DNA of 64,000 nt from Dryococelus australis. Its lineage: Eukaryota; Arthropoda; Insecta; Phasmatodea; Phasmatidae. A program made the position numbers and the translations under genes. Of this stretch, positions 1 through 64,000 are shown piece by piece (position 1 is the stretch's first letter; each line of letters begins with the position of its first letter). The notes beneath the pieces were generated by a model. It ran no database searches. It was not told where the DNA came from and saw nothing but the letters and a program-made list of their open reading frames with translations. The DNA lies in the NCBI GenBank assembly GCA_029891345.1, contig CM056993.1, forward strand, positions 107,065,300 to 107,129,299, written 5' to 3'.

Positions 1-1341
1 CGCATTATGACAGGTTCACAGCCTGTGAAACGAACTGTGACAAGCGAAGCAGCTTCTTTTGCCAAAGTTTATTTCAACTCCCTGTGACACGTCGCAGGCT
101 CGCACTGTCGCAGCTAGTCTTGCACATTTACCAAGAGATGGTAGTTGAGTGCTTCTAAACCAACTATTCAATGATTTTTCCATAGATTCTGATTAAAAAG
201 CGGCAAATCTCTTCACAAGGCTTCCTCAAAATTTACTTTTATTATTTTTGCTCCGACGTACGGTATTTTTATAGCTGGACTACAAAACATTGAATGCTAA
301 TAAATACCATACAATAATTTTTTTTTTTTACTTTAATGGCAAATAGAAAATGTACAATTCATAACTGAAAATTTTAGATTAATTACTAGCGTCAGATATT
401 TTGTAGAAGACTAACATGAAATTATTCGGTGACAAAAAAATTACCACGGTAAATGACAAAATCTCACAAAACGAACCTTTATTACGAATTTTACCAAATG
501 TTTTCAAATCAACGCTGGTAATGGTAATCGCCACCACTGATATATTTGCGCCTTGTATTTTTTGTTACTGTTACAAAATCGCAGTTATAAGTCGCTGGTA
601 TTTATGTGTCACAGTCATAGACTAAAGATGAGGTAAACACTTATTCGTCTTCGGCGCATATACCCAACATTGACCTACCCCAATCCTACACAACTGTCAA
701 CGTCACATGGTTAACAGTGATGAACGTGTTCGTTTACATCTTAATTTTTAAATGACAAACACTATTATATTAACAAATTATTTTACCAATTTGAATTTAG
801 TCAAACTGTATTATAAATTGGTTACAGGACGCATAGTAACATCTCTAAGCATTTGTTTACAAATAAGTTTTCTTACCTCAAATCCAAAACACGCCATTTT
901 CGCTAGACGTGTTGGCAGAAAAGCAGTTCAATGCTGGGACACGAAGATTGGTTGTACGCAGCCAGCGAGGTCGGTCTACCTCATCTTTAGTCTATGGTCA
1001 CAGTAACAGTTGTCACAGACCAAAATATCGGTTGAGCTTAATCTCCACCCCTGTCGGCTGGGCAGTCGACTGGCAAGTAGATTACCGTGAGCTGATTCGC
1101 AGACGCAGTTCCGACATTTTGTTGGCCAGTGACGCCATTTTCGCAGGCTTGTGCAGCTGTTTCACTTCTGTACACTTACCTAGTCTGTTACAAAACCGGA
1201 TTTACCAGCACACGTGGTGAAGAACCCTACCGCCCCACTCACTGAGGCGGCATGCAGTCTTCCCATTGCGTAATGCACCAAAGCGTAAAAAACTGGACCA
1301 TCAATCCAGCAATCCCATTATTTGATCAGTACAAAATTTGT
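1..1341. other. Left flank, no gene seen
   Basis: AT-rich sequence with only short open stretches that resemble nothing known. The segment 1054-1167 is homologous, in the same orientation, to 15960-16073 on the far side of the Polinton. Both contain a GACGCCATTTT core. No RNA gene or further repeat is supported here. Confidence 0.5.
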
Positions 1342-1347
1342 ATCACA
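1342..1347. repeat. Polinton target-site duplication, left
   Basis: ATCACA sits immediately outside the AGTAGTAG terminus and is identical to 15270-15275. Confidence 0.88.
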
Positions 1348-1876
1348 AGTAGTAGCACAGATCCTAGACAACTTTTGATTGATTTAAAGGGTTAAATTGA
1401 CATCAAAGGGTTAGTTAAATTAATTGAAAGGGTTGATAAAAATTTGAAAGGGTTAATCGAAAAAGGGCGTAATTTTAATCCGATTTTAATCCGAACAAAA
1501 AATTTATAATTCGATCTTAATCCAGTGAAAAATTTCTTAATCCGAGCTTAATCCGATCAATTTTTTTGTATGGGTATATTTATTTTTTCTTTCTTTTTGT
1601 GTGGGGGAGGGGGTATATGTCCGATGTTGACCGCAAAGCATAACCGTGCAACACTTACTACAAATTTCCGTTAAATCTGTGAAATTCACGTCACTTGGTA
1701 ACAAAAAATGTGAGTTGTTAACGCAAACGGTAATTTTGTCTTACAAACACAGAAGTCAATTACTTATCACAAACACAGTAAACCGATCCGAAAAAATATG
1801 TTAACACACGAAAATTTATATTTTCCCAATAAAATACTACGTAAATCGCGGCTGTTACTAGAGATGAAGGTAGGTG
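1348..1876 (+). repeat. Polinton left terminal inverted repeat
   Basis: The outer part has a run of AAAGGGTTA units (about 1385-1466) followed by TTAATCCGA units (about 1472-1561), then a T-rich stretch and GTGTGGGGGAGGGGGTAT. The inner part (about 1650-1876) pairs with 13577-13830 on the opposite strand, ending near ATGAAGGTA. It is shorter than the right repeat, which contains 1.16 kb with no counterpart here. Confidence 0.88.
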
Positions 1877-2514
1877 CGATGCTCGCCGGTGCGGTAACCC
1901 CTTATCTAAAGATTGTCGGCCGCCAAGTGTGTGGAGGTGCGGTGTTTATTAAGGAGCTGGCGAGTAGCGCGTCCGTCTCCTCCAAGTGTACATGAGCGAC
2001 TGAAGATGGCGCCGAGTGGGATAGCTGAGTTCACTTCACTCCCTGCACCACCTCCCTGGCCCTCGCCAGAGTGCGACCCCGGGCTGCTCGCAATCGTCAA
2101 ATGTTTTCGGCACTAAGGCAAGATGGCGACGACTGATTAGTTGTATTCCGATCCGAGGAGAAATGCCTGCCACCCCTCACACCCCAACCACCCACCCTTA
2201 CCCTGCACTCCTCAGAACCGGCCTGACTCCACGATGCCAGCCACCCCCTGCCACCCCTGCTCAGCGAAGTGCTGGGGTCAGCCACCCGTCTATCCTTGAT
2301 TCTCAATTGTTGCAACTGGTTCAAGATGGCGTAATTTGCCTACTTGTGCTCCGATCGGGTCCCCGCTCGCTCGTAGACACCACCTCCCACCATACCCTGC
2401 ACACCTCAGAACCGACCAGAGTCCAAGGGTATGTGACCCTGTCCAAACACCCCTGCACCTTCCACCCTCATCTTCAGAGCTGCTCCAATTCCTTGTGAAG
2501 ATTGTCCTTACGGT
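1877..2514. repeat. Imperfect direct repeats with AAGATGGCG cores
   Basis: Three imperfect units begin near 2003, 2119 and 2322 with AAGATGGCG. The second and third units share downstream stretches such as CCCTGCAC and CTCAGAACCG. The region is GC-rich for this window and has overlapping open frames on both strands with Pro/Ser-rich translations, which I do not accept as genes. AAGATGGCG is the core of YY1/Pho-type sites; whether it acts here is unknown. Confidence 0.45.
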
Positions 2515-3171
2515 ATGCCTGCCTTTGATAATGATGACAACTCGCAGTATATGCGGAGGGATTGTATGTCGCTTGAAGCTAGAATCGTTCCAGATATAGT
2601 AATGGACGATTCCGGAGTCGATGAAGTAGATTCCGAGGCGAGAGCTGTCATCTTATTAAAAAATTCTATATGAAAGAGGCTTTTTGTAAATAGTGTATAC
2701 AAAAAAAGAAATAACAGGGTTTCGAAAACTATCACAACTCCTTTGTAATTGAGGAGTTTGCTATTTCTTATGCAACTAATGCTAATGACTCTGAAGTATT
2801 ATGCTTCAATTCTCCCAGACCTTGGTATAATTTTAAAACCTGAACTTAAAATGATGTTTTGGGAACGGACTTACCTGATACATAACCTGAAATGGGACTC
2901 TGGTGACATAGCTTGCGAAAAATGTTTTCAATATGTAAATTATGCATTATTCAAAGACTATCCCATATACGTGCTTGGAACAAGACTAAAGGAGATTTTA
3001 AAAACCTTAACAAATGGAGAAGTAATAAATATTAGAAGATACCACGACTGTTCGAGTATTAATTCAATTGTTAAATGTAATACAAATCACTATGAGGAAA
3101 AAAAAACATTCTGCTCCCAATGTAAAAGCTGGGTTCGAGTCCCGCTTAGCTTAGATTACATTAGTAAATGA
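2515..3171 (+). pseudogene. Hypothetical Polinton gene, broken
   Basis: Not recognised. A 52-residue open segment starts at an ATG (2515-2517). It is acidic near its end (MDDSGVDEVDSEA) and stops at 2671-2673. A second open stretch (2749-3171, another frame) contains CEKC, RRYHDC and CSQCKSW, spaced like a possible Cys-based metal-binding module. The two parts could be one frameshifted gene or two unrelated fragments. They lie between the left TIR and the promoter at 3258, on the same strand as the polymerase, so they may be a second Polinton gene. Leu/Ile-rich residues at the start of the second part may be out-of-frame translation. No function is proposed. Confidence 0.3.
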
Positions 3172-3257
3172 GCTAAATGTATTAATCCTCTATTTGATAT
3201 TCATTTCAGGCAAATAGCATTTAGTTTAATTTATGCGAGAAGGGAGGCTGGTGAGGG

Positions 3258-3294
3258 TATAAATAGCTCCTCTAACCCACTGGAGCTCATTTGC
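3258..3294 (+). promoter_or_regulatory. TATA plus initiator core promoter
   Basis: TATAAATAG begins at 3258 and an arthropod-type initiator TCATTT lies at 3287-3292. The putative +1 A at 3289 is exactly 31 bp from the first T of the TATA box. It points toward the polymerase gene. A strong 5' splice-site match, GTAAGT at 3681-3686, follows downstream, so a first exon 3289-3680 is possible. The start site and splice are inferred from sequence only. Confidence 0.6.
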
Positions 3295-3769
3295 TTTAGT
3301 GTGCGAGTGTATTTTCTCAACTGTGAACTGGTCTGCAGTGCCTACGTCAAGGGTACCGGCTGCCCTCTCGCCTTTTGCTTGACTTTGTGGGGCTGTGTGA
3401 CCGAGGGGACACGGCCGTCTATCGTAAGTCTGCCGGAGAAGGCTCCCGCGGAGTTCTTCAGGGACTGCGATCGCCCGCCCGCCCAGAGACCCTGCCATGG
3501 CGGTGAAAGCAACCCTCCTCCCGCGTCGCTTGCTAGCCAGCCTGTCCCACGGAGCAGTAAAAGGGATTGCAAGTGCCTGGCTGCCCCAGCGCTTACCTGA
3601 CAGAGCGGGGTAGCACTCAGCCCTACTGATCTGGGTTCAGGTCTCTTTCATCAACCAACATCTTAGCTACAAGAGTTTAAGTAAGTGAATATAAAAATTG
3701 CAGGGTTTTTTAAAATTCTGTTTAAATTTTTTTCTAAATTTTCCAGAAACTTTGAGTAAATTGATACGT

Positions 3770-4180
3770 GATAAATCGTTGAACATTTTTATGATTTTCA
3801 TTCAACTTTTTATTAAATCATTAAACTTTTGACAAAATCATTACGACTGAATGAATTTCGTTAAAAATCATTAACAACTGAATGATTTTTCTTAAAAAAT
3901 CATTAGACATAAATGATTTTCATCAAACTTTTGCTTAAATCGTTAAGCTTTTAACAAAATTATTAAGGCTTGAAGGAAATGTTTTCTCAAACTCAATGAT
4001 TTTTCTTTAAAGACAATTACATTTCTTTGAAAATCATTAGACCTGAATGGTTTTTCTTTAAAATTAATGGAAATTCCTTAAAGATCATTATGGTTGAATG
4101 ATTTTTCTGTAAAACTGCTACAAATCAATTAAAAAAATTGTTAGACCTGAATGATTTATCTTTAAAAAAATTGTCTCACA
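3770..4180. repeat. AT-rich tandem array
   Basis: About eight degenerate units of roughly 40-55 bp share the core AAATCATTA and TGAATGATTTTTCTT. This is non-coding and inside the Polinton. Confidence 0.7.
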
Positions 4181-4258
4181 ATTCAGAATATTTGTTGTGT
4201 TAAGTATCTTTTAAGGATGTTTAGTGACATTTAAGGGTGAGTGTTTAAGGATGGGTGT

Positions 4259-4850
4259 GACTGAGTGTGTGAGTATGGGGGAAAAGGTCATGTGAATTTA
4301 ATTCCAGATGTAATTTTTTCATGTCGTTTTGACTTTATTTAGAAGAGCTGAGATGAGAGGTAGACTGCCAGTAGAAGCATTCTTGCTCTATATGAAATAG
4401 GGTATGTGTCAATAACACTCACCTACAGACTCTCTTCACTGTTTAAATATTCAAGAAACTATATGAAAATGCATCTAGAATGCATGGCCAAGTACTCTGA
4501 TAAAAATTTTGGTTAACTAGTTGTATGACTAAGTGTGTGAGTGTGGGGGGAAAAGTCATGTGAATTTTAATTCCAATTGTATTTTCTTTTCATGTAGTTT
4601 TGAGTATATTTAGAATAGCTGAGAGGAGAGGTATTCCACCAGTAGAAGCACACTTGCTGTATGTGGAATAGGGTTCTTGTCAATAACGTGTACCTATGGC
4701 CTCTCTTCACTGTTTGAATATTCACAAAAATGTGAAAATGCATCTAGAATGCATTGCCAAGTACTCTGATAAAAATTTTAGTTAGGTAGTTGTATGATTG
4801 CTAGAGCGTGAGTGCGGAGGAAGCATTAATGTAAATTTTAATTAGTTTTA
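4259..4850. repeat. 268-bp tandem duplication
   Basis: Two full units (about 4259-4526 and 4527-4795) and the start of a third. Shared blocks include GCATCTAGAATGCAT, CCAAGTACTCTGATAAAAAT and CAGTAGAAGCA. The units differ at many positions, so the duplication is not recent. No coding potential is seen. Confidence 0.85.
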
Positions 4851-5158
4851 CATAGTTATAAAAATGTTTAAGGGAGGGATTTTGTGTGTTTATGAGGCAT
4901 GAACTATGGAACAGCTAAAACAAGGGAAGAACTACACTGCTCATGCCCAGATTAAGGGGGAGCTGCATAACCTCAGCTTTCAAGCTTGTTCAGTATGAGT
5001 TGACTGGAGACGGATGTATGATGATGAATACATGAGACTTGAGTATTTTTAATGAATGACAGTTTTCAAATGTATGTGATAGGGTGGTTTGGGCAACCAA
5101 GTTAATTTTAAGACATTTTCTTTTCAAAGTCATTGGGGAAAATGCGAGTGTGAGTGAC

Positions 5159-5184
5159 AGAGAGAGAGAGAGAGAGAGAGAGCG
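5159..5184. repeat. (AG)n microsatellite
   Basis: Short run of AG dinucleotides inside the Polinton. Confidence 0.9.
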
Positions 5185-5189
5185 AGATT

Positions 5190-6402
5190 TTCGAATATTT
5201 TTTAATTTTCAGTACATTTTACTTCTAAAATGCAAGATTGTATAGTTGTAAGAGCATTAAATGTGTATGTGCGCTTGCTTTAAGTATTGCATGTTTTGTT
5301 TATAAAGTTTAATTTTTGAATTTTAAGTATTTTTTTATAATTTCTTGGGTTTAACAGAGTAATTACTTTCGCAAAAATTTATAAAATCCATAAACAAATG
5401 TTATGGTGTACAAAATTTCACAAATTATTTTGACCGTGTAAAACTACTTAAAAGTTTTTGACGCTGTAGAAATTTGACGATGTAAGATTAATAAAATGTA
5501 AAGTTTTTCTCACAAAAAATTTTAACTGCACTTAAAATGAAACGCATTAGTGTGTTTAAATTTCACTGTTATATTCTAAACGAAAGCAGCATGCTCCAAA
5601 CATGTAGTTGGGAATAATATGCGAGACGAGACAGGCCGCAAAGTGCGGTCAATTCATTACTGGAGATGGGGTGCAGACTGAAAAATCGGTGGAGGGCCAG
5701 TCTGGAGGGGAGGTGCCCAGTCTGCCACTGGTGTGCATCGTGTCCAGCAGGCTTTGTGCGAAAGCGGGCGAGTAGGGTAAGTTGTTGGGTAGGTTTGGAG
5801 GGAAGTGCCAAGTTTCTCCATTTCCCCTCCCTCATCAAAACGCAGACACACCTGCAGGGTGTACGCTGTGTCTCATTTGAGGAGAAAGGGAGCGGGCGGG
5901 GGTTGTCGGGCTGGCGCGGAAGGTATAGAGCAAATGTAGAGTGTCACTAGCGACAATTTACTATACTAGAGTTCCACATCCTTTCACCCACCTCCCACCC
6001 ATGTAGAGAGGCCTGGCCCATCCTGTCTGGCTTGTTCTTCCTCACCGTGCATGCGGCCCTTCGGCCGGCCGAGATCTTGGTCAGTCTAATGTGTTTCTCC
6101 CCGCCTGCTATCTACCTGACTCTCGTTCACATGTAAAAGTATTCATGGTTCACTGCCTTTTTAGTCACAGCTCTTGTTTCTGTCTTTCACCAAAAACACA
6201 ATATTTTTAAAATAAAAAAAAACCTTTTTGTCTAGGATGATATTAATAAAATTATTTTTCACTTATATTGTGTAAGTGCGCGTGTGTAAACTATTAAGAG
6301 GGTTTTCTTTTTTCCAAATGAGGGGTCACTTCAGTGTATTTATTGTGGTGTTTAAACTTTTCAACCGGAGAAACTAAAGAAAGTTTTTAGTTAGGAGTCA
6401 AA
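5190..6402. other. Polinton interior without a clear gene
   Basis: Contains a GC-richer patch at about 5640-6120 with short open frames on both strands and no recognisable protein, flanked by AT-rich DNA. The TTTTTAG ending at 6390 could serve as a 3' splice site just before the ATG at 6403. Confidence 0.4.
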
Positions 6403-8894
6403 ATGGGTGAGTGTAAACGATCCTGTATTGACATCTTGCTTGAAGATATTTACGTAAGCGATCCCGATTCGGAATCGCAGACAGAAATACAAACAAGCTG
6501 TCAAAACAGTGTCCCTTCGTCTAAGCAGATATGAGTTCAACTTTTCGAGGATGATCTCTACTTCAGCGATATGAGCACAGCATCGCTTACAGAGAGATTG
6601 TCAAAACCAAAGATCAAATGTGTCCACTTCCCCCAATAATGAAAAGGTTAATCTTTTGAATGACGACTAATTTCTATCAGACTGGGAAGATTCTTGTGGT
6701 TCGGAAAGTGCTCCAACCATTTCACAACCGACTTTCGAGTCGATTAGAGATATTTCGCCAAGGGAGCTGGAAAATAATTCCTTTTCTAATTCCCAAGCCT
6801 CAGGCGAAGCTTTCCCAGATCTGACGTACCAGCTTTTGAATACAGCATTCACAAGAAGACTAAATGATGCACGATACATAATGATCAATTATAGTCTGAC
6901 GTGGATTTTTCTAGTTTCTTTGAGAGATGTAAAGTCCCTTTATTGAACTTATTAATGGCATCACCCCTGCCAGTTAGATTATCCATTTCTCTAGCGGGTA
7001 AGTAGTTGAAATCCCTCACGACAGAAGAATGCACTACAGAGACTTTTTATTTTCAAAGCAAAGCATGCCCTGTCCTCCATTCATCTGATGTGGGTTTAAT
7101 GTATGATGAGGATATCTTACCTTTTCTCACAAACAGACTTGAGAAGTTAAGTGCGCGTGGTTCTGGCTGGAGTCTGGAAATGTTGATGTACATGGACGTC
7201 CATGTGAGTAAATATCAGCTGTTCACCATCGGTGCTTCACACACAAAATTGCCCAAGTTTATTGCTGATAGGAAAACTTGTGTCGCTGTAGACTGCCCAG
7301 AGGGAATATGTTTCCACTAAGCCACCATACCATCTTTGTTTTCAGCAACATAACATGTTTACAGAACTACTTCATATGCAAAACCTCAATAAGTTTTGAA
7401 TATCGAAGGTCTGTCGACACCTGTAATCATACGGGATATTCGTAAGTTTGAGGAAAACAATGCTATTTCTATCAATGTCTACTGTGCTGTAGACAAAGAT
7501 ATCAATATAATGGACAAAATGTGTGAAAAGGGAGGAGTTGTATTACCCATGTGTATTTCTCCTGTACACCATGACAAACACGTAAATATTTTGGCGATTC
7601 GCGCGAGTGGAAATGCCGCTCATTTGCATTTCGTATGCATAACAAATTTGTCAAAACTAGTTGGGAGTCAGCTGAGTAAGGAGAAAAAAAAATGTTTGTG
7701 AGCATTGTCTTCAGTATTTCAGAACTGAGGAGAAACTCTCAATTCACCCTATTCTTTGTGAGCAACAATTCACAGTACATTCCCCACTGGAAACAATAAG
7801 TACTTGGAATTTAAAGATTACAGCAAACAGCAGAGATTGGGTTTCGTCGCCTATTGCGATGTAGAAATTTGCTGGAAACCCATGTCCAATTGCTTGCCTA
7901 ATGATGAAACAAGTAATAAAACTACCATCAACCAACATGTTCCATTTGCTTGTAGCATTTTGTTGGTTTGTTCATACAATACAAGTTTGTCTCAGTATTT
8001 CGAGTTTGTGGGTGCTGAATGTATGTACAAATTAGTTCATGAATCAGTTGTACTTTGCAGTAATTTACAGCATCATTTTTTCGATGAAGCCAAAAAAAAC
8101 CCTGCTAATGAATGTAGGTTAGCGGCTCAGAAAAGTTGTCACATTTGTAAAGAACTGTTCGGTACAGATAATATTGTGGTCGACTATGACCATCTGATGG
8201 GGCTAATCAGAGGCAGTGCACATAATAAGTGCATCTGGAATTTTAGACTACCCAAAAGACAACTTATTACTGTTTTCCATAACCTGCAGAATTACGATTC
8301 TCACTTTCTTATAAAGCCCTTGGCTGAACGTTACATAGCGTTTCATGATGGAACAGTGGTAATTGAAAATCCTGGAAAATTCAAGTTATTGGAATGACCC
8401 TAGAGAAATACAGATGTATCACAAAACAGATTCCCCAACGCAATTGAGTATCACCCGCTCGATGTTTCCAGACAACACCCAGTTCGAATTTGCAAAACGG
8501 AAGGGACATTTTCCTTATGACTCTGTTAAGTCACCAGACAGTCTGATGTGCAAGTCTCTCCCACCAAAGGACACATTTCATAATGTGATGAGAGGCGAAG
8601 GCATTAGCGATGAGGATTACGCTCATACCCAAGCTGCATGGGATGCCTTCAATTGCATAACTTGCTGCAGTATGCCATTCAATACTTACATGTGGACATT
8701 TGTTTGCTGGTTGATGTTTTTGAGAGTTTCAGGACTGTATGTTTGGCTCTTTACAGTCTTGACCCCTCTATGTACGTCATGAGCTGTGACTGATCCTGAC
8801 ATGTATCTTTTTGTAGAATGTGGAGTTAGGGGTGGCACTACCCAGGTTTCAAGAAGGCGTGCTGAAGTCAACAATATTTACATGGTGTGAGGAC
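6403..8894 (+). pseudogene. Protein-primed DNA polymerase B, 5' part
   Basis: N-terminal and exonuclease part of a DNA_pol_B_2-type polymerase, the replicase of Polintons. The likely start is ATG 6403, followed by an acidic leader. Conserved landmarks then appear in order across several frames: GSGWSLE and SHTKLPKFIA (about 7165-7265), LNIEGLSTPV with DIRKFEENN (7396-7460), a C-x2-C...H-x4-C finger (about 7700-7770), LEFKDYSKQQRLGF (about 7807), exonuclease motif I as YCDVE (near 7855), HNLQNYDSHF as Exo II (about 8279), then RKGHFPYD and GEGISDEDYAH (8500-8630). The Asp and Glu of Exo I are kept. Frame changes and stops occur near 6532, 7318, 7395, 7800 and 8395. Coding breaks off at 8894, where a hAT element is inserted. 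With the 3' part it would span about 1250 codons, a normal length for the family. Confidence 0.88.
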
Positions 8895-10452
8895 CAGTGG
8901 CGCCTGGTGACTTTTGAAATTGGGAGGGCTGTAGCGATCCTAACTAATATCATTACAAATATCATTTTTTAAATAGGCACAGTGATTAATATATTGTGTA
9001 CGACAGGCTTAAAAGTGTAGCTTATATAGTTAAATACAAGAAATAAGTGCGGTTGTTTGAAGAAAAAGGTATCACTGCCCGATTTGTAATGGTCAACATA
9101 CAATGGCCACTGGTTCAGATCTAATCACTACCACAGGTATGTATTTGTTTTAAGTTTATTAAGTTATATGCCTTCCAACCAGTACCTACATGGTGTGCTA
9201 CATTACACGAGACGACGAGAGATAACATAATAATACCAATTCTACCATACTAATGATGATAATAACTTAAATATACTAAAACAAATATTTTTAAAACCAA
9301 ATACTAATTTACATAGCCTACAGTACATACAAAAGTCATGTTAACTTTTAAATTAGAAGATGAAAGTGTCATATCTTAATTAATATATTTGTAAAAAAAA
9401 AAATCCATTCGTCAAACCGTACGCGCTATCTAACTGACAATGTATATTCACCTTACCAATATATGAACATTTTATGGCATTTTTTATATGTTGCGAATAT
9501 GATTTATGTCTTTTAACTTTGTCTCCCAAATGTTTTTAATCTTTTACCCCATTGACAGTTCACCCAAGGTCATTAGGTTTCATTATCAAAAAAAAATTAA
9601 ACAAAATAACACATTTCCAACTTCACACCCGCATAGCCAGTCCGCGAAATTGTATGTACTTATGTTGAATTTTCTAGTATACGAACCATTTACTACCTTA
9701 GCTTTGTTGTTGAATTATATTTAACTGTTGCCTTGCTGGTCCCAGATTATGTAGCTCTAGTTTATTCTCGTAATTGAAAATCTTTGTTGTAATAAGGTTT
9801 AAAATGTTACTTGCCGAATTAACAATTATTTAAGGGTTTACACAACACGACATTAACAACAATTCAACAGTGCTTCTGACCGATGCTTATAGCTTATCAT
9901 TAATTAACAACAAACATATTCAGAGTATTACACACTATATTTGAAACTCACCCTAGTTTGAACGATATCTATAAATAAAAAAATATTCGAAATAAATACA
10001 AGCATTGTTAAGAAATGTGTTTAACAACTGCAAAAGAGTGGAGCGCGAAAGTGTGCTTACAAAACATGTAGTTCTGGTAGCTTTGTCAAGTTCCAGGAAA
10101 CCATTTTTTTGTTTGGGCAGCTCTCCGATTTACAGCATGCAATTGGCTGAAAAGGGCCAAGCCCCTGAAGTCTTCCCTCCCTCCCGTAGCACCCCTAGTC
10201 TTATGTTACGGTCATCTCTCTCTACTAGTTCAACCCACTTGGGGAGAAGAATCTGCCGCCTCACCACTCGACATTTCGAAAAACATTTCTCTCATGACAA
10301 GAGTCTCATCCATCTCAAAAACATTGGCTGCGAAATAACCTCTGTATACATACACAGTATTATTTACTGAGTAGCAGATAAGTAGATGTATACGTTCTGA
10401 GATTTTATTACGAGGGCTGAAACCCGCAGCCCTACCTCAGCAGCCGCCACTG
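8895..10452. mobile_element. hAT-type element inserted in polymerase gene
   Basis: Starts CAGTGGCGCC and ends GCCGCCACTG, the common hAT terminal sequence. It is flanked by a perfect 8-bp duplication, GTGAGGAC at 8887-8894 and 10453-10460, as expected for hAT transposition. Removing the 1558 bp and one duplication rejoins the polymerase blocks AEVNNIYM and YDPS. No transposase-like protein is visible, so it is non-autonomous. It is younger than at least part of the polymerase gene's history. Confidence 0.92.
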
Positions 10453-11723
10453 GTGAGGACTACGACCCCAGTGTGGCATCGAAATATACATTCTATTTCA
10501 ACATCAATGGGCTGTACAGTCATACAATGTGGTCCAAGCTTCCGATCGTTAATTTCGAGTGGGTTAAGGCTGACGTGTTCTCTTCATGGGATTTTGCAAT
10601 CACTGTGAATGATGGTGACACTTGTTTTTTTCGCGGAAGTGGATCTTTCATATCCAGAGGAGTGTTATGATAAACTGTCTGATATGCCTTTGGCCCCAGA
10701 AAATGGCATTCCCCCGAACGGCTCGAATGGGAAACTTTTTTTAACACTCACGCCGCTCAAGAAATATGTTATACACAGGAAAACACTGACCCAGTAATTG
10801 ATGTATTAGGCCAAAATTGACTCTGTTCATCACGTTTTGTTCTTTGAGAAGAAGGTGTGGAAGGCTTCGTACATCGACTTTAACATTGAGAAACGTGCCC
10901 AGGCTGAGAACGCATTCGAAAAATTGTTTTTCAAATTGACGAATAATTCAGTTTATGGAAAAACTTTGCAGAATGTCCACCGGGAAAGGGACATCAGAGT
11001 CGTTTCGAGGTATGACACGATCTATGGGGCTGCAGAGCTGATAGGACGTCCGAAATTCCAGGAGTGGCAGATCATCGATGAGAACATAGTCCTCATCGAA
11101 ATTTCAAAGGGTTCTGTTGTGTTCAACAAACATTTGTACACTGGTGTTGCCATTCTCGATGTCTCAAAATTATCAATCTATGAATTTCACTATTAGTACA
11201 TGTGTATAAAATTTTTTTCGCCGGTTTGCACCTCCTGTATTGTGGCTCTGATTCCTTAGTATATTATACTGCTTGTGATTGCATATACAACGTAATTACC
11301 CCAGATTTAAAGACACAGTTTGATACATCCAACTATGCTCTCGATAATCTGCAAGGATTCCCTCACAGGAACAAAGGCCATACCAGAGTGATGAAAGATG
11401 AATGTGTTGGGCGCATAATCACACACTTTGTGGGTTTACATCCTAAGCTTTATGCACACGTTGTTTGCGAATGAGCATGTATTCATAAGGCAAATGGTGT
11501 GAAACCCAACATGTTGCAATCACTCAGGTACAAAGATTATTGAGTTTGCCTCGAAAATTGCACTAGGGTAATGGGGACCCAATATCAGTTCCGTTCGCGT
11601 GCTCATTAAGTCTAAACCATACGCGTAACGAAAATAGTGTTGTCAGGTATGGATGATAAGCGGTACATTGAGGCAGATGGAATATCAACCTTATCTTGGG
11701 GGCACTATCGAATACCTGAATAA
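10453..11723 (+). pseudogene. Protein-primed DNA polymerase B, 3' part
   Basis: Polymerase-domain half of the same gene, resuming directly after the hAT element. Visible blocks are EDYDPSVASKY, then the motif A region YFNINGLYSHTM, LKKYVIH, SYIDFNIEKRAQAEN, motif B LTNNSVYGKTLQN (about 10936), motif C YCGSDSLVY (about 11237), DTSNYALDN, MKDECVGRII and VGLHPKLY. The terminal block DGISTLSWGHYRI has a stop at 11721-11723, so the natural C-terminus is present. The family has Asp in motif A (DxNNLYGWAM) and DTDS in motif C. Here motif A reads N and motif C reads GSDS, so two catalytic carboxylates appear lost. Stops or frameshifts occur near 10668, 10795, 11196, 11472 and 11543. The copy cannot encode an active enzyme. 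Confidence 0.9.
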
Positions 11724-13160
11724 TTTTTTGTTTCCCTCCATATAACAGTTTCAACACCACAATAAATTTATAGACCTAGCACCCAACAACACCAAGGACA
11801 CCCATCTGCCGACATCACATGCACCTCCCGTTCCACAGTCATCGCAACTGGCTACAATTATCATCGCAGCTGACTATACCAACTACTTTTCACCTGTTGA
11901 ATAATCATCACAGCTGACTACACCTACTATAAATATTTACAACACCTGTCGAATCGTCACCAATGCTGCTACTCCCTGTTTGCCTACCTGTAAGACACTA
12001 CATAACTTCAATAACAACTATCTTGATACAAATGTCTCCGATCCAATTTCCTTTGTCAAAGAAGAAAATCAAATTGCCAGTGAAAACTGCGTGCATGTGA
12101 GTGTTTTGCCTCAGTCACTTAGTGTGTGTGTGTGCTTGGCAAAAACAAATCCCGAATGTGACAAAAGAACGCCCTTCTGTGCATCTTTACGAACACCTCA
12201 CCAGTGTCGTTAAATGTACATAGGTAGGAAAGAGACAACCAACAGTTGCTTCTGTATATATTATGTAAAGAAAATTGTTTGTTGTAGATAGATCTCTTTA
12301 ATTGTGTTTTAGTTTGTGTAAACTGTTTTTAATCTTGTAATATATGTCAAACACTTTTGTACCCATAGTAATAGTAATGTAGCAATAGTAATAATAGTTT
12401 TAGTAACAGTAGTTGTAGTGCTAAGTTACAGATGTAATGTTTGTATAATGTCGTTAGTGAAATGTTATTGATAAACTGTCTTTTAGTTTATAAATTCATT
12501 CTTGTTAAAATTGTTATTGTTGAAATATCTTGTTTTTATAAAATTTACTTATTTTTGTAAAAAAAAGTTTATAAGTTAGAATATTGTTTGTTGTACATAA
12601 ATTCTCTTAAATTGTGTTTCAGTATGTGTAAATAATTCGATTGAATGGAAAACCATTTTTTTTTTTGAAAAAAGAGAAAAATGCGTAAAGTCAATTGTGG
12701 TTGTAATTAGTTGTGGCTTTTGTGTATATGAATGATAAAAAATGGTTCAGTATGTGTAAAAAAGTTATTTTTGATGACTTTTGCTGTGAATAATGAATTG
12801 TTTGTTGTAAATTCAATCTTTTTTGTGTGATGATTTTTTGAAATACGTATGTTTAAGGAGCATTTTTGAAAAAATAATATTTAATAATAAAATGTTAAAA
12901 AATGAACAGTATGTGTGATTATTTATTAATTTTAATGTCTAATGTCACTAACTTTTTTTAAAAATAATATTTTATGTAAAATGAGAAAACAAAACTATGA
13001 ATAGATGTCAATCAGTATTGGTAAGCTGATGACTTGCATTTAAATTTATTAATTTTTTGCTTTCTTTCACAAAGAAGAAAATGTACTTTTCTTAACTTAC
13101 AATACTTGCATGGACTTTGAAGGGCTAAGGGGAAATTACAAAAAAATAATATGTAGAAAA
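11724..13160. other. Polinton 3' region, T-rich, no clear gene
   Basis: A stretch at 11780-11970 is rich in ATCATCGCAGCTGACTA-like repeats. An open frame at 11980-12213 resembles nothing known. From about 12250 to 13000 the + strand is strongly T/G-rich, with scattered AGTATGTGT and TTGTTTGTTG motifs. No gene is supported. Confidence 0.4.
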
Positions 13161-13394
13161 TCAAGCATAGCTGAATGAATTAATGAAGTTTTTGGCAAAG
13201 GAATGAGGAAGCAGGTTAGTACCTTGAGAGAAACTTGCTCTGCTCAAGTTGGAATAGGACACGACGGTCTGCTGACCAACTTTTGTGGCATCCCAGGGGA
13301 ATTTATTGAAAACGAAGCCCCGCATACCTTCACAGAGGTAGGTAGCAAAAACCTCTGTCCCTTCTTGCCTTCCGTCTACGTCTACACCAAACAT
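13161..13394 (-). CDS. Hypothetical 77-residue ORF near right TIR
   Basis: Not recognised. The open frame starts at an ATG and reads MFGVDVDGRQEG, with FNKFPWDATKVGQ in the middle and PHSFAKNFINSF near the end. The composition is balanced and globular-looking, unlike the low-complexity frames around it. It lies just inside the right TIR on the strand opposite the polymerase, where Polintons often carry genes. It may be a fragment of a lost structural gene or chance. No function is proposed. Confidence 0.25.
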   Translation of the reverse strand: MFGVDVDGRQEGTEVFATYLCEGMRGFVFNKFPWDATKVGQQTVVSYSNLSRASFSQGTNLLPHSFAKNFINSFSYA

Positions 13395-13576
13395 AGTCCA
13401 GCAACATAAAAAAAAATAATTTTACATACAAACACACAAATTACAAGAGTTCCTGTTCAAGATACAAGGTGATGCCTGGAGAAGAAGATAAACACAATAA
13501 TTTAAACTAGTTTTTAAATAAAATTCAACTCAAGTTATATAATAATACCAATATATTTTCCCGTAAATTTACAAGA

Positions 13577-15269
13577 GTCTTACCTTCATATCTAGTGATA
13601 GCTGTGATTTACATAGTATTTTATTGGGAAAATATAAATTTTTGTGTTAACTTCTTTTTTTCTGATCGATGTACTGTGTTTGTGATAAGTAATTGATTTC
13701 TGTGTTCAGTAGACGAAAATACCATTTGCATTAACAACTCGCATTTTTGTTACCAAGTGACATGAATTTCACAGATTTAATGGAAATTTGTAGTACGTCA
13801 CTATAAAGTGTTGCACGATTACACTTTGCGGGCTTAAGTACTTCTTCGCGTCATCCGAGTGTCCCTACGCTTCGATGGAAATAATTTGTGTTAAAAGTGA
13901 ATTATTTTGAAAATAGTGAAACTTTAGTTTAAATATTATTGTTTCGTTGTCTGATGTAGGACAAATGCAAAGTTTTTCTCTTAAATTTCAACTAGTTTGT
14001 CTATCGACTTCGCTACACGTATATAATTGGGCTCTCCACACACACACAGCTTATAAGGCGACGTAATTGCTACGCTGGACTCCACATGAAACAGATGTGT
14101 TTTAAAAAAATACTCAAGGTATGTGTGATAGGCGTTAAGTAATGTACGTGTATTTACATTACGCTATTGTGTATGTTTAAAATTTAAACGCGAGTTTGGA
14201 CATCTTTATTTATTCATACTGACCAGCTGGATTTCGTTTAGTGAGTTTGCACTTGTCGATATCACATGTTATTCACGTAGTTAAAATTCTCTCTTGTGTA
14301 AATTATATTTCTAAGCTGGAGACTCGCGTTACATTTAAGACTCACATAATTCCACTTATTATTATTCACGTAGTCGTTTGAAAATTTACGATGTGTAATT
14401 TATTCATACGTAGAACACTTTCCTAATTTTTCTCGTGTGTTAAATACATTCGTAAAAATCGCCTATCTACCACCAAAATCCGTCCAAAAACCTCAAAAAT
14501 TAGAACAAATAACCCTTAGCCCACTCTTGCACTATACTCTACACCTATATAAGACATTGCAACCCACCACTCTGGTCAGTAAAAACGACGAAACCTCCGG
14601 GCGATTAGGGACTCGCGGACACACTACATGCGAGATTAAATAGCACACTTGTACACAATAGAATAACACATTAGACAGACATTACAACACTTACATTCTC
14701 TCTAGCCTGCAGGCTGGAGGGGAGCCTCAGCACAAACACGTAAATTTTCATAATAATAGGCGACAAAACAAAAACAGCCTAAATGTGGGTCCAGTGCCCC
14801 AGATTTACACTGACACGACCCCCCGCCCTGGGACCCTATGATTAGTCCAAGTGTCGGCTGGCAATTGTTTTTACAAACATCTAGTCAGTTATGGGTGCTA
14901 CGGTTCCCGGTCTCACGACACGTTCATTCCGGTGGCATATGAGGGTCGACGGCAGTGGCGCTCTCTTCATCGCCTGCAGGACACCACACCGTCAACATCG
15001 AACAGAGCTTCTGATACCCCCTCCTCCACACGAAAAGAAAGAAAATAATGCACACCCATATGCAAAAAAAAATTCGATCGGGTTAAGACAGTTTCAATCG
15101 GATTAAGATCGCATTAAGAATTTTTTGATCGTATTAAAATCTGATTAAAATTTAACCCTTTTTGATTAACCCCTTAAATTTTTGATTATACCTTCCAACC
15201 AATTAATTAACCCTTTGTTATCAATTTAATGCTTTCAATCAATCAAAAGTTGCCGAGGACCCTACTACT
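13577..15269 (-). repeat. Polinton right terminal inverted repeat
   Basis: This is the reverse complement of 1348-1876 in two blocks, 13577-13830 and 14990-15269. The blocks are separated by 13831-14989, which has no partner at the left end. The outer block carries the same AAAGGGTTA and TTAATCCGA unit arrays, read on the minus strand. Confidence 0.88.
13831..14989. other. Extra segment inside right Polinton TIR
   Basis: 1159 bp present only in the right repeat. In the left repeat the sequence runs straight from GATGTTGAC into CGCAAAGC. Either an element inserted here or the left repeat lost this segment. I see no inverted ends or target duplication. Open stretches at 14437-14643 and 14851-15048 resemble no known protein. 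Confidence 0.6.
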
Positions 15270-15275
15270 ATCACA
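15270..15275. repeat. Polinton target-site duplication, right
   Basis: ATCACA sits immediately after CTACTACT and is identical to 1342-1347. Confidence 0.88.
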
Positions 15276-15314
15276 GTTTTAACTGCAAGAGTCCAAACAA
15301 GTTTCGAAGATGTA

Positions 15315-15548
15315 CGCTGTTTATGGTAAAGTGAGCACTTTTTAACGCCTTTCTAAGTGTTTACTTTCATGCACTCTCCATCTTACTGTTGTTATCTAAT
15401 ATAAAAATTGCAATGTTGCCAATAAATACACTGTATACGTTTCACCACCCTCAGAATTTAATGCCTGAGGCTGCATTGAGATATATTTATTAGTAGTTAA
15501 AGCCTGTTAAAGGGCCTTAAAAAGTGCTCACTTTACCGTAAACGGCAT
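15315..15548. mobile_element. MITE-A2 (short version), copy 1
   Basis: The left end CGCTGTTTATGGTAAAGTGA and the right end TCACTTTACCGTAAACGGCA are inverted repeats of the MITE-A type. The interior (about 230 bp) shares ATTGCAATGTT and the AATTTAATGCCT region with the copy at 16941-17172 but not with the 420-bp MITE-A copies. Confidence 0.75.
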
Positions 15549-15559
15549 ATATTCACCTT

Positions 15560-16106
15560 AAATGTGTTGTCATGTATCATTCTGCAAATAACTTTTTTGG
15601 TTGTGTGAACCTAACTAAATTTTCTGAGTAAATGTACGAAATTGCTGTTATTATTACGACGAAATTTTACGTATCGTCTTTTGTAAACTGAAATTAATTA
15701 AATTTTACTGCTAGATTGGACTGCCACGTAACGAATATGTGTTTAATATCGAACATGTAGAGGCTATGTCATATCTGGGTGTTCCGGTTTTGATTCCCTT
15801 TGCTTGAGGCTTAATTTATGGAACATATCCCCAGGAATTAATTTTTGTGCAGCATGGTTAGTCGGCATCTTTGAAGTGTGTGAACCCATTATCCAATTGG
15901 CTGCGTACGGCCTTGTGTCTGATTGGCTATTGCCTGCCACGGGAAAAAAAAATTCGCTATCGGCTGGGTTGCTGGCTGGTGAGTAGGTTACCGGACGCTG
16001 GTTGGCGAACGGTGCTCCGCCATTTTGCTGACTGGCGACGCCATTTTGCTGGCGTGTGTGGTTGTAGCTCACTGTTAAAGCGGTTGTTTAACATAATTGT
16101 GCGAAG
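15560..16106. other. No gene seen; flank repeat
   Basis: Contains 15960-16073, homologous to 1054-1167, with two CGCCATTTTGCTG copies. Short open frames on both strands have no recognisable content. Confidence 0.4.
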
Positions 16107-16108
16107 TT

Positions 16109-16904
16109 ACTGTTCACGGTAAACTGAACACTTTTCAAAGTCCTGCTCAAAATCTAGTTTAATGCACATTGCGTGTTCTTCCGTCATGTGAAAAATTAAC
16201 ACCGCGGTGGGCCTGTCCACTTTAATCATGCACCGTTCTAGTGAAAATATAAAATTATTAGAAACGTAAGTGATTTACAAATTCCCCAATTCTTACAATT
16301 ACTCTTATAAGAAATACCGAAAGCAAATTAAATTATTTCGGTTTTCACAAATTGTTACGTAATACTTTTAATCCAAAAGTCAAGACACGGAGCTACTTTC
16401 TCTCCGTTGTTGCCAACTTAACTGGGCGTATCCCAGTCAGTGTGCCCGTTGAAATATATGCTGTTAAGGGCAGTGACGTTTTTCAAAGGATGATTTTAAG
16501 TGTTTAAGGCCAGGTTTCACCATGCATGGGCGTATAGGGAATCAAATGCTAAATTCGGACAAAAATCTCTAAGTAATTTTTTGTGGTACTGGTAGTATTT
16601 TCAACTAAAGTTTTTTTTTTTGTTAGAGATTGAACGTATATAGATTTGTGAACTGTTCAATCGATAATTTATTAATTTTGAATGTATTTTAAAATTATTT
16701 CTAAAATCTCATAATTTTATAAATAAAAAAAATTAAAATTTGGAAGGTGTACAAATCTAGATGCGTTCAATCTCTGACAAAAAAATCTTTAGTTGAAAAA
16801 ACAAATACAAAACACGACTGAGAGAGCTTTGTCCGAATTTAGCATTTAATTCCCTATACGCCCATGCATGGTGAAGCCTGGCCTTAATTTACATGAACAG
16901 CCTA
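16109..16904 (-). mobile_element. MITE-A copy 1, interrupted
   Basis: Left TIR CTGTTCACGGTAAACTGA and right TIR remnant TTTACATGAACAGCCTA. Internal family landmarks are TTCTTCCGTCATGTG, GTTGCCAACTTAACTGG and GGCAGTGACGTTTTTC. The right TIR is split by a TTAA-flanked palindromic element at 16508-16883. Confidence 0.82.
16508..16883. mobile_element. TTAA-flanked MITE (piggyBac-like)
   Basis: 376 bp with almost perfect TIRs of about 45 bp. Both ends read GGCCAGG, then TTCACCATGCATGGGCGTAT, then GGGAAT and AAATGCTAAATTCGGAC. The target duplication is TTAA at 16504-16507 and 16884-16887, typical of piggyBac-mobilised elements (also possible for Kolobok). Removing it restores the MITE-A right end. 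The interior is AT-rich with a second inverted block (TGAACG...CGTTCA). Confidence 0.88.
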
Positions 16905-16940
16905 AACCGGGGAGGAAAATCGTTAGGCTGTGTTGTGTAT

Positions 16941-17172
16941 CGACTGTTCACGGTAAAGTGAGCACTTTTGAGGCCTACTTACTTTTCCTTTCAGCTATAT
17001 ATTATCCTTTAACCACCTTTTTGAATACATATTGCAATGTAAGTAATAAAGTCGGTGTGTATATTCCACTGCACTCGGAAGTTAACGTCTACGGCAAAAA
17101 AATATATACTTATTGACTATTATTCCAAATTAAAGGGATTCCAAAAGTGCTCACTTTGCCGTGAATAGCCTA
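16941..17172. mobile_element. MITE-A2, copy 2
   Basis: Left end ACTGTTCACGGTAAAGTGAG, right end CTCACTTTGCCGTGAATAGC. Same short interior as 15315-15548. Confidence 0.78.
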
Positions 17173-18540
17173 TACGGCGTCGAAACGACGGACTGAAGTT
17201 TTCCCACGAGGGATGTGGGACCACGATCTGCAGCTGCCGGCTCGCGGGGACGCCAGTTCGAGTCCCTGGTGCGAGGGGCGGGCTCCTCGACCCCACGGTG
17301 AGAGAGGGGCTCAGATTGACAAGCGAGGAGGGCCTGCTGTGCTGCAACGGCGTCTTGAGAAAGGAACAGGGGAGGAGAAGGGGAAACCCCTCGCTGCTTC
17401 ACCGCGAGAGTGGCGTAGTTTCCCAGGCCCCCCCTCCCCTCCCTTTTAGGACGAGGACATCTGGCGGTGCCCGCACCTCGACAAAGAAACAAGCACCCCT
17501 CCCCCCCTACCTTCCTGTGGAGAACACCCCTCTCTGGGGGTGCCACACATGCCCCTGTCGCTGGTAAACACGACGCAACCACTGTAAACACAACAGTTCT
17601 TCCGTTGTGACACCGCCGCGTCTTCCCCACAATTACAGACAACAAGACCTCGCAACACCACAACCAGCCTTCCTGCCACCCCCCCCCCCCACTGCATTGT
17701 CTTACACTTACTTCACTGCTCTGACCACAGAGCAATTAAGGAGACAAGAGTGGACACTTCCTTGTTGTAACGATCTTCTTATTTTGAAATCTTTTTCAGG
17801 GGTGTTGGGTGGGTGGGTGGTAGGTGCCTGGATTAATACCAACAGCAGACACGCATAACGAAAAATAATCACCTAGTACAATAAAACAAAAATAATAGTT
17901 TTTAATGATAATTTTTGATAAACACGCTTCATTGAAGTAGTTAATAATCACGTTGTGATAAATGTTTAATAAAATAGCTTATTTACGAAAAAAATGATAT
18001 TGTTTTTTTATTTTAGGCTTGCCGAGTAGCATTTACAGTATGCTTACAGCTTGCATTATTCTTGAGAGGTTCTAGAACGACGTTCTAAAATTGCTTAGTT
18101 AGAACGTACTTGACTAACACCGTTTAGTTGCCGAATGCTGTTTTCGGCAGTAATTAAATATATACCTGTGCTGTTTGTGTTAGCTCTGTCTTTGAAATAT
18201 TTGCGTTACCTCCAAGTGTGACCAACCGAATAGAATACATCTTGCACAAGCAGTGCAAAAAACGAATTAAATATTTATAATCGTTTTAATAAGTAACTAA
18301 ATCAGCACCTGAAATATATGTAGGTAAAATCAGTATGTTTGAGATACAAAACACTCATAGTTTCGACTCAAAACCGATTTGGTCCATAAAATCATTAATT
18401 CTAGTGGTAAAATGTCTATGTTGGTGTTTCCACAGGCACTTACTCCAAATAACGAGATTGTAAGCCCTATCTAGTGTCTCCCCCCTGGCTCTAGCTATCA
18501 CTGATTTATGCATTTTATATGCCTCGGAAATACTGTTTAC
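17173..18540. other. GC-rich patch then AT-rich DNA, no gene
   Basis: 17180-17750 is GC-rich, with a CCAGTTCGAGTCCCTGG block resembling a tRNA B box and long but low-complexity open frames on both strands, which I do not accept as genes. 17870-18540 is AT-rich with nothing recognised. Confidence 0.4.
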
Positions 18541-18964
18541 TAAAGACTCTTCACGATAAAGTGAGCACTTTTGAAATCAACCTTAGAAAAATGTCACTGC
18601 TCCTGCCTGCACATATTTTAACGGACGCACTGAATGACATGCACACAGTAAAGTTGGTAACGATGTATGGAAAGTAGTTCCATAACTTAACATCGAATAA
18701 AAAGTGTTAGTTGGCCATTTGTGATAAATTATATGATTTCCATAGCTTTTTGTTTTTTTAATGCATCAAAGTGTAAAAATAAGCATGTTAGTAAAATATT
18801 TAATTTTCTAATAATTTCACAGTTTGACTGCACCGACGCATGGATACAGTGATGAGGCATTTAACAGTGTTAATTTTACATTACGCGGAAGAATACACAA
18901 TGTGCATTTAAGTAGATCTTAAGCAGGGCTTTCAAAAGTGCTCATTTTACCGTGAACAGCCTAT
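18541..18964 (+). mobile_element. MITE-A copy 2
   Basis: Left CTCTTCACGATAAAGTGAGC, right GCTCATTTTACCGTGAACAG then CCTA. Full-length (about 420 bp) with family landmarks GTAAAGTTGGTAACGATG, ATAAAAAGTGTTAG and TAATAATTTCACAGTTTGAC. Confidence 0.87.
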
Positions 18965-19480
18965 ACACCGACATAACCAATAGATAAAAAAAAGAATAAT
19001 TACTTGTCGAAGTCATTAGTTTAGTTATTTTCCACAAAACAAACCAAATAATTCGCAAAAAAAAAACTACTTAGGTAAGCTTAGCAAAATTCATTTTTAT
19101 ACAAATTCAAGAAATACCACACAGTCTATCAAAAATAATGATTTCAATTATATTTAGAGGTACCTCATTAAATTCGTTACTTATAATTTTTTTTTCATTC
19201 CTGCAGACAACCTTATTCTTATTACACGTCTAAATAAAACTGAGATTCTGGATTTAAACTATGCTGATATTATGTGGCGTATTTAGAGTACACATTTTTT
19301 TATTTGTTGTAGGCCCATGACATAAATATTTAATTAAATTTTTTTTATAATATATTAAATTCTCAGCTATTTACCGACCTAAAGAGTGGATGTTATATAC
19401 GTATCGAATTTTCCTGCTACGCTTTTACAGAGCAAAAAGTTATGATAAGGAAAGTTAGTACTGGTTTGGTGCCATCCGGT
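18965..19480. other. No gene seen
   Basis: AT-rich sequence without recognisable repeats or coding. Confidence 0.4.
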
Positions 19481-19487
19481 ATTTCAG

Positions 19488-19576
19488 CTGTGTTGTCCAA
19501 CAAGTCCAGCTGTGTTGTCCAACAAGTCCAGCTGTGTTGTCCAACAAGTCCAGCTGTGTTGTCCAACAAGTCCAGC
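19488..19576. repeat. 22-bp perfect tandem repeat
   Basis: Four consecutive copies of AGCTGTGTTGTCCAACAAGTCC-type 22-bp units without visible mismatch. The period is not a multiple of three, so the apparent proteins across it are repeat artefacts. Confidence 0.95.
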
Positions 19577-20057
19577 TTCCTGCCAATGCACTGTCGCTGC
19601 CGGCTCTGTAGAGACGACGGCCACTGAATTGACAGTGATTTTTTGCTTGGTTCTTATGTTAATTAGCCTGCTCAAATGGCAATTCAAATGTGTTGTCTGC
19701 CTTAAATGTTTCGTGGATCGTTTTTGTTCGAGAAGGGCGAGTTCTAAGATCTACCGCAAGTGATTTACTAAGGAGGAATAATCTGCGACCTCTCTACGAG
19801 GCTGTTATGGCGATGATGGTTGCACGTAAGTTATGTTACATTGAGCTATTTAGGCATATTACTGTTTCACTGAAAATATGGTGTAGAATAAATGAAGTGT
19901 AATCAATTACGCGTAATGAAATTAGACGCACTTGAAATCTGGCAATCAAGCCAAGCTAGAAGTGAGTCTTCTACATTCACGCCTGCATTACCGTCAGTTC
20001 GGCTGTTTTCTATATTCCCATTTACAACCGTCCTATTGGTCCATACATTGAGAGAAA

Positions 20058-20815
20058 ATCAAACAAAATATTTGTTTATATAGGGCCAAATACATATTTA
20101 GTTGCCCTAACAAAATATATTGTTGAGCAAGCAAAATTTTTAAAGCTACAAAATTACTTTCGTTCGTCTAACAAAATATATGTTTGAATAAACAAAATCT
20201 CTGTGTTGGGCCAAAAAAACTAGACTGTCAGCTAAATATTTTGTTGAATCAACTGTATATATTTGTGGGGCCACTCATTTGACTGCCTTCGTTTGAAAAT
20301 ACAGCTCGAGAGTTTGTTTGTATTTTTTGTGACAACTAGGTTAGCAACCGTGTTTGTTACTGCATCTATTCATGTTTAACAATCGAATAAACACATTAAT
20401 AAAACAATGCAACAAGAAACTGACAAGTAAAGCTGTAAAACCTAAAATATTTATTTGCACACTTGCCCAATATTTGCAATATATCTATTTAAAAGCTTTC
20501 CACTGTAAGCAGTGATCACATTAGCTGAGATTATTAAGGCGTAACGCGCAGACGCAGGTGATCTAGGGTCGAAACTCGGTTGAACATTTAAAGTTTTTTT
20601 ATATTTTCCCAAACTTTGTAATGTACGAGTAGCCAAACAAATCTTTAGTTGCAGTAACCAAATCTTACAGTTTGGGGCAACCAAATGAGAACAACAAAAT
20701 AACTTAATTTCAGTAACAAAATATTTCATTGCCCCTAGACAAACAAATAATTTGGTTGCACCAAACAAATCTTGTTTGATTCAACAAAACCTTTTTCTCA
20801 GTCTACACTAAACAA
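20058..20815 (+). mobile_element. Family B element, copy 1
   Basis: Two AT-rich arrays built on AACAAAATATTTGTTG and CAACCAAATTATTTG motifs (20058-20265 and 20625-20815) flank a core. The core holds a tRNA-like stretch at about 20515-20592 (TTAGCTGAGATTATTAAG, then GATCTAGGGTCGAA as a B box). The same order is found reversed at 37251-37790. The class is unknown: it could be a SINE with an unusual AT-rich tail, or a DNA element with subterminal repeats that has captured a tRNA-like unit. Confidence 0.65.
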
Positions 20816-20819
20816 ATTT

Positions 20820-22180
20820 CATTACTAGCTGGCCCTCTGCCAGTAATCAATAGTTAAAGACCTGCAAATTTCGCGTTATTATTTGAGGACATGTAAACTT
20901 AACACACTTTTCCTTTGTAACACGTGTATCATTGGACTATTCTTTATTTGACACGCCCCGGGTAACTGTGCGCCCATAAAAAACACTTCATAATTGTGTG
21001 CTCTAATCACGTGCAGTTCACTCAAAAAGGTCGTGACTCAACATTTATGATGCAAACAATATATTAATGGCGCCGGCTCGAGTATATATAGCAGTATGAA
21101 TTTTAGCTTGATGTCATAAAATAACGCGAATTTTGCAGGCTGCTATCAATTGTTTATTTCCCATGTGAAATAATGTACAATCTATTCTATTAATTTCAGT
21201 ATTTACTATTCGAATGTTGCTGACGTGATATTACTTTGCATAGAACGTTATGAAAAGTGCAGGCGAAGTAATATTTCCTCGCCCGTGTTTGTAAAGAATG
21301 CGGATGTCGAGATATCACGGCAAACTCTAAACGACTCAGTTCAATTCAGTCGACGTGATATTACGTCGGCGGCGCTCGATGTGTTGAGAAAAAGAATTCT
21401 CCCATGTTTTGTAGGGTAAAGGCTGAATTTATTTACGTGGGTAATTTACGGTTGTCATTTTTAAACACGCTCAATTAAATGTTTACCAGATTGAATATGT
21501 TCGCAAGGTTTACACCACTATGACTCTGAATGCAAATATAAGGTAATCCTAACCTCAAAAACACGCTCTAGAAATTACTTGCAATCGCTTCCTACACTCA
21601 TTGACGTCGAGAATTTTATTTTATTACAACTGTAATGGTACAACGCAAATCGTCATTTGACACGAATTTCATTAATTTTAACGAAACCAGAATATCCCGC
21701 CAATTTTGGCCATCCTAATAATAATTTTTATTAATTTTATAGCAGCCAATCGGAGCTCTAAAAGTGGACTCACAACCATCCGTCGCATCCGTCAGTCACC
21801 CGTCCATCAGGCGGTCACGTGATCTTCTACCAATCGCAGGGCAACTTTTTTCTATCCGTCAATCCGTCAAATATATCTCAAACTTTTAACTTTCGACCGA
21901 CCGACGGACGGGCCACTGCCTTCTGCCGACATTCCGTAGACGCGAATACGCACTTGAAAATAAAATGCAAGGCGGTAGATGTGTGTTTATTTATCTTGGT
22001 GGAAAATTCAGGAATCGATATATATCGTTAACAGAGGGCTGCTTACAGCGATTTTTTCTGACTTCGACACTTTACAACGACTAGACCACATTCATTATGT
22101 TTGAATAACCAAATTTATGAATAGGTAAAAAATATCGACTTTCATTTCTGCCCTGAAAAAAATTATTTTCATTATAATAT
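20820..22180. other. No gene seen
   Basis: AT-rich. TATATATAG at 21083-21091 followed by TCATAA (A at 21116) is a weak promoter-like pair. An open frame at 21225-21419 downstream is not recognised. Confidence 0.35.
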
Positions 22181-22182
22181 TA

Positions 22183-22215
22183 TATATATATATATATATA
22201 TACATACACATATAT

Positions 22216-22275
<60 letters not shown>
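22183..22275. repeat. (TA)n microsatellite
   Basis: Nearly uninterrupted TA dinucleotides with a short CATACACA break. Confidence 0.95.
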
Positions 22276-22278
<3 letters not shown>

Positions 22279-22502
22279 AACCAGTGTTTTAAACTATAGC
22301 GACAATGCTGTATGTATCATGAAAATGTTCCTGTATAAAACTTTATTGTCAATGATTAAAATTCTGAGGAAAGAGAACACGTGCAAAGCTTGCTTATGTT
22401 ATTTTCAATCGCCTTCGCAATGCTTCCTTATGGCGGTATATGACGTTGAGGCGTTTAATATTGTTTACTTTAGTCTATTCATGGTTCCTTCGCACTTTTT
22501 TT

Positions 22503-22896
22503 AGTCGAATCTTAGAAAAACCACCCCATGAATGATTTTTCTTCGTTAATTTCTGAAATATGCTATTTATCCGAGGCGTTTTATACTTATGTTAGCTTAA
22601 ATATATTATTTTATGTTAAATTTAAATTTAACCTATATTCTATTTATAAATTATAATATTTCATTTATAATAAATATGAATAAAAACAATGAGAAAACGT
22701 GTGTTGGTAGCGCCTAGTAAGAAATAGTTCTCACGCGAAATATTATTACAACGACTACGCACAAAATCGGTGCGTCGTCATTTGGTGTTAATATCTAGAC
22801 TTAGTTAAGCCTGTTTGTATGAGGCGGAGGAATATCCTGGAAGTAGAACTTAAGCAGGGCTTCAGAAAAGGGTGAAGTAACCTTGAATGGATCATA
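22503..22896 (+). mobile_element. MITE-C copy 1
   Basis: Shares GAAAAACCACCCC, AAAAACAATGAGAAAA, TTGGTAGCGCCTAGTAA, ATGAGGCGGAGGAATATCCT and GGCTTCAGAAAAGGG with the other C copies. The right end reads CTTGAATGGATCATAG, inverse to the TATAGTCTATTCTCGG start of copy 5. Confidence 0.75.
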
Positions 22897-22899
22897 GGT

Positions 22900-23995
22900 A
22901 TTCTCTTTGATAAAGAAAATCGGCTCACGCAAAGTCTGTTTCCTAAAATAAAAATATATTGGAAACGGGTTTTGTAGCCGCCCGGTGAAGCCAAGGAAGA
23001 TCCACACGGCAGGTAGTCAAAGACTTACTCAAAGGATTACGTCCTCACGTCAACTACAAAGGCTTTCCGCTTGTCCGGCACGTGACCAGCAACGCACAGT
23101 AGTTTAAAAGGGCTTTACGGCTTTAAAATAAATTAGTAAACAAATTTTCTTCACGGTCAGCAGAACAAATGTCCCGGAGATACGAATGGCAGTGACGTTT
23201 ACTAGTTTTCTAACATAGCCGAAAATTGCTTTTACAGGTCGATTTAAATTGCAATACAAGCTGACTGAATGTAGCGTTACGAGGAAGTGAGCATTATAGA
23301 GAGAGGTTAAATTCAAGCGACAAAGTTCGTGAGTTGATTTCTTATACAAAATCAAGTGGGAAACCCGCGGAGCACTTTATACCTGAACTGAATATTGTAG
23401 CATTCGCAATCTAGCAAGGGAAGTGGTAGTCGAGCTAGTGAAGGTTTCTATGCAAATAGGCTTTCCTAAACACTTGAAAATCGAGTTTTTAAAATCGTAT
23501 TTTTGCGAAGTATCGGAAACGAAGAGAAATTGTGGTCTACCGGATTTGTCCTGTTAAGTTAGAGATCCTGATAACATAAAACAATGTTCAGAGAAATGCT
23601 CTCGGGCGAAGCCTAAGGTTGTCCACATCGACCGACTGGCACTGTACGAAGGTTCTGATGTTGGAGAGTCTGTTCGGTACGAACAGACTTAAGGAGGGGG
23701 CAGTGTTACGCGCTGTAGCTCGCACCAGCCGCGAACTCCCGTTACGCACGCGTGGACCCGTCTCTGTGTGGGGGGTGATCCACCTCGATCCTCCCCTCCC
23801 CCTAGGCAGACACGCTCGCTGCCTCGCTGCCATTCCCCCTCCCCTTTTGCTGGAGAAGCCGACAAGTGTAGAGGATGCTTAATAATATTCTGGGAATTAG
23901 GACCCTCGGCGCAACGCCGAATTCAGTAAAATTTCTGGACGATGACCTACGGATATATAAATATTGCAGTGGTCCAATGGCCAGTAGTCTTGGTA
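22900..23995. other. No gene seen; old repeat
   Basis: 23340-23530 is related to 43335-43470 (shared GTGGGAAA, CTGAATATT, ATCGGA-ACGAAG blocks). A GC-rich patch at 23600-23880 has short low-complexity frames only. Confidence 0.4.
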
Positions 23996-24398
23996 TAGGC
24001 TGTTCACGGTAAAATGAGCACTTTTGAAAGCCCTGCTTTAGATATACTTGCATACAAGTTGTGTATTCTTCCGCCTTATGTAAAATTAACATCGCCACGG
24101 GCCTCATCACTTTATTCATGCGTCGGTCAAGTGAATCTGTGGAATTATTATAAAAGTAAATATTGTACAAATCTGCTCATTTTTACACTTCGATGCATTA
24201 AAAAAAACGGAAAGCGATAGAAATAATTTAAGTTACCACATGGGGTTACCTAACACTTTTTATTCGATGCTAATATATGTAACTACTTTCCCCTCCATCG
24301 TTACCAACTTTACTGCCCCGTTAAAATATACGCAGGTATGGGCAGTGACTTTTTTCTAAGGTTGAATTCAAAAGTGTTCACTTTATCGTGAACAGCCT
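23996..24398 (-). mobile_element. MITE-A copy 3
   Basis: Left AGGCTGTTCACGGTAAAATG, right TTCACTTTATCGTGAACAGC then CT. It is flanked by TA on both sides (23994-23995, 24399-24400), supporting a 2-bp target duplication. Confidence 0.88.
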
Positions 24399-24399
24399 T

Positions 24400-24862
24400 A
24401 GAAGCCTTTTAGCTGAGTGCGGTAATCGAGCGACGTGATGAGGACGGAAGACGACGGGAGATTGCGAGGCGACGTCGGAACAGGTGTTCGTGATGTGAAT
24501 GGACGAGAGGGCGTGAAACCCGACGAGTGAAGCCTACTTACTGTGTGTGAGTGCGCTCGGAGAACTCTAGAAAGTTGCGGACTGGTGGGACCTGTACTAA
24601 ACTGAGGTGGGACTGAATAACACGTGGTACGAACTTTATTGTAAATATTGGATATGTCAAATATGGACATATAATTTGTAAAATAATTGAATAGATTTTA
24701 ATAGAGTCTATTGAGACTGATTTTTAATTATAGCATTATGTTAATATCTTTGAGGTAATAGCAAAATGTATTGATTGAAGTAATTAATTGTAAACAGTAA
24801 GTGATATCAATTTATTGTGGGATGTTGAATCGAGAGAATTCCGTTCGTAGTTGCTGTAAAGA
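24400..24862 (-). repeat. Family F dispersed repeat, copy 1
   Basis: Reverse-complement counterpart of 62757-63190. Shared blocks include TGAGGTGGGACTGAAT, GAGAGGGCGTGAAACC, CGACGAGTGAAG and GTAAGTGATATCAATTTA. About 460 bp. It may be a solo LTR or part of a larger element; ends and class are not resolved. The open frame on the minus strand (24398-24670) is conserved only as repeat sequence. Confidence 0.65.
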
Positions 24863-24865
24863 AAA

Positions 24866-25102
24866 TTATAATATTTCATTGATTAAAAACAGTGAGAAAA
24901 TATGAGTGTAGGTCGTGCCTAATATTAAATAGTTCTCGTGCAAAATGTTATTAAAATGATTGCGTACGAATGCGGTGCGTTGTCCCTTCCGTGTAATTTT
25001 CTAGACCCGGTAAAACTTTACTTGCACGAGGCGGAGGAGTATCCTGGAAGAAGTTCTTTACAAGGGCTTCAGAAAAGTCGGAAGTGATCGTGAATGGACT
25101 AT
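24866..25102 (+). mobile_element. MITE-C copy 2, 5' truncated
   Basis: Begins at TTATAATATTTCATTGATT next to family F and ends GTGAATGGACTATAG. Contains AAAACAGTGAGAAAA, GAGGCGGAGGAGTATCCTGG and GGGCTTCAGAAAAGTCGG. Confidence 0.72.
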
Positions 25103-25950
25103 AGGCTACCTCCATCTTGAGTCTACGGGTTGACGTGTTGGCAGGGGGTGCGCCGCGCCGGGGTAATTGACAAGTCGCTGGGCACCCTGATCACGTCGCC
25201 GACCGTTCACGGCCTGCCTGAGGACCGTTTTATTCGCGAGCAGGGAGGGTTGCGACCTGCAGGGGGGATGAATTTTGCATGCGGCCCCGGGATCCCCTTT
25301 CGCCCTCTCTTGGGAGGAGCCGCCCCGCTTGATCGGCAGAGGGTAGGAGGCATGTCACGTAACTCCCTTGGAGAATCACGAAAAGTCGACCCCCTCTCTT
25401 TCTCCTTTCCAACCCCTACTGGATATTCCGTGGCTGGGAGAGGGAAGGCGTGTTCAGAGATTTCTGACAAGAGCGCGAGTTCGTTTCGCTGCGTCTCATA
25501 ACTTCCGTGTAGTTAGTATAACTTTTGACTAGAAGTTACGACGCTCGTTTAGGTTTCGATCGACAGCTATCGTCAAGATCAATTGATTGCGTGTATAAAA
25601 CATTTGTGTGGCGTGGTTATGGTGAAATTGTATGAGTTTAATTTTAAAAATTTAGAAAACTTAACACAATGCCGGTCTATACTCGTCAAAAAGCCAAGTC
25701 GAAATACAGAAATCGTATACGGTTGGAAAGAGCATCCCAAAAGAAATCTAGTGATACCCATAAAATCCCATATGATGGAGTGAAGCGGCGACGGGAACGA
25801 AAAATAAACATCAAGGTGTCCGAGCGCGTCAATGTAGACGTATTCACGCAAAGCATACGGTCGTGTCCCCAACACAGCCCGACTCATTTTTTTTTAATTT
25901 CCAAAATAAACTTCTGCAAACTGACTAGTAAAAATAGTTCTAACGAATTA
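25103..25950. other. No confirmed gene
   Basis: 25120-25500 is GC-rich. An open frame at 25669-25968 is very basic after its ATG (TRQKAKSKYRNRIRLERAS) but runs into the SINE and matches no family I recognise. No reliable gene is called. Confidence 0.35.
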
Positions 25951-26222
25951 GGGGACGCGGTGGTGTAGTAGTTAGACTGCTCGCCTCCCACCAAGGCGAG
26001 TAGGGCTCGATTCCCGGCGGGGCAGCCCCTGGATTCCGGTACATGGGAAACGTGCCGGACGATGCCTTTGGTCGGCGGGTCTTCTCTGGGATCTCCCGTT
26101 GCCCCCGCCCTTGCATTCCGGCGCTGCTCCATAGCCTACTCAGCTCGTTTCACCTCCATCGGCTCTCAAGACCTCGATGTTAAGAGCCGCCCAAACCTCT
26201 TCATTCACTTCACTCACTCATT
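25951..26222 (+). mobile_element. tRNA-derived SINE copy 1
   Basis: The head has an A-box-like GTGTAGTAGTTAGACTGC and a B box GGGCTCGATTCCC. The conserved body follows: GTGCCGGACGATGCC, TCTCTGGGATCTCCC, GCATTCCGGCGCTGCTCC and GGCTCTCAAGACCTCG...TTAAGAGCCG. The tail is a CACT-rich run. The body is shared with the five copies listed elsewhere. Confidence 0.87.
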
Positions 26223-26229
26223 TTATCGT

Positions 26230-27490
26230 TTTATTTCTCTTGAAGTTTATTTTACAATGATATTTTGATTCTAAAACAAAAAGTCTTACAATTCTCCGAA
26301 ATAACTGACGTTTGATAGTGATTTCTGTCCAAATTAACGCTCGTTTGCTAAGGGGGAAACCCATTGCCATATACGAAAATTCACATACGTAACATTAAAC
26401 ATGTGACCACCCTTGTCAGAACAGAGGAACTGCTTTTGAAGAAGTCACTGATAGGCCTTTGTAGACGAATCGTTGGAAACAGTTGTCGAGCTGACTCCAT
26501 TTTTTTAAAAGAACAATGAACGAATCGTTTGAGGTATTTCACACCAGTGTAAGACGTGATGTGTGAAGAGATCGAAAACTCGCAAGAACGAAACCACAAA
26601 TTGCCTCGTATTTCAGTAGCCGCAGCACCGCATAGTGGCGCCAAGGGCAGGTAGCGACAATGCAGTGGCGAGCATCCGAACTACTTGCGCTTCTGACTGG
26701 GCTGGCTGATGGCGTAAAGATAACACTCGTTCACATGAAAGCTCTGTGAGGAAGTTCTGTCTGAAAATTGTGAAAACATGAAAAACCGGAATCACCATAG
26801 AAAAATACAATCTCTGGTGAAAATTTTAAAATGATTACCACTTAAAATAATTTCCTCGAAAAATGTTTTATCCCGATAGATTACCTCACTACTGTTTCAA
26901 ACACTTGCCTTATTCCATACAAAACAATTTTCTATAGGCATACACATTCTCAGATGAAATTCAGTATAAATGTCGAGAAATGAATAAGTTCACCTCATTT
27001 TTGTATAAATATTGGAGTGTCTGTACACATAATCTAGTCGCTTCCTTTTTTTTTTTAATTCTATTTATGTTTCATTTCCGTATTTCTCAACATTTTATGG
27101 CACAAGTCATAAATAATGCCAATTTGTTCATTCTAACAGAACATCCACGTCACACACATACATTATATAGATCTTGTTAAGGATGACCCTGTACAGGATG
27201 TTGTTCTAGTGTTCTGCGCTACCTGTATGCACCTGTATGCAATAACACGGTAATAATTAATTTTATAGTGCTTTCCAGTTTCAAGACCCGGTACAAAACC
27301 GCCTTATTACTAAATGGAGATTCTTCCAAAAAAAAATAGGCGTAGCTTTGTCGGGGACACTGCCGTGCGTTTCACGTGAAGTGAATACGTCTACATAAGG
27401 GGATAATATTTTTCTTGGAATGGCACAACGAGTAAATAGGAAATGCGGTTTCCAGGATTATTTAGGGGAGGGGGCTGAGAATCTAAGAAT
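26230..27490. other. No gene seen
   Basis: AT-rich sequence with short frames only. Nothing recognised. Confidence 0.4.
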
Positions 27491-27492
27491 AC

Positions 27493-27985
27493 GCCACCAT
27501 ATTGAACCCGTTATCTTGATTCCAAATGCCATCTTGTTTCCGGCCGCCATATTGTTTCCAGCCACAATCTTATTTCTGTCCACCATCTTGTTTTCATCAG
27601 CCATTTTGTTTCCATCGGCCATCTTGTTTACGATCGCCATTTTGTTTCTATACTTCCTGCTATATCATTCCATCTTGTATTTTCATGTTCTAACATTGTG
27701 CTTTTTTCATGCTCTCTCATTCCATCTAGGCTGTCCGCCATTCCATCTTGTTTCTTCATGTTCTGTCATTCCATATTGTCTCTCTCTCATTCCATTTTGT
27801 CTCTTTCTTTTCTTCCCGAGTTCTCTCTCTTGTCGACTTCTTTGCCTGCCGTCTACGTAATAGTTCCCTCGCTGCCAGCTACAGGCGCTGGTGTGGTTCT
27901 ACCATCTTGTTTGAAGTACCGCCATCTTGTTTGCAGTAGTTCCTTCACCGTCTGCTAGTAGGCACTGGTGTGTCTCCGCCATCTT
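27493..27985. repeat. 18-bp CCATCTTGTTT tandem array
   Basis: About eight consecutive 18-bp units (27520-27650) on the pattern ATCTTGTTTCCGGCCGCC. Looser copies of CCATCTTGTTT follow out to 27985. The reverse complement AACAAGATGGC contains an AAGATGGC core like YY1/Pho sites. The 18-bp period keeps frames open on both strands (hexapeptides AILFPA on plus and NKMADG on minus), so open frames here are repeat-driven. Confidence 0.85.
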
Positions 27986-28068
27986 GTTTACAGTAGTTTA
28001 AGTCGTCAAGAGACAATCAGAAGCACTGTTATTTATTCATTTGCAGAACTCAAGAAATCTTGTGGAAA

Positions 28069-28117
28069 AATGCAGGATCAAACTGCCGGACCCTAGGCAA
28101 CTGAGCTATCAGGGCTT
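28069..28117 (-). repeat. tRNA-like fragment
   Basis: Read on the minus strand it has TAGCTCAGTTGCC (A box) and GCAGTTTGATCCTGC (B box) at tRNA spacing but no intact cloverleaf. Probably an old SINE head or tRNA pseudogene. Confidence 0.5.
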
Positions 28118-28690
28118 GTGTTGTAACAAGGGTTTAAATTAAGTATACATGTGATTACATGTTTATGGGGAAAACATGACAAAAATTTTTAAAAGTTTAT
28201 ATATTAAGATTTTTATATATTTAATATATATATACTTAAAAGAAACCCTGCATCCCCTATTGCGTAAATAAAAAGATTAAGTATATGTACTCATAAAAAT
28301 ACGAAAAATATATTTAACAATAACATATATATTAAAAAATTACAAAAGGCATTAAAGTTATGGATTTGGTATTTTTAATTCATTTTTAATCAATTTTATT
28401 TAATTTGTAAATTTTGCAGATATGAATGTACAAGCGACCTGTCTACGAACTCGTATTCTCAAGGGTAAATGAATTTTGTCAGAAAAATCGATTGGGTGAA
28501 GTGTAATTATCAAACATAATAGTAATGTTTTTAAACAGTGTTTTCATTTAACGTCTAAAATTTGCAGACATAAGTGTATCGAGCGATGTGTCTACGGACT
28601 CGTATTTTCAAGTAGAATTCTAACATGGGTTCACAACAGCTAAATACGCAATAGCATAATGTTATAAAATAAAAGTTATGTACTTTTATA

Positions 28691-31498
28691 TGAGCGGGTA
28701 ATTGTTAAAGGGGATCTAAGTCACTTTTAGATAGTTCTGAGAAAAACCTAAAAAACTGTATAGTTTGTATAATTTATACGATGGAGCAATGGGAATGCTA
28801 GATTATATTTAGTATGCGTAGACTAACATTCATGTGAATTTTAATCTAATTGCATGAAACAGTTTGTTTAAAAAATTTATATTGTTGACTTAGGTTCCTT
28901 TTAACACTCAACAAACTTTAAAAAAAAAATTTCGTTTGAAATAATGTAAAGTTTCAGCAAATACTGGACAATAGTTTCTAACAATGTATTAAAAAATACA
29001 TGTTCTGTTGTTCTGTATAAGAACAAATTTACAATGGTGAAATTACGTGGACAGTAAAGAAAACCCTTTTTGTTGAATGAAATGAGTAAATAAAATGTTA
29101 TTCGACATCGTCGTGAGAAACATCATCGGTTATGGGTCACTGGATGATTTCATTCCAGAATTCTATGTGTTAATCTGAAATATATGGCATTACCTTCTTC
29201 AGATGTGATTTTATTCCTTTTGATAGGCAATTTCCCTTGAGGATAATTTTTTTTACATAGTTACCCAACATTATCAGTTTTTTTAAGAACGAAGGTATGT
29301 AACGTTTCAAAACAACCTGACCTGATGTATTCACTTGATTGTATGGTACCATTTCTGGCCTCAGAGTGCACAAAATAATGAAATTTTGATATGCAATAAT
29401 GTACTCTCTCATTTCTTTGAAGGCGGCTGGTTTCAATAGAAACTGAGTTTTTTTATAGGGTGCAGGCCACCAAGTATAATTAGCAGTGATCATGTCCGTC
29501 TCGACAAAAATAACAGTTCCTGGAGTTTTTTGAGCATTTGCTATAAGTTCACATAGCCTCCATGGTGTATAGATTGGATCGCATTTCTTTATCGGACGTT
29601 TTATAATGCTGCATTTCCGGTCACGTGGGTTATATGAGTGACCACGCAGAGGAAAATACTGTTTTATAGTTTTGAACTTGCACGTATCTGTTAAAGCAAT
29701 ACAAACTCTAGACAAAGTATGGTTCTCATTTTGTCCTGGACAGTTATCCGAAAAAAAGATGCAACTCATCTACAGTTTCTGGGAAAAAGTTTTTGACATA
29801 GTGCATCAGAGATGATGCTACTTCATCAGGATCTTTGTGTGCTTCATCTTCGTGGTAAACGTAGTAGTGGCCGACATCTGTTCTGGTGTTGGCAACACAA
29901 AATACATTTACTGGTAGTTGCCGCTAATAGAATATGTCCTGGACAGATATCTTAGGAAGACTGGCATTCTGCATGTAATCAAACACTATTCCTATGATGT
30001 TTTCATTTTCCTTAGTTCGTGTTGTTGTTTCATTAAGAGCATTTGCGAATTTTTTTTTCTCTCCTCAGAAGTACCAATAGCTCAACCGAAGCGATTCGTT
30101 TCACAGTATCGTTCAAATATGGACTACGTATACGCAATTTTTTCTTCACAAAAACTACAAGTGTCTATTTGTGGTCTTCCGAACGTAAGATGAAAATTTT
30201 CATTAAAGTATTTATTATAAAACTCGTACTTGGTATTCCGCTTTATATAATTCATTCATTTTTCTAACATACAGCTCTGATAACAAATAACTAATATGTA
30301 TTTGAGTAGATGCGTAGTGTGCTTTCTTGACAGTAAGCTTATATGCTCATGTATGTTCAAAAATTCATTCGGGCCTATTTTGTTTGCACAAGGATGTCTG
30401 CCAAGCTTAACACGAGGCGATTTTCCTTCTAAAAGTAACTCCCGGACACGTTTGATTCGCTTGCCACTCACATCATACAGGCTGAAAAAGGCCTCCTGAC
30501 AAATTTCTACCTCGGTTTCACGAAGAAGTACATACATTGTAGTTAAACGATTTCGCCTTCAAAGCAGCATCATCTTTTCTAGGCCGGTGTTTTGAAACAA
30601 TCTTCACCTTTATCATCCGTTGTAAATGTAGACCTTGTTCGTCTTTCGAGTGCAACTCTTCGTATAGAGAATCATGTATAACAGTTTTGTCTACGTCGTC
30701 AAATTTTTCAAAGCACTTGTTCTTGCACCTGTAACAAATAATAATAGTTTTTTTAGGCCTATGCCATTAATAACAATAATACTTTCAATTAGGCCTGAAA
30801 GGTTGGTCAAAGTTAGTAAGATAGGGAGGTTCAAAGTAACTCATAACACTAGTGCTTAATGCACAGGTTTAACCAATATACAAAACCTAATAAAATATTG
30901 CTGTGCTTAATAATATAACATTTTTATTATCTTAAAAATAATAATGCAGTACATATTTACCTGCATGGTGAACGAGTTGAACTAGTTGATTGCTGTTTTC
31001 CTTCGTATCCTATGCATTCTTTGCCTTCTAAATTCAATTTCTTAGTTAAAATGCGGTTTTACATTGCCGGATTTTGTCGTCCTCTTTCTTGGTTTTACTA
31101 GACTATCATTTATACAACTACTTTCAGAACATTCACTCATTGTACTTACTTCAATGTACGTGTTACTTATAAACACTAACCAGCATCACAACAGCTACAT
31201 AACCTGTACTTCTTGTTCAGTGACAAAAATAGCTCGTAGCAGTGCTGCCACTAGTTGAGAGTTAAAAAGTCCCGGAGTCACTGCCATTTGTTGAGTGTTA
31301 AAAGGTATCTAAGTTATTGACTTAGGTCCCTTATGACTCTCATTACGAAAATTCAGTAGCTGGAAAACATGCTTAAAATGCCTGCATTAGATACCTTTTA
31401 AAACTCAAAGGTGTATGGACCCTTAGAAATATCATATCTGCATTAAATTCATTTTGTAAAAAAAGTGACTTAGGTCTGTTTTAACAATCACCCATTCA
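28691..31498 (-). mobile_element. DNA element carrying DUF7869-like gene
   Basis: 2808 bp. The left end is TGAGCGGGTAATTGTTAAA and the right end, reversed, is TGAATGGGTGATTGTTAAA. It is flanked by TTTATA at 28685-28690 and 31499-31504, a 6-bp duplication (AT-rich, so some caution). Subterminal inverted copies of GACTTAGGT and CCTTTTAACACTCAA lie at about 28884-28915 and 31279-31400. The surrounding palindrome arms align across the insertion, which independently confirms its limits. It contains one gene on the minus strand and appears self-contained, so that gene is the obvious transposase candidate. Confidence 0.75.
29170..31140 (-). pseudogene. DUF7869-like protein, candidate transposase
   Basis: Member of a large insect family marked by SDNCxGQN, from memory DUF7869-type; no function is established to my knowledge. 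ATG at 31140-31138 begins MSECSESSC, followed by a basic stretch and LEGKECIGYEGK. An intron (30729-30960, GTAAAT...TTACAG) joins SPCR to CKNKCFEKFDD in frame. Then come EICQEAFFSLYDVSGKRI (about 30500), a TCSFCEEK motif (about 30160), LPVNVFCVANTRTDVG (about 29900), SDNCPGQNENH (about 29745), RGHSYNPRDR and a WWPAPYKK tail motif, with a stop at 29172. Defects are a one-base frameshift just before SDN, an in-frame TAG near 29925, and frame changes near 30530 and 31060. FDYMQ, SDN and RDR supply acidic residues that could form a DDE/D-type triad (inference). Confidence 0.78.
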
Positions 31499-34029
31499 TT
31501 TATATATATATATATATAACTTTTACAAACAAGTTTATCGAGTGACATGCCAACAGATTCGTATATTTTAAACAGATAAGAATATGTCATCAGAATATAT
31601 GATTACGTGACTATTACCAGCTCCATATTGGATTTTATAAGCACATAAATGTGTTAGTAAATATTCCAAGTGTTTATATCTTCCGGCTTGTGTTTTCAAG
31701 TCTAATGCTAAAATGACATTATGGACTTAGATTTTTCGCACTTTCTGGTCGCCGTATTGAAATTAGTGGGCGTATGAGCGATTTTTTTTTCATTTTTAAA
31801 TTAAATACTTAATCAGTATGAGCCCCAAGTACAATGAAGTGGTTGTCTTATCACAAGTCATATTTTAAGTGCAGCATGCCTATACATGATCCCTATGAAC
31901 TTATAAGCACAGTTGATCATTATTTCCGATCTATTTAAGTTATAGACACCAATTTCAGACTGTGGGTACCGCTCGTAGCACTGATCAATGTGATATGGCT
32001 CATTATGCCTTAAACCTTTTCATAGGCATAGTTAGTCATAATTTCCGAACTGTTGAAGCTATAACTACAAAATTCATATCATGGGCATCACCCCCAATGA
32101 TGAAACGACCGCAAGGGAAATTATGCCCTAAGCTCTCTTGAAAGCATAGTTGTCTTTCATTACTGCTTTATAAGATAGAGCCGCAAAATTCGAATCATAG
32201 GCATCAACCCCAATAACGAAAAATATCGCAGGGTTAAGTTCCCTTTAAGCCCTCTTATAAGTAAGTTAGTCATAATTTCCAAATTATTTAAGATATGGTA
32301 GCAAAATTAATATTATAGGCATAACCCCAAACGACGAAGAGGACTGTACAGTCAATTAAGCCTTAAGCCCTCTTATAAGTATACTCGGCTGCCATTTCTC
32401 ATCTACAGAAGATATAGTCATTACATTTATAACATACACATCTCCCCTGATGTCAATCAGGGTGATAGGGGCAAGTACGCCCTAAGCCCTCTTATGAGCA
32501 TAGTTGACAACTATTTTTCAACTACGGAAGACATAGTAATCAAATTTGATTTCTATATCTTCAGAAGATGGGAAATGGTTGTCAACTATGCTTATAAGAG
32601 GACTGAGGGAATAGTTGGCCCTATCACCCTGATTAACATCGCGGGAAATATCTGTTATAAATTTGGTTACTATAGATTTGGTGAATGTGAAATGACTTAA
32701 GGCTTATTGTTCCCTGCAGCTCTTTTCGTTATTGGGGATTATGCTTATGCTCTGAATATTACTGCCGTTTCTTCAATAGTTAGAAAATTATGCTTTACTT
32801 GCTTATAATACGGCTTAAGGGGTACTTGACCCTGTGATCCTTTTCGTCATTGGGGGTGATTTCTATGATTCTAATTTGGTGGCTGTATCTGAAAAAGTAC
32901 TGAAATGACAGCCCACTATGATTATAAGAGGGCTTAAAGCATAATTGCCCTACCATATTGATTGATATCAGAGGCGGTGCATATGATATTAGTTTGGTGA
33001 CTATAGCTTCATTGGATAGTAAATAATGACTAACTATGCTTATAAGAGGGCTTAAAGCGTAATTGACCCGACCACCCTCATCAACATCGGGGGCGATGCA
33101 TATGATTGGAATTTCCTAGCTATAGCTTCAACAGCTCAGAAATTATGATTAAATATGGATATAAAATGGCTTAAGGCATAATGAGCCATGCCATATTGAT
33201 CAGTTCTACAAGCAGTACCTGCAGTCCGAGTTTGGTGACTATAACTTAAAACGGTTCGGAAATGATAGCCAACTATGTTTATAAGTTCGTCTAGGTCAGA
33301 AATAGGCATACTGCACTTAAAACATGACCTGTGGTAAAGCAACATTTTATCTGTACTCGAGACTCAGACTGGTTACATTATTAATTTAAAAATTTTAAAA
33401 ATCATTCCTATGCCTACTAAATTCAATATGGCATCCAAAAACATGCGAATATTCAAAATTCATAATTCTCCTTTAGCATTCGACTTGATTACACAAGTCC
33501 GAAAATATATAACACATGGTATATTTACTAATACATTTATATACTTATAAAATCCAGTATGGCGCTGGTGAAAGTTATATTATTATATTTTCTGATGGCA
33601 TATTCTTATCTGTCTAAAAATACGATTCTGTGGACACATCACTCAATACACTTGTATGTAAAAGTTAAATAAAATTAAATATATTACTTTATTTTATAAA
33701 ATTGTGTTTTGCTGCTGTGATCCCAAAATTGAATTCTTCTTGAAAATATGAATTCATAGACTCATCGCTCGTTACTCTTATGTCTATAAAGTTTAGAAGT
33801 AAAATAAAACCATTTATTATATACATAACTGTTAATTATAAAATTATTCTTTACCTTATCGATTTTTGTAACATAATTCAATTATTCTTGGAAATAGGAG
33901 TTCGTAGACATGGCGCTTGAAACTTTTATATCTGTAAATTTTACAAGTTAGCTAAAATTTATTTAAAAAATTAATTAAAATTCCAAATCCATAACGTTAA
34001 TGTCTTTTGTAAATCTATACTAATAAATA

Positions 34030-34300
34030 TAATTGAAGTGCCTGTCTATTATATAAAATTGATACCAATATCTAAGCATAATATGCTATGCAAACGATGT
34101 TGAAGCATAAATAACTGTTTATAAAGTTTTTGTCTGCCTTTCTGGATGTTTGTCCAGAATAGACTCCGAAACTGCTGAAACGATTTCGATAAAACTTCCA
34201 GAGATCATAGAGTATATTTATATTATAACTTGCTCTTTATTTCATTTCGATATCTCAAATGGTTATTAAGTACATTCATTTCTTTCATATAATTTTCTTT
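34030..34300. repeat. Unclassified dispersed-type repeat
   Basis: Contains CTGAAACGATTTCGATAAAAC after AAGTTTTTGTCTGCC. I associate this arrangement (GTTTGTxTG then CGATTTxxAT) with widespread insect repeats of uncertain class, some Helitron-like. No clear ends. Confidence 0.25.
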
Positions 34301-34494
34301 ATGTTTCATATTTTATTTTTTTTGCAAAATGATTATGATCAAAAAGCATTGTTGTAACAACAATATTTAAAAAAAATTGATATAATAGGCCTACACATCG
34401 TAGAAAAAATACAATACGGTGGATCCAAATGGCGGTGAATCCCTATATCCTCAACACCCAGTCCTTGTTCTGGGAACCACATTTTATATCTACT

Positions 34495-34745
34495 GCTGTG
34501 GTGACTGAGCGGTTAGCCTGCTTGCCTCCCACCAAGGCGAATCGGGTTCTATCCTCAGCCGTATTACCCCCGGATTTTCGCATGTGGGACTCGTGCCGGA
34601 CGATCAGTTTGTCGGCGGGTTTTACACGGGTATCTCCCGTTTCCCCCGCCCCATCATTTCGGCGCTGCTCTATATTCACGTCAATCACCTTCAACGGCTC
34701 TCAAGATATCCGTGTTAAGAGCGGCCCATATTTCTACACTCTTCT
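34495..34745 (+). mobile_element. tRNA-derived SINE copy 2
   Basis: Head GTGACTGAGCGGTTAGCCTG, B box GGGTTCTATCC, and the body landmarks CGTGCCGGACGATCA, GGGTATCTCCCG, TTTCGGCGCTGCTC and CGGCTCTCAAGATATC. Confidence 0.85.
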
Positions 34746-34749
34746 AATG

Positions 34750-35612
34750 GATTTTGTAATGAATTTGTGATACTTATACATGTTTTGCTTCTGGGTTATA
34801 AACTTTTTTGCAGTACATAATTTATTTTTTGATAGCACCGAAATTAATTTTATAGGAGAAAGAAAAATGTCTCGAGATGGGTGTTTAAAGGCTTGCCCCC
34901 CCCCCCAAAAAAAACACCCCATCACCTTTGAACCAAAGGGAACGTTTAAAAGCGTGCACCTCTCTCCACAGATGAATACATTGTTTTACTACCTGTGTCG
35001 GAATGTATCACCTTGCAAACGTTACATTGCCGTTTCAGTCCTGCTACCCCATGTGTCGGCCTGATTTTAAAGACGCGTTTGTGTAAAAAATAATAACCTA
35101 TGAACGTAATGGAGTCACCGCGGCTAAAACTTGAGCGGGCGAGTGTACTGTGGGAGATCGATCGTGAAAGTAAGTTTACCTTCCGGGTGCGGGCACCACC
35201 CTCCACGCACATACACTGAAATATTAAGTCAGGGAGGGAGGCACTGCAAAGGTCACGTGGCCATGCCGTAATCCTTTACGATCCATGTTTCATGAAGCAA
35301 GCTAGGCGCTAGGGAAAACATGAGCGGCTCCCATGAATCATATCCCTGGCGACGTGCAGGGAACGAACTTCGCGTGTGCCTCCTGCACTAACATAACGCC
35401 ATATGCCACGAGGAAAACAAAATAGTGGCGCGAGATTACGAGTAATCGTGGCAGGTCGTTAATTTTAGTTTTAATGTAGCCCGTCGTACAGGTGGAACTG
35501 AAATTCCATACATCGGCACAAGATAGTGGACGGCAATGCAGCGGCAGGCAGCTAAGCCACCTGGGCAGCTTAATAGGACAGCGGGCAGCACCTAGCTGAA
35601 GTTAACCAACTG
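34750..35612. other. No gene seen
   Basis: Contains a C-run and A-run at 34896-34918 and short low-complexity frames. Nothing recognised. Confidence 0.4.
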
Positions 35613-35615
35613 CTA

Positions 35616-35842
35616 TAGGCTATTCACGATAAAATGAGCACTTTTGAAAGCCCTGCTTGATTTCTACATTGCGCATTCTTCCGCCTTATGTAAGATTAAC
35701 ATTGTCATGGGTGTCATCACTTTATTCATGCGTTGGTCAAGTGAAACTGTGAAATTACTAGAAAAGTAAATATTGCACACATCTGCTAATTTTTACACTT
35801 AGATGCATTATAAAAGACAGAAAGCGAAAAAAACACCTTAAG
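35616..35842 (-). mobile_element. MITE-A copy 4, truncated by SINE
   Basis: Left AGGCTATTCACGATAAAATG and the following half of the family sequence, including TTCTTCCGCCTTATGTAAGA and TTTTTACACTTAGATGCATT. It breaks off where SINE copy 3 begins. Confidence 0.82.
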
Positions 35843-35845
35843 GCA

Positions 35846-36063
35846 CTGAGGAAAAGTGAGTGAGTGAAGAGATTTAGTCGGCTCTTAACAGCGAGGTCTT
35901 GAGAGCCGATGAGGGTGACTGAAGTGAAAATGGAGCAGCACCGGAATGAAGGGGCGGGGGAAACGGGAGATCCCCGAGGAAACACGCCGACCAACGGCAT
36001 CGTCCGGCACGATTCCAACATGCGAAAATCCGGTGATCCGGCCGGGGATTGAACCAGGTTCGC
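35846..36063 (-). mobile_element. tRNA-derived SINE copy 3, head truncated
   Basis: The reverse orientation of the SINE body is clear (GTGAGTGAGTGAAG tail, GGCTCTTAACAGCGAGG, GGAGATCCCCGAGG, CGTCCGGCACGATTCC). It stops inside the tRNA head at GAACCAGGTTCGC, abutting family B. Confidence 0.85.
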
Positions 36064-36590
36064 TTGGTTTGGTTGAATAAAACAAAGTTTGTTTGCCGCA
36101 ACCAAATTATTTGTTTGTGTACGAGCTACGAAATATTTTACATTTGGAAATAAATTATTTTGTAGTTATTATATAGTTGTCCCAAACAAAGATTTGGTTG
36201 GTGCAGCCAAACAATTTGATTGTCTCTAAGTACATTAAATAGCTTCCCTTATAGATTATTCACCGTAAAATGAGCACTTTTGAAAGCCGTGCACAATCAT
36301 TTCAAATAACTAGACAACGTACGTAAATAAGTATTTAAATTTGTACAGCTTTAATTTTTAATTATCCTGTTTAACTTTGCTTATTAGGATGTTTATACCA
36401 TTTGTAAATATCAATAAATGCACTAACAAACATTGCTACTGTCCACAATTTCACAAAATTGCAACAAATTCGAGTTGTTTTGTTGCTTTTCAAGTTTTTT
36501 TACTAAACAAAATATTTTGTTGGGACAACTTAATATATTTTTAGCCCTATACAGACAAATATTTCGCTTTTCGGTTTTCTCCATCTGCCA
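36064..36590 (-). mobile_element. Family B element, copy 2
   Basis: CAACCAAATTATTTGTTTG and GATTTGGTTGGTGCA arrays (36064-36235) and AAACAAAATATTTTGTTG (about 36513) lie in the reverse order to copy 1. A short MITE-A end (ATTCACCGTAAAATGAGCAC, 36251-36290) lies between them. No tRNA-like core was found. Confidence 0.55.
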
Positions 36591-36599
36591 GTACCATCA

Positions 36600-37245
36600 A
36601 ACACAAACACGCGTATTTTAATAACTTTTCATAATTGGTCAGCAGTTTAATCAACGAGCCAAACATTTGTTCACGGCAATTTTTGTGTTGTTACTGGGCT
36701 ATATTTAAATGAATTATCTCAAGTTTTAAGGAAAGTTTCTTGGTTGTGTGGTAGTTTTCCTCTTGAGAAGACAGCCTACTGTTTGACTGCGATATGCAGA
36801 CTCGGGGCCATTCTACTGATAAATAGTGTCTCAAAGTTCATCCGGTCCGTTAAACTGCACATGGTCCAGTCACAAAAGTAAATACAAACATTAGAGCGTT
36901 TAAGCATAGCCTGTTATCGGCTTACAGCGAGTACATACCACGAACCGAGCTGCAGCTGGAAGTGAAGTAACAGCTGGAGTGACGTGCTTACAAATATGAA
37001 ACCTTTCACGTTTTAATACCAGCAGATGCTATATTGTAAACATCAGAAGTACAGTTATTTACTTCGCCTTTTAAAATACTGTATATGTAAAATTATTAAA
37101 TACGCAGTACTGTGTTTTACTGCCTTGCAGTAATTCTAGAAACCTTGGCGTTCAATAACACGTAAACAGTGATATAATTCGAAGAAACCGACATTTTGTA
37201 ATATCACAGTTACTTATATTAGCCTTGATTTGTGATTTACTCCGT
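36600..37245. other. No gene seen
   Basis: AT-rich, nothing recognised. Confidence 0.4.
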
Positions 37246-37250
37246 CAAAA

Positions 37251-37790
37251 TGGTTTTGTTGAATCAAACGAAGTTGGTTTGAAGCAATCAAATTAATTTT
37301 TTGTATAGGGGACATTAAATTTTTTGTTGTTGAAACCAAATTATTTTGTTGTTCTTATATAGTAGCCTGAAACTAATATTTGGTTGGTGCAACTAAATAT
37401 TTATTTAGCTCTATTTGTATTTAACAGTTTCGGTTGATATAAATGAATTGAAGCGCCTTCCTGGATTCGAACCTAGGTCGTTTGCGCCCAGGCACCTCGA
37501 GCTAGCAACCTCAGTTAAATTGACTACTGCTAATACACACGGTATAACACTGGGACAACGTGCGCAAATAGAAGCCAAACAAACACATACAGTTGACACA
37601 ACTGAATATGTTGCTGGTAGTCTAATTTATTTTGGCCCAACACGGAGGGTTTGTTTATTCGAGCATGCATTTTGTTATGTGGAACAACATTAATATTGGT
37701 TGTTTTCAAGTTTTGTTTACTCAAAAGAATATTTTGTTGAGGCAACTAAATGTATATTTGGCTATACAAACAAGTATATTGTCTTCTGGA
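37251..37790 (-). mobile_element. Family B element, copy 3
   Basis: Reverse orientation of copy 1. The right-type array (37251-37420) comes first, then a tRNA-like core on the minus strand (about 37445-37535, B box GGTTCGAATCC, A-box region ACTGAGGTTGCTAGC), then the left-type array (37625-37790). The conserved order in two distant copies shows the tRNA-like core belongs to the element. Confidence 0.72.
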
Positions 37791-37794
37791 ACGA

Positions 37795-40200
37795 ACCTTA
37801 GTGTACTTACAGAATACTTTGTAATGTTCATTGGGTGAAGTAAACTGACGCTGGCTGTAGTGAATTAGGCGAAATCCCAGTGCATCGTTATCTTAAACAA
37901 GTACAATTAATGGAATGCTGTAATTAACTGAAGACGTGGTTCCCCCCAAGCTTCTACCCCAAAAACGTTCATAAGAAGTAAAAGGAATTTTGCTTGTACG
38001 ACCAAAAAAATATACAGATATAGCTCGTTTACGGGTTAGAGATGTCCAGGCCATTCACGTACTTATTTTATGCGGGATATCTGCAATAGCTGTGTACAAA
38101 ATATTAAGGTGCAAATACGTTAAGACAACTGCTTTGCAAACCTTAAAATTGAAATATTTCTACTGGACATACCCTCAAGCTTGATTTTTTTCTACGGTAT
38201 TTGTACGTCTCAAAAATAGTTATTTGGCTCTCCGAGTGTAACTGCGGCCTGGCGTGAGGAGAAGATGTCATTATGGCGCTTTTAACCAAATTTCGGCTCT
38301 CAAAGCCGTGTCAGTAGCCTACTCACAGCTTCTTCGGATCGGCGAAGTCAGTCCAGTCCTCCTAATATTTTGTCATTGTCATTAGTGTACCACGTTGTAC
38401 CCATTACTAAGACATGGGACTTGCCATTAGGCGCTTTTCAGCATAAGTTTTCCGATCTTTAAAATGTTATATACTGAAAATTCAGTTAGGCTAATACATA
38501 GAAAATTGTATGAACTGAGAACCAGTACCCAGAGCTGTGGAATTATTGGAAATCGTAGAAATCGCCCTTAAATGAGTGGAATATCATTACTGATATCTGT
38601 GGGCTTTTAGTGGAAAAGTTTTTGTTGGTTCTCTGTAAAGTATCACAAATTTGGACCAAATCGGCAATTTACCTTTTACGGTGTAGTCTAAATGAACTTC
38701 CTGTAATAATACAAAATTTATGTAAAAAAATGTGAACGCGCAAATGAAAATACGAAGTTTGTCTGACGTTGTTTTTGTTATCGCCAATTAATTTTTAAGG
38801 CTAAATAAAAATTAAATTTTAAATAGCACTATAAATAATATTTATACATTTTTATTTTATTATTGCTATTTTATTTGCTACAAACATTTGAGTAATTTAA
38901 AATCAGGCAGTTATATAACGTTGCTAATACAAAATCTAGCTGTCATCGGTTACATTAGTTAATTATGGCTTTTGTACACTTATCAAATGGTTATAAGAAA
39001 ATTTTATAATTCAATTTTTGACCAGAAACTCGAAGGAATTAAGTAGGTACCCTCCTGTGCGCAACCGGATAAAATATAAAAACCTATTCAAAAACTTTTG
39101 CAACAAATGCGGTTTTCTGTTGCCGACGTATTTCGACATCACGCACATTAGGAATTGTGTTAAAAATCTTTCCTGAGTAATTTAATTTCAATACGCCTTT
39201 AGAGTCTCTGTAGTATTTTAGAAGAGAGAGTGATTTGCATACGAAATATAATATTTTAAACAGCTATTCTTCAGTAGCATAATGCTGTTTTTCATGCTTG
39301 ACCATGCCTGGACACCATTGTGGGTTTCTGGGAGGGAGGATATGACCTTTTGTTTCTACTTCTCCTTCTTAGTTGCTCCCAAAGAGCTTCAATGCTCAAA
39401 GCACTCAGCGCGTTGCCATAGCAACCTACCTTGCCGCACCCTTCGACCACATTATTGCCTGGCAGGTAACCGCAAGCTGGGGCGCATTCTTGAATCCTTA
39501 AGACTGTCGGAATAATTCCTGTTCGTGCATGACGTCATTCACCTATCGTATTGATTAAAGGAGATTTCTAAACACACGGTAACGTTATTATGAACCAAAA
39601 TTAAAACCATGACGTGTCAAAATTAATCCGGCAGTGTAGCAGCTGCCGGAATCATGACCACGACAGAGATTTGTTACTTATCAGTAGAGCCACGAGCATT
39701 TCGCGAATTCATTCGGAGACGAGGTAAACTCCAAACACTTGTTATATTCTCCTACTGTTTTGATCGGACGACAGTTCTTTAGACACGCCCCGTTTAACTG
39801 TGAGCCAGTAATAAGCAGGAATCAGTAGTGAGAGTGAGTGTATAACACTCATGTACAGAGGCCTCACTTGATCACAGCAATCAATAAGCAAACGATAGTG
39901 TCTCGAGGTGTATACAAGACTGTCCAGCCTAGCTTGCTGCCAACTCAATCCGCGAAATACTCGGGGATCTACTTACACGACTCAATGTTCACGGAACTTA
40001 AGAATAGATGTCCGTTTACATTTTCATCAAAATATAATTGATGAAGAAAATCAAGACATAAGCTCTCCTCACAAAGTATTCTTGTAAACGTTATTTGGAT
40101 GTCTTACCGAAATATTCCGTAATATTGAGCGGCACGGGTGTTTTTAAATATCCATGATATTTTTACACGGGGTTATGTTTATAATTATATATAGGGTTAT
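37795..40200. other. No gene seen
   Basis: AT-rich, with short frames at 39282-39515 and 39838-40041 that resemble nothing known. Confidence 0.4.
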
Positions 40201-40229
40201 ATATGCGTGTGTGTATGTATGCATATATG

Positions 40230-40232
40230 TAC

Positions 40233-40293
<61 letters not shown>
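40230..40293. repeat. (GT)n microsatellite
   Basis: About 30 GT units. The apparent open frame through it (VCVCVC) is an artefact. Confidence 0.95.
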
Positions 40294-40295
<2 letters not shown>

Positions 40296-41310
40296 AGAAA
40301 CCTCAGAACCATTCGAAATACGCACAGTAGTCAGGCAAGGAGACGGACTATCACCGCTTTTATTCAATATGGTATTGGACTAAGTTATCAAACAATGGGA
40401 AACACAGGTCAGAGAAGTACAGTTAGGAAGACACGTGATACCAAAAAATCATCATAAAATGCCTGGCATTTGCGGATGACCTAGCGATACTCAACAACAA
40501 TAGACAAGATGCACTGGAACATTTACATCAAATCGCCGCCAAAACAGGCCTACAAATTTCGTATAAAAAACCGCAGTATATGGAAAAACAAAACAACAAC
40601 ATACAAACATAACACGCAAAATATGGAAACATAAAAAGAGTCGAGAAATCCAAATATCTAGGGGAATACATACAAATAGGAGGATCGAACAAGGCATCAA
40701 AAATGAAAAGATCAAAAAAACTTCAAAGGGCATACAGACTCACATGGGCGCATTATAACGAAATAAATATATCAAGACAGGCCAAACTCAGATATTACAA
40801 CACAGTACTGCCAGAAGCACTGTATTAATCAGAAACGACCACGATTGGGGCTTTTGGCATTACAGCAGTTGAAAATTTTGAACGCAAAATCCTTAGAAAT
40901 TTTTTGGAGCAATACATAAAGAAGACATATGGATGAAAAGGCCAACCAAAGAACTATATGAACATACAGATAGACTCACAGACACGATCAGAAGACGCAT
41001 ATTACAATTATATGGACATATACAGAGAATGAACAACACTAGACTCACAAAGAGGATCTTTGATGTGGTGAATGTCTCAATCCAGAAAACCAATAGGTTC
41101 CATTAAATAAAAGAGAACCTAAATCTTGCAGGGATCAGTAAGGAAATGACAAGAAAAAGGCCACAATTCAGGAACAAAATTATGAATACGAAATTCAAAA
41201 TACAGAAGAAAAAAGGAATAAAGTGGACAGAACAAAGGAAACAGGAACACAGTGAACGAATGAGGAAGTTTTGGGAAGAGAAGACGAACACTGACTGTTG
41301 GTTGTAGAAC
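40294..41310 (+). pseudogene. LINE reverse transcriptase, 5' truncated
   Basis: 3' part of a non-LTR retrotransposon RT, spread over shifted frames. RQGDGLSPLLFNMVLD appears at about 40338, the catalytic box CLAFADDLAIL (the YxDD equivalent FADD) at about 40460, then GLQISYKK, KYLGEYIQIGGS, KLRYYNTVLPEALY and a C-terminal RMRKFW-like basic segment near 41255. At least four frame changes or stops break it, and everything upstream of the RQGD block is missing and replaced by a GT run. An A-rich stretch near 41420 could mark the old 3' end. The pattern fits Jockey/RTE-like clades; the exact clade is not decided. Confidence 0.85.
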
Positions 41311-41559
41311 TATCTATGTCGCTATCAAGAGTGTCATTCTCCCTCTTCGGTTTTTGAACATATACCTGAACAATGTATTTTCTTTAGTTCGCTTTGACAT
41401 TGTTATCAAAATCTCGTACCTACAACAAAGAAAAAAAAAGATTAATTTTAATGATATTTAAGTAAATAAATTAAGAGATCCAGTGAATTATAATGAATTT
41501 ACAATAAATTCAAGAAATTCCACGTGAAATGAAGACCCTAAAATTCAATTTGCTCAGGT

Positions 41560-42139
41560 TGTGTTCCAATTTGCACTTTTTGTTAACAAAATGGTCACGT
41601 GACCCGATTTTGTCGATAAAACCTATGAAGTATTTTCGTTAATTGTATTTTACGTTTTGAAAACTTTGAAGCTAGCAAGTCACTAAAGACTAATTACCAA
41701 ACCACGTCATCTTAGTTTTTGAGTTTGTTATTGTTCCTTAGGCCCACTAATTAGTTAACAATAACCAAAGAAAAACCTAATACCTCAGTCGACCGTCGTT
41801 ATTTAGTAAGTACAATAAATGCTTATCTAAAATGTATTTAAAATTTATGTTTTAAAATAACTTTTTACATATTTATTATTTTGACTTTCAATATTTTAAG
41901 CGAGACAGTGTTGTAAATATTTTAGTTTATAATTATACACAATAGTACAACTTCCCGGATTTTTATTTAATGATTAAAATGTATTACTTGTCTTAAATAC
42001 TTTGACTGCGTGCTCTACGAAAGATGGCAGCGGAGCAGGTATCTTCAACTGCTGGACGTCGATGTGTTCCAATTGAAACCTTACAAATCACAAAACGCAG
42101 AATACGAAAAAACAATTTCCAAACCAATTGGAACACGGC
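41560..42139. mobile_element. TIR element, GTGTTCCAATT ends
   Basis: The left end TGTGTTCCAATTT and the right end reversed GCCGTGTTCCAATTGG are inverted. CTCAGGT occurs directly outside both (41553-41559, 42140-42146). An internal TGTTCCAATTG copy lies at about 42065. 580 bp, no gene. The superfamily is unknown. Confidence 0.6.
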
Positions 42140-42149
42140 CTCAGGTCAG

Positions 42150-44000
42150 GGTCACCTGGGGGTAAGAATTAGTACTTCACTTATAATCAAAAGACTTTAA
42201 ACGATTGCTTGGAAACGCCATTGTTATTTTGTTGCGGGAAAGTTATGCCGATTGTAGCACGGCCTTAACCATGCGATTGCAGTACAACGGCGGCATGCAA
42301 CTCTATATTTTGAGCTCTAAAAGTATACTGACGGCTCAAGATATAAAATACAGCACTTACTTGAAAGACATAAAATACAGCACTTACTTGAAAGGAAAAC
42401 TTCAAAAACCACTCAACACTTTTAACACAAACACACGTCACATACAAAACATAAGTACTAAAGGGTGACCAACAAAGCGGGAAAATGAATTTCTGTTTGG
42501 TTGGACGATTCTTTACTGCACTCTATTGAGAGTTTTACAAACTACGAACTACGTGCATTTGGATACTGGATTAGTATGACATCTCAAGTGTAGCAAGGGA
42601 AGCTCGTTTCAGAGGGTGACAAATTGGTCATAAGGCTCTTGCCACAGTGAGAAAGTACAAATGTACAATCATTAATATGTGCGCAGTTGATACAAGACAC
42701 TTAATTAGATATACCTTCTTAAATTAACGACTTAATATGTATTTCACGAAAAATTTCGGAGGGGGGGATCAAACCCTGGTGATCCCCCCCCCCCCCCTGG
42801 CTGTGGCCTTGTTTAAGCTTACTAGCCCAGTAAACTTCTTTAAAATGCTCGCCACTAAACTGTAGGACTAACAATTTTTTAAAGTGACTTGTTCTGAAAC
42901 ACGATCACAATATACGAAATGCAGTGAAGCAATGTCGTAACGGTGAGAGTTTGTGAATCTGGTAGGTTGTATTTCATCGCCACTACTATCTTATAAAAAC
43001 ACGTGTTATCGTATTCCGACACACACTACCGGGACTAAAGTATCGAATTAATCAGCTCAGATCAAATACCAGCACTGGGGGAAAGTTTTACCTTACTCAT
43101 ACCAGCCAAACGTTGGTGTATCGTATTCCTAATATTTGACCGCCCTCTCGCCTCAACCATACATTGCGTTCCTGATTAGTCAAAATTGTGCGCATGTAGC
43201 ATAAGTAGGCTAAAAAGGTATTGGGGTTTATTAAATTTTGGAAAAAAAAATCCTAAGACTCGTGTATATGTGTACATAAAGAATAGGACGGAATTTGAAC
43301 GACAAGTGTCGAAAGATGATTGCTTTTGAAAAATAAAGTGGGAAATATACAGGACACTTTCTACCTAAGCTGAATATTAAGGGAAATACGAGCGCTTGGA
43401 AATATAATCTTTAAACTTTATTCCTGCAAAATATCGGAGACGAAGCGAAATTTAGTTACAGTTCTCCGAAAATTGTTTTATATCATTGTTCAACCTAACA
43501 GTAAAATTTCAATAATAAATCCCTCTGCAAGGAAAATAACAATGGTGGCCACCCTCTTGTTCTAAAGAAGTTTTTTACTGTAAGGAATTATAAACGTTTT
43601 TGCTGTGGCTGGCTCCTGGGAGGGTTGCTCAGCGGCGCGCTGAGAAAGACGCAGAGCGACTATTAAAAACGTGTCGTGTTGTCGTTGTTTCGAATTTTTC
43701 TACGATATCTGGGTTCTCATTTAATAGTTTTTATGCCGACACTATGAGTTGTTGGAATTTTGGTGTGCTTGTTGTGTTCTGCTTTTGAAATTTCTTTTGA
43801 GTTTCTGTTAAGTCTATAATGGCATGTTTAAAAATATTCCTAGCTGTTTTGGCAGGAGCTGTGGTGTCTTTACCTGACATATAATGTGTTTGTAGATTGC
43901 CTCTGTAACATGTGTAATACAACACTCAACAATATCCCCAAGCTTTCTACAGTCTACTTATTCCACAATTGCCACACTTTTCATTATAATAAAACATTTT
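42150..44000. other. No gene seen
   Basis: Short 25-bp direct duplication at 42340-42390 (GACATAAAATACAGCACTTA). A GGGGGGATC...GATCCCCCC hairpin at 42758-42798 ends in a C-run. 43335-43470 is related to 23340-23530. No coding recognised. Confidence 0.4.
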
Positions 44001-44008
44001 CTACAATT

Positions 44009-44094
44009 GTCAGTTTGGTCAAGCGGCCTAATATGCCTGATTTAAGTTCTCGTTCCCTGTATCGAAGCATGGGTTTGAGTCGCACACATGATAA
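44009..44094 (+). tRNA. tRNA-Leu(UAA)-like sequence, probably a pseudogene
   Basis: Reads like a class II tRNA. It has TGGTCAAGCGGCCTAATA (D arm), an anticodon arm CTGATTTAAGTTC with anticodon TAA, a long variable-arm region CGTTCCCTGTATCGAAGCA, and a T arm GGGTTTGAGTCGC. The acceptor pairing (GTCAGTT with ACATGAT) has mismatches and the T-loop GTTTGAGTC departs from GTTCGAATC. It is therefore probably a decayed gene or an organellar-like or SINE-related copy. Confidence 0.5.
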
Positions 44095-44370
44095 TTAATT
44101 TTTTAAGACATATATTGAGATTGATGAGATGGTGTTATTCGCAGTTCGTACGTCGTTCGAGTAGGCTAAGAGCTCTCTTTCTTTGACTAAGTTCGTGTGA
44201 CACTCAAACCAATTGTTCTGTTGTAAAAACAGCATATAAACGTATGTTCTGTATGAATGTTTTCATTTCTTCGACAGTTGTGATATAAGGTAGATCGTCA
44301 CAAGTGGAATCATCTAACGATATTCTTAGTTTTGTAATAAGAAGATGGTAATAGTAGTTGAGGACTTACG

Positions 44371-44666
44371 ATCTGTAACACCATCAACAAGGGTCCCTGA
44401 GGATTACAGAAATAATGTTGTTATTGTAGAAGTACTATTACTACAAGTTGTCATGCACATCCACATTATTGTTTGTTCAGTTCAGCGTACCAGTCGTTCC
44501 ACTGTGATAATTGCGATGATCTGTAACACCATCAACAAGGGTCCCTGAGGATTACAGAAATAATGTTGTTATTGTAGAAGTACTATTACTACAAGTTGTC
44601 ATGCACATCTACATTATTGTTTGTTCAGTTCAGCGTACCAGTCGTTCCACTGTGATAATTGCGATG
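44371..44666 (+). repeat. 148-bp tandem duplication
   Basis: Units 44371-44518 and 44519-44666 are identical except for one visible base (ATCCACATT versus ATCTACATT). The duplication ends inside a zinc-finger coding block (CDNCD), so it copied the start of that finger. Very recent. Confidence 0.95.
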
Positions 44667-44920
44667 TTCTGTTTACTCGTAGTGATAACCTATAAAGAAA
44701 TAAGAAGTATAAAGGTAGCTTTTGTCGAACATTGGGAAGCGAATGCAAATATTGCAGCAAGACATTTGCGACTAGGTTTAATGCCAGACAACGTAAAGAT
44801 AGTAACTGTCAATTTGCCATTAGTTACAAGACCTACACATGTGATAACTGCAATATTGTATATGAGAATACGAGTATTTTGAGTGTTCACTGTAGGAAAT
44901 GTTATATAAAACTATATTAA
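44641..44920 (+). pseudogene. C2H2-type finger fragment
   Basis: In one frame: FHCDNCDVLFTRSDNL, a TAA stop, then ECKYCSKTFATRFNARQRK and YTCDNCNIVYENTS...HCRKC, ending at a stop. Three Cys2 finger starts with C-x2-C spacing. The style (CxYCxKxF...NAQR) matches the fingers at 49200-49700, so this is a decayed relative. The upstream part is interrupted by the 148-bp duplication. Confidence 0.68.
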
Positions 44921-45377
44921 AGAATAAATATTTTTGTTGGATGTATAATATATTTGAGTGTATGTAAGTAATATTATGGAATGTTGGCAAATGTGTGAAA
45001 TAAAGATAAAGTGTATGGAAGAGTTTTATTTTTATTCATTTTATCGTCAAATATACACGTCTTTCCTATGTGGCATGCAGTGTTTTGATGTTTACAAAAT
45101 AAGTGTAAGCTCTGAGGATATGAGCATTAAATATATGTATATGCATGTTTGGTGTAGCTATTGAGATGGACTTCACTGGTAATTTAAATGGTAATTTGAA
45201 GAAGAGGCATAGAAGACTTTTTGATGAAATTATTTTTCCAGTAAAGAGTCATCTGTGAATAAAGAAAGGGAAACCTCTAATAATAAATGTGAGATGGAAC
45301 ATGTTATCCACCTTCAGCAACAATTCCTTTGGCAGTATATTGGGTGTTTGAAATCGTATCTGACTGAAGATGAAATA

Positions 45378-45470
45378 AAAGTTTGCATGATGATGATGAT
45401 GTGATAATGATATGATGGTATGATGATGTGATGTTATAATGATGTGGTGACGATATGATGTTGATGTGGT
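45378..45470. repeat. TGATGA-rich simple repeat
   Basis: Irregular GATGAT/GATATGATG repeats. Confidence 0.8.
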
Positions 45471-46607
45471 TTATCAGAGAAATTTGCAGGACTATTTCAA
45501 AGGAATGCATGATTGTTTTGTTGTTCTGGATGGCACGAACTAGAGTGGCTTGGTATAACCGATATGGTGTACTGGAATGGATTGTAGTATTGTTCAGGTA
45601 TTTTGGGGTATTACAAGTTACAATATTTTTGTCTGGGAGAATATTTATAATTGGATTTTGGTCCTTTTTTAAACAGCAATTAAGATGTGACATAAGGTTA
45701 TTATGAGTTTTTTTAAACATTTTTTCGATGGATATTGCAGGTTTGGGTTATATAGTTCCTTCATAGCTCATTAAATTATGATTGGATTATGGGGTAAGTT
45801 GATCAACATATTTAATTAATAATGTGATGATATCGTGAGGTCTCTGTTTCTGTAAATGAAACAATGATATACTGTGATTTGTGAAAAAGAAATTATTATT
45901 CTACATAAGTCTTGAAAATAAATGAACACATCAAACAATTACAATATAGCGTGTGTTTTAAAACAAAGTTTACAAGTGAATGGTGTGTAGGAGATGGGAT
46001 GGTTCTAAAATAACTATTTCTAATGGCAACTATATTCTACTAAATAGATTATCTTGGGTGTGTATAGATAGGTAAGTACTGTCAGAATGTTTGAGCCTAC
46101 ATCCTTCCGAATACAGGTATTAGCCTTCGCTAAGTTATAAACATTTTTTATTTTTTTGTATTTTAACTATGTGTGGATATAGTTTTTTTAAAGAGTATTG
46201 CATAAATACTTTTTAAAAAGTAATGCATTATAACTCTTATGATATGTTTATTTACCGTGGGATTCTTTTAAAATATGATATTTTCGTTCTTGTGTGTTAC
46301 TATGTCCAAGAAAAGTGTAAATGGCAGGTGTGTTTAGGTAGACCAAAGTGGTATCAAGAGATGAATATTTAGGTTTTTACTTCATTCTGTGTGTACGGGT
46401 GTGTGTGTTTTGGAGTTGATTTAGGATATTTTGGGTTAATTTTGGGTTGATTTGGATTATTTAGGGTTATTTTGTGTGAAGCAGGTTTACCAATTGGTAT
46501 ATTTTTGGTTCTTTGCACATGTGTGTGTGTTATTCTCTGTGTGTGTGTGTGTGTTGGAATAAATCTATGTATGTTTTGTTGTATTGTGATAGCTTGTTAG
46601 ATATGTT

Positions 46608-47020
46608 TTTTGAGGAATAAGGACTGATTTTTGAGGAATAAGGAAAGATTTTTGAGGAATTAGGTTTGAGTTTTGAGGATTAAGTAAATATGGAATGATT
46701 GTTGAGGAAAGAGGGACAATTTTTTAGGAATAAGGAATCGTTTTTGAGGAATAATGAATGATTTTGAGGAATAATGAATGGTTTTGACGAATAATGAATT
46801 ATTTTTTAAGAATACGGAATGATTTTTGAGGAATAAGGAATTATTTTTGAAGATTGAGAAATAAGGATCGATTTTTGAGGAATATGGAATTATTTTTGAT
46901 GAATAACGAATGTTTTTGAGGAATAGGAACGATTTTGAGGAAAAGGGAATGATTTATGAGGACTAAGGAGAAATCTTTTAGAAAAAAGGAATGATTTTTG
47001 AGGAATAAGGATCAATTTTT
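46608..47020. repeat. Minisatellite GAGGAATAAGGAATGATTTTT
   Basis: About 18 degenerate units of 18-25 bp on this pattern, non-coding. Confidence 0.9.
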
Positions 47021-48971
47021 TTATGATGTGTATAGTAATAATTTCTTAAATGCTTGTTTTGAATGTGTTAAATCTAGAGGTGTATGAATTCTTGAAAAAA
47101 TATTTTATAACAGTATGCTTTAGTTACAAATACTTGTTATGCAGTTTGTGATTGTGTATCCGTCCTATATAAAGAACTCACTTGCATATTTTCCGCGAGA
47201 CCGTTCTCCTTCTCCTTCCACAGATGATGTTGGACAGATGGAGACCTATGTGGGTGTGTATAGGTAGTTCTTTGTTGTCGATGAGATGTAATAGATTAGT
47301 GTAGAGAGACGGTGTATGCATAGTGAGATGGTAATGGAAAGTTATATTGTTTAAGTGTTTGTTGTGTAGTGTGTTGCAAGATGACATGTATATAAGTTAT
47401 GCATAATATCAAACACATGTTAGTCGGATGTTCATTTTGGTTATGGTAAGATGTGTACTTAGAGTGAGTTTAATTATATTAGTTAATCAATACATAAATA
47501 GTGCAAAAAAGTGAGTTTGACTTGCAATGAAGCAATGAGTATGTTCTCAAACCTATAGTTGTATTCCATTCTTGTTGGTTGTGTATCATCGACTGTTGTG
47601 TAGTGGGTGTCACCTCATGACATACATACTACTTGCATTTGGGTATTCTAATACTTAGTTAATTTAATTGATATGTAATTTAAAAAAATAACTACTTGCC
47701 CTGTATGGTACTTTAATCATTATATATTGTAAACAGTCCGGGGTCTGTTGTTTTGGTAGCATCACAAAACCGTAGCTTCGATGTTGTGGGGAGAATGCTT
47801 TAATTGTGTGATTAGTTTGTAAGAGTGGAATGGTTTGATGGGATGTTTAGTTAGTATGAGAGGGACAGAATGCTTGGCTGGTATGGTTCGTTAGTATGAT
47901 TGGATTTTTGATATGGCATCTGTGAATTAAGACCTTACGGTTGTCATAGTTGGTTAAATTAATAGCTTTAGTCTTATGATAGCATGGTTGGAGCTTATGA
48001 TTGAAATATTTGATTTGCTCTGCTGCTGGTATGGCTTGTTTGTATGTGTAACTGTTGAAGTTAGATGAGTTGAAATTGTTGTCACTATAGTTGACTGTGA
48101 TGATTGATTAGTAAGTCTGATGTATGGTGGTTGGTATGGTCTTTATCGTTAACAGCACGAATAAGATATGCTTGGGTTAGAGCAAATGATATAATTTGGG
48201 CTGTATGTTTTTTTGGTTATTATGGTGGCTGTGGTGGTTAATTGATATATTCTGATGGTAAAGTATGTTAGTATTCTGGGTTGTATGGCTTTTGACGACG
48301 CATGGTTGAGGCAAGATAATGTCATGGTGAAAGTTATTATATCTGTTTTTGTACTCAGTTCCAGGGGTTATCGATATGGTTGTTAAGTGTGGTGGAGGTG
48401 TGTTACCTGGTAGGTTTTTGTTGGAGCAGCTATTATTATGAGATGGCTGGCATTATTAACTGGTTTGTTGGTTGGTAGAGAGATTTATATTAATTTTTGG
48501 TAGGCTGTAAGGTTGTCACCTAGTATGTTTTGGTTGGCGAGGTTAATGGATGGCATAAGGGTGGTATGAAATGAGTAGTTACTATGTTGCATATACAATG
48601 TGATCTGTTTGGCATGACTGAAGTATTCTGGGGCTATGGTTGGTAGAATATTCAGTACTCCAGGTTTGCAGGGTTACTCATATTTTGTTTTGGAATGTCT
48701 GAGGTGTGATTGATTTTATCAGGTAGTTTATTTTAGGATGGTATGATATTTGGCTGGTGTCTGATGGTATGACAAACATATTGGACTTGTGATTATTTTG
48801 GTAAGGGCAGTGTGGACTGAGGTTTGCTTGAATTCTTGTAAACCGTGCATATATTTAGTCTGATGATGGTTGGTAGAGCAGATGGCATGGATGTTTGCGT
48901 TTCGGCTGATCTGAACTCTATAGTTTCTGTAAACTTGAGTTGCAGTGAGCGGTATTGTGCCTTCTTGCGAG

Positions 48972-49010
48972 TATATATAAGCATCCGGGTTCAATTTAGG
49001 AAGCTCAGTT
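48972..49010 (+). promoter_or_regulatory. TATA plus TCAGTT initiator
   Basis: TATATATAA at 48972-48980 and TCAGTT at 49005-49010. The TATAA T at 48976 is 31 bp from the initiator A at 49007. The ATG of the downstream gene is at 49071, leaving a 64-base leader. The block GGAAGCTCAGTTT resembles GGAGCTCATTT in the Polinton promoter at 3258. Confidence 0.65.
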
Positions 49011-49070
49011 TAACAGTGGCAGTCGTGTAAGACACTCCGTCTCAGCTCGCGTAAGCAACTGAAATATAGT

Positions 49071-50285
49071 ATGAAGCCAAATGTTGCTGGTTCATCAATG
49101 TCTGATGTTAGCGCAGTGCTCTCGACTTCTTCGGATGGGACACCTGTGGCAGCAGCATCGCCATCGACTTCTTCAGGTGGGTCATCTACAGCTGTGCTGT
49201 CATCGACGACTTCGTCAAGGCTTCATTGTTGCTACTGTGACAAGATATTTCCCTACAGCCGCAATGCTCAGAGACATGAGGTCAACTGTATTCAGAATGT
49301 GGAGTGTGCTACTTTTGAATGTGAAAAATGCAAATCGCAGTTTGGTTGGCGAAGTGACAACATGAAAAGAAATTTCGAAACCTGTACAGCTCTACCTTCA
49401 CTTCCTGCTAAGCGTTATCTATCAACATTGCATCGGAGCTGTACTGAGGTGGTAACTGACGCGACAAGCATTGGAAAATCATCGAAGCAGAAAACTTCGG
49501 CTGTGAATGCTATCGGCAGTTCGTTGCTTTCATCAAGACTTCCATGCAGTTACTGCGACAAGACTTTCGCAAACGTCAGTGAAGCACAAAGGCATGAAAA
49601 CAATGCATGTGTAAGGAGTACCGTTCACATGAGATATAGATTTGAGAAATGCCCTAAACTATTCGCACGCATCGATAATTTAAAAAGACATTTTAAACAA
49701 TGCAAAAGTGATGTATCATCTACCGATGTTGAACGAGCAGATCATCCTTCCTCTGTGCAGTTTATAACGAAAACTGGCCCTGGTGCAGCTTCGGCTTGTG
49801 AATCAGATGCTGCAACTATCAATTCGTCATCGCAACCTAAGAAAATAACCTGTGAGATGAAACCGAATGCAAATGGATTTTTACTGAAGCAATCTGCATT
49901 CAGAGGTCTTCTAAAAGATTATGTTGCTCCGAATCTGACAACTTCCACGAAGGATATTTGTTCATTTCTGGCATATATGAAACAAAATTTAATAAACCAA
50001 CTTAAAGAGGAGGTGGGAAAATATGGTGGTGTGAAATATAATATATGGCTGGAATGCAACTATAGTAAATCAGAGCCATACAATGATGAGCGTGAAAGAG
50101 GGGCATTCAAGACATCTAATGTGCCTATCTACCATGTGCATGACATCGAAGAGAGTGTTGAAAACCGCATAAAAAAGGTGTATCGCGAAGAAAAAGATAT
50201 GGTACTGAAGGGCTCCGGCTGGGTACTCTATTCGGTTGATAATCTACAGCTGAGAACGAGCGGATTCAGTCCACTTAACACATAG
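49071..50285 (+). CDS. Finger protein with Polinton-polymerase leader domain
   Basis: Intact 404-residue ORF from ATG to TAG. Residues about 4-47 are Ser/Thr-rich. Four CxxC fingers follow: CCYCDKIFPYSRNAQRHEVNC (about 53-73), ECEKCKSQFGWRSDN, CSYCDKTFANVSEAQRHENN and the weaker FEKCPKLFARIDNLKRHFKQC. The last two zinc ligands are mostly H-x4-C. From about residue 260 comes a domain with SAFRGLLKDYVAP, FKTSNVPIYHVHDI and KGSGWVLYSVDNLQLR. This is the domain preceding the polymerase in the Polinton here (GSGWSLE at about 7165). In that family the fingers and this domain normally lead into PolB. Here the ORF stops at PLNT with no polymerase behind it. It could be a truncated polymerase or a free-standing DNA-binding protein. 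A good promoter and an unbroken frame argue it was recently functional. Confidence 0.8.
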   Translation: MKPNVAGSSMSDVSAVLSTSSDGTPVAAASPSTSSGGSSTAVLSSTTSSRLHCCYCDKIFPYSRNAQRHEVNCIQNVECATFECEKCKSQFGWRSDNMKRNFETCTALPSLPAKRYLSTLHRSCTEVVTDATSIGKSSKQKTSAVNAIGSSLLSSRLPCSYCDKTFANVSEAQRHENNACVRSTVHMRYRFEKCPKLFARIDNLKRHFKQCKSDVSSTDVERADHPSSVQFITKTGPGAASACESDAATINSSSQPKKITCEMKPNANGFLLKQSAFRGLLKDYVAPNLTTSTKDICSFLAYMKQNLINQLKEEVGKYGGVKYNIWLECNYSKSEPYNDERERGAFKTSNVPIYHVHDIEESVENRIKKVYREEKDMVLKGSGWVLYSVDNLQLRTSGFSPLNT

Positions 50286-50521
50286 GCTATATATTGCTAT
50301 ATTATTCTTTGGTATGGATTCCGAACACATGAAAATATTCGCAGTTCATGATATTACAATGTGTACATGTGCAAGGAACCTAGGTAACTGAGAAGCCTAT
50401 GGATTGATGATGGTTACGTCTCTAAGAGACCTACAGTGCTGAGAAGTTTATATGTGGGTTGCTGGAACTTTGATTATCTGCGTGATCGACAACTTCGTTC
50501 CTGGTTCCTACTCCTTCCGAC

Positions 50522-50653
50522 ATGACAACAGCCGAACCATCTGGACCTACTAGTGTGTCATTTACAGATCTTACAGTGGCTAATCGGTGTCGCTTTTGCT
50601 GTAAGGACTTTGCCTTGAAGCTTAAGTGCCAGAATAGTTGGTTTCATGTTTAA
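50522..50653 (+). pseudogene. Truncated finger ORF
   Basis: A 43-residue frame from ATG: a Ser/Thr/Pro-rich leader (TTAEPSGPTSVS) then CRFCCKDFALKLKCQN. This resembles the start of the 49071 protein (leader plus CCYCDKIF). It stops before the finger completes. Probably a partial duplicate. Confidence 0.5.
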
Positions 50654-50699
50654 CGAAGGACTGAGATTTGTAAAAGGATGTAGACGAACATAAATATTT

Positions 50700-51050
50700 T
50701 TTAAAGTGTTTTTGCAGTAACATATTTTAATAATAATAATAATAAAAAATAAATTAAAAAAAAAAACGAAAATACTTGAATATTTTATTTCTTATTTTAT
50801 TCCATTATAATATGGGAACCAGTATGATATAAAAATATCTCGTTAAAAAAAGCAAAATGTTATTTTAAGCTAATTACTATTATGGTTATATAGGGCTTAA
50901 ACATCAATTCCTGGAGCTAGAAATGTTACATGCAAACTAAAATTTTGCGAGACTGCCTGCCTCGTAAGAGTTCACAAATTATGATCACCTATGTCTATAA
51001 ATATACACACGTTTACGAACCCGACTTGCTTTGCTACATAATGATTTAAA

Positions 51051-51089
<39 letters not shown>

Positions 51090-51317
51090 GATTCAGATCC
51101 TGACTGAAAATAACAAAATGATTTTAATACAGTATATCGCTTGCCTTAAAATAAACAAAAACTGCTCTAAAATATAGTATTCATAAGCCATCTATGCGCT
51201 AATTGAAAATAAATATAAATTACACTAACAATATTTCTTTAATTGAGCGGGGAAGGAAATTTGCCAGGTTCGCTCGGAAGAGTATACACAACATTTAAGC
51301 ACTTGCTTTGATGTGAG
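50700..51317. other. AT-rich, no gene
   Basis: A (TAA)n run at about 50730-50746 and a (TA)n run at 51055-51087. Nothing else recognised. Confidence 0.5.
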
Positions 51318-51318
51318 G

Positions 51319-51390
51319 TTGCGGTGGCCCAGTAGCTAGCACGATCGACCTATTATCCGAAGATTATGGGTTCAAGTCCCTGAACATACA
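51319..51390 (+). repeat. tRNA-like SINE head
   Basis: GCGGTGGCCCAGTAGCTAGC (A box) and GGGTTCAAGTCCC (B box) at tRNA spacing. No shared SINE body follows, so it is a different or truncated SINE. Confidence 0.6.
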
Positions 51391-51484
51391 TGAGAATTTG
51401 TTTTAAATGTTGAAGCTGTCATGGGAAAGTGTGAAATTTACATAATTCGATTTCTTTAAGCTGATTTTGCATTAGAAATACATT

Positions 51485-51655
51485 TTAATGTGAGAGACAA
51501 GAGATAAAGACAGGATTGAAAGAAAGAGAGAGAAAAATGGGGTATTCCGAGAAAACCTATGGAATAATGGAGAGGCAAGAGGGAAATAAAAGAGAGAAAG
51601 AGATTGAATGATAGAGACAAGAGAGAGAGAGAGAGCAAGAATTGAATGACAGAGT
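51485..51655. repeat. Polypurine GA-rich tract
   Basis: About 170 bp dominated by GAGA and AAGAGAG on the + strand. Confidence 0.8.
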
Positions 51656-51894
51656 ATGAAAAATCGAGACAGTATGGTGGTATGGCATCATGGTCGTATG
51701 CGCCTTGAAAAGACGAGTCCGGTGATATATAACACTTAATACTTACATCTTTAAACTTTTAATCAAAAAATATATTTAATTTTATAAAATAATTATTAAA
51801 TTTATTTTATTTTGCCAGCTCTTCTATGTGGTTGAGTATCGGGGTATCTCAGCCGTATTGAGGAGATGTGTCAGCCACAACAAGGAAACAGCAC

Positions 51895-52090
51895 TTTTTC
51901 ACAAATGGTTGGAAAACCGGGAAATTTTTTGGGAAAACGTGAATTTTTTAAGGAAAAAAGGAAAATTTTTAGGGGAAACAGGACATTTTGAAGGTAAAAA
52001 GGGAAAAAAGATAAGTTTTGAGGGAAAAAAATGGAAATCCAAGATGGCGGATCCGGGCCCCCCGAATCCCCTCCCCCCCTTTTCCTATCC
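51895..52090. repeat. GGGAAAxTTTT repeats with CCAAGATGGCGG
   Basis: Degenerate repeats of GGGAAAATTTTTT type followed by CCAAGATGGCGGATCCGGG, a YY1-like core resembling those at 2003-2330 and 27.5 kb. Confidence 0.55.
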
Positions 52091-52115
52091 TTGAACCTCC
52101 ATTATACATCTACTC

Positions 52116-52372
52116 GTGTTAGGTAACCATTTGTGACCATTTAAATGATTTATTTCACTTTCTGTTTTTTTAATGCATGAGAGTGTAAAAATTATCAGAT
52201 TTATAAAACGTTTACTTTTCTAATAATTTCACAGTTTCACTTGACCGACACATGAATAAAGTAATGAGGGCCATGGCAATGTTAATTTTACATAAGGCGG
52301 AAGAATAACTTGCATACAAGTAGATAATAAGCAGGGCTTTCAAAAGTGCTAATTTTACTGTGAACAGCCTAT
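52116..52372 (+). mobile_element. MITE-A copy 5, 5' truncated
   Basis: Starts at GTGTTAGGTAACCATTTGTG and runs to GTGAACAGCCTA. Contains TAATAATTTCACAGTTTCAC and CATAAGGCGGAAGAATA. Confidence 0.85.
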
Positions 52373-52379
52373 AAGGGCA

Positions 52380-53018
52380 TAGGCGTGCGCACGGGTTGTG
52401 CCGAGTATGCCCAAGCACACTCTAATGTCCAGCCTATTTATTAATTTAAAACTGTGGTCTTTGAGATTTATTTTTTACTCTGGAATTCCCGAATGCCTAA
52501 GAGCACGCTGGTCAGTATGAGACATTCTGAGAAATAGCGATACTGATTTGTCCATTGCGTTAACGCAGGCTTGACATTGATTTGAATAATTTCACTTCTC
52601 AAATTTGTTCAAATTGGTCTTTCACAATACAGCTTTCCATTAATATTTTATAAAATAAAAGTAGTCTTCTTATAACATCGTATTCCGGCACAATTTTTGC
52701 GTAATTGTCACTATTTTAAACCTGACATTAAACATTTCCCCAGGGGAAAAACCCTGGAACCCCCATTTTTATGTGGCCATCGGCGTTGTGCGCGCCCTAG
52801 TGATGACTGCTTTTCACAGCAGTGCTTAAGGATAAGAGAAGGCATCGAAGCCTTAACTTCGCCAATGTAAATAAAGTAAGAATATAAATTAATTAATTAA
52901 TCCAAAATGGCGGGGGTTGATCACCCTTAAATACCCGGTACTTAATGTCACGTGGCGAGGAGGAGAGTTTTAACACAAGTCATCGTGTTCTCTTGTGCCC
53001 TTCCAGGAGAAAGTCGTA
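52380..53018. other. No gene seen
   Basis: AT-rich, nothing recognised. Confidence 0.4.
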
Positions 53019-53020
53019 TA

Positions 53021-53441
53021 TACAGTCCATTCTCGGCTTCTTCAGACATTTTAACACAAACCTTTGAAAAATCACCCCTGTATTACGTATTTAGTTATTT
53101 CCTAAATATTCCATGTATCAAGCGTTTTATATATGTATCGTGTTAACACGGATGTAGATAGTTTTTCGTTGAATTGAAGTTATATCTATATTTTATTAGT
53201 TTATACATTACACAATTTCTTTTATTATAAACACGAATAAAAACAGTGAGAAAAAATATGCGTTGGTAGCGCCTAGTAATAAATAGTAACTTAGTAATAT
53301 AACAACTGAGTGCGCAGGAAAGTGGTACGTTGTCCTCTGGTGTAATTCCCTGTACTTTGTTAAGCACGAGGCGGAGGAATATCCTGGAAGTAGAACTTTA
53401 GCAGGGTTTCAGAAAAGTGGGAATGAACCGTGAATGGATTA
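53021..53441 (+). mobile_element. MITE-C copy 3
   Basis: Full-length: starts ACAGTCCATTCTCGG and ends CCGTGAATGGATTATA. Contains ACAAACCTTTGAAAAATCAC, AAAACAGTGAGAAAA, GGTAGCGCCTAGTAA and GCGGAGGAATATCCTGG. Confidence 0.8.
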
Positions 53442-53585
53442 TATACGCCTTTATGCCAAGTACCGTAGTCTTGAAGTGCCAAGTTATTTCTTACAGAATT
53501 ATTATGATTTTGTTTAATAAGTTCATTTTCGGCATTTTTGATTATATACACTTAGACGTATTTCTGATTCTCACTTTCCCTTGTA

Positions 53586-54006
53586 AAGCCTGTTCACTAT
53601 AAAGTGAGCACTTTTGAAATCAACCTTAGAAAAAAGTTACTGGCCCTGCGTGCATATATTTTAACGTGTGCACTGAGTGACATGCGCTCAGTAAAGTTGG
53701 TAACGGTGGAGGGAAAGTAGCTCCATATCTTAACGTTGAATAAAAAGTGTTAGGTAACCAATTGTGATAACTTAGATTATTTACATCGCTTCCTGTTTCT
53801 TTTTAATGCGTCCATGTACGAATTAGCAGATTTTTTAAATACTTACTTTTCTAATAATTTTACAGTTTCACTTGACCGACGCATGGAGAAAGCGACGAGG
53901 CCCACGGCAATGATAATTTTACATAAGGCGGAAGAGTACACAATGTGTACACAAAGAGATCTTAAGCAGGGCATTCAAAAGTGCTCATTTGACCGTGAAC
54001 AGCCTA
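53586..54006 (+). mobile_element. MITE-A copy 6
   Basis: Left AAGCCTGTTCACTATAAAGT, right TTTGACCGTGAACAGCCTA. Full-length. Confidence 0.9.
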
Positions 54007-54197
54007 TAGCTCTACCACTGACCAGTGACTACTGGACTGTCTGGAGCCTACAACACAACTTCTACAAGCCCGCAAGTCTACAACTTGTTGATTTGTAAGC
54101 TTGTAGCAAGAACACCAGCGGAGAGACGAGCCTTGTAAGAATCCATGTTAATTATACAATAGCAGACAGATTCTACAAAACTTGTTAACAACTGTTA

Positions 54198-54608
54198 TAG
54201 GCTGTTCACGGTAAATTAAGCACTTTTGAAATCTCTGCTTAAGACCTACTTGCATGCACATTGTGTATTATTCCGCCTTATGCGAAATTCACATTGCTAT
54301 GAGCCTCGACATGCATCGGTCAGGTAAAACTGTGAAATGATTACAAAAGGGAATGTTTTAAAAATCTGCTTATTTTTACACTTCGATGCATTAAAAAATA
54401 ACAGAATGTGAAAGAAATAATTTAAGTAATCACAAACGGTTACCCGAAACTTTTTATTCGGTGTTAAAAATAGAACAATTTTCCATTCATCGTTACAAAC
54501 TTTACTGAGAGCATGTCACTCAGTAAGCACAAAAAATTTATGCAGATAGAGACAGTGACTTTTTTTAAGGTTAATTTCAAAAGTGCTCACTTTATCGTGA
54601 ACAGCCTT
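54198..54608 (-). mobile_element. MITE-A copy 7
   Basis: Left TAGGCTGTTCACGGTAAAT, right CACTTTATCGTGAACAGCC. TA lies on both flanks. Opposite orientation to copy 6, only 190 bp away. Confidence 0.9.
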
Positions 54609-54609
54609 T

Positions 54610-55460
54610 ACACGTATACATTCATGGTTTAGTAAATTATGTTTTTTTTGTGTGTTGTAGTTTTATTAATGCAAGTACTACAGATAAGCAGTTTGTAAAC
54701 TAACTGCGTTACATGAGCCGACCAACATTAAAAAAATCCTTACGGAAATAGGAGAGAAAAAATTACTCTTTGATGGCTTTTTACATAGTATTACAAAAGA
54801 AACTCCGTCGCAAATGTGGCTTGAATTAGCAGATTTCACGACAAGTGTGTGTTTATTTACATCAGATAAAGATTGGACCTACACTCGATATGTTTCGTGC
54901 AGAACATATGTCAATATTATATAGAGCTACTATAAACACTAAAAAACGCAAACATGAATTAAAGCTCAAAACTCAAAAACACATTATATTTTCACTACAG
55001 TAGCACCTGTAAACAATGCCTCACAATGGTCTTGCTTATACTTGCAGGAAATAGATAAAATTTGTGGAATTTTCTGTAACAACTTACAAGTTTGTAACTT
55101 CGGTTTGCAGAACTGGTACATAAGGGTGTAATTGCACTTGTACTTACTGTACAAGCCGGCATGTTTTAAAAAAGCAAGTAAGAGTTGTGCTTTGATTATA
55201 TATACCGCAAAAATATTAAAAGTAGTTATTGCATAATTTATTATTTTCTTATTTATTAACGTATTTGTGGTATTCCAGTGATGATTGCAGAAATATTACG
55301 TCTGTTTTAAGAATTAAATTTAGGCAAAATTATTTTGCACTGTTAAAGTAATATTGTGTTACTGCGAGTGCTAAACAAGTGAATGTCGACAACGTCCGAA
55401 TTGATACATACCAAATCACGAATTTACAAAATAACGAAATTTGTCAATTAGGACATGGCC
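54610..55460. other. No gene seen
   Basis: AT-rich, nothing recognised. Confidence 0.4.
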
Positions 55461-55467
55461 TTCGTGT

Positions 55468-55535
55468 GAATGAGGCGGAGGAATACCCTGGAAGTAGAAC
55501 TTCAGCAGGGCTGCAGAAAAGTTGGAAGTAACAGA
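55468..55535 (+). mobile_element. MITE-C fragment
   Basis: ATGAGGCGGAGGAATACCCT, AAGTAGAACTTCAGCAGGG and GCAGAAAAGTTGGAAGTAAC only. Confidence 0.65.
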
Positions 55536-56050
55536 GAGTGTTCACTAGCAGACTTCTGCAGGCTCATGGTGGATTGTGTCTCCAGGCAGGAGGACGGCCA
55601 CCTAGGATCGCTGCTGAAAAGGAAATAAATCTTGCAGTAATGGCTGTGATGGGAAGTGGGTGTGGGGGGGGGGGGGGTGTTGGGCAGGAGGGAGTCGCTG
55701 ACGAGGCAGGGCGGACGCGGGGCCGGCGCCCGGGTAGCGACCCCCGGCGACAGGAAGCCGGGCGGCTTGCCGACGAGGCACACACGGAGTCCCTCAAGTC
55801 GTCGTCCTGGAACTCCTTAACCCCCCTTCCCCACCACTCAAACGGCGTCACACCTGCGTACCAGCTCAGGTGTCCACGTCTCCACGTCCATTGTGGTCTT
55901 TCCGTTGACCCTCCCCGCCGCGCACACCCAGCACAATCCTGGCCGGTGTCAGCTTGTCCGCCCCCTGCTGTCCTGTGTCCTACACTGTCTGTATCCCCCC
56001 CTCCCACGACTTCATATACATACCGAACGCCAGAAAGGGTGTCCTCCCAC
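55536..56050. other. GC-rich stretch, no confirmed gene
   Basis: Contains a G-run at 55663-55679. Long open frames on both strands overlap each other and the SINE. The translations are Pro/Arg/Ala-rich and unlike known proteins. Confidence 0.4.
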
Positions 56051-56056
56051 AGAGCA

Positions 56057-56285
56057 GCGGCCGCGGTGGCTAAGCGGTTAGACTGCTCGCCTCTCACCCT
56101 GGCGAACCGGGTTCAATCCCTGGCCGGGTCACTCCCGGGTGATCTCGCTGGTCGGCGGGTTTTTCTCGGGGATCTCTAGTTTCCCACCGCCCTGCATTCC
56201 GTCGTTGCTTTATTCTCACCTCGTTTCACCCTCATCGGCTTCTAAAACCCCGCGGCTAAGAGCCGGCCGAGTCACACAACTCCCA
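56057..56285 (+). mobile_element. tRNA-derived SINE copy 4
   Basis: The clearest head: GCGGTGGCTAAGCGGTTAGA and CCGGGTTCAATCCCTGG. The body has TCTCGGGGATCTCTAG, CATTCCGTCGTTGC and TCATCGGCTTCTAAAAC. Confidence 0.88.
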
Positions 56286-56289
56286 CGCC

Positions 56290-56970
56290 ATGTATCGCGT
56301 CGCGCTTTTATTTTGAGCTCTCAGTTATATAGCCAACGTAAAAAATATCTTCAAAGTACATCAGTACGATGAAAAGCTATACGGATTCAGATATTGGCTA
56401 CTCTGACGCGACAATCTAGGGAACCAATCTTGGTCAAGGTAAACGTTGTCTACGTAACGACATTTCTGTTAAATTTCTTCCTTTCGTTCATCCAGTTAGG
56501 AACTGGTATAGATTATTTTGTGGGTTGAATTTCAATACTTTCTACAATTATGCAATGGAGACTGGCGACTCTTCATTTTCTCAGGCAGCTTTGTATTTCA
56601 TACGTCATTCCAACAAACCAAATCGAACATTAACTACCCCGCCTCGGGCTAAACACAACACCAGACAAGTCACATCAAGGGGAACAGGGTAGCAACCGTG
56701 CAACTGTCGAGTGATGTACAAAATTGTCGTTTCGGAATTTATGTATTAAAAATGAAATTTTATTTCTATCTACCTCGTATTTATAAACTGAGCAAAGGTA
56801 TTCTGATTGTTCCTGTCCATTGTATTTTTGGTGTTGGCGATACGGCTGCGACCTGAGAAGGGAATATAGTGGTTGGAAATGGCCTATAGTGTGTCGCTCC
56901 CCTGTGTCCTCCAAGACGGCTGCAGGTTTTGGTCCTGCACTGCGAAATTAGAAACCTGTTGAAATCTGGA
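56290..56970. other. No gene seen
   Basis: AT-rich, nothing recognised. Confidence 0.4.
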
Positions 56971-56972
56971 TA

Positions 56973-57395
56973 AAGGCTGTTCACGATAAAGTGAGCACTT
57001 TAGAAATGAACCTTAGAAAAAATTCACTTCTCCTGTATGCATTTATTTTAACAGGCGCAACGAGTGACATTCGCCCATCAAAGTTGGTAACGATGGATAG
57101 AAAGTAGTTCCATATCTTTACGTCGAATAAAAAGTGTTAGGTAACCATTTGTGACAACTAAAAATTAATTCTTACGCTTTCTGGTTTTTTTAATGCATCG
57201 AAGTGTAAACATGAGCATATTTTTAAAGAATTAGCTCCCTTAATAATTTCACAATTTCATTAGACCGACACATGGATAAAGTGATGAGGCCAAGAGCAAT
57301 GTTAATTTTACATAATGCGGTGGTATACACAACGTGTATACAGGTAGATATTAAGTAGGCATTTCAAGAGTGTTCATTTTACCGCGAACGTGCTA
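56973..57395 (+). mobile_element. MITE-A copy 8
   Basis: Left AAGGCTGTTCACGATAAAGT, right end degenerated (TTTACCGCGAACGTGCTA). Full-length interior. Confidence 0.88.
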
Positions 57396-57511
57396 TAGTG
57401 TTCTTCTAGTTGCACACATCCAGCTATTGGAACACATCCGTGATGTTGTTCCGTCGCTAGATACTCAACTCACGCCCACACGGTCACCAACACAGCATTT
57501 CACAACACGTA

Positions 57512-57934
57512 TAGGCTATTCACGGTTAAATGGGCACTTTTGAAAGCCCTGCTTAGGATCTACTTGTATGCACGTTGTGTATTCTTTCGCCTTATGTAAT
57601 ATTAACATTGACATGGGCCTCACTACTTTATTCATGCGTCGGCGAAGTGAAACCGTGAAATTATTACAAAATTAATATTTTACAAATCTGCTTGTTTTTA
57701 CACTTTGATGCATTTAAAAAAAATACAGAAACCGGATGTAATAATTTAATTTATCACAAATAGTTACCTAACACTTTTTATTCGACATCGAGATATGGAA
57801 CTACTTTCCCCCAATCGTTGCCAACTTTACTGGGGGCATGTTACAGCGCACCTGTTAAAATATGTGCAGGTAGGAGCAGTGACTTTTTTCTAAGGGTTAT
57901 TTCAAAAGTGCTCACTTTATCATGAACAGCCTTT
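57512..57934 (-). mobile_element. MITE-A copy 9
   Basis: Left AGGCTATTCACGGTTAAATG, right CTTTATCATGAACAGCCTT. Full-length, 117 bp from copy 8, in inverted orientation. Confidence 0.88.
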
Positions 57935-58028
57935 GACGCTCTGTCACAGAGTGCCCAGGAATACCTCCGCCGATCTCTCATATGCCTCCGGAAGACAGTG
58001 CTGTCGCGAGACAGGGAACCCAGGTTAC

Positions 58029-58578
58029 CATAAAGCGGTTTACACAGTACAGCACTGCGACGCATCGCGTCGACCATCAGCCAATCAGAGCTTTGACGCT
58101 AGCGTCGAGCGTCGAGAACGTTGCACGAGCGACGAACATTGGTTTTGACTCCCGTCGCCAGCGTCGGGGAATAAGAAGAATTACGTTTCTGTACTTCATT
58201 ATAAACTGGCGAGAAACTGAGATAAAGAACTGAAAACATACATAAATTGTTTTCAGATAAACTAATTGGAGTCCAAATTTATATCAATTTTACCTCTAGG
58301 AAAACAAAAGTATGTGTTCCCGATGCCTGTAGACCCGTTAAAGTCCTATATTATTTTGAATTTTAATAGGCCTATAATAGTTTTATTAAAGAAAGGGTTA
58401 TATCACTAAAATATAACAATTTTACTAACTAAATGGCAAGAAACTTCACTGCATTCTCGTTCGTTTTCAGCATTTCGTTGCAAGCCTCCTTGCAGGATAC
58501 CAGATGGCAGCACGGTCTGTGTCGCTGGCTGCAAGCGTCGTGATGCGACGCGCCGCATCACGACGCTCTATTGTAAAA
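58029..58578. mobile_element. Possible GCGACGC-ended MITE
   Basis: TTTACAC...CTGCGACGCATCGCGTCG at the left and the GCGTCGTGATGCGACGCG / CATCACGACGCTCTATTGTAAA block at the right are roughly inverted. The ends are imperfect and no clear target duplication is seen. Resembles Harbinger-type MITEs only in outline. Confidence 0.35.
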
Positions 58579-58579
58579 A

Positions 58580-59025
58580 TCATTTTACTCGTTCGAGTCG
58601 ATTTGCGAATCTAGTTTGCAGCCCCACAGACCTGGGTCAAATCATAGAGCCTGCGACGGGCTACAGTGAACATGTTTCAACCTGGGCCCTGTTGATATCT
58701 TATTAACTTAGTGTGTAGGTGTATCGACGAGTGAGTGAATCTCCCCGCCAGTCTCCCGACTGGCGTGTTGTAGTGTCGTGATGTCTGTAGAACATGTTGT
58801 AGTGTTGTCTGCAAGTGGCTAGTCAAACTCGCGTGTAGCGTGTCGGCTAGTCCTTCGACCCGAGTCGCTGCTCATCCTCAACCCTGCTGGTTTACCAGGC
58901 TTATTCCACTGCTAAATCTTCGCACTTATTCTCCGCTCATTCATTGTGTAGCGTTTGTGAAGAGCAGCAGCAAGTAAATAGTACACTTAACTGGCGCCCT
59001 ATGTACTAGCTAGGACTAATCAGTT
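58580..59025. other. No gene seen
   Basis: Nothing recognised. Confidence 0.4.
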
Positions 59026-59026
59026 T

Positions 59027-59820
59027 ATAGTCTATTCTCGGTTTATTCACTCTTTTTGAATAAACCTTTGAAAAACCACCCATGTATGACGTTTTGGGTT
59101 TTTCCTAAATATGCCACGTATCACAAGTTTTTTATGCTTGTTTTAACTTAAAGTTGCTTTATTTTAGAACAAATTGTACATTTGCTTATTTTCTATCTAT
59201 AAATTATGTTATTTAAATTATAATTAATATGAATTAAAATGGAGGGAAAATAGGCGTATTGGTAACACCTGGTAAGAAAAAATTCTTATGCAAAATATTT
59301 TTAAAGGCTGTTCACGGTAAAGTGAGCACTTTAGAAATGAACCGTAGAAAAAATCTCTGCCCCCGTCTGCATATATTTTAACAGGTGCACTGAGTGACGT
59401 TCGCCCAGTAAAGTTGGTAACGATGGCTGGATAGTAGTTCAATATTTCAACGTCGAATAAAAAGTGTTAGGTAACCATTTGTAATAACTTAAAATTATTC
59501 CTTTCGCTTTCTGTTTTTTTTAATGCATCGAAGTGTAAAAATAAGCAAATTTTTGAAAATATTTCCTTTCTTAATAATTTCACAGTTTCACTTGACCGAC
59601 GTATGAATAAAGTGACGAGGCCCATGGCAATGTTAATATTACATAAGGCGGAGGAGGAATACACCACATACATACCAGTAGATCACAAGCAGGCTTTCGA
59701 AAGTGCTCATTTTGCCGTGAATAGTCTATACACGAATGCGGTACATTGTCCCTTTGGTGAAATTTTCCAAACTCAGATAAGATTAGTTTGCATGAGGCGG
59801 AGGAATATCATGAAAGTAGA
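59027..59820 (+). mobile_element. MITE-C copy 4, split by MITE-A
   Basis: Left half 59027-59303 (TAGTCTATTCTCGGTTTATT, ACCTTTGAAAAACCACCC) and right half 59729-59820 (ACGAATGCGGTACATTGTCC, GCATGAGGCGGAGGAATATC). MITE-A copy 10 lies between them. Confidence 0.82.
59304..59728 (+). mobile_element. MITE-A copy 10, nested in MITE-C
   Basis: Left AAGGCTGTTCACGGTAAAGT, right CATTTTGCCGTGAATAGTCT. The flanking TA (59302-59303 and 59729-59730) is present once in the uninterrupted MITE-C copies, which demonstrates a TA duplication. Confidence 0.92.
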
Positions 59821-59829
59821 ACCACCACG

Positions 59830-60630
59830 TCATTTCGTATCTGTGTACTTACGTACTCGGTGGCTACACACAGAGCTTCACGTTATTCTAGCTTCACGGG
59901 AAAAAAATCAAGCGATTCTTAACCAATTTGACAGACGAGTAGTACTGCTATGGTCCATGTAAAATTGCTTCGTCAGCACGTAAAAGAAAATAATAGTGAT
60001 GCTTTGACTCGACCGCCAACACAAGTGCTTGCCGCCTATACGGCCGTCTATAGCACCATGATGTAACTACGGCCGTCTATAGGACCACGATGACACCCCG
60101 GTATTTAGTGTATCACAAGATATTCTTGCTAAAAAAAACCAGGATGAAATAAAGATTTGATTGATTTTTACTGAAGCCATCGCTTTAACCTGGAGCTTGT
60201 AGGGGGTGGGGGTTAAGGGTGGCTTACGTACTAAATTAACCTAAGCTTACATCTGAAACCCGCATACACGATTACGACTGACCCACTTTACGAACCAGAA
60301 TCTCGCGGTCCGAAGTGTCGGGCATGTACATTTGGGTACACAATTCATGGGAAGGTTAATTTTAGCCGGACTTTAACTCAATACCCTGCGATCTTCCTTC
60401 GTAAATCGCGACACTGCTTTAGACTGTGATTTGTTGATCCTTACTGTAGCCGAGCACAAAGTTTACAGCTCACTGGTCGTGATAACGGGAGAAGTACTGC
60501 GCCAGCTTAGGAACAGCACACGTCAACACATTTCTTGTTTTTCTCCACCGGGAAACCCTAAAATAGAATAATGCGGGCTCCGAAAGGGAAAAGTGTTCAT
60601 TTAACTGTGAACGAACCATAGACGAGATCC
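59830..60630. other. No gene seen; short repeat
   Basis: CGGCCGTCTATAG occurs twice at about 60040-60085. A MITE-A end-like fragment lies at 60592-60620. No coding recognised. Confidence 0.4.
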
Positions 60631-60635
60631 TGTTA

Positions 60636-61059
60636 AAGGCTGTTCACAATAAAGTGAGCACTTAAGAAATGAACCTTATAAAAAAGTCACTGCTCCTGAA
60701 TGCGTGTATTTTAATGGGCACACTGAGTGACACTCGTCCAGTAAAGTTGGCAACGAAGGATGGAAAGTAATTCCATATCTTAACGTCGAACAAAAAATGT
60801 TAGTTAATCATTCGTGATAGATGAACGTTATTTCTTTCGTTTTCTGTTTTTTTTTAATGCATCGAAGTGTGAAAATGAGCAGATTTGTTAAGTATTTACT
60901 TTCTTAATAATCTCACAGTTTAATTTGACCGACGCATGAATAAAGTGATAATGCCCATGGCAATGTTAATTTTACATAAAGCGGAAGAATACACAACGTG
61001 TATACAAGTAGATCCTAAGCAGGGCTTTCCAAAGTGCTCATTTTACTGTGAACAGCTTA
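60636..61059 (+). mobile_element. MITE-A copy 11
   Basis: Left AAGGCTGTTCACAATAAAGT, right CATTTTACTGTGAACAGCTT. TA flanks both ends. Confidence 0.9.
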
Positions 61060-61212
61060 TACTAAGGATATTGCGATCCTACAAGCTAACTGCTGGCTTT
61101 GATTGTGCCGCTGGCAATGTTCATATCTGCTGCCACCTTAGAACAGAAAAAGTACACGTGTTACTGGCGTTGTTTTGAATTATCCGGTATAAAGAGAGCA
61201 AAAAGTTCGAGC

Positions 61213-61447
61213 TCAGTTGAGATTCCAGAGGTTTGAGCCGATGGGGGTGAAATGCGGTGAGAGCGGAGCAGCGCTGGAATGCAAGGGCGGGGGAAACGGG
61301 AGATCCCCGAGAAAACCCGCCGGGCGGGCGGCATCATCCGGCGCGATTCCCACTTGCGAAGATCCGCGGAGCGACCCCGCCGGGAATCGAGCCTGGTTCG
61401 CCTGTGTGGGAGGCGAACAGTCTGACCACTACCCCACCGCGGCCCCT
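61213..61447 (-). mobile_element. tRNA-derived SINE copy 5
   Basis: Reversed head GGGAATCGAGCCTGGTTCGC, GAACAGTCTGACCACTACC and CCACCGCGGCCCC. The body has GGAGATCCCCGAGAAAACC and CATCCGGCGCGATTCCC. Confidence 0.88.
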
Positions 61448-61449
61448 CA

Positions 61450-61868
61450 AAATACTGGAGAATAGGGCCCCAGAACGATGTAGCCTGGGTGTGCGCACGG
61501 GCTGTAAGCGAGGGTGCCTAGCGCGAGAGCTGCTAATCCCCTGGGCAAACACAGCGGGCAGGCCAGCACGTCAAGGAGAGATTAGAGCGACATTAGAGGG
61601 CTCTAGTTAGCTCGTTACGTCGACACATGTGCGCATACACCCCCTTGCTGACTTTCCACCAGCTGCAGCTTTGCAGCCTGCCGCGCCACCTGCGCTCACT
61701 TACGTCCTTACCAATACACATCGCTCGCGAATTTCTAATTTTTCGTCGAACACTGTCCAGTTCGTAGAGCTTGTGTGCAGTTAGTTCTTCACTTAGCGTA
61801 GGTTTATCTTAATTAACTCTTAGAATTACTGTTAAAACGTGATGAGTCATATTAATGTAGGTTGTTCG
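61450..61868. other. No gene seen
   Basis: Moderately GC-rich, nothing recognised. Confidence 0.4.
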
Positions 61869-61869
61869 A

Positions 61870-62050
61870 GGGGGCAGCAGTGGCGCAGTGGCTAGGGCGC
61901 TCGCCTCCCACCTCAGCGATCACCGGCGGGTTCGCTCGCGGATTTTCGCATGTGGTAATCGTGCTGGACGATGCCACTTGCCGGCGGGCTTTCTCGGGGC
62001 ACTCCCGCTTCCCCCACCCTTGCATTCTAGCGCCGCTCCATCATAGAGTC
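61870..62050 (+). mobile_element. tRNA-derived SINE copy 6, head deleted internally
   Basis: GCAGTGGCGCAGTGGCTAGG and GCTCGCCTCCCAC are present, but the B box region is largely missing before CGGGTTCGC. The body has GTGCTGGACGATGCC, GGGGCACTCCCG and TAGCGCCGCTCCAT. Confidence 0.78.
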
Positions 62051-62160
62051 TCAATTCATATCATGTCCGGGGGTGATGGGCACCTACGGGTCCCAGCTGG
62101 AAAGCACGTCAATCGAAGAGTGTTGCCTCGCCCTGGGATCACTCCCCACTCGAGTTTTTT

Positions 62161-62440
62161 TGTGAAACTGTAAAATTATTATAAAAGTAAATATTTTTAA
62201 AACTTATTACTTTTGGCATTCAACAAACTGGGAGTACAAAAAAGAAAGCATTTCAGTATTCACAAATGTTTACCTAACACATCTAATTCGACAGTCAACA
62301 TGGAACTAATTTCCCTCCGTCGTTATCAACTTTACTGGGAGCAAGCCATTCGGAGTTCCCGTCAAAATATGTGGATGTAGGGACACTGACATTTTTCAAA
62401 GGTTGGTATCAAAAATGCTTTTTTAACCATGGACAGCGTA
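62161..62440 (-). mobile_element. MITE-A copy 12, 5' truncated and diverged
   Basis: GTGAAACTGTAAAATTATTA, GTTTACCTAACAC, CGTTATCAACTTTACTGGGA and a degraded right end (CATGGACAGCGTA). Confidence 0.75.
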
Positions 62441-62449
62441 TAAAAAAGG

Positions 62450-62756
62450 AGATTAGGCCTGTTCGTGATAAGAAGAAAACCCGATGTTATTTTTTTTATT
62501 CTGGAATTAAAATTGTGCTGTAGTGAGTAAATAATACATTATAAATGGTTTAAAATGTCTTCACTCCTGACAACTATTTGTTTTTATTTCTTAAACCCAA
62601 CACAAGGAAAACTGTTATTTTGAGTGTTAGCCCTAATTACAAAATAATGTTACAATTTCTCTCTCTAGAAATTAAGTGGGCTATACCAAGTTCGTTAAGG
62701 GATGAAGGCCTTAATCAAATAATAGAATTAATGATAATTTCCTTATTTTATTTACA
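62450..62756. other. No gene seen
   Basis: AT-rich, nothing recognised. Confidence 0.4.
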
Positions 62757-63190
62757 ATAACTACAGCAAAATTCTCTGAACTCAAATTCTCACAGTAAAT
62801 TGATATCACTTACTGTTCAGAACTAATTACGACAATTTAATACAATTTATAATTACCACAATGAAATCAATAAAATAAAATAAAATAATTAAAGATCAGT
62901 CCCAATAGACAGTGTATCAATATATTCAGATATTCTGTGAAATATGTGTCCAAATTGATAGTTCGAATATTTACAATAAAATCCGTATTACACTTCCATT
63001 CAGTCCCACCTCAGTTCAGTCCATGTCCCGCCATTCGCAATGTTCTAGAGTCCCTAAGCGCCCTCACGCACAGTAGACTTCACTCGTCGGTTTCACACCC
63101 TCTCGTCCATTCACGCCACGAACACCTCGCTCGCCGTCGTCCCGCAATATCCAGTCGTCGTCCACACTTCTATTCGCTCGCGCACACTCG
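62757..63190 (+). repeat. Family F dispersed repeat, copy 2
   Basis: Opposite orientation to 24400-24862. Shares ATTCAGTCCCACCTCAGTTC, CGTCGGTTTCACACCCTCTC and TTGATATCACTTACTGTT. Confidence 0.65.
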
Positions 63191-64000
63191 GCCAGGCGGC
63201 CTCCGTAAAAGACTGCCGGCCGCTGGGTTGCAGCAGTATATATAGTGTCTTAGGCCGTCACCTAGAATCTTCCCCAATACACTTGATGCGTCACGGAGAT
63301 CCGAGGCGCCAGCCAGCCACCAGAACATTCTTGCGTCGTCGCCAGACCCGTCGAAACCTCCAGCAGGGAAGAGGGGTTGTGACGCATGCAAGGCGCTGAG
63401 CAGCGCGACAGGATAGCACAACGGCCGCTGTCCATCATTCACGGGTTTCCCAGAAAGGGGGGTCAGACGGCAACCTCGATTGTTGTGTGGTGGGAGGGGG
63501 GTGGTGAGGTCGGTCCACCGCCACAGCGCTGGGCATCAGCGCGTAACTATAAGTTGCTCTATACAATTTTATTACACGTAGCATGTTGTGCAGAAATGAG
63601 ATGTGTGTGAGAAATACAAAATAACAAATAACCTACAAAAAGTTCTTTTTGCATGTTGTGTACAGCCATATGAAGTACAACCACGGGACTTCTAGTTGTA
63701 GCTCTATTATTCAATGCCATATGATTACATTCTTGAAGCTGTAGACGTTTGCCATGCCCCTGCCTGCCATACTTTCAAGCTTTTCTGCCTATAATGCACA
63801 CTTTTAAAACAACTTTCATGTCGGAACGGCGAGTTTTAGGTAAACACCGAGACCTTGTCCGAATTGGCCGTTTTAGATTACGGTAAGGTCACGTGGTCCG
63901 AATAAGTTGACAGAAAGATATTTTAGTATTTAATTTTTAATATGTAAGTAAACGTACTAAAGCTCTAAATCACCAAATCGCAAATCATCGCTAAACAAGT
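63191..64000. other. Right flank, no gene seen
   Basis: 63191-63560 is GC-rich with TATATATAG at 63236. The remainder is AT-rich. Nothing further recognised. Confidence 0.4.

Follow-up and report, generated by a model that had tools for sequence, protein, structure and literature searches.

The 64,000-nucleotide stretch of Dryococelus australis DNA analysed here (the window) contains, at positions 28691-31498, a decayed element of 2,808 bp that has 38-bp inverted ends and a single decayed gene on the minus strand, and whose ends are common to other copies in the genome. The left terminal inverted repeat (TIR) occupies 28691-28728 on the plus strand, its family form being TGAACGGGTGATTGTTAAAAGGGAYCTAAGTCACTTTT as derived from copies of family 1, to which this element belongs, and sequence comparison of the ends places the right TIR at 31461-31498 on the minus strand. 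Inverted ends had been claimed at this locus in the original prediction and are indeed present at these positions. Further copies of a TIR core motif are found inside the ends, at 28886-28906 (minus strand, element position 196, one mismatch in 21) on the left, and at 31296-31316 (plus strand) and 31318-31338 (minus strand) on the right, with three mismatches each, together with weak copies at 31260-31280 (plus strand, six mismatches in 21) and 31383-31403 (minus strand, five mismatches). In the six copies looked at, out of 27, such repeats are confined to end-proximal zones, with 4-8 matches versus 0-0.2 in shuffled sequences.

The gene lies between the ends as a pseudogene of the putative DUF7869 transposase (29098-31140, minus strand), with its start codon at about 31140 and its last stop at about 29098. 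As predicted, it is the only gene of the element and carries the SDNCPGQN and RGHSYNPRD motifs, and it also contains the expected intron, a probable GT..AG intron at 30960-30729 on the same strand, at which place homologues read through unbroken. Read against these homologues, the frame changes or is stopped at six places at least; the broken gene matches the Pfam profile of DUF7869 (PF25273) with one fragment only just under the cut-off (E 1.4e-5, 25.2 bits, cut-off 26). Breakage is not peculiar to the window copy: family 1 has 22 near full-length copies, and every one of them is broken.

Sixty-six pieces of the insect's own genome match the window element. At 19 places, the window copy among them, at least 2,690 of the 2,808 bases are covered, and the 18 other near full-length copies (at least 18 in the genome) are 81-86% identical to the window element. 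A 24-base TIR pattern, allowing up to three mismatches, has 63 matches in the genome versus one for a reversed control; a looser pattern (154 matches versus 106 for its control) was non-discriminating and was set aside. For several copies, the ends were extrapolated across mutated tips. One copy (L020) was excluded from the count of target-site duplications (TSDs) because its left end is lost; nine of those numbered L021 to L037 (L021, L025, L028, L029, L031, L032, L035, L036, and L037) are without one or both scorable ends, and two ends were found in none of the five inspected among the loci identified by the 24-base TIR pattern (L045, L046, L047, L060, and L064).

The flanks of the scorable copies give the length of the TSD directly. 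Exact 2-bp identity is observed in 20 of 27 copies, versus a mispaired rate of 13.7% (p 1.8e-12), while identity over 3, 6, 7, and 8 bp is found in 0, 2, 0, and 1 of the 27, respectively. The exact duplications are AA (six), TA (four), AT and GT (three each), and TT and AC (two each). In addition, at a SINE empty site, two bases flank copy L008 on both sides, one of them being altered on the right. A 6-bp duplication, TTTATA, had been proposed for the window copy, and its letters are present at 28685-28690 and 31499-31504, but within a (TA)n tract; this 6-bp match is a coincidence and the TSDs are 2 bp long. The dinucleotides that directly flank the window copy are TA on the left (28689-28690), the site of a 2-bp TSD that has decayed here, and TT on the right (31499-31500), and the TSD of this copy is therefore not intact. 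As for the palindrome arm that was taken to confirm the insertion, the arms outside the element are local AT-rich sequence, and the flanks differ at the other copies compared.

DUF7869 genes are not limited to this family in the stick insect: in a domain search of its genome, all 150 scored places exceed the DUF7869 cut-off, and two further families were picked from this search for their long open frames. Families 2 and 3 are interspersed repeats with TGAA... ends, 2-bp TSDs, and dozens of copies per family. In family 2, both ends, which are again TIRs, could be read at 14 of 39 other scored places, with an exact 2-bp TSD in nine and a 3-bp identity in one. Family 3 is distant; slices were taken from 10 of 39 other places, both ends, also TIRs, were reached in six, and all six have an exact 2-bp TSD, always AT or TT, against a mispaired rate of 46.7% (p 0.010). 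TGAA..TTCA termini with the gene inside them are thus common to all three families, two of which have proteins that are distant from each other (at a level of about 25% identity between their groups), and this shared architecture extends to the multiple copies, the 2-bp duplication, and the one-gene content. The original prediction that other genes of this type lie between such ends is therefore borne out in this one genome as regards the TGAA... ends of two further families, but not as regards a 6-bp TSD, which is 2 bp instead. Between families 1 and 2, amino acids are conserved (pN 0.26); with a pS of 0.88, the synonymous sites have reached saturation, for which reason dN/dS is not computable.

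Some DUF7869 copies are annotated as host genes and Pfam gives no function for the domain, both of which would fit an ordinary host gene family lying near repeats by chance. The exact ends in common, the 2-bp TSDs, the SINE empty site, and the dozens of copies per family already refute this explanation for the three families, and it deserves next to no credence. We instead consider, with a probability of about 90%, that this locus holds a self-contained DNA transposon, now dead, whose transposase is the DUF7869 protein, with a putative catalytic role for the latter. DUF7869 loci could accordingly move from host genes to mobile elements, and a domain that is present in many insect gene sets would gain a likely function.

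Relatives in bacteria are consistent with this reading. Inverted repeats surround the gene at 7 of the 11 bacterial DUF7869 loci found, six of them being 39-61 bp long and 87-100% identical, and the resulting IS-like units, of about 2.1-2.7 kb, contain one gene of about 630-660 aa. Together with the ends and 2-bp TSDs of the three insect families, these repeats support the earlier proposal that DUF7869 proteins mobilise such elements. Only a single domain match is present in 9 of the 11 bacterial genomes, and bacterial mobility therefore rests on the inverted repeats. If the element is taken to start with TGGGG, TSDs match at two of six loci, and with GGGG at four of six, where AT is self-complementary and hence indistinguishable from a longer TIR. 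The likeness of bacterial and insect TIRs is only suggestive: 21 comparisons, not independent of one another, gave p values of 0.008-0.28, 11 of them below 0.05. A search of plasmids with one bacterial DUF7869 protein gave no match, and among viral contigs, where 68 stretches fit the animal-profile patterns and 39 the bacterial-profile patterns, no relative was found.

At the protein level, D265, E308, D342, and D384 (P0002 numbering) are invariant in 16 of 16 animal and bacterial proteins, which holds for the three acidic residues originally named (in FDYMQ, SDN, and the DR region). One may ask whether the protein is nonetheless accessory or captured, with a known transposase, for instance a CACTA-like one, mobilising the elements in trans, since 2-bp TSDs are known in animal CACTA/TRC and Plavaka elements (PMC1636069, PMC12730594) and DUF7869 catalysis is putative. 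The invariance of the acidic residues and the presence of the gene inside the ends of three families, two of them distant, as well as in bacterial units, make this quite improbable.

A less remote alternative, although still an unlikely one, is that profile models miss a divergent branch of some named superfamily, be it CACTA/CMC, PHIS, or ISAzo13/Zator. A 2-bp TSD is also seen in CACTA and ISL2EU, and a few bacterial members match DDE_Tnp_ISAZ013 weakly, i.e., two of nine fragments (E 0.0096 and 0.086) and one of 25 rows (E 0.018), far under the cut-off of 26.9 bits. Among 41 animal relatives, by contrast, 40 match DUF7869 in a Pfam scan and none matches a Pfam DNA-transposase family at E up to 1; beyond DUF7869, there are weak matches only, such as an L1 dsRBD (E 0.032, 1 of 41) taken as chance. 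More generally, none of the DNA-transposase models in Pfam or NCBIfam scored above its cut-off against the scanned proteins, and a sequence search of the PDB gave no relative, one match at E 0.74 being taken as chance.

The ends or TSDs of the DUF7869 families differ from those described for each candidate. CMC elements (CACTA/EnSpm, animal TRC, Plavaka) are TIR DNA transposons as well and duplicate 2-3 bp of target (PMC1636069, PMC12730594), so that CACTA/EnSpm agrees in TSD length, but their termini are CACTA/CCC (PMC1636069) or TGT..ACA rather than TGAA, and none of the 41 animal relatives matches their Transposase_21 domain at E up to 1. ISL2EU (PHIS) resembles the present elements in its 2-bp TSD and AT-rich targets; it is described as duplicating AT in an A|AT|T target (PMC4482050), whereas AT makes up 3 of 20 exact TSDs in family 1. 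The majority of ISL2EU candidates, though not every one, also have a pair of ORFs containing THAP and YqaJ domains (PMC4482050); the window element has one gene and no second long ORF. Tc1/mariner (ITm) is expected to duplicate TA, found in 4 of these 20. ISAzo13/Zator, a lineage common to bacteria and eukaryotes to which a few bacterial members show the weak Pfam similarity, is reported with a 3-bp TSD (PMC10045372), seen in none of 27 copies in family 1 and 1 of 14 in family 2. KDZ elements (Kyakuja, Zisupton) have a reported TSD of 7-8 bp (PMC12730594), unlike family 1. IS3EU/GingerRoot would have fitted the 6-bp TSD first proposed, but IS3EU is described with such a TSD and mostly TA..TA ends (PMC10045372), versus 2 bp and TGAA..TTCA here.

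No mention of DUF7869 transposons was found in the literature searched and, on comparison with this literature and with Pfam and NCBIfam models, DUF7869 very probably represents the transposase of a superfamily that appears not to have been described. It is likely, if less firmly so, that this superfamily spans bacteria, as IS-like units, and animals, as 2.8-kb elements that have TGAA ends and duplicate 2 bp of target, and that its acidic residues are arranged as D-E-D-D; most of the DUF7869 "genes" attributed to insects, one spider, and one sea anemone would then belong to transposons. The transposase would bind to the TGAA... ends, 33-38 bp long, as well as to the core motif copies that lie directly inside these ends, and may cleave at the ends through a D-D-D active site (D265, D342, and D384), E308 being likewise invariant, presumably within an RNase H-like fold. 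Joining to the target with a 2-bp stagger would yield the 2-bp duplications, mostly of A/T bases, probably by cut-and-paste rather than copy-out, and an upstream Cys-Cys-His cluster (C205, C208, and H235) may bind zinc. The known transposases would thereby apparently gain a superfamily that bacteria and animals share, and part of the 1.56 Gb of stick insect repeats reported as unclassified (PMC10268593) may become nameable. Bacterial members that retain open frames lend themselves to direct tests of the chemistry.

DUF7869 (Pfam PF25273, a family without a given function) very probably serves as the transposase for a superfamily present in animals and bacteria; the original prediction that such proteins mobilise elements like the one in the window stands and is widened accordingly to both groups. 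The window element itself spans 2,808 bp (window 28691-31498) between 38-bp terminal inverted repeats (TIRs) and holds a single coding unit on the minus strand, traced by three-frame translation from about 31140 to 29098, with a GT..AG stretch at 30960-30729 that fits the homologues' reading. By comparison with these homologues, the unit is disrupted at six or more places by stops or frame changes, and its C-terminal fragment matches Pfam DUF7869 slightly below the cut-off. A read-through query of the gene retrieved 42 proteins, 41 of which were taken into an alignment; the named proteins among these relatives come from beetles and from Dryococelus australis. Two DUF7869 proteins, P0010 and P0138, are labelled by a source as RNA polymerase subunit RPABC2 and UDP-glucose 6-dehydrogenase, respectively, evidently misnomers or fused models. 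A 37-base repeat, 70-76% alike between copies, flanks the element on both sides (window 28442-28478, 28591-28627, and 31679-31715), which places the element within an older repeated stretch.

The 3.415-Gb D. australis genome holds 66 pieces that match the window element, and at 18 other places the match runs over 2,690 or more of its 2,808 bases with 81-86% identity. These copies, referred to as family 1, differ from their majority by 6.2% on average. Since the assembly was built from PacBio continuous long reads (PMC10268593), single indels in the copies may be sequence errors; yet in all 22 near full-length copies the longest stop-free frame is no more than 267 aa (range 99-267), as against 438-613 aa for the full-length relatives that rank high in the protein list. 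One copy with an internal deletion, L034 (1,534 bp), has both TIRs and a TA/TA target-site duplication (TSD), compatible either with movement in trans or with deletion afterwards. In three other copies (L023, L024, and L026) the ends are 6.7-8.8 kb apart and the 2-bp TSD is intact, indicating that other sequence has entered the element.

Flanks were compared at lengths of 1 to 8 in the 27 family 1 copies with both ends placeable, the end being extrapolated from the alignment in several copies whose outermost TIR bases are mutated. Two-bp flanks are identical in 20 of the 27, versus 13.7% of mispaired flanks (binomial p 1.8e-12), and in 8/8 of the copies added last, while flanks taken at other lengths are identical in 0/27 (3 bp), 3/27 (4 bp), 2/27 (6 bp), and 1/27 (8 bp). 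In addition, copy L008 is inserted in a tRNA-like SINE, another copy of which interrupts a DUF7869 copy (L069:1021-1215) and provides the empty site; relative to it, two SINE bases flank L008 on both sides, with a change in one of those on the right. These counts and the empty site together establish a TSD of 2 bp. The 6-bp duplication TTTATA first proposed for the window copy is thereby corrected: this copy is one of the two 6-bp cases and is situated in a (TA)n tract.

On the original prediction, other genes with the SDNCxGQN motif would likewise lie between inverted ends with 6-bp duplications. A domain search, in which 150 of 1,555 candidates were scored so that counts are lower bounds, placed all 150, hence at least 150 places, over the cut-off; L069 and L068 were chosen among them for their longest open frames. 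In the L069 family (family 2), 39 scored places besides L069 itself have 87-92% identity and the right edge in common; the TIR begins TGAACCGCTTATTGTAAAAAGGGACC..., and the TSD is an exact 2 bp in 9/14 copies (3 bp, 1/14; 5 bp, 1/14; 6 bp, 0/14). L068 represents a distant branch (family 3), in which another 39 places were scored at 84-90% identity and the TIR is TGAAGACTTGATATAAAAACCGGGCTAAGTGCC; both ends could be read in six copies, and all six have a 2-bp TSD (four AT, two TT; mispaired rate 46.7%, p 0.010), a modest support because all are AT or TT. The expectation thus holds for the inverted ends in families 2 and 3, the duplication again being 2 bp. The TIRs of the three insect families are alike beyond shuffles (p 0 to 0.003, 2,000 shuffles), and over 414 codons families 1 and 2 have kept their amino acids (pN 0.26) with synonymous sites saturated (pS 0.88). 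A search for the 21-base TIR core with up to 6 mismatches in six of the 27 family 1 copies gave 4-8 matches per copy, versus 0-0.2 in shuffles, every one within about 250 bp of an element end; these repeats resemble putative transposase binding sites.

A profile scan across contigs of bacterial and archaeal genomes picked out 13 stretches with the pattern, 11 of which are relatives at 20-27% identity. All nine of the bacterial relatives scanned carry DUF7869 over the cut-off (E 2e-25 to 6e-9), and none of the nine matches an NCBIfam transposase model. The full bacterial genes listed encode 628-657 aa. When a repeat finder was applied to 7 of the 11 loci, six had the gene enclosed by 39-61 bp inverted repeats (87-100%), the units measuring 2.07-2.72 kb. 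In the seventh (L108:196-3744), 64-bp arms at 75% surround both the DUF7869 gene and another long ORF, which appears to resemble an ISL3-type transposase. Among the remaining four loci, a single end of this kind is present in L101 and in L103, whereas L104 and L107 lack both. ORFs directly adjoining the Desulfocicer unit (L098:3679-4486), one apparently cut by the unit's left end, carry motifs (HSDNGG) that look integrase-like. One domain match was found in nine of the 11 genomes and two in the other two, and among 297 genomes of one relative's phylum only that relative's own had a match; bacterial members are therefore patchy and low-copy. With one bacterial member as query, a protein search yielded at least 743 matches among 8,000 scored candidates, with PF25273 on all 120 matches listed; the names given are those of hypothetical proteins, except for two that are empty and one that is an evident misnomer. 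A tree of 35 proteins separates bacteria from animals by a long branch, each side with full support, and gives no sign of recent exchange.

Across 16 rows, eight from animals and eight from bacteria (some of the bacterial ones fragments), the invariant residues (P0002 numbering) are D203, C205, C208, H235, D265, Q268, P273, E308, D342, C344, Q347, N348, N350, G377, H378, D384, F387, and two more. In 101 rows, D265, E308, and D342 are still invariant and D384 is kept in at least 90%, a D-E-D-D order that to us is reminiscent of RNase H-like enzymes. The Pfam match in P0002 starts at residue 285, downstream of D265, and the Pfam model thus leaves out the earlier part of the presumed core. None of the 41 relatives matched a Pfam DNA-transposase family at E up to 1; the ISAzo13 DDE domain gave weak matches in 2/9 bacterial fragments and 1/25 bacterial rows. 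A search of a PMC library found no paper with DUF7869, PF25273, or any of six variants of the DNCxGQNKN motif, and the available portions of papers on transposon superfamilies and IS families (PMC12730594, PMC10045372, PMC4482050, PMC1636069, PMC4455052) do not describe this kind, for which a Repbase, Dfam, or ISfinder name may exist. We file DUF7869 elements as TIR transposons new at the superfamily level, outside every named superfamily tested. Finally, short transposon-internal pieces form head-to-tail repeats inside single copies, with units of about 39, 72-80, and 59 bases (D. australis contigs C8:126588754-126589260, C3:20305564-20306508, and C3:35625791-35625972), as if satellites were starting from transposons.
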